From the IMG/VR virus record IMGVR_UViG_3300032397_000085, positions 1 through 23,331 of that record: 23,331 bases of DNA; one strand, 5' to 3'. Below the pieces are notes generated by a model. The model saw only the letters and a list, made by a program, of their open reading frames with translations. It made no database searches and was not told the origin of the DNA. The stretch's first letter is position 1; each line of letters opens with the position of its first letter. Shown here one piece after another: positions 1 through 23,331 of the stretch. The position numbers were made by a program, and so were the translations under genes. Source of the stretch: a virus.

Positions 1-2350
1 GCCCGAATTTATTGGTGATTGTCTTGCCGAGGTTGTCTATGGTGAGAACAATATCATCGCCAGCCTTCCCGACCGCACCGGAGACTTTATTGGAGGCATC
101 CCCGATTCCGGTTCCGCCTTTCCCGGCGGAAGCCGCAGCGGCGGCGGGAGAATATTGGCGGTCTATTAGCGAGGGAAGAACTCTGGAAAGATCGAACATG
201 GACGCTGTGAAGTTTTGAGTTCTGAATTCACTGCGCGGCATTTTTACCAACTGTTCGCCCGGAGTGTTGCTGATGATGTCTTTCACCTTTAATCTTTCCT
301 GCTGATTCAGGCTGTTAATGGAAAAGTTTAGAGCCTGCTGCTCCGTCACGCCGGTTTTTGCAACTATGTCCGCGATTTCCTGACGCAATCGCTTTTCCGT
401 TTCAAGGCGGCTGGCAATGCCTTCCTTTCCTTCGAGCCGCGCTTGTTTGATCTGGTAATCTTCAATCATTTCCATTCGCGCCTGCATTTGTGACTTCCGT
501 TTTTCCTCGGCGGATTCAACCTCCTTGGCGATTTTGGATTCAAGAGAGCCGATTTCTTGGGTGAGTTGCAGCCGCTCTAATATCAATTTATTGATATTAT
601 TTTCCAACGTTTGGCGGTTTTCCGGCAGAGTGTTTAGAGGACGGGCGGCTTCCAATCGCGCAATTTCCTTGTTAACCGCACCCAGACTTATTTTTGAAAC
701 GTCAAGCTGCTGTCCGGGTTTCAGACCGGCATAAACGGATTCGCTGATTTGAGTGGTTAAATCTTTTCCTTCTTCCTTTAATTTTGCCAAATGCTCTTCA
801 TTAACTTTAGTTTTTTCCGCTATATAGGCGCGCTTTTCCTCCGCTTGATTTATGGCCGAAACGCGATTATAGATTTGATCCAGATTGCCCAACTGGCTCT
901 GACGGATTGAATATTGAGTTTTGAGAATGCGGACGAGTTCCTGATCGGATTCTTTCGTTGAATCCTGAAGCTCGAAGATTGTCCAACCGACGCGATTTAG
1001 ATCGGCTTCGATGGCTTCGCGGGCTTTCTCTTTGTCTTGAATAGATGACATGGAAGAAAGCTGTTCGTTGTATGCTCGATTCTGCTTGTAAATCTCTTCG
1101 CCAATTTGATTTTCTTTTTCGATGCGGGCCAAATTTTTTGCCTCCATTGATTTTATAATTTCCGCACCGACGATATATGCGGCAAGGCCGACATTCAAAG
1201 CAGCGCCAGCGCCTGCCATTCCTACTCCGCCATATTTAAAGAAAGAACCCCCAGCGGCGCGCCCGGCGGTGTTTGCACCTTGGGCGGCGGTGTTGCGCGC
1301 GAGCGCGGCTGTCTCGGCATCTATGGCCAACTTGCTCTGAATCCATGCGATGGTTTTCGATCCGAGGCCGACCACAATATCCTTGATTTTTATGGCTGTG
1401 TATGCCGCGCCAACGGTCATGGCGGCTTTCGCTACGAATAGAAGTGCATCTTTGTTTTCGATGGCCCAGCGGGTTAAATCGAATCCCATCTTGACGGCTT
1501 CTGCGATTTGCAAACCAAGCGCCTCGAACGCATGAGTGTCCATTTCACTCAAGGCGCTATTCGTTTGCAGAATGCCTTGGGCGAAGCCGTCAAAAATAGG
1601 CTTGGTGACTTTGCCGAGGAGTTGGTCAATCGTGTCATTCAAATTAGAGACGACGACGTCCATGCTTTTGGCCGCAGCATCCGAGGCCTCGGCAAATCCG
1701 CCCAACTTCTGCGTCAGGAATTCATAAAGCTGCCCTTGAGCCTTGGCTTGTTCAATCATCGGTGCCGTTATGCCAAGGGTTTTCGCGGCGCGACTATCCT
1801 GTGTGATGTTGCCTGTAATCAGAGCGCGGGATTCCGCCATTATCTGCTCAGACCTGATTCCGAGAGAAGAAAGCGCCTGAGACATCAGCACTATCAGGTC
1901 GATATGTTTTTCCAGCGGGATATTGGCCGAAGCGGCCGCGCCCGCTGTGCTTTGAAAAGCGGATAAAAGCTCGCGGAATGTCGCGGGGGATTTTTTTGAT
2001 TTCTCCTGCAAAAGGCTGACGATGCGGTCCGCATCGGCCAAGGCTGCATTGAAATTGTTGTATTTGCCCGCGCTGTCGAACTGCCGCAGGATGGCCGCGA
2101 TGCCAGTGCGCCCGGTTTCCAAGGTGGCGTTGAAATCCATGCCGCGCTTGACGGCGTCTTGAAATTTTCCCGGCAATGATTCCAGTCCGCGCACCAACTG
2201 CCCGCCTATATCAATGCCGATGCCGAGTTTCAGAGAACTTATAAAATCATCAGCCGTCTTCTCCAGTTTTTTAATGCTGGCATCCGCCGCCTCAACGCCT
2301 TGAAGGCGTCCCTCGGTGTCAATGACGATGGTTAGCTTTTGGTCAGCCAT
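1..2350 (-). CDS. Phage tail tape measure protein (C-terminus beyond left edge)
   Basis: This frame starts at ATG 2348-2350 and stays open to the left edge, so 783 residues are visible and the C-terminus is missing. It begins MADQKLTIVIDTEG, a typical tape-measure opening in which a short beta segment leads into a helix. About 300 residues of helical sequence follow (for example FNAALADADRIVSLLQEK). Next comes a hydrophobic, Gly/Ala-rich stretch (KYGGVGMAGAGAALNVGLAA, minus strand around 1160-1240) that could span a membrane. After it lies a long charged coiled-coil region (around 450-1130) and a Ser/Ala/Gly-rich segment near the edge. Tape measures set tail length and help pass DNA through the inner membrane. 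The gene starts 3 bases after the stop of the frameshifted chaperone, the standard siphophage order. The family call rests on composition, size and position. I see no lytic domain in the visible part. Confidence 0.88.
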   Translation of the reverse strand, partial: MADQKLTIVIDTEGRLQGVEAADASIKKLEKTADDFISSLKLGIGIDIGGQLVRGLESLPGKFQDAVKRGMDFNATLETGRTGIAAILRQFDSAGKYNNFNAALADADRIVSLLQEKSKKSPATFRELLSAFQSTAGAAASANIPLEKHIDLIVLMSQALSSLGIRSEQIMAESRALITGNITQDSRAAKTLGITAPMIEQAKAQGQLYEFLTQKLGGFAEASDAAAKSMDVVVSNLNDTIDQLLGKVTKPIFDGFAQGILQTNSALSEMDTHAFEALGLQIAEAVKMGFDLTRWAIENKDALLFVAKAAMTVGAAYTAIKIKDIVVGLGSKTIAWIQSKLAIDAETAALARNTAAQGANTAGRAAGGSFFKYGGVGMAGAGAALNVGLAAYIVGAEIIKSMEAKNLARIEKENQIGEEIYKQNRAYNEQLSSMSSIQDKEKAREAIEADLNRVGWTIFELQDSTKESDQELVRILKTQYSIRQSQLGNLDQIYNRVSAINQAEEKRAYIAEKTKVNEEHLAKLKEEGKDLTTQISESVYAGLKPGQQLDVSKISLGAVNKEIARLEAARPLNTLPENRQTLENNINKLILERLQLTQEIGSLESKIAKEVESAEEKRKSQMQARMEMIEDYQIKQARLEGKEGIASRLETEKRLRQEIADIVAKTGVTEQQALNFSINSLNQQERLKVKDIISNTPGEQLVKMPRSEFRTQNFTASMFDLSRVLPSLIDRQYSPAAAAASAGKGGTGIGDASNKVSGAVGKAGDDIVLTIDNLGKTITNKFG

Positions 2351-2353
2351 GTT

Positions 2354-2955
2354 TTAAAAATTCAGCTTCATACCAGCCAGCCCGGCCTCCCATTTCAAAC
2401 GCTCTTCTTTTTCCAATCGAATTTCCTCGGCCAGTTTAAAGAAATCAGCCGCGGGCATTTGCCGGACGGATTCCAAGGTGGATTTAAGGAAAATGGCCAT
2501 CTGGCGGATGATCATATCGAAGGTTTCAAGGGTGAATTCGCGGTCGAAGGGCCGGTCATCACAGTTTTTTTTTGAGCCTCGAGTGCGCTTTCCAGCGCCT
2601 CGAAATCGTCAATGTCCAGACCTTGGCAGACCAGAAGCATCTTGCTGTAAAGATCGAGCAGCTGGTGGTACTGCAGGCCGAGCAGGAAGCGCCGGATTTT
2701 GCGGTTGCGCCGCCAGAATGCAAGCCCTGCGGACAAATGATAAAATTCCACCGGCGGTGTGATCAGCAGTATTTGCAGTTGGCGGATTATGCGTTCCTGC
2801 TTCGCGGCCGCCGGTTCATTCCGCAAAGCCTCCTCGTCTTTCGGCATTGTCTTTATGCAGGCCATGATCTGGCCGACCGTCGGCATTTGACAATCGAAGA
2901 GACATTCGCCATCAGGCGATTTTAATTCAAAGGATTTGGTATTTGCTACGAGCAT
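2354..2955 (-). CDS. Tail assembly chaperone GT fusion made by -1 frameshifting
   Basis: This is the extended product of the chaperone gene. It shares the first 130 codons with the 147-residue short form, slips back one base at the A9 run (2565-2573), and continues NCDDRPFDREFTLETFDMII to TAA at 2354-2356. The fusion is 200 residues, with 70 contributed by the -1 frame. That frame has no start codon near its beginning, is free of stops throughout and encodes a charged helical peptide ending AGLAGMKLNF. It fills the whole space up to the tape measure start at 2350, which otherwise would have no gene. In lambda and many other tailed phages, gpG and gpGT arise this way; GT recruits tail tube protein onto the tape measure. 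The frameshift is inferred from the slippery run, the open frame and the position, and has not been measured. Confidence 0.82.
2512..2955 (-). CDS. Tail assembly chaperone, short (gpG-like) form
   Basis: The zero-frame product has 147 residues, from ATG 2953-2955 to TGA at 2512-2514. It is acidic at the N-terminus (MLVANTKSFELKSPDGE) and helical in the middle (LQILLITPPVEFYHLS). It ends in a short low-complexity tail (TGPSTANSPLKPSI) read only when the ribosome does not shift. It lies between tail tube genes and the tape measure, where gpG-type chaperones sit. The start follows the upstream stop by 3 bases, and a GGAG 12 bases before the ATG may act as the ribosome binding site. The sequence does not identify a named family; the role is assigned from position and from the frameshift arrangement. 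Confidence 0.78.
   Translation of the reverse strand: MLVANTKSFELKSPDGECLFDCQMPTVGQIMACIKTMPKDEEALRNEPAAAKQERIIRQLQILLITPPVEFYHLSAGLAFWRRNRKIRRFLLGLQYHQLLDLYSKMLLVCQGLDIDDFEALESALEAQKKTVMTGPSTANSPLKPSI
2564..2574 (-). promoter_or_regulatory. Programmed -1 ribosomal frameshift site (A9 run)
   Basis: On the minus strand the zero-frame codons are CAA AAA AAA ACT, giving the heptamer A AAA AAA followed by C. This allows P- and A-site lysine tRNAs to slip back by one base, after which decoding continues AAC TGT GAT. The site is 18 codons before the zero-frame stop. I did not find an obvious strong pseudoknot directly downstream. Bacterial A-rich heptamers can shift without one. Confidence 0.78.
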
Positions 2956-2958
2956 ATT

Positions 2959-3360
2959 TTAAAGACTCCATTTTGAGCCGGTGAAACTGTATTGCATGAT
3001 GACTGAAACGCCCTTGATGCGGCCTTGCACAGACCCGACAGCATTGAATAAAATCCATGGCGCGGCGGAGTCGGTGGGATAAACATAGAGCCGCCCGTCG
3101 TTCTCGTCTTCCTGCAAGACCGCCATGAGTTGAAGCATATATTGAAAGGCCTCAGCAACAGTGCTTGCCTTGTGGACGACGGTAAAATTGATTGCCGATT
3201 TCCAATTCTTGCGCCCGAAAATCGCCGCGTTCGCTGCCCGCAGAAAAGCGGCTTCCTGAGTCACGCCCTGCCCGGATATATCAAGATTGAATGGACACTC
3301 GCGGGCGGCGAGTCCGCCCGCGAGGTCATAAGTAGTGTTCCCTTCATACTTGATTTTCAT
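2959..3360 (-). CDS. Small tail protein, function unknown
   Basis: The product has 133 residues and no signal peptide. The central part contains FGRKNWKSAINFTVVHKAS followed by an amphipathic helix (TVAEAFQYMLQLMAVLQ), and the C-terminus is beta-rich, ending SVIMQYSFTGSKWSL. Small proteins of this style, with a 'GR-N-hydrophobic-F-V' strand, an Ala-rich helix and a final 'Y-x-hydrophobic-G' strand, occur next to tail tube genes in phages. I recognise the style but cannot name the family. It lies between the tail tube gene and the G/GT chaperones, where lambda has no gene. It may be a tube-associated or tail-tip protein. The ATG at 3358-3360 is preceded by GGGGA, a plausible ribosome binding site. 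Confidence 0.6.
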   Translation of the reverse strand: MKIKYEGNTTYDLAGGLAARECPFNLDISGQGVTQEAAFLRAANAAIFGRKNWKSAINFTVVHKASTVAEAFQYMLQLMAVLQEDENDGRLYVYPTDSAAPWILFNAVGSVQGRIKGVSVIMQYSFTGSKWSL

Positions 3361-3369
3361 GTCCCCGCA

Positions 3370-4317
3370 TCACGTCACTAAAGCGAGCGAGAAGAGCGCA
3401 TCCGGCACGCCGGCGGTGACGCCGCGCTGGGTTTTGAAAACCAAGTCGTTCAGGCGCTTTTTGCCCGACCCCCAAGTCGCTTGGAAGTTGTCCTGCAAGG
3501 CCGCTTTTTTAATTGTTACCAGCGGATCGCCCGAAGCCGCGCCAGTGATAACCAAATCATTGGCCTGCGTAAAGAAGCTGCCGCCAATCGCCCCGTTGGT
3601 GCCCTGAATGTTCAAGGCGTCGAGAATGTTGACGAGAGATTTGCCAATCGGCACAAGCTTGGCAGTGACCTCGACGCCGGAAAGCGTCATGTCAATGGTG
3701 CCTTCGTCGTCAATCTTGACCGGCTCGACGGAGACATTGAAGTCAATCGTAATGCCGTCTTCGGTGATAATCGAATCAAACGGACTGGCACCCCAAACCA
3801 CCCCAAATTTGCTGGTCCTGATTTTGGTGCGGTCAAAGGTGGAGAGCGAAGGGAATGTTCCCGCTGCGATGGTGAAGATGGAATTGGCCGTGATGCGGGT
3901 CGTGGCATTCGCCGGGACGCAAGTCAGCTCGCATTCGCCGAAAATCGTCTTTCGGGCGGAAAGATTAAGTGATGGCATCTTGGTGACGGCCGCCGCCGCC
4001 AGCGTCACCTTCTGGCCGTCCTGCCCCCAGATATAAACCGGCACGTCCGCCGCCCCGAAAATGCTCGAGCCGATGGAGGGGTTCATGTAAGGATAAAGGA
4101 TGGTGAGCATGGCGGAGAGCCATTCTCCGACCGGTGTGAACCGGACTTTGACTTCCGAGTCCTCGAGGCGGTCTTCAAGTTTTCCCCAAACCGCGGTGTC
4201 AATCGGAAACGCTTTTTTGGAAACCTCAAGGATGACGTCACCCTTGGTAAGGAATTTTTGGCTGCCCATGTCTATCACACAAGGGCCGCGCACGATGGTT
4301 GTTCTGTTTACTGCCAT
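3370..4317 (-). CDS. Major tail tube protein (probable)
   Basis: The product has 315 residues, is beta-rich and has no membrane segment. It opens MAVNRTTIVRGPCVIDMGSQ and contains internal strands such as DGITIDFNVSVEPVKIDDEG. It ends with KKRLNDLVFKTQRGVTAG. Its size, beta-rich character and place directly before the chaperone and tape measure genes are those of a siphophage tube subunit. A tube protein polymerises around the tape measure to form the tail shaft. The start has a good ribosome binding site (TAGGAG, 5 bases before ATG), in line with high expression. No contractile sheath gene accompanies it, so the tail is probably non-contractile. Assignment is by context and fold impression; a tail-spike or adhesin role is less likely. 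Confidence 0.68.
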   Translation of the reverse strand: MAVNRTTIVRGPCVIDMGSQKFLTKGDVILEVSKKAFPIDTAVWGKLEDRLEDSEVKVRFTPVGEWLSAMLTILYPYMNPSIGSSIFGAADVPVYIWGQDGQKVTLAAAAVTKMPSLNLSARKTIFGECELTCVPANATTRITANSIFTIAAGTFPSLSTFDRTKIRTSKFGVVWGASPFDSIITEDGITIDFNVSVEPVKIDDEGTIDMTLSGVEVTAKLVPIGKSLVNILDALNIQGTNGAIGGSFFTQANDLVITGAASGDPLVTIKKAALQDNFQATWGSGKKRLNDLVFKTQRGVTAGVPDALFSLALVT

Positions 4318-4351
4318 GTTTGCTCCTATGTTGAATTTTTATTTGAAATTT

Positions 4352-4537
4352 TTATTCGGCGATTTTCGGGCCGATATAGAATCCGGTCGCGCCGAAGCAT
4401 TGGCCTTCATGCTCGTAAAAAACCGTCTGGCCGGTTGTGGCGTAAGCGTAAGATTTCTTGATTGGCATGGCATCTGCCGGAAGAATCGGCGGATTTGCCG
4501 GTGCTTTTTTTTCTGGAATTTTTTCTGGCTCTTTCAT
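4352..4537 (-). CDS. Small hypothetical protein between tail terminator and tail tube
   Basis: The product has 61 residues. The N-terminal third is a Lys/Pro/Glu-rich linker (MKEPEKIPEKKAPANPPI), and the remainder (YAYATTGQTVFYEHEGQCFG) looks like a small beta unit. The ATG is preceded by AAAGGA with 6 bases of spacing, a convincing ribosome binding site, and the gene starts 13 bases after the upstream stop. These points argue for a real gene despite its length. Mu has a small gene (gp38, DUF2635) in the corresponding position, but I cannot match its motif here, so the function is left open. Confidence 0.6.
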   Translation of the reverse strand: MKEPEKIPEKKAPANPPILPADAMPIKKSYAYATTGQTVFYEHEGQCFGATGFYIGPKIAE

Positions 4538-4550
4538 GGTTTTCCTTTTT

Positions 4551-5471
4551 TTAGTTTAAAATTTGCATCGCGCCGGAGCAACGCAGCTTGACGATGATTT
4601 CATTGCGCCCCGGCAGTGTTGGCGGGTCAATTAGCGGGTCATTTTCTTCAACTATAATAGCGCTAGTGATGCCTTCCACGTCGGTCGGAAGCCATAGGTG
4701 CAGCCATTGCATGATGCGTTCCGCCAAATAAAGAGCGCTCTTGCCGGTCTGATTCGTGATGACCTTTTCTGTTATTTGAATTTGGATGCTGATCTCCTCG
4801 CAGACAGGGCCGGGCGCGCTGGGAATTATCTTGGTCGGGAAAGGATATAAAACTATGATGCCCACGCCTATGCCCTTCAAAATTTTCTCCTCGATGATGG
4901 CGTCAACGTCGCTTTCTTTGCGCGAGATAACTTCTATCCCGGCATCGGTCAATTCTTCCTGTCCGGCCAGATATGCCTTTATTGCCTCTTGAAGTCCTTC
5001 TAAAAGAACACCGCTTATTTCTTCTTGCTTGTAACTTTCCAGCTTGTCCCATTCGAGATAATTACTGCGGATGCCAGTATTTGCGGTATAGAGCGCAAAC
5101 GCGAAACCGGCAAAGTAAGCCACAAAATCAAAGTTCTGCCATGCGGTCGTTGTGTTGACGCCTGTCCATTTAGAAACAACCGTTAATGTGCCGGTTTCCT
5201 CCCCGACTGTTGGAATAAAACCGCCGGCAACACTGGTTCTCACTCTGCCTTTGACGCGATAATATCCGGCTTCAGGCATGCAGCCTTGCACTATGCCGCC
5301 GAGAGAACCTGATGCCAATAAAAATCGCCCGCAATAACCTCCCTCCCCATCTGATTCGCGGCTTACGTCGCTGGGATACATGACGCCGTGCCCTTGCCAA
5401 TAAGTTCCTATGTCAACCGCGTCAAAATCCGCGTCTTGGACAAGCTGGCTGCCGGTATTTCTCCAATTCAT
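4551..5471 (-). CDS. Tail terminator-like protein with N-terminal jelly-roll-like domain
   Basis: The product has 306 residues and two apparent domains. Residues 1-148 resemble a carbohydrate-binding-module-like beta sandwich: a 'DADFDAVDIGTYWQG' opening, aromatic strands (AWQNFDFVAYFAGFAFALY) and a closing LEWDKLESYK strand. Residues 151-306 resemble tail terminators of the Mu gp37 or lambda gpU type. A helix (GLQEAIKAYLAGQEELTDAG) precedes a strand (KGIGVGIIVLYPFPTK), then EEISIQIQITEKVITNQ and the late motif AERIMQWLHLWLPTDVEG. Terminators cap the tail and join it to the head. The ATG overlaps the upstream stop as ATGA and follows a G-rich GGAGGGAGG stretch. Neither domain is assigned by search; the C-terminal call is fairly firm and the N-terminal one tentative. 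Confidence 0.65.
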   Translation of the reverse strand: MNWRNTGSQLVQDADFDAVDIGTYWQGHGVMYPSDVSRESDGEGGYCGRFLLASGSLGGIVQGCMPEAGYYRVKGRVRTSVAGGFIPTVGEETGTLTVVSKWTGVNTTTAWQNFDFVAYFAGFAFALYTANTGIRSNYLEWDKLESYKQEEISGVLLEGLQEAIKAYLAGQEELTDAGIEVISRKESDVDAIIEEKILKGIGVGIIVLYPFPTKIIPSAPGPVCEEISIQIQITEKVITNQTGKSALYLAERIMQWLHLWLPTDVEGITSAIIVEENDPLIDPPTLPGRNEIIVKLRCSGAMQILN

Positions 5472-6052
5472 GCCCCCCTCCCTCCAAGTTCGCGGGCATA
5501 ATATTGCCCGGCGGTTTGACGCAGCGCATTATAAAGAGTTTCCTCGTTCGGGATTGTCTCTTGGTCGGCGCGGTGCTTGACTGATTTCTTCAACCAGAAA
5601 ACAATTTGCGGTTTGTCCGAGCCGGGGATGCTCCGGCCAAGCGCACAGGGAAAGCCCGCCTTGTTATGGACGACAAAAAGATCGGTGAACTCCCTCGCCC
5701 GCTTGCCATGCGCTTCAGGAATGTTTGGGATAGTCAAATATTTGCTTGTCGTTGGCCGGACTGCGCCGCCGAGATAATGCAGCCGGACGCCGATTTGATT
5801 TACAATCACGGCGACCGCCGAATCGGAAACGACTTGGAATTGAGTCCCTTCCGCCGCTCCGCGCCAATAGCCGGTGGAAGCCCCGCCAAGCCGGTTGCCT
5901 TTCCCCGCCAACTGCCGGAAATTGCGTTTGAATTCATTGGCGGCCGCGCGCCCAAGGACATTCGCCAAACCGCGCCGATTTCTCACCTTGTTGGCAAAAT
6001 CGCTAAGGCTCAAATCGGTCTTGTCGAAATCTATTTTTAAACGAAGACTCAT
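5468..6052 (-). CDS. Mu gpG / virion morphogenesis-like head-tail completion protein
   Basis: The product has 194 residues, is strongly basic and opens MSLRLKIDFDKTDLSLSDFA. A helical N-terminus containing RAAANEFKRNFRQLAGK is followed by beta segments (AVAVIVNQIGVRLHYLGG) and RPTTSKYLTIPNIPEAHGKR. It ends with LKKSVKHRADQETIPNEE and a closing helix. This plan, with an 'F-x-x-x' helix, a central 'a-x-iHq-G' type strand and a late KK-V-x-HRAD-x-x-IP motif, fits the gpG/gpS virion morphogenesis (tail completion) family of Mu and P2-like phages. Such proteins act at the neck. The gene overlaps both neighbours by ATGA, so the three are probably translationally coupled. Confidence 0.68.
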   Translation of the reverse strand: MSLRLKIDFDKTDLSLSDFANKVRNRRGLANVLGRAAANEFKRNFRQLAGKGNRLGGASTGYWRGAAEGTQFQVVSDSAVAVIVNQIGVRLHYLGGAVRPTTSKYLTIPNIPEAHGKRAREFTDLFVVHNKAGFPCALGRSIPGSDKPQIVFWLKKSVKHRADQETIPNEETLYNALRQTAGQYYARELGGRGA

Positions 6053-6861
6053 GGCGCAGCCTCCTTCCCGGTGAATTTCAGGACGCCGCCCTCAAATTGA
6101 GCAATGCCTTGCAGAGCCTTGGAAACGGCTTGAATGAGATTCTGTGAACGAACTTCAGGCGCGGCTTGCAGGTCTTCATTGAAACCGCGCGTCTGTGGCG
6201 CAGGCGCGGGCGCGCCGCTTTGGATTATACCGAGTTGTTCGGCTTCATCGCGGCTTATGTCCTCGACGCCCATGCCTGAATTGAAATCAAACGGCGGGTA
6301 TGGCAAATCGAAGCGGGAGATATTAACCCAGATAGGATCATTCTTTAAAGCAATCATCCGCCCGTCGAAAAACCGGCCGCCATTCTCTTCCCAACGCCCC
6401 GGCCAATCCCTTGCTTCGCCTTTTGGAATACGATAACGGACAAGCGCCTGCGCCGGAAAGGCGTCGAGGATATCCGCATCCTGTCCTTGCGCCCATTGGC
6501 CATAGCCTCGCGCCATCTGGACGTTGGTGTCGAGAATGAGGTTCAACCGTTCATCGCTTGACAAATCCGTCAATGTTCCCGCCTCGCCCGTAGCCGGCTG
6601 ATATTCAAGTTCTTGAAGCAGTTGTTTTAATTGCAGCCGCATGTCGGCCCGGTTGGCTTTGCCTTCGAGAATTTTCCGAACGCCGCTCTGCGCCTTTTCC
6701 AAAAATTCCGCTTTGGTGACCGTCGCCGAAAAGAAGGCGCGCTCACGAATTTCCGGCGCGAGAATTTGCAGCCAGCGCGTGCGCAGCGCCGTCGGCAGGA
6801 GGGTTTTTATATCCTCCCTGTCGAGAGCTTCGCGGAATGGCACTGGCTCGTTAATTAGCAT
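6049..6861 (-). CDS. Minor head protein, Mu gpF / SPP1 gp7-like (probable)
   Basis: The product has 270 residues. The N-terminal half is helical with LQLKQLLQELEYQPATGEAG. The core reads SSDERLNLILDTNVQMARGY, then RDWPGRWEENGGRFF and KNDPIWVNISRFDLPYPPFD, closing NSGMGVEDISRDEAEQLG. The order 'R-L-x-x-I-x-x-T-N-x-x-x-A-x-G', then R..W...GG, then PYPPFxxNSGMG corresponds to phage head morphogenesis (gpF/gp7) domains, where PP-N-x-x-x-x-C-x-C is usual. The Cys pair is missing here and replaced by the NSGMG turn. In Mu, gpF follows the portal gene directly; here it lies about 6.6 kb downstream but is still next to the gpG-like gene. Upstream of the ATG there is only an AT-rich stretch, with no clear ribosome binding site. 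Confidence 0.58.
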   Translation of the reverse strand: MLINEPVPFREALDREDIKTLLPTALRTRWLQILAPEIRERAFFSATVTKAEFLEKAQSGVRKILEGKANRADMRLQLKQLLQELEYQPATGEAGTLTDLSSDERLNLILDTNVQMARGYGQWAQGQDADILDAFPAQALVRYRIPKGEARDWPGRWEENGGRFFDGRMIALKNDPIWVNISRFDLPYPPFDFNSGMGVEDISRDEAEQLGIIQSGAPAPAPQTRGFNEDLQAAPEVRSQNLIQAVSKALQGIAQFEGGVLKFTGKEAAP

Positions 6862-6874
6862 GTTTTAAATTGTT

Positions 6875-7327
6875 TTAAAGCCCCTGCAAATTATCCCTGC
6901 CTGCATTTGGTGGCCGACGATGAACGACTTCGACTTTGCCGCCGGATTCTTGCGCGGCGTCAGGCGACGATGGCTGCTCGATGGCGAACTTGCAGGTTGA
7001 AACATCTTTCAACAAAGCGATGGCCGCGTTTTCCTTGTCTTTCCTCCCCTGTTCCGGCGATTCATTCACCCGCTGCGGAATCCGGCTGGCGATAATGTCG
7101 AGGGCAGCCATCAGCAGGCTCGGCGGGATGGTTTCGCCATCGGCCAGCCGGTTTTTTACACAGCCGCCAATATAGCCTCGAACCTCTTTGATCACTTGTG
7201 CGATAGTCGGCGCGAGAGGATCGGCCTGTCCGGCTTTAAGCGCGGCGGCGCGGTAGGCCGCCAGTTCCGGGCCGCTCATGACTGTCAGCACGTCGGCTTC
7301 GGTTATTTCTATCCATGAAACGCTCAT
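6875..7327 (-). CDS. Mu gp36-like head-tail connector (DUF1320 type)
   Basis: The product has 150 residues, opens MSVSWIEITEADVLTVMSGP and contains VRGYIGGCVKNRLADGETIP, followed by SLLMAALDIIASRIPQRVNE. The motif set 'V...V.GYi..r......lp..L......ia...l' and the length fit the DUF1320 / Mu gp36 family, small helical connector proteins at the portal vertex. The C-terminus (PSSPDAAQESGGKVEVVHRR) looks disordered. AGGATT lies 8 bases before the start. Its place between head accessory genes and the gpF/gpG-like genes fits a connector. Confidence 0.72.
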   Translation of the reverse strand: MSVSWIEITEADVLTVMSGPELAAYRAAALKAGQADPLAPTIAQVIKEVRGYIGGCVKNRLADGETIPPSLLMAALDIIASRIPQRVNESPEQGRKDKENAAIALLKDVSTCKFAIEQPSSPDAAQESGGKVEVVHRRPPNAGRDNLQGL

Positions 7328-7344
7328 TTTTTTAATCCTAAATT

Positions 7345-8157
7345 TTATGGCATTGCGGCCATGATTGCATCCTTTTTGACATTGGTGAGTGAGCCATTAA
7401 TGATGGCCGCTGATGAGATTAAATAATCGCCGGGATAGGAGGGACCCCCGCCCGCGTCTAAACCAGCCCCGAGGACGAGTTTGTCCGGTGTCATATTGGT
7501 TTTGTCGCTATATGTTAAGGTTCCTTCGCCGCTTTCGCCATATATACGGACTTTTAAACTGCCATTCTGAAATGAGATACATGCCCTTAATGTTGCGCCA
7601 TTGACAACTGAAGTCCATGATCCGCTTGCTGCTTGATTCAAGCGGTAACAGTATAAGTTAGTTTCAGTTGAATGCGTCCTCAATATGAATGAATTGACAC
7701 CGTTATAGGAATCTTCGCCTGCCTTTCCGAAGGCGCAGATAACTTTGTATTGCGCCCATATGGCTGGCATTTTGAATTTTATGAAAATATGGAAATGGGT
7801 TGCATGAACAAATGCCAGTCCCGTTAAAGGGAAATAAAAATATTTGTTGCCGCTCACGGCACACTGAATGCCGGCCGCCCACGTCGCGCCGTTGACCAGC
7901 GTGCCATTTCCAGAAACAATTCCGTCTTTCCCATAGATAACATAAGCCGTCAAGCCGGTGCCTGCATTCTGGCCGCTTTGACAAGTCATTAGGATTTTGC
8001 AATCGTTCAGTAGCCCTAAAGACTTTATGCAATTGATAAAATTATTGGCATTGGGCCAGTCAGTTAGGTTTACTCCGGCTCCGGCTTTAACAGCGCGCGC
8101 ATATTTCCGGATGATTTGATTCCGGAAAAAAAGCAAGTCTGGATTTTTTAAAATCAT
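7345..8157 (-). CDS. Concanavalin/LamG-like virion protein
   Basis: I place the start at ATG 8155-8157 (MILKNPDLLFFRNQIIRKYA), giving 270 residues. A longer reading to 8310 would overlap most of the neighbouring gene and adds an Arg/Pro-rich segment that looks like out-of-frame translation. After a short helical lead (ANNFINCIKSLGLLNDCKIL) the protein is beta-rich. It contains GATWAAGIQCAVSGNKYFYF, HFHIFIKFKMPAIWAQYKVI, SFILRTHSTETNLYCYRLNQ and DKLVLGAGLDAGGGPSYPGD, the strand pattern of a laminin-G/concanavalin-like jelly roll. Such domains decorate phage heads or fibers and may bind glycans. Its AT content appears higher than that of the adjacent head genes, suggesting later acquisition. 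It starts 5 bases after the upstream stop; AGGATT in the end of the upstream gene may serve as ribosome binding site. Confidence 0.66.
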   Translation of the reverse strand: MILKNPDLLFFRNQIIRKYARAVKAGAGVNLTDWPNANNFINCIKSLGLLNDCKILMTCQSGQNAGTGLTAYVIYGKDGIVSGNGTLVNGATWAAGIQCAVSGNKYFYFPLTGLAFVHATHFHIFIKFKMPAIWAQYKVICAFGKAGEDSYNGVNSFILRTHSTETNLYCYRLNQAASGSWTSVVNGATLRACISFQNGSLKVRIYGESGEGTLTYSDKTNMTPDKLVLGAGLDAGGGPSYPGDYLISSAAIINGSLTNVKKDAIMAAMP

Positions 8158-8162
8158 CCGAA

Positions 8163-8543
8163 CTAAATCCTTTCGTTTGCATCCAAGGTGAGCGTGACGG
8201 CTTGGCCGAGGCTGCGGGTCAATACCCAGCAATAAAGGTAGTCCCCGCCAGCGATGAAGGCCGGACCGATATAATATGCCGCGCCATTGGCCGAGAGACT
8301 CAGCTGGCATATCAGCGTGGCTGACGGATTTTTCAGGATGGTCGGCGCATCGGCGGCGGTCAGGTCATATTTGCTTGTTGCAAAGATAACCTTCAAAATG
8401 CTGTCGGCGCTCGGCGGCGTCGCGCCCGCGAGGACTTTCGCTTCCAACGCCAACATCGAGGAGCCTGTCAACGGCCCGGCCTTGGTTGCGTTTTTTGCAT
8501 CGCCGTCGGCGGCGGTTACTGCGACTGCATTTAATATGTTCAT
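8163..8543 (-). CDS. Beta-rich virion accessory protein, unknown
   Basis: The product has 126 residues, opens MNILNAVAVTAADGDAKNAT and is rich in Ala, Thr and small hydrophobic residues. It has strands such as PSATLICQLSLSANGAAYYI and GGDYLYCWVLTRSLGQAVTL. It resembles small head decoration or fiber-base proteins in composition and setting (after the capsid genes) but matches no family I can name. The start is preceded by an A-rich, SD-less leader (AAAAACTTAAAAA). It is probably a structural protein co-expressed with the neighbouring gene. Confidence 0.55.
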   Translation of the reverse strand: MNILNAVAVTAADGDAKNATKAGPLTGSSMLALEAKVLAGATPPSADSILKVIFATSKYDLTAADAPTILKNPSATLICQLSLSANGAAYYIGPAFIAGGDYLYCWVLTRSLGQAVTLTLDANERI

Positions 8544-8569
8544 TTTTTAAGTTTTTATTTTTTTGGTTT

Positions 8570-9073
8570 TTATGAAATTCCCATGATGATGATGTCGTAG
8601 GTGATGCTACCAGTTCCGGCATTTTTAATCCGAAGGATGTCTGCGGAGCCGTCCGCCACAGCATATCCGGCGGCGCTTGGATTGACCCATAGGTGAATGC
8701 CGCCCGGCCCGACGATAACGCCGTCGTTTGCCGCGACAAAGCAAGAGGCGACACCGTTGGTGACCGCGCCGCCGATTTGTAAATTCTCTCCGGCCGTCGT
8801 GGAATTGTTGCGGATAAAAAGAAGCTTGAATGCGGATAGTGAAACGGCGTCGCCAAGCGCATCATCACCCAGTGCCGTCAGGTCATAATCCTGCGAAGCG
8901 CCGGAAGCCAGCGCGTTCTGGTCATGCCAGATTTTCTGGATTGAATTCGCGCCCGCGCCGTTCGCAAAAACAATGCGCGTCAATTCGTCCAACACATCTT
9001 CCGGCGAAGACAAGTCTAACGCCTTTATCAGTTCAGAAAGAATTTTGATGGTTATGGTTGCAGTCGCGCTCAT
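8570..9073 (-). CDS. Beta-rich virion accessory protein, unknown
   Basis: The product has 167 residues. An N-terminal helix (KILSELIKALDLSSPEDVLD) is followed by a beta-rich half with FKLLFIRNNSTTAGENLQIG, then VGPGGIHLWVNPSAAGYAVA, ending with RIKNAGTGSITYDIIIMG. The pattern 'L-F-I-R-N-x-S ... L-x-I-G-G ... V-x-PGG ... R-I-x-N-x-x-T' is typical of small phage beta-sandwich proteins that attach to heads or tails. The start codon shares its A with the upstream capsid paralogue's stop (TAATG), so translation is probably coupled to it. I infer a capsid-associated role from position; function is not shown. Confidence 0.58.
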   Translation of the reverse strand: MSATATITIKILSELIKALDLSSPEDVLDELTRIVFANGAGANSIQKIWHDQNALASGASQDYDLTALGDDALGDAVSLSAFKLLFIRNNSTTAGENLQIGGAVTNGVASCFVAANDGVIVGPGGIHLWVNPSAAGYAVADGSADILRIKNAGTGSITYDIIIMGIS

Positions 9074-10038
9074 TATAGAATGGTTAGTTTGCCGAGTCCG
9101 GTGGTTGTCGTGATGATGATGTTCGAGTAATGCTCGACTGTCAGATCGGTGAATTTTTCGCGTTCGTCGAGATAGACGCGGAAATTGCCGCCGCCTTCAA
9201 ATGGCGTCACAAATCTTTTGCAGTTACTTGGATCGTCCTTGGCCATAATGCCCGTGCCGTAGAAATATAGGATGATATTGGCCAAGACAGGCGTCTTGAC
9301 TGATGCGGAAGATTGATAGCGTTCATCAATCATGCGGCATCTCTCGACCGCGAGTATGCCTGCGAGCGAAGGCGGCGACAAGAGCGCCAGCCGCGCATCG
9401 CCTTTTGTCGGGCGACTGTTGTAAGCATCCGCCCGCTTGTTCCATGCCGTTTCGCCATAGGCGACGTTGTTGGGGCGGAATCCAATGCTGTTCGCGGCTG
9501 CGGACAAAGCATCGCGGACGTCCTTGTCGGGATTCGGGATGACATTGCTTTCTTCCTCGAAAGTCCAAACCAGATTTTTATTGGAGGCCGCGGCGGCAAG
9601 CAATGCAATGGCGCGCCGCAGTTCATTCAGGAGCAGGCGGTGGATCAAGAGCTTTGCCGTTATGCCTTCAAATCCGGGCATTTGTTCATCGTGGTCAACT
9701 CTGATTGTAAGCCCCTTGTTCAGCGTTTTGCTTTCGGTGTGGGTGCCGCCATATTCTATTCTTTTGAAAGCCGAGCCGACGGCGCGGACATCATCAGTTT
9801 CAGAATAAAAATATTTCGCGTTCGTTCCTTTTTTGAAGGAAAATCTCCGGCCAGCAGGAACCGGCGGCGCTAGGAAATCAACCAGCGATTGCAAGCGCAA
9901 ATCCGCCGCCCATCCTACCGAGAAATCCGTCAGCGGCCAGCTATAATGCGAGGCTGCAAAGCGGCTTTCGTTGGCGGCGCAAATCTGCCCGGCTTTTTGA
10001 AAGCCGTCATCCGCGGGCAACTGTTCGATATTATTCAA
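9073..10038 (-). CDS. Second major-capsid paralogue
   Basis: The product has 321 residues and is clearly homologous, end to end, to the capsid protein encoded at 10123-11091. Shared blocks include ICAANESRFA, SETDDVR, TLNKGLTIRVDHD, RRAIALLAAAA, NPDKDVRD, RYQSSAS and VEHYSNI. The only start that fits is TTG at 10036-10038 (MNNIEQL), because an in-frame stop lies four codons upstream; there is no ribosome binding site. It differs in the region after position 200 and carries its own insertions. Both copies keep full length without stops, so both are probably made. A role as minor or alternative capsid subunit, vertex protein or portal-ring partner is possible. The codon usage looks less GC-biased than in the upstream copy, and the weak start suggests lower output. 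Confidence 0.8.
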   Translation of the reverse strand: MNNIEQLPADDGFQKAGQICAANESRFAASHYSWPLTDFSVGWAADLRLQSLVDFLAPPVPAGRRFSFKKGTNAKYFYSETDDVRAVGSAFKRIEYGGTHTESKTLNKGLTIRVDHDEQMPGFEGITAKLLIHRLLLNELRRAIALLAAAASNKNLVWTFEEESNVIPNPDKDVRDALSAAANSIGFRPNNVAYGETAWNKRADAYNSRPTKGDARLALLSPPSLAGILAVERCRMIDERYQSSASVKTPVLANIILYFYGTGIMAKDDPSNCKRFVTPFEGGGNFRVYLDEREKFTDLTVEHYSNIIITTTTGLGKLTIL

Positions 10039-10070
10039 TTTAAAATTTCAGATTTTGAATCTCATGCAGG

Positions 10071-10102
10071 CCGCTCCGGCCCGGCGGTTTAGGCCGGACC
10101 GG
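10071..10102 (-). repeat. Hairpin between the two capsid genes
   Basis: Plus-strand arm CCGCTCCGGCC (10071-10081) pairs with GGCCGGACCGG (10092-10102) with one mismatch around a 10-base loop. The stem is very GC-rich and lies in an 84-base gap that otherwise holds an AT-rich stretch next to the TTG start of the second capsid gene. There is no U-run right after the stem, so it is not a classical intrinsic terminator. It could attenuate transcription, stabilise an mRNA end or be a processing site. Confidence 0.5.
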
Positions 10103-10122
10103 AACGGCAAGGAGATTATGGA

Positions 10123-11091
10123 TTAACTGGCTGTGATTCTGCGGATGCCGAGAGTCGAAGTGATGACGATGTTCGAGTAGTGTTCGACCGAGATGTCGGT
10201 GAACTTGGCTTTTTCTTCCAGGTAGACGCGGAAGTTGCCGGCGTCAGTCGGCGTAACGAAACGCTTGATGTTGCTCGGCTCGTCCTTGGCCGCGCCGTCG
10301 AGCGCGTAGAACATGTAGACATAGGAACCGAGGATTTTTGTCTTAGCGGAGGCGCTGGACTGATAGCGCGCGGAGATGATGCGGACGGCGTCAACGAGCA
10401 GTTTGCGGGCGACCTCCTCTGGCAGAAGACCGGCGCTGCGGTAGCCCGCCGGATTGTTCTGGGAATCGAAGGCGTCGGCGCGCAAGTCCCATGCGCCCTC
10501 GCCCCAAGCGATGCGGTTTGGGCGGATGCCGGAGGCGTCGGTGCCGAGGACGAGGCTGTCGCGCACATCCTTGTCCGGATTCGGATATTTGTTCGAGGAG
10601 TCGTTGTAGGTCCACGTCTTGCTCAAATCCGTGGCGGCGGCTGCGAGCAGGGCGATGGCGCGGCGGACCTCGTTGCGGTATAGGCGCTGGAGGAGCAGTT
10701 GCGTGTAACGCTCCCGCCAGTCCGCGCCCTCCTCCGAGTCATGGTCAACGCGGATGGTCAGACCCTTATTCAGAGTCTTTTCATTGACGGTCTCGCCGGT
10801 GAAATCCACCCGCTTGAATTCCGCGCCGATGGAGCGGACATCGTCGGTTTCGGACAGGAAGGCCTCGGAGTTCACGGCCTTCTTGAACTCGAACCTTCTG
10901 CCGACCGGGACGGAAGGCGCAAGGAAGTCGAGGATAGCGAGCAGGTCGGTCGGGTCTTTCCAGCCGACTGCGAATGCGGTCAGCGGCTCGCTCAGGAATG
11001 ACCCGGCGAAGCGGCTTTCATTGGCAGCGCAGATGACGCCCGGCTGTTGCCGGCCGTCATCGAATGGAATTATTTCACGATTATCTTTCAT
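10123..11091 (-). CDS. Major capsid protein (probable, HK97-like fold)
   Basis: The product has 322 residues, opens MKDNREIIPFDDGRQQPG and contains ILDFLAPSVPVGRRFEFKKA, RNEVRRAIALLAAAATDLSK and FRVYLEEKAKFTDISVEHYS. The gene follows the protease/scaffold and decoration genes, where the capsid lies in Mu-like and lambda-like modules. Its length is near that of lambda gpE or Mu gpT. The '..APxVPVGRRFEF' and 'AARLxxxRR..AL' features suit E-type/HK97-fold capsid proteins, but the sequence alone does not settle the subfamily. It is more GC-biased than the next gene, in line with strong expression. The start ATG is preceded by an A-rich leader (11092-11151) without a ribosome binding site. Confidence 0.78.
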   Translation of the reverse strand: MKDNREIIPFDDGRQQPGVICAANESRFAGSFLSEPLTAFAVGWKDPTDLLAILDFLAPSVPVGRRFEFKKAVNSEAFLSETDDVRSIGAEFKRVDFTGETVNEKTLNKGLTIRVDHDSEEGADWRERYTQLLLQRLYRNEVRRAIALLAAAATDLSKTWTYNDSSNKYPNPDKDVRDSLVLGTDASGIRPNRIAWGEGAWDLRADAFDSQNNPAGYRSAGLLPEEVARKLLVDAVRIISARYQSSASAKTKILGSYVYMFYALDGAAKDEPSNIKRFVTPTDAGNFRVYLEEKAKFTDISVEHYSNIVITSTLGIRRITAS

Positions 11092-11151
11092 GGTTTTGGA
11101 AGATTTATGATTTATGATTTTGGATTTGAGATTTATGATTTCCCGCAGCGG
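11092..11151 (-). promoter_or_regulatory. A-rich SD-less leader of the major capsid gene
   Basis: On the minus strand the 60 bases before the capsid ATG are repeats of AAATC-like words (AAATCATAAATCTCAAATCC and variants), free of stable structure and without a purine-rich ribosome binding site. A very similar leader (AATCAAAAATCCAAAATCTA) precedes the decoration gene start at 12198. Such A-rich leaders can recruit ribosomes without a Shine-Dalgarno sequence. The role is inferred. Confidence 0.4.
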
Positions 11152-12198
11152 TTAGGCTGCGAGGAAGACGAGTTCCGCCGGATCGGAAGTCACCGCCGCT
11201 TGAATGGCGCGGACGTCATCGGCCAAAGTTTCGCAGGCGTCGCGCAGGGCATTGGCCTCAGCTTGCGTAGGCGTGCTGCTGAATGTCAGGTTTCCGATGG
11301 CGCTATTGACATTGGTCATCTTGGCAGAGACGACAACTTTGATCGGGCTGCATGTCTTGATTTGGATTGTTTGACCGGTTGCAGTCGTGGCGGTCACAGC
11401 GCGGCCAATGCGGTAATAAGTCCCGGCGCTGGCGAGAATGGTGGCGGCTTTGGCGACTTTGCCGAGCGCGGTCACGTAAACATCGTCGCCGACGGCAATG
11501 GCTTCCGATGCGATGGCGGGCAGGACATCGCCGTTGAGCAAAGCTATTTTGGCGACACCGGTGGTTATAACCGCCGTGCCTTGGGCGATGCCGATTGGCT
11601 TGTAGGCGGCGGTGCAGACATCGCAGCCTGTGGCCGGAGTGCTGCCGGCCTTGACGACCGTGAAGTCCAGCGTCAGCGCCGCATCGCAGAGGCGGTTGAC
11701 ATGTCCCGCGAGCGCGGGGCCTCTCGGATCAACCTCGACTTGGTCGCCGTCCGCCGTGGCTGTCGTCAATGCCCTGCCCACGCAGAATGAACCGGCGGCG
11801 GCGTAAGAACTGACTTTGCCGGAGGCTGCGGTGTAAAGCAGATCGCCCATCGTGACCGCGCCGTTTGCGATCATCAGCAAGGTTTCGCCCGCCGCGCCGA
11901 AAGTGAAGACCGCCACATAATCCTCGGCGGCGTCCGCCTCGTCGTAGCAAACACCGAGCGGCCTGTCAGTCGCGCCGCAGGCGGCGACGTGGTCGGCGTC
12001 AGTGCCCACTTTCACCAATAAATACTTGGTGGCGATGGCGGCGTCGGCCTTTTTCGTCAGCTTGCCTTTGTTATGACAGCCTTCGCCGACGTTGGCGGCA
12101 TGGATGTATTTTTTGCGGCGGCCGATGAAGCCCCGCGACCATTTATTGAGGATGCCCCAGAAGCCGAGCACCGCAAAGATTAGCATTATGATATTCAT
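11152..12198 (-). CDS. Capsid decoration protein with two DUF2190-like repeats and N-terminal hydrophobic helix
   Basis: The product has 348 residues. Residues 1-18 (MNIIMLIFAVLGFWGILN) form a hydrophobic helix followed by a basic stretch (RRKK, 27-30). Residues about 40-158 and 160-290 are two related beta-rich units. Each has a 'P-[LI]-G-[VI]' strand (DRPLGVCYDEAD at 79-90; YKPIGIAQGTAV at 199-210), a 'GD-hydrophobic-Y-hydrophobic-T-A' strand (LLYTAASGKV; DVYVTALGKV), then a 'VGRAL/IGRAV' turn ending in GDQVEV and GQTIQI. This is the layout of DUF2190 / capsid cement proteins, usually one copy of about 110 residues. The C-terminus (TQAEANALRDACETLADDVR) is helical. It probably stabilises the capsid lattice. 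The hydrophobic N-terminus is unexpected for a head protein and may be cut off by the prohead protease. Confidence 0.68.
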   Translation of the reverse strand: MNIIMLIFAVLGFWGILNKWSRGFIGRRKKYIHAANVGEGCHNKGKLTKKADAAIATKYLLVKVGTDADHVAACGATDRPLGVCYDEADAAEDYVAVFTFGAAGETLLMIANGAVTMGDLLYTAASGKVSSYAAAGSFCVGRALTTATADGDQVEVDPRGPALAGHVNRLCDAALTLDFTVVKAGSTPATGCDVCTAAYKPIGIAQGTAVITTGVAKIALLNGDVLPAIASEAIAVGDDVYVTALGKVAKAATILASAGTYYRIGRAVTATTATGQTIQIKTCSPIKVVVSAKMTNVNSAIGNLTFSSTPTQAEANALRDACETLADDVRAIQAAVTSDPAELVFLAA

Positions 12199-12254
12199 AG
12201 TTTTTCTGATTTTAGATTTTGGATTTTTGATTGAGATTGAAGATTTGAGCGGCT

Positions 12255-12863
12255 TTAAGCAGCGGCGGGGGTTTTCAGCCGTTCAAGCAAATCAGGATGC
12301 TCCTCGCAGGCGCGGTGATAGGCGGCTGTGAAGGGGATGCCGGATTTGGTTGAGATTTCATTGGCGAAGGCGATCAAGTCGGACGAAGCCTTCTGCTTGT
12401 CCAAAGACTTCGCGCCCCGCTGGCTCAGGTCTTTCGCCGCCGGCTTGGTCTTCATTTCCTTGCCGGGCTGGATGGAGGAGATGATGTTGGCGGCCTTGGT
12501 GAAGTTCTCCTTGAACTCGTTTGCCCAGAACTCGCGCTTGGCGGGAATAATGCGGCCGTCGGCGACGGCGGCGTCAATGAGCGCCTTGGAACGCTCCTCG
12601 TTGGCGGCCTTCAACTCGCCATCAATTTGCTTGTTGCGTGCCGTCAATTCATCATTGGCGGTTTTGAGTTCCTTGTTTTTGGCATCGAGTTCCCCGTTGC
12701 GGGTTTCAATTTTCAGTTTCTCATTGGCGGCGGCGATAGTGCCGTCGAGCTTTCCCAAAATGGCATCTTGGGTCGGCGCGCCCTCGCCGCTGTTGGCAAA
12801 GGCTGTTGTTTGAGGCTCTGTAAAGCCGAGCCGCATCATAATCGCTTTTAATGTTTCATTCAT
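12255..12863 (-). CDS. Possible internally started scaffold (gpZ-like)
   Basis: An in-frame ATG at 12861-12863 (residue 218 of the protease frame) could give a separate 202-residue scaffold beginning MNETLKAIMMRLGFTEPQTT. It sits exactly at the junction between the protease domain and the coiled coil, as in Mu, where gpZ is made from an internal start in the gpI gene. The bases before it (AAAACAAAAACAAATCC) are A-rich with no strong ribosome binding site, as for several other starts in this phage. The internal start is inferred, not shown. Confidence 0.45.
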   Translation of the reverse strand: MNETLKAIMMRLGFTEPQTTAFANSGEGAPTQDAILGKLDGTIAAANEKLKIETRNGELDAKNKELKTANDELTARNKQIDGELKAANEERSKALIDAAVADGRIIPAKREFWANEFKENFTKAANIISSIQPGKEMKTKPAAKDLSQRGAKSLDKQKASSDLIAFANEISTKSGIPFTAAYHRACEEHPDLLERLKTPAAA

Positions 12864-13514
12864 GGATTTGTTTTTGTTTTCGGAAAGCTCGTTGGCTATC
12901 GCCGGGCCGGGGATGTTCGGCTTGTTCGTCAGACCGATGCTTATCAGTTCCACCGGCGAGAAGATGTTTTTCTTCACAGTCACCATTGCCCAATAAGGTG
13001 AGAGGAAGCGGTAGAAGGCATTTGCCAGAAGTTGTTTTCCTGCTTCACTCCATTTTGGTTTTACAAAAAGGCCATCATCGCGGGCTTCCATCGCCTCGAT
13101 CCACGCGTAAGCCTTGGTGTCCTGATGCCCGGCCTGATTGGCGAACTCCGGCGCGTCCGGATGCCCCACGTAAATGGGCACTCCGGTGAACAGGCGCGAC
13201 GCTTTGCTTAAAAGGGAATTGAAACGGCCGGCCATTTGATTTGCGGCTTCGCGGGTCATTCGCTGGACGCCTTTCGCGTGCATGAAATCGCCGTAGCCGG
13301 AGAGTTTTACCCAGCCGTTGCTTTCAGCCCCGATCTCGTTTGCCGCTCCGATGGTTTTTTCTTCCGCCGCCTTTTCGATTTGTTCCTCGTTTGCGGCGAA
13401 AAGAGGCCGGTGGCTGAAGGCTGGAGACTGGCGTTTGAAAGCCAGCCGCAATGCCATTGCAAAACGGCGGAATGCCATTGCAAAAACGCTTTTATCTGCT
13501 TTTAGGGTCATCAT
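12255..13514 (-). CDS. Head maturation protease with C-terminal scaffold (Mu gpI-like)
   Basis: The product has 419 residues. Residues about 65-210 resemble the Mu gp32/gpI protease: NGWVKLSGYGDFMHAKGVQR, then GVPIYVGHPDAPEFANQAGH with His118, DDGLFVKPKWSEAGK and AFYRFLSPYWAM with Ser172. Candidate catalytic His and Ser lie in the expected 'H-P/E' and 'Y-R-F-x-S-P' motifs. Residues about 218-419 are a charged coiled coil (KNKELKTANDELTARNKQID), the scaffold. In Mu the scaffold gpZ starts inside the protease gene. The N-terminus carries a 7-residue duplication (FAMAFRR/FAMALRL, DNA repeat at 13450-13485). The ATG overlaps the portal stop as ATGA. Confidence 0.83.
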   Translation of the reverse strand: MMTLKADKSVFAMAFRRFAMALRLAFKRQSPAFSHRPLFAANEEQIEKAAEEKTIGAANEIGAESNGWVKLSGYGDFMHAKGVQRMTREAANQMAGRFNSLLSKASRLFTGVPIYVGHPDAPEFANQAGHQDTKAYAWIEAMEARDDGLFVKPKWSEAGKQLLANAFYRFLSPYWAMVTVKKNIFSPVELISIGLTNKPNIPGPAIANELSENKNKSMNETLKAIMMRLGFTEPQTTAFANSGEGAPTQDAILGKLDGTIAAANEKLKIETRNGELDAKNKELKTANDELTARNKQIDGELKAANEERSKALIDAAVADGRIIPAKREFWANEFKENFTKAANIISSIQPGKEMKTKPAAKDLSQRGAKSLDKQKASSDLIAFANEISTKSGIPFTAAYHRACEEHPDLLERLKTPAAA

Positions 13515-15148
13515 AGCTTCATTTTGGTTTTTAGGGATTTCGCGGCATTTTTGGCCGCGCTTAAAATTCCACCGGCTGCCCGGTTTTTAAATTTTGGGTT
13601 TTGCGCTTTTAATTTTGCATCGGCGGATTGCCGTCCTTCCGCTGCACCTTCCGCCAAAGCTGTTCCGAAAATTTCCTCGTTGGCGGCAGCGAGATTGTCT
13701 CGTTTAAGGATTTCTCCAGCCAGTGAATCGTAATTCGCCATCAAGGCGGTTAATGCGTTTCTTTGCTTTTCTTCATCCTCAATGTCCGCGACCGCCGCCA
13801 GCATATCGCGCAGAGGCAGTAGGTCTTTTGCCAAAGATTCACCGGCTAATATTTTTGCTCCCTTGTCGAATTTCGATTGCTGATTTTTTAAAGCATTGGC
13901 GCTCTCATTGGCTGCGTTGCTCGCCGGATTTAAAGTCGGCGCGCCGCCGTTAAGAATCGGTTCCACGATATCTGCATCGTCCGTTGGTTGTGGAACTTTG
14001 AATCTGTCATATAGCCATTTGCGGCTCAATGGAAGATTCATGGCTTGAAGCCCGCGGGCGATATCCAAATCGCGTTTGTCATCCTGTTGTTTGGCCGTCT
14101 TCAGTTGAATATAGGCCAAGGGGTCGACATCTTCGCCGAAGAGATATTTTATGACAAAACGATCAACCTGTTCATTGAGGGTTTCGGAAATGTCTTCAGC
14201 ATCGTCCTGTTCAAGGATATCCCCTTCTCCTTGCTGAAGGGTCACACCCGCCCCTGCGCCTTGGCCTTGCGAGATTGTGGAAAGATCAGCGCCGCGCCAT
14301 AGAGCCGCCATGGCGCGGTCCATGCGTTCGACAAGTGGCGGATAAGGCAGATTGCCCTTGGCGGTCAAATCAATGGCGGAGATATCGGTTCCCGCGCTCA
14401 TTAGCGCGTTGAACTCGGCGGAGAATTGTTCGACGGCCTCTTTGGCTTGGTTCCATTGTTCGCTGTTGGGGATTGCGTCAGTGATTCCCTTGACTCCGGG
14501 CATACCGTTTCGCTCGGAATAAGTGAGCCAATCCATCAAGCTGAGCTTTTTATAAATATAGGCGACCGAGCAGGCGACCATCAGGCCGTCGCCGACAGTC
14601 ACCATCCATTCGCCGGGCAGAAGATCAGCGCCTTCATAAGCGCCTTCGGAATTCAGGAAGCGAAGTTTTTTGCCATGATGCTCAAAATAGCGCAGCGGCA
14701 CAAAACGGAATTCGGCGGTCAAGCCGTTCGGCCTTGGCTGCCAGACGATTTCATGGGCGGCATATTTCATTCCGGCGGAGTCCATCATTTGGCGGACGAG
14801 GCGGGAGACGCCGCCGCGCTCATCCTCGTCAACCGCGTTTGTGGCCCGCAGGTTGTTGTAAAAGAATTTCAGCGCCGCGCTATGCTGCTCGGCCTCCGGG
14901 CTGTCTTCAAGCTTCAGAATTTCCCAGCCGTGACGCGCCACGGCCTTTTTTCTTTTACCGATGACGCCCTTCAAGACGTCGTCGCGCTCGGCGATGGTTT
15001 CAAACGTCAAAGCAGTCAACCGGAATTCCCCCACGCAAAATTGCTCGAGCTGGGAGACGAGTTGTGCTGGCGTGAGGTTTCGTATTGGATTAAACCTGCC
15101 GCTCCAGCGCGGGAAACGGTTCTGGTTTATTGAAGTCTGGGTTTTCAT
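13511..15148 (-). CDS. Portal protein (DUF935, Mu gp29-like)
   Basis: The product has 545 residues. It opens with FNPIRNLTPAQLVSQLEQFC and contains ALTFETIAERDDVLKGVIGK followed by KRKKAVARHGWEILKLED, the typical DUF935 start. The middle has IVWQPRPNGLTAEFRFVPLR, GEWMVTVGDGLMVACSVAYI and SERNGMPGVKGITDAIPNSE. This is followed by the DLSTISQGQGAGAG segment and the late QVDRFVIKYLFGEDVDPLAY. Portal subunits form the ring through which DNA enters the head. Length and motif order match Mu gp29 (about 510 residues), with a longer Ala-rich C-terminal tail ending KNAAKSLKTKMKL. The ATG overlaps the terminase stop (ATGA). Confidence 0.86.
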   Translation of the reverse strand: MKTQTSINQNRFPRWSGRFNPIRNLTPAQLVSQLEQFCVGEFRLTALTFETIAERDDVLKGVIGKRKKAVARHGWEILKLEDSPEAEQHSAALKFFYNNLRATNAVDEDERGGVSRLVRQMMDSAGMKYAAHEIVWQPRPNGLTAEFRFVPLRYFEHHGKKLRFLNSEGAYEGADLLPGEWMVTVGDGLMVACSVAYIYKKLSLMDWLTYSERNGMPGVKGITDAIPNSEQWNQAKEAVEQFSAEFNALMSAGTDISAIDLTAKGNLPYPPLVERMDRAMAALWRGADLSTISQGQGAGAGVTLQQGEGDILEQDDAEDISETLNEQVDRFVIKYLFGEDVDPLAYIQLKTAKQQDDKRDLDIARGLQAMNLPLSRKWLYDRFKVPQPTDDADIVEPILNGGAPTLNPASNAANESANALKNQQSKFDKGAKILAGESLAKDLLPLRDMLAAVADIEDEEKQRNALTALMANYDSLAGEILKRDNLAAANEEIFGTALAEGAAEGRQSADAKLKAQNPKFKNRAAGGILSAAKNAAKSLKTKMKL

Positions 15149-16467
15149 ACCAGTTGCCTTTCCCGCAGCGGCTGCCTGACGGCGCGCCCGGCTTTAAATG
15201 TTTCCGAATGGAAAATCCCCCCCGGCCCTTTCGCCGCCTGCAAAGCGAGCGCAAGAGCCGTTGCGCGGTCGCAGTGCCCGTCATCGCTGTGCGGGGCGAG
15301 ATAGCGGATTCCGCCGCTGGCGGTGGTGATTTTCTGCATGCCATGCAAATCCTCGCGGATGGCGCGGCTGACGGGAATCCTAACGGTTTTGTCCTCGAAG
15401 ATGCGGCGGACATTGGTGAAAATTTCCTGTTTGAAGGGCGCGGTGAACTGGCATTCCTCGACGCGGTATTTGCCGTGATGGCGGGCAGCTTCCTCTGCCA
15501 TCATAGCACCGATGCCGGTGGCGTCTATGCAGCAATGCCTGATGGCGGGAGAGCGCAGGACGGCGGACAAAAAATCAAACTGGATATTGAAAGGCGTTTT
15601 CTCAAACACTTTGATCCCGGCGGTCCAGAGGACGTCGCCGATTTTTTCCAGCAGCCAAAATACCGTCAGGTCTTTCTTGCGGCCAATGTCCACTCCGAGA
15701 TAAAGCGGATTTTGCGATAGAATCCGCTGCGGCTCCCATTCCTCGACGGCTTCGGCATTTTCGCAAGCGGCGAGCAACTCATAGGGTAGAAGGATGGAGG
15801 CGGCGTCAATGAACTGGCATTCATATTCCTGCGCCCAGCCTTCGGGATCATCGAGGCCTTCCTTCAATTCCTCGACGTCGAGCGGAAGCCCCTCGCGGAC
15901 GGCGGCATAGATGTCAATGAAGTGCTTGCTGTATTTTTTGTTCTTTGTCCAGAGGTCGTAAAATTTGTTCGCCTTGCCGTTCGGAGTGCTGGCAATCCGG
16001 ATTTTGAAAAGCCCTTTCAAAGGGTTTGAAATGCTCGGATATATGGCCCGCCAGATTTCGTTCGGCTTTTCATGGAAGGCGAATTCATCGAGATTGAGGT
16101 TGGCGCTATAGCCGCGGGCGGTCGCCGGGTTGGCGGGGATGGCAATCGAGCGGCTGCCGTTGGGCCACTTGATTTCCGCCGATTTCATCAGGGCCTCGGC
16201 ACTCTCGCGGTCCTCCAGATAATCTTCGATGGCGATTTTGTAGGCCGCCGCCCATTCCTTGGCCTTCATCAGCCATTCGAGCGCTTGCCGCTCGCCGGCG
16301 GAGAGCGTGACCCACATGGTTTTGTGCTTCAAGCAATCCTCGACGGTCTCCTCCGCCATGGTAAAGCTCTTGCCTGTCTGCCGCGCCCAGCAGCCGATCT
16401 TGAAGCGGCTCTCGTCGTCCACCCAGCGGCGCTCATAAGGGAGTAAAATGTCCTTGGGCGATTTCAT
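15145..16467 (-). CDS. Terminase large subunit (Mu gp28-like)
   Basis: The product has 440 residues. The ATPase half has a Walker A-like WARQTGKS (residues 27-34), a Walker B NLNLDEF (123-129; Asp127, Glu128) and the coupling motif IASTPNG (159-165). The nuclease half shows LGVDIGRKKD with Asp260, CCIDATGIG with Asp315, and DDGHCDRATA around Asp395-Asp400, giving the acidic cluster of an RNase H-like fold. It pumps DNA into proheads and cuts it. The adenine-binding region YERRWVDDESRFKIG also fits. The ATG overlaps the small terminase stop as ATGA. All motifs appear intact. Confidence 0.92.
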   Translation of the reverse strand: MKSPKDILLPYERRWVDDESRFKIGCWARQTGKSFTMAEETVEDCLKHKTMWVTLSAGERQALEWLMKAKEWAAAYKIAIEDYLEDRESAEALMKSAEIKWPNGSRSIAIPANPATARGYSANLNLDEFAFHEKPNEIWRAIYPSISNPLKGLFKIRIASTPNGKANKFYDLWTKNKKYSKHFIDIYAAVREGLPLDVEELKEGLDDPEGWAQEYECQFIDAASILLPYELLAACENAEAVEEWEPQRILSQNPLYLGVDIGRKKDLTVFWLLEKIGDVLWTAGIKVFEKTPFNIQFDFLSAVLRSPAIRHCCIDATGIGAMMAEEAARHHGKYRVEECQFTAPFKQEIFTNVRRIFEDKTVRIPVSRAIREDLHGMQKITTASGGIRYLAPHSDDGHCDRATALALALQAAKGPGGIFHSETFKAGRAVRQPLRERQLV

Positions 16468-17000
16468 TGGATGCCGAAGACCTCCTTTATCTTTTGCTCG
16501 CGTTCCTGCGGCGTGAGGGCCGGATTGCGGGCGACGGTCTCCGCCGCCTCTGCCTGCGCCTCCCTCTTCTCCAAGATGGATATGCGCCGCAAATCCAGTT
16601 CCACTTCCTGCGCCTTCAATTTTAGCCGCGCCGTATCGCCGATGATTTTTGCCAGTTGGACAAGTTCACCTACGTTCGCGTCCTTCGCCACCGCCAGTTC
16701 AAAGGCTTTCTGTGATATCGCCTTGTTGGTGGCCTCATCGAAAACTTGCGGTGATTCTTTCAGTGTGGCGGATAAATCCTCTGCCAACTTGCTGGCCTCG
16801 CGGAAGCGTAGAGAGAAACATTCCTTGGCGAAAAAATCACTAACCGCCCCGACGCTACTCTTTAAATTCCAGAGTTCCCCCATTCGCTTAACGACTTCTT
16901 CATAACTGATATTCTCATCCACCAACCATTGTCGCAGCGTGTCCTTGCGCTCCGGCGGAAGGCTTCTCAGTTTTGCGTCTGCTCTTGGTTTACGCGGCAT
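16464..17000 (-). CDS. Small terminase / DNA-recognition subunit (Mu gp27, DUF3486-like)
   Basis: The product has 178 residues and is highly charged and helical. It opens MPRKPRADAKLRSLPPERKD, then LRQWLVDENISYEEVVKRMG as the N-terminal helix-turn-helix part. A long coiled coil follows (KAFELAVAKDANVGELVQLA and RRISILEKREAQAEAAETVA). The '..KL.sLPpe.r..L..wL....sy.e....l' opening is characteristic of the DUF3486 / gp27 family that partners with the gp28 terminase. It starts one base after the upstream stop (TAAA-ATG). Confidence 0.83.
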   Translation of the reverse strand: MPRKPRADAKLRSLPPERKDTLRQWLVDENISYEEVVKRMGELWNLKSSVGAVSDFFAKECFSLRFREASKLAEDLSATLKESPQVFDEATNKAISQKAFELAVAKDANVGELVQLAKIIGDTARLKLKAQEVELDLRRISILEKREAQAEAAETVARNPALTPQEREQKIKEVFGIQ

Positions 17001-17001
17001 T

Positions 17002-17256
17002 TTAAAAGCGTTTTAGGGCGGCTTGGCCTTTTTCGGTTATAAGGAATTTGCGGTCGTCTTCGGACAGGTCATCTTTGAGATAATCAATCAGATGGCGGTC
17101 GAGCAGCCATGAGAGATGGTCCTTGAAGGCTGGGGCATCGAGGGGCGGGCGGAAGGAGATGTTGAAAGCGATCAGGAGCGCCTTCTCCGGGACGGCGTAG
17201 CCGCCGCTCTCGGCGAGGGCGGTGAGGATGAGCTTCCTGATGACGGCATGATTCAT
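17002..17256 (-). CDS. Winged-helix-like small protein (Mu gp26 position)
   Basis: The product has 84 residues: MNHAVIRKLILTALAESGGY opens, with FKDHLSWLLDRHLIDYLKDD in the centre, ending KFLITEKGQAALKRF. The pattern (a helix, then 'ESGGYAVPE', then 'L-x-x-L-x-x-x-x-L-I-D' and a 'F-x-I-T-x-K-G-x-x-A-L' wing) matches a compact winged-helix fold, found in small proteins of this place in Mu-like phages. It may bind DNA or the packaging site. It overlaps the upstream gene by ATGA. The fold is inferred from the sequence pattern. Confidence 0.66.
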   Translation of the reverse strand: MNHAVIRKLILTALAESGGYAVPEKALLIAFNISFRPPLDAPAFKDHLSWLLDRHLIDYLKDDLSEDDRKFLITEKGQAALKRF

Positions 17257-17663
17257 TTTAGGGCGTGGGTGTCTTTGAGGGTTTCGATGACTCGTTTGGG
17301 AACATCATCAAGGCGCTTATTGACCGCATCTATGCGGTCATGGACGCGCTCGATGTCGGCCTTCGAATCCGCGCAATGCTTGTTCATGCTGGCCTCGGTT
17401 TTTTCGTAAACCCGGCTGACGGAGGTGCGGCGTCCCTCGTCCACTTTTCTAATCTCCTGATTGAGGGCGATGATTTGGACTTCGAGGTTTTCGCCGGATT
17501 TCTTGGGATAGAATTTCTCATGGAGCGGCGGCTCCGACCGTTGCTCGAACTGCTCCTTTTCTTCCCGGCGGTGCCTGCTCCAAGAAAACCAGAATTGAGC
17601 GAGGACCATGAACACCACTGCCCATGTTCCTATTTGTGTAAATGTTACTATTGGCGCGCCCAT
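17253..17663 (-). CDS. Membrane-anchored coiled-coil protein (DUF2730 / gp25-like)
   Basis: The product has 136 residues. An N-terminal membrane segment (TWAVVFMVLAQFWFSW, residues about 13-28) is followed by a basic RHRR stop, and then a long helical region (LEVQIIALNQEIRKVDEGRR, then VHDRIDAVNKRLDDVPKRVI). The ending '..RI..l...L..vP....i..L' resembles DUF2730 proteins of Mu-like phages (gp25). An inner-membrane spanin (Rz-like) shows the same membrane segment plus coiled coil, so I keep both options open. The position beside the Rz1-like lipoprotein and the holin-like gene supports a lysis link; the position next to gp26- and gp27-like genes supports gp25. Confidence 0.6.
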   Translation of the reverse strand: MGAPIVTFTQIGTWAVVFMVLAQFWFSWSRHRREEKEQFEQRSEPPLHEKFYPKKSGENLEVQIIALNQEIRKVDEGRRTSVSRVYEKTEASMNKHCADSKADIERVHDRIDAVNKRLDDVPKRVIETLKDTHALK

Positions 17664-17665
17664 TT

Positions 17666-17776
17666 TTAAATTTTGAATTGTGAATTGAAAAAAGCGGCGT
17701 GTTGCTGAAAGGGCCTCGCCCCGTCGCGGGCCGTCCCCGCGCCCAATGCCACCGCTTTTTTTATGGTTTTTTTCAT
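17666..17776 (-). CDS. Tiny basic ORF across the hairpin (doubtful)
   Basis: A 36-codon frame begins MKKTIKKAVALGAGTARDGA and ends FNSQFKI. The start follows the upstream stop by 17 bases and has GGGG 5 bases before it, so it could be read. Its 3' part is made of AT-rich linker words, and the whole frame lies over a strong inverted repeat. Either a small basic peptide or a chance frame is possible; chance is more likely. Confidence 0.2.
   Translation of the reverse strand: MKKTIKKAVALGAGTARDGARPFQQHAAFFNSQFKI
17688..17761 (-). terminator. Terminator-like inverted repeat between lysis and packaging genes
   Basis: AAAAAAGCGG (17688-17697) and CCGCTTTTTT (17752-17761) are perfect 10-base inverted repeats, and the 54 bases between are very GC-rich with further pairing (CGGGCCGTCCCCGCGCCC). 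A T-run closes the structure on both strands, so it could end transcription in either direction. It lies between the holin-like/lipoprotein gene and the DUF2730-like gene, both read on the minus strand, so termination would be partial or would separate two units. Confidence 0.45.
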
Positions 17777-17793
17777 CAGCACCCCGTGAAAAA

Positions 17794-18492
17794 TTATTTG
17801 ATTTTTAGGCGGGCCGCGCCGGTTGTGCCCGGCAGGCTTGAAGCCGCCGCGAATTCCAGCGCCTCGGCCAGCCCCGCGATGTATGCCTTGCGGTCCGCGT
17901 CGTTCAGTTGCGGGTTCGCATTAAAATATTCGTCGCAGGCGGCGAACACATTCCGCATCTCCTCCTTCGCCAGCTCGCGGTAGAAAGGTTCTTTCACGGC
18001 TTGCTCCAGATAGGCGTCCACCCGCCGGATTATCTCATCGCGCGGCGGCGACTTGGCTTCAGTCGTGAAGGCGCGCAGGATTTGAGATATTCCGATGATC
18101 CAGACTTTCGCGCCGGGATCATTTTTCTGCCATTCATAGGCGGCGATTTGGAGACCGATTGAAGCGCCGAGGGAAATCCATTTCTTGGCGGCGGCCTTGT
18201 CCGCGTCGCTCATGGTGGAACAGGAGGTGAGGAAGAAGGCCGGAGTCAGGAGGCAGGAGACAAGAAGAAGCGCCAACATGACGTTCGCGCCGCCGGCCGG
18301 TGATTTGAGCGGCAGCCGCGCCTTGACGCGGCCATAGAGAGTTATCGCGAAGCCGATGACGACGCCGAGCGCCTCGAAGCCCTGATTATATTCCGTGTCA
18401 GTGATTTGCACATTGAGCGCGGCCAAAACGCCGAAGATCAGGCTGATGACCGCGCCCCAGACCGTCTTGCTCGCTAAGATTGATTTGTTCAT
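17794..18492 (-). CDS. Holin-like and lipoprotein fusion
   Basis: The product has 232 residues and three hydrophobic segments. Residues about 11-27 (VWGAVISLIFGVLAALN) and 41-54 (ALGVVIGFAITLYG) with a basic tail (RVKARL) look like a small class II holin. After a linker rich in Gly/Pro, VMLALLLVSC-LLTPAFFLTSC (71-91) is a lipoprotein signal peptide with lipobox LTSC at Cys91. The mature part (92-232) is a soluble helical domain. A separate start at Met72 (18277-18279) could yield the lipoprotein alone. The main ATG has a strong AAGGAGG site 6 bases upstream. Candidate roles are holin plus outer-membrane spanin-like subunit. The fusion or overlap itself is visible; function is inferred. Confidence 0.62.
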   Translation of the reverse strand: MNKSILASKTVWGAVISLIFGVLAALNVQITDTEYNQGFEALGVVIGFAITLYGRVKARLPLKSPAGGANVMLALLLVSCLLTPAFFLTSCSTMSDADKAAAKKWISLGASIGLQIAAYEWQKNDPGAKVWIIGISQILRAFTTEAKSPPRDEIIRRVDAYLEQAVKEPFYRELAKEEMRNVFAACDEYFNANPQLNDADRKAYIAGLAEALEFAAASSLPGTTGAARLKIK

Positions 18493-18528
18493 AATTTCCT
18501 CCTTCGTGTTCTTCGTGCCTTCGTGGTT

Positions 18529-18687
18529 TTATTTTTTTGCAGTTGATGAATATTGATAGTCTTGATATTCAAATGGCGGCAGCGGCGCTGGCTGCGTCGC
18601 GCAGCCCGCCAGAAAAAGTAAAGTTATCAGGATTAGCCACTTTGCCCCTTTGCCACTTTGCCCCTTTGTTTTAAATTCATCCTTCAT
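18529..18687 (-). CDS. Small proline-rich lipoprotein (Rz1-like o-spanin candidate)
   Basis: The product has 52 residues: a basic lead MKDEFKTKGQSGKGAK, then WLILITLLFLAGC as signal peptide with lipobox LAGC (Cys29), and a short mature part of 23 residues beginning ATQPAPLPPFEYQDYQYS. A short proline-rich lipoprotein in a lysis segment is the hallmark of Rz1/o-spanins, which bridge the outer membrane to an inner-membrane spanin. The start ATG (18685-18687) follows AAGGATGAACG, giving a plausible binding site, and lies 18 bases after the peptidase stop. The stop is 36 bases before the next ATG. Part of the coding sequence is a 16-bp tandem repeat (18637-18668). Length and lipobox are directly visible; the spanin role is inferred. 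Confidence 0.68.
   Translation of the reverse strand: MKDEFKTKGQSGKGAKWLILITLLFLAGCATQPAPLPPFEYQDYQYSSTAKK
18637..18668. repeat. 16-bp perfect tandem repeat, two copies
   Basis: CCACTTTGCCCCTTTG occurs twice head to tail (18637-18652 and 18653-18668). It lies in the lipoprotein lead region. Next to it, TTCATCC-type words repeat at 18676-18702, and CTTCGTG-type words repeat at 18502-18526. Such words also occur between genes of many environmental bacteria and seem to spread around ribosome binding sites (AAGGAGG on the minus strand). Confidence 0.6.
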
Positions 18688-18704
18688 CGTTCATCCTTCA
18701 TCCT

Positions 18705-19163
18705 TTAAAATGATATTCTCATCGCCTCCGACCGCATTTGCGCCGTGACCGGAGTGAATTCCTGCAATTGCGGCTCCCACGCCTTCCAGCCTTGTTCGGT
18801 CCTGATGATGTTCAAACGGTGGCCGCGATCATTGTCTGTGAGATAGGATAGGCAGCCGATGGCGGGGGCCTGCGCTTCAGAATGTCCAGCCTCGACGGCG
18901 CTATGATGCATTTTCCCGGCGCACCAATGGGCAGTTTCCGCAAAATTATCGCAATCGAAACTCTCTGCCCACTTCGCTAATTTATAGGCTTCGAGAAATC
19001 CTTTCACAGCCGGGGCCAAGATTTTATCAACCTCGGCTCGCGGCATGATCTGGTAGTCGGCGTCCGGCAGGTCAATCAGGCCGGTGTTTAGTCCGGGAAA
19101 AAGCGCCAGCAGCTCGGAGAGCATTTCAAATTGGGAAAGGATTTTTTTCGGCTCTTCATTCAT
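18705..19163 (-). CDS. Papain/transglutaminase-like cysteine peptidase candidate
   Basis: The product has 152 residues and no signal peptide. It shows WAESFDCDNFAETAHWC with Cys71 in a CDxFA motif, then GCLSYLTDNDRGHRLNIIRT with His115 and Asn118, and QGWKAWEPQ with Glu130-Pro131-Gln132. The series CDxFA ... GHxxN ... EPQ is that of small papain-fold (transglutaminase- or NlpC/P60-like) cysteine enzymes. In a lysis segment this could be the endolysin, released by the holin. Alternatives are head or tail processing. The catalytic triad is my assignment by motif. The start overlaps the upstream gene as ATGA. Confidence 0.55.
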   Translation of the reverse strand: MNEEPKKILSQFEMLSELLALFPGLNTGLIDLPDADYQIMPRAEVDKILAPAVKGFLEAYKLAKWAESFDCDNFAETAHWCAGKMHHSAVEAGHSEAQAPAIGCLSYLTDNDRGHRLNIIRTEQGWKAWEPQLQEFTPVTAQMRSEAMRISF

Positions 19164-19414
19164 GCCGCGTTTCCTCCTTTAATTATCTTGGCGAGTTTTT
19201 TAGATAATTTCGCCGCCATCTGATAGACGACGAAGCCCATGGCCTCGGCTTTTTCAGGTTCGAGGACAAACTTCATGCGGACGCCGCCGTCGAGAAGCAG
19301 TTCCAATGAGATGCTGTCACCGGCGGGGTGGGCGAGGAAGTCGCGGACGCGGCTGATGATCGGCGCGGAGGCGGTTTTCTGTTTTTGGTTGACGGCGCAC
19401 ATATAATGCGCCAT
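19160..19414 (-). CDS. Small hypothetical protein, lysis region
   Basis: The product has 84 residues, opens MAHYMCAVNQKQKTASAPII, contains SISLELLLDGGVRMKFVLEP and ends AKLSKKLAKIIKGGNAA. It has a short beta pair in the middle and a basic amphipathic helix at the end, and no membrane segment or signal. I do not recognise the family. It is coupled by ATGA overlap to the cysteine peptidase, so a helper or inhibitor of that enzyme is possible. The start ATG has no clear ribosome binding site; a 7-base inverted repeat (GGATTAA/TTAATCC) lies 16 bases upstream. Confidence 0.55.
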   Translation of the reverse strand: MAHYMCAVNQKQKTASAPIISRVRDFLAHPAGDSISLELLLDGGVRMKFVLEPEKAEAMGFVVYQMAAKLSKKLAKIIKGGNAA

Positions 19415-19429
19415 GACTTTAACAGATTT

Positions 19430-19447
19430 GGATTAAGTGTTTAATCC
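19430..19447. repeat. Inverted repeat GGATTAA-4-TTAATCC before lysis genes
   Basis: A perfect 7-base inverted repeat with a 4-base spacer lies in the 101-base gap before the 84-residue gene, with its near end 16 bases upstream of the ATG. Symmetry and place suggest an operator or a translational hairpin. The rest of the gap (19448-19515) is AT-rich with no gene visible. Confidence 0.42.
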
Positions 19448-19515
19448 TTGCGCGGGGACGGCTGGAACGGCGGAGTCTTTTTAATATTATTTTCCAATCG
19501 CCGGGCACCGAATTT

Positions 19516-19860
19516 CTAATTTTGAATTGTATTCTCTTTGGCCGCAAAGATAGACCAGAGGAGGCATGCGAACCAGATAAGCACCGTCCAGCCGAAGAGG
19601 ATATTGAGCCATGCGATGGGCGCTAATGCGGCGGCGCGGCGAGACATGGCAACATAGGCGGGCAGGAGATAGATGAAGATGGCGGGCGCATAGTAGATGA
19701 TTAAATTGCCGAAGGAGAAATTCGGGAACCATTTGAGGTGATCAAGGATGTCCGCGTGTTGAACTCCGACAATCGAGATGTAAATTATGAGTCCGGCAAA
19801 GAGGCCGATGACCAAAAACATTGCGGCTAATGCCAGCCGGGCAATAAGGGGCATTTTCAT
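19516..19860 (-). CDS. Superinfection immunity-like membrane protein
   Basis: The product has 114 residues and three or four membrane segments: ALAAMFLVIGLFAGLIIYIS (N-terminal), YAPAIFIYLLPAYVAMSRRA and the C-terminal IAWLNILFGWTVLIWFACLL. The closing motif 'I-x-x-L-N-x-L-x-GWT-x-x-x-W-x-x-x-L-x-W' is that of the Imm_superinfect (PF14373) family, related to T4 Imm, which blocks entry of DNA from a second phage at the inner membrane. Its neighbours are an RHH regulator and a signal-anchored unknown protein, so it may be made with them as an early or lysogenic gene. The start overlaps the upstream stop as ATGA. Confidence 0.72.
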   Translation of the reverse strand: MKMPLIARLALAAMFLVIGLFAGLIIYISIVGVQHADILDHLKWFPNFSFGNLIIYYAPAIFIYLLPAYVAMSRRAAALAPIAWLNILFGWTVLIWFACLLWSIFAAKENTIQN

Positions 19861-20438
19861 TTTTGGGAATTATTTTTCAACTGCCATTCGACTTCTTTTA
19901 TAAAGTCCTGAATGGCCGTGCGGTCGCCGTCGTTCACAGTTTTGCCCATGCCTTCAATGGCATCAAGCGCGGCGAGGAGTTTTTCTGCGCGGTGGCGAAG
20001 TGTGCGGCCGGAGGAGTCTAATTTTTGGGGAAGATTTTCGATATAGGTCTCTGAAATTTTCTTAATGCCATTGCGGAGGCCGCCGTCATATTTTAGCCAG
20101 AGGATGGCGGCGCGGGCGCGGTCGGCTTGGCCGGCGGAGATGATTTTAAGGATGCTCCAGAAGGGCGCGCCGCGGCGGACTTCACCGTCGGGCATGAGGA
20201 CTCTTTCAAAGGTTGATGCTTCGAGTCCGCGTTGCCATGAGCCGGGCATGTCGTTTTCAATCAGGCCGCCGGGGTAGCTGAAGGTGAAGGCGTTTTGGAG
20301 GTTTTCTTTTAACTCCTTCACGCTGGTTGTTGGCGGCGGCGATGGTTTCATTTCCCCGTCAACGGCTTGAAGCGTGATGATTATTATGAGAGCAAGGGCG
20401 ATGATGATTTTGAAGAATTTATTGCCGGGCGTTTTCAT
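19857..20438 (-). CDS. Membrane-anchored or exported protein of unknown function
   Basis: The product has 193 residues. KFFKIIIALALIIIITLQAV (residues 7-26) is an N-terminal anchor or signal segment with no evident cleavage motif, followed by a linker (KPSPPPTTS). The soluble part contains NAFTFSYPGGLIENDMPGSW, EVRRGAPFWSILKIISAGQA and a helical end (LLAALDAIEGMGKT). I do not recognise a family. A good ribosome binding site (AAGGAG, 10 bases from ATG) and ATGA overlap with both neighbours show it is a real gene in one unit with the RHH regulator and the immunity-like protein. A periplasmic role in exclusion is possible but not shown. Confidence 0.6.
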   Translation of the reverse strand: MKTPGNKFFKIIIALALIIIITLQAVDGEMKPSPPPTTSVKELKENLQNAFTFSYPGGLIENDMPGSWQRGLEASTFERVLMPDGEVRRGAPFWSILKIISAGQADRARAAILWLKYDGGLRNGIKKISETYIENLPQKLDSSGRTLRHRAEKLLAALDAIEGMGKTVNDGDRTAIQDFIKEVEWQLKNNSQK

Positions 20439-20782
20439 GTTTTCTTTCTCCTTTTTCTTTTTTCAAAGACGGGCGGGGTGTCCTGCGCGTGGCCAGCGGC
20501 GATTTCGCTTACTGGGGATTTTGCCATTTTGAATTCCGGTGGCACTGCGATGCGCTTCGCGCCGTAGGGCGTTTGATCTTCGGCTGCGGCTAAATTCCTT
20601 GGAGAAAATTCAGTAGTATTCATAAAAATAATTTTCCCGGTTGTTTCAATTTCAGTCAACTTTTCCTGAATCGCTTGCCGAATTAAATGCGATGCCTTAA
20701 GGCCATAATTATTAGCAATGGCTTCCAAACGCTTTCTGACGGCGGGATCGAACCGCACTGTTATGCCGTTATTTAAACTCAT
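20435..20782 (-). CDS. Ribbon-helix-helix regulator (leftward)
   Basis: I choose the ATG at 20780-20782, giving 115 residues; a TTG three codons upstream is possible but lies in the promoter. Residues 1-47 (MSLNNGITVRFDPAVRKRLE, then AIANNYGLKASHLIRQAIQE) match a CopG/MetJ-type ribbon-helix-helix: a short N-terminal strand with 'ITVRFD', a helix, and 'LKASHLIRQAI'. The C-terminal part is a long basic tail ending EKRKRRKKT. RHH proteins bind repeated sites as dimers. Its promoter is the mirror image of that of the rightward RHH gene, so the two probably share operators. Likely a repressor of its own unit, of the rightward unit, or both. Confidence 0.75.
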   Translation of the reverse strand: MSLNNGITVRFDPAVRKRLEAIANNYGLKASHLIRQAIQEKLTEIETTGKIIFMNTTEFSPRNLAAAEDQTPYGAKRIAVPPEFKMAKSPVSEIAAGHAQDTPPVFEKRKRRKKT

Positions 20783-20789
20783 AAATCTC

Positions 20790-20817
20790 AATGTAGCGCA
20801 AAGAATTACATTGTCAA
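20790..20817 (-). promoter_or_regulatory. Leftward promoter
   Basis: On the minus strand TTGACA (20817-20812) is followed by a 16-base spacer and TACATT (20795-20790), then 7 bases to the ATG of the leftward RHH gene. The -35 is a perfect consensus. The short distance to the ATG would give a leaderless or nearly leaderless transcript. Confidence 0.6.
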
Positions 20818-20837
20818 AAAAAATAATTAAAAATCGC

Positions 20838-20865
20838 TTGACAGTATGCTACATTGCGCTACATT
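20838..20865 (+). promoter_or_regulatory. Rightward promoter
   Basis: TTGACA (20838-20843), a 16-base spacer and TACATT (20860-20865) lead to the ATG of the rightward RHH gene after 7 bases (GGAGCCT). The spacing is identical to the leftward promoter. TATGCT (20845-20850) is a second possible -10 with no good -35. GGAG would be a ribosome binding site only if transcription starts upstream of it. Confidence 0.6.
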
Positions 20866-20872
20866 GGAGCCT

Positions 20873-21073
20873 ATGAAAGTATTATTAGAAAAACCGCGCA
20901 ACGTGAGATTAGACAGTCAAACACTGCTCCGCCTTAAGCAAATAAGCCATTCTCATGGCGTTTCTGTATCCGATTTGGTTAGGAATACTATAATGGAAAA
21001 ATTGCCCGTTTGGGAAACCGAAGGCGTCAAACTCGCCCGCATTTTTGGTAAATTAACCCCTTCCGAAAATTAA
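20873..21073 (+). CDS. Ribbon-helix-helix regulator (rightward)
   Basis: The start is ATG 20873-20875, with GGAG 3 bases upstream; an upstream frame from 20846 lies inside the promoter and is rejected. The 66 residues begin MKVLLEKPRNVRLDSQTLLR and continue with LKQISHSHGVSVSDLVRNTI, a ribbon-helix-helix pattern ('N-V-R-L', helix, 'VSVSDLVRNTI'). It is a distant partner of the leftward RHH protein. In Mu the same place in the early operon holds ner, which shuts off repressor transcription. A matching antagonist role to the leftward RHH protein is inferred. Confidence 0.72.
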   Translation: MKVLLEKPRNVRLDSQTLLRLKQISHSHGVSVSDLVRNTIMEKLPVWETEGVKLARIFGKLTPSEN

Positions 21074-21079
21074 CACCCG

Positions 21080-21466
21080 ATGCCGACAGCAACCGCAACA
21101 ATAGAACCAGCGGCGCGCCCGGCAAAAGCGGCGGGGAGACAGATGACGTTTGAATGGCTGCTGGGGGAGCAGCAGATGTTCTCCATCCTCGACATTGCGC
21201 GGCTGACGAACATGTCGTGCCAGTTCTGGGAGGACGCCTACGACGCGGGGACGATTAGCGGGCACCGGTTCAACGGGCGCGGCGCGGGGAAGCGCTGGAC
21301 GAAGCGGATACCGCGCGAATACGTCGTGGCCGCGCTGATTGAGAGCGCTGACTACGATATGGAGATGCGGCGGGGGCTGATTTTCTCAATCATAGACAAC
21401 ATCCGCTCGAAGCAGGAGCTTCTTGAACTGGCCGCCCACGCCCGCGAACGGGCGGGAAAGCTATAA
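21080..21466 (+). CDS. Helix-turn-helix DNA-binding protein (excisionase/MerR-like)
   Basis: The product has 128 residues. After a disordered Ala-rich lead, FSILDIARLTNMSCQFWEDA (residues 34-53) reads as a winged helix-turn-helix entry, followed by GHRFNGRGAGKRWTKRIPRE as wing and linker, typical of excisionase-like domains (' ..l.diarl...s.....e....g.i.....  R.iPre.V'). The end is a helix (QELLELAAHARERAGKL). It could be a regulator or accessory factor for the transposase. It follows the RHH stop by 6 bases and has no ribosome binding site. Confidence 0.63.
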   Translation: MPTATATIEPAARPAKAAGRQMTFEWLLGEQQMFSILDIARLTNMSCQFWEDAYDAGTISGHRFNGRGAGKRWTKRIPREYVVAALIESADYDMEMRRGLIFSIIDNIRSKQELLELAAHARERAGKL

Positions 21467-21502
21467 AAATATTTGAAACGAAACCCGAAAATCCGCTTAA
21501 CC

Positions 21503-22333
21503 ATGAAACCAAAACTACCTGACCCCAAAAATCCTGAACCCAGTTCAGCACTCATCAATCAGAAATCAGAAATTCTTTCCCCCGGCTGCCCCAGCAAGCG
21601 CCTTGCAGAAGCCTTGAAGGAGGCGGGAAAGAAGGTTTCCGACGCGCAGTTGGCCGAGGTTTATTCTTTTGTAGAAGAGTCCAGAAAAAAATTCTGCGCG
21701 CAGGCCATTTTGGCCGGTGTCCTGTTTCTGATGAAGAAGGAAAGCCTTCATCATGGAGAATTTAAGCCATTTATATTAAGCCTCAAAAGCGCAACGCGTT
21801 GCGCTTTTGATGAACGTGCCTTTCGCACAGTTCAAATCTACATGTTCCTTGCGCGCCGCTTCCTTGCGAATCTGGAGCAGGGATTATGGCTGGACGGGAG
21901 GGCTGCGGAGCCGCCAGTCCCTTCAATTTTACAGACTCTTACCCCGCAAGATATAATTAACAAAGAGGCTTTAACACCCATTCAAAAACAAGGTCTTAAT
22001 AATGCGTTAAAAGCATTTATCGCCGGGCGTTCTCTGCGCCGGATGGTGACCGATTTTGCCGAGGCAAAAAAAGACGCCGACGAGGAAGATCAGCCTCTGA
22101 AGAAAGAGCCGCCGCAGAAAACGCCGCTCCAGCAAATCCAAGAGCGCCAGACTGAGCTTTGGGAATCGTGGGATTTTCAAATCAAATCCATTGACGCTTT
22201 GTTTGAGGCTAAAGGCGTGGAATACCTTTCCCCGAAGCGGCACTGGAAGCCGCTCTCCGACGCGCTCTATCAGCGATATCTGAAGGCGAAGGAATATGCC
22301 GGGATGGAAGAGCCGCCAAAAGATAAAAACTAA
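21503..22333 (+). CDS. DUF3102-like early protein
   Basis: I choose ATG 21503-21505 (276 residues); a TTG at 21473 would add 10 residues. The N-terminus (MKPKLPDPKNPEPSSALINQ) is translated from low-complexity linker DNA. The core contains SFVEESRKKFCAQAILAGVL, LMKKESLHHGEFKPFILS and ERAFRTVQIYMFLARRFLA. The series 'AG-x-L-x-x-x-K ... HGEF..f ... R..Q.YM.LA' fits DUF3102-type phage early proteins, often near transposases or replication genes. The middle holds a perfect 28-bp palindrome at 21783-21810 (residues 94-103). The C-terminus is highly charged. The function of the family is not established. Confidence 0.6.
   Translation: MKPKLPDPKNPEPSSALINQKSEILSPGCPSKRLAEALKEAGKKVSDAQLAEVYSFVEESRKKFCAQAILAGVLFLMKKESLHHGEFKPFILSLKSATRCAFDERAFRTVQIYMFLARRFLANLEQGLWLDGRAAEPPVPSILQTLTPQDIINKEALTPIQKQGLNNALKAFIAGRSLRRMVTDFAEAKKDADEEDQPLKKEPPQKTPLQQIQERQTELWESWDFQIKSIDALFEAKGVEYLSPKRHWKPLSDALYQRYLKAKEYAGMEEPPKDKN
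21783..21810. repeat. 28-bp perfect palindrome inside the DUF3102-like gene
   Basis: TCAAAAGCGCAACG is followed directly by its reverse complement CGTTGCGCTTTTGA. The centre is at 21796/21797. Flanking bases do not pair. It encodes residues 94-103 (LKSATRCAFD). The inner TTGCGC also occurs in the operator words at 20783-20872 (TTGCGCTACATTG). Confidence 0.8.
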
Positions 22334-22351
22334 CCATTTTAAAATTAGCCA

Positions 22352-23331
22352 ATGCAAGCAAACTCAATAATGATGCTGCCGCCGGGACTTATGCCTGCGG
22401 AGGAAATGGGCGACTTCAACCGGCTGCCGGAAATCATCCGGGCAAGGATCAACCAGCTGATTCTATTGTTCGGCATTATTGAGAGTGAAAAATCATTGCT
22501 GGCCGGATGCAAGAAAGCCTCTTTGGCCGCCCAAGGAAGGCGCGGCCACACTCCCGGCAGTCTTTACATGAACTACAAGAAGTTCAAATCCGGCGGCTGG
22601 CGGGCGCTGGTGCCATCGTGGGGCGGCAAGGAGAAAAATCTCGGCCTGCCGAAGGAGGACTTCGAGAAATTCCGCGCGTTTCTGATCCAGTATTTTTCGC
22701 AGTGCAAGCGCCCGGACGACGGCTTCAAGGCCGTCTATCGGAATTTCATCAGCGAGTGGATCGCTGGTTGTTTAGACGTGCCGGCGTATGGCACGTATGA
22801 TAAATGGTTAAGCGGCGCGGGCAGGTCGCCGACAGGCAGCCGGATCGTCCGGCCCGGCGACCTCCCGCGCGGCTGGAGTTATGATAATCTTCGCCGATTG
22901 TTGCCCAAGCGCCAGTCCGACCGCAAGATGCTCACGCTCGGCTACGCCGCGGCGCACGGCGATATGCCCGACCAGCTTTTGCGCGACCGCTCCAAGCTGA
23001 AATTCATGGAGTTTGTGGTATTCGACGATCTGCGCAGCGACATCCAAATTATTTTCGACGGCGATAACGGCCGCAAGCAAATCGGCTACGCCAACAATAT
23101 TCTCGCGCTCGATCTTGCCAGCGCCTGTGACATCGCGCATGGGACGGTGCCTCGCATCCTGCGCGATGACGGCTCGCACGTCGGCATCTCCCGCGAGATG
23201 ATGCGCTTCCTGCTCGTCAAGATGTTCGAGCAGTGGGGCCTGCCGGAGCACAAGGTCACGCTGCTTGTCGAGAACGCCGCCGCCGCCATCAGCGCGGCGG
23301 ACGAGCGCGGAATGCTCGAAGCCTTCGGCGG
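22352..23331 (+). CDS. Mu A-like DDE transposase (C-terminus beyond right edge)
   Basis: The frame opens at ATG 22352-22354 and stays open to the right edge, giving 326 residues. The N-terminal part is a DNA-binding region with basic segments; residues about 170-215 carry a helix-turn-helix (GWSYDNLRRLLPKQSDRKML) followed by LRDRSKLKFMEFVVFDDLRS. The catalytic core then starts: Asp225/Asp226 in VVFDDLRSD as first acidic residue, and ILALDLASACD as the next strand. FEQWGLPEHKVTLLVEN is the strand where the second Asp is normal; the residue there is Glu307, not Asp. The third Glu is beyond the edge. The protein would join phage ends to target DNA for replication and integration. There is no clear ribosome binding site. 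The call is based on motif order and Mu-like context. Confidence 0.8.
   Translation, partial: MQANSIMMLPPGLMPAEEMGDFNRLPEIIRARINQLILLFGIIESEKSLLAGCKKASLAAQGRRGHTPGSLYMNYKKFKSGGWRALVPSWGGKEKNLGLPKEDFEKFRAFLIQYFSQCKRPDDGFKAVYRNFISEWIAGCLDVPAYGTYDKWLSGAGRSPTGSRIVRPGDLPRGWSYDNLRRLLPKRQSDRKMLTLGYAAAHGDMPDQLLRDRSKLKFMEFVVFDDLRSDIQIIFDGDNGRKQIGYANNILALDLASACDIAHGTVPRILRDDGSHVGISREMMRFLLVKMFEQWGLPEHKVTLLVENAAAAISAADERGMLEAFG

Follow-up and report, generated by a model that had tools for sequence, protein, structure and literature searches.

A candidate lysis–lysogeny switch built on two divergent ribbon-helix-helix genes in a Mu-like phage and its relatives

Gene content of the locus

The DNA analysed here, referred to throughout as the window, is the entire IMG/VR record IMGVR_UViG_3300032397_000085 (23,331 nt) and is probably a piece of a larger phage. 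Pfam and PHROG matches include a Mu-type portal, a Mu-like protease, Gp36 and a terminase of the T4/B3 type, and Mu/B3-like phages were among the closest relatives of the window terminase large subunit (TerL) in the set of annotated phages compared; judging from these families the phage is of the B3/Mu-like type. The head region contains a tandem duplication, two similar frames of 321 and 322 aa on the minus strand (9073-10038 and 10123-11091), which are perhaps copies of the major capsid protein.

Close to one end of the window lies a 90-bp gap between two divergently transcribed genes for ribbon-helix-helix (RHH) proteins, RHH1 to the left and RHH2 to the right (Table 1). The rightward strand continues from RHH2 with two genes of 128 and 286 aa and then the beginning of a 326-aa frame, and the leftward strand from RHH1 with the lysis region, followed by packaging and head genes. 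The 326-aa frame is matched by no Pfam model but is homologous to a 661-aa protein of locus L296 (6353-8338, E=6e-12) and a 691-aa protein of L295 (5765-7840, E=7e-6), both in early operons. In the relatives, L295 included, an AAA_22/TniB MuB-like ATPase comes after the transposase, which is the MuA/MuB arrangement. An earlier reading of the window from its letters, here called the sequence-only reading, had placed the border between early and late blocks at the gap; with a MuA-like transposase operon running rightward and lysis, packaging and head genes running leftward, in the window as in its relatives, this split is real.

The 193-aa gene that overlaps RHH1 by 4 bp is probably co-transcribed with it on account of that overlap. 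Immediately after RHH1 come two frames that contain hydrophobic stretches (19516-20438, minus strand), linked by 4-bp overlaps at 20435/20438 and 19857/19860; membrane-type frames also come after the late-side RHH gene of L003, and those of the window might be expressed in the lysogen. No convincing terminator was found between RHH1 and the late genes, and terminator-like matches occurred at the rate seen in shuffled sequence, so that operon ends are not callable.

Table 1. Features of the window around the divergent gap, with the terminase gene used as an anchor
Feature	Position	Strand	Remarks
Terminase large subunit (TerL)	15145..16467	-	family matches; anchor for finding relatives
193-aa protein	19857..20438	-	hydrophobic N-terminus; 4-bp overlap with RHH1; without family match
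RHH1, 115 aa	20435..20782	-	RHH domain, then a tail predicted with low confidence; on the late side
Divergent regulatory gap, 90 bp	20783..20872	.	two promoters, four TACATTG operator-like sites, A/T-rich centre
Putative late-side operator	20789..20799	-	GCGCTACATTG, one copy over the leftward -10, mirrors the early copies
Leftward (RHH1) promoter	20790..20817	-	TTGACA (20817-20812), 16 nt, TACATT (20795-20790), 7 nt, ATG (20782); spacing conserved
Fourth TACATTG	20807..20813	+	overlaps the leftward -35; opposite in orientation to the other leftward copy
Rightward (early) promoter	20838..20865	+	TTGACA (20838-20843), 16 nt, TACATT (20860-20865), 7 nt, ATG (20873); spacing conserved
Putative early operator	20848..20866	+	GCTACATTG twice, 10-bp spacing, over spacer and -10; repeat p=0.001
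RHH2, 66 aa	20873..21073	+	RHH protein; first gene of the early (transposase) operon
Early gene 2, 128 aa	21080..21466	+	without Pfam or PHROG match; L003 counterpart 29% over 107 aa
Early gene 3, 286 aa	21473..22333	+	L003 counterpart 27% over 193 aa
MuA-like transposase, N-terminal 326 aa	22352..23329	+	cut by the contig end; homology to relatives

The two RHH proteins

On their own RHH1 and RHH2 give weak RHH-type matches in Pfam and PHROG, both below the Pfam cut-offs, and they share 40% identity over 43 aa with one another. Proteins of the relatives match RHH_1, and a profile built from 14 such RHH proteins matches RHH-type structures in the PDB, namely ORF56, the CopG family, MazE, VapB, NikR and EndoAI, with 2k9i as the best match (E=6.6e-5). 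Together these matches, which bear out the sequence-only reading of both gap neighbours as RHH proteins, assign RHH1 and RHH2 to the RHH (CopG/Arc/MetJ) superfamily at the level of sequence. The predicted structures place two helices where the RHH fold expects them, with a mean pLDDT of only 64-67, and in Foldseek the best matches of RHH2 are Arc structures at a weak E-value (0.87). A Pfam scan of the 115-aa RHH1 detected no C-terminal S24 peptidase domain.

Promoters and repeats in the gap

The two promoters are mirror images of one another, as had been claimed: either strand reads the same hexamers at the same spacing, and a promoter scan recovers both independently with 10/12 consensus matches each, taking a sigma-70-like consensus as an assumption for the host of the window phage. 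Their downstream halves are alike as well, sharing TTGCGCTACATTG, and the halves of the gap make up a 29-nt dyad with 79% complementarity; their likeness over these 29 nt has a score of 14, where shuffles average 5.7 and none of 1000 reaches 14. The two -35 hexamers are separated by an A/T-rich tract (20818-20837), which recurs at the gap centre in the relatives L100, L160, L031 and L132, even with differing operators, and is often close to TTTTTCTTG right at the early -35. The tract may serve as an UP-like or bending element.

The 23.3-kb window has four copies of TACATTG, and all of them fall within the gap (20789-20795 on the minus strand; 20807-20813, 20850-20856 and 20860-20866 on the plus strand), which confirms the number of copies noted earlier and the 10-bp distance between two of them. 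The last two copies form the direct repeat GCTACATTG/GCTACATTG. Four copies within 90 bp appeared in none of 300 dinucleotide shuffles of the window, and four copies in none of 5000 shuffles of the gap itself. Judged by these motifs, operator-like repeats overlap both promoters.

Relatives carrying a divergent RHH pair

When RHH1, RHH2 and the 326-aa frame were each used singly to scan viral contigs, none returned a match, nor did the 326-aa frame in a search of phage genomes. Relatives were instead reached via TerL, for which about 175 viral and genomic loci were fetched; several hundred Verrucomicrobiota genomes were then searched and about 60 upstream regions fetched, and the start codons of the relatives were set by hand. 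Nine phages were found to carry divergent RHH genes where the early and late blocks meet, a count that leaves out L059, which has just the early RHH gene, and L101, which has just the late one. The gap measures 90 bp in the window, 89 in L003, 88 in L006, 81 in L031, 83 in L100, 78 in L132, 81 in L160, 74 in L259 and 77 in L260. The eight further phages trace mostly to Verrucomicrobiota; L132 is labelled Akkermansia (a genome bin) and L160 is a prophage carried by Verrucomicrobia bacterium LW23. In each of the seven phages that were aligned, the RHH protein on the late side is the longer of the two, and in the relatives the pair is conserved beside the transposase operon, not beside a toxin.

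The layout and length of the gap are kept, while its sequence differs from phage to phage. Most relatives show operator-like repeats whose sequence is not that of the window. In 7/9 phages, the window included, the stretch from the early -35 to the start codon holds a significant repeat (combined Fisher p=1.3e-9; 4e-8 without the window). In the window, L003, L006 and L031 the early-half repeats are 8-9 nt long and spaced by 10-11 bp, with three copies of TAAAGATT in L003 (11-bp spacing), two of TTAAACTCA in L006 (11 bp) and two of GTTATACG in L031 (10 bp); the early halves of L160, L132 and L259 carry inverted repeats. By the same test on the nine phages, the late halves taken together show no significant repeats, and the gap of L260 has no clear operator.

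The two halves of a gap resemble each other more within one phage than across phages, with a permutation fraction of 6e-5 (4e-4 without the window, 0.003 without the window and L006). Non-overlapping halves were compared, since overlapping ones count palindromes twice. This within-phage signal is driven by few phages: the likeness is significant individually only in the window, L006 and L132, borderline in L100 and not significant in L003, L031 and L160, and for L259 and L260 it comes from the pooled test alone. These last two are prophages of one genome (G442), and their gap sequences are different, as expected if each prophage sets its own immunity.

The distance from promoter to start codon is also conserved. 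In 13/18 promoters a TTG stands 34-37 nt ahead of the start codon (shuffle mean 2.0, maximum 7); with the window set aside the figure is 11 of 16 against 1.7 expected, and in L003 the early spacing of 47 nt equals 36 plus one 11-bp repeat unit. With TTG at this distance the start codon would fall near +1 in most promoters, and both window transcripts probably begin at, or 1-2 bases from, the start codon. The leaderless or nearly leaderless transcripts that had been predicted for the window are thus backed by a spacing that is conserved between -35 and start. The cI mRNA that lambda makes from pRM is leaderless as well. The absence of Shine-Dalgarno motifs was dropped as an argument for leaderless transcripts, since most window genes lack such a motif and its absence is uninformative.

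CI-like repressors in the RHH1 slot

Peptidase_S24 at the C-terminus is a signature of SOS-cleavable CI/LexA repressors. The RHH1 counterpart of L160 (5364-6143, plus strand) carries such a domain (E=2.5e-12) and matches a PHROG annotated as transcriptional repressor; among the RHH pairs scanned it is the only S24 fusion. In seven siblings (L109, L233, L234, L246, L255, L256 and L271) the RHH1 slot is occupied by an S24-type, CI-like protein, whose gene shares the strand of TerL and lies 3.8-5.7 kb upstream of it. All six of those inspected have an HTH-like N-terminus and a small HTH-like gene facing them, both recognised by eye from the sequence. In the TerL tree the RHH type is intermingled with the S24 type, which forces at least two changes between them; clustering TerL at 90% identity gives 9 clusters with RHH pairs, 7 with S24 in the slot and 104 unclassified.

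The proposed switch and its alternatives

The gap is quite probably the control region of a lysis–lysogeny switch of the CI/Cro type in which both DNA-binding domains are RHH, in a B3/Mu-like phage of Verrucomicrobiota. Divergent genes for two DNA-binding proteins head the early operon, as in a switch of this type, and the earlier idea of two RHH proteins in place of a c/ner or cI/cro pair has gained comparative support from the eight further pairs, the S24 occupants of the slot and the RHH-S24 protein of L160. We infer the roles of the two proteins, their DNA binding and the transcript starts from sequence. RHH1, on the leftward side, would most likely act as the lysogeny repressor in a CI-like role, with dimers that would bind the tandem GCTACATTG copies over the early -10, probably cooperatively, and so silence RHH2 together with the transposase operon. 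Through the matching site at its own -10 RHH1 would adjust its own level, and with tandem early sites against a single RHH1 site the early promoter would be held tightly while RHH1 repressed itself only mildly. RHH2 would most likely be the Cro/Ner-like partner, binding the same operators, turning RHH1 off and later damping early transcription.

Both proteins of CI/Cro-type pairs usually read the same operators, and nine phages retain the two RHH genes together; these points speak for a shared target. The RHH domains of late- and early-side proteins are only about 30-40% identical, though, and either protein alone could explain identical operators on both sides, so one may ask whether TACATTG is bound by one RHH protein while the other has a different target. 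We consider this somewhat unlikely, and it would be a sub-case compatible with a lysogeny switch. A less probable reading, which we judge unlikely, takes the gap as a timing device of lytic growth, in which RHH2 would repress the early genes and RHH1, heading the late operon, would be held with it in mutual repression. RHH1 could be such an early/late timing regulator because its gene runs into the one to its left, with no strong terminator ahead of the lysis and packaging genes; the early/late border also falls at the gap. A further point against the lysogeny switch is that the RHH1 proteins, that of L160 excepted, are without a recognised induction domain. Against lytic timing stand the contents of the slot itself, which in seven siblings is filled by an S24 CI-like repressor and in L160 by an RHH-S24 fusion, and the example of phage KS10, whose repressor likewise lies on the strand opposite the transposase operon (PMC2628397).

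An accessory role is very unlikely. Such a module would resemble P22 immI, the mnt-arc-ant region that controls an antirepressor (PMC8022706), and, the window being a fragment, the main repressor could sit beyond its end. The pair nevertheless sits in the CI slot of the siblings and would control the transposase operon itself, and Pfam and PHROG recognised no antirepressor family beside it, the downstream genes leading to the MuA-like transposase. Scarcely credible, finally, is the notion that RHH1, RHH2 or both are type II toxin-antitoxin antitoxins that autoregulate their promoters: many RHH proteins are antitoxins, as are several of the PDB matches, yet no toxin family was recognised downstream of either gene (Pfam/PHROG), and it is by the transposase operon that the pair is kept.

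Comparison with known regulatory circuits

The proposed switch shares with lambda cI/cro, and with the HTH-S24 repressors of Mu-like phages such as MuM16-1 (PMC8541194), the divergent arrangement of a repressor and a small early regulator. Opposed promoters with shared operators, putative ones in the window, are a further likeness to the lambda-type pair, and HTH-S24 CI-like repressors occupy the same genomic slot in the siblings, S24 recurring in the L160 homologue. The DNA-binding domain is HTH in those systems but RHH in the window, where RHH1 is without S24. The repressors surveyed in Mu-like phages are HTH proteins with or without S24 (PMC8541194). In KS10 the repressor faces a 63-aa DNA-binding protein followed by the transposase and B genes, and its regulators and those of BcepMu are, as far as described, not RHH (PMC2628397). 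A repressor facing a small DNA-binding gene ahead of transposase A and B is thus common to Mu c/ner, KS10/BcepMu and the window, whereas the Mu regulators are HTH and both members of the window pair RHH. All lytic genes of Mu run in one direction; early and late genes of the window phage diverge.

Phage P22 offers a pair of adjacent, divergently transcribed RHH repressors, Mnt and Arc, in the same configuration as the window pair, and it is Arc that RHH2 matches best in Foldseek, at the weak E-value given above. The P22 immI region is a secondary immunity region that controls an antirepressor (PMC8022706), and it differs from the window, where the RHH pair heads the transposition operon and stands in the CI/Cro slot. 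The F55 protein of the archaeal virus SSV1 is an RHH repressor that maintains lysogeny by binding tandemly repeated sites that cover transcription starts; early promoters carry two of these sites and the F55 promoter a single one (PMC5569661). This asymmetry is similar to that of the window, which has tandem early sites and a single one over the RHH1 -10, but F55 belongs to an archaeal virus and is a single RHH regulator for which no divergent RHH partner is described (PMC5569661).

Both P22 mnt/arc and SSV1 F55 are thus partial precedents only, and a literature search of incomplete coverage found neither an RHH/RHH primary switch in a transposable phage nor an RHH-S24 repressor. On balance we lean towards the view that transposable phages of Verrucomicrobiota use an RHH/RHH primary immunity switch that is exchanged with HTH-S24/HTH at one slot, changes its operators fast and is sometimes made SOS-inducible by fusion of RHH to a LexA-type peptidase. 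Immunity switches are the textbook genetic toggle, and the ones that have been described in Mu-like phages rely on HTH proteins (PMC8541194); if this view is true, the toggle circuit survives a swap of its DNA-binding fold. The phages would then offer natural operator/protein pairs for the study of how RHH specificity evolves, and a route to the immunity genes of Verrucomicrobiota prophages, the one in the Akkermansia genome bin among them; annotation that looks for HTH proteins would overlook these genes. The two one-sided relatives, L059 with an early-side RHH gene (4160-4357, minus strand) and L101 with a late-side one (2652-3101, plus strand), suggest mixed or partly replaced switch modules.
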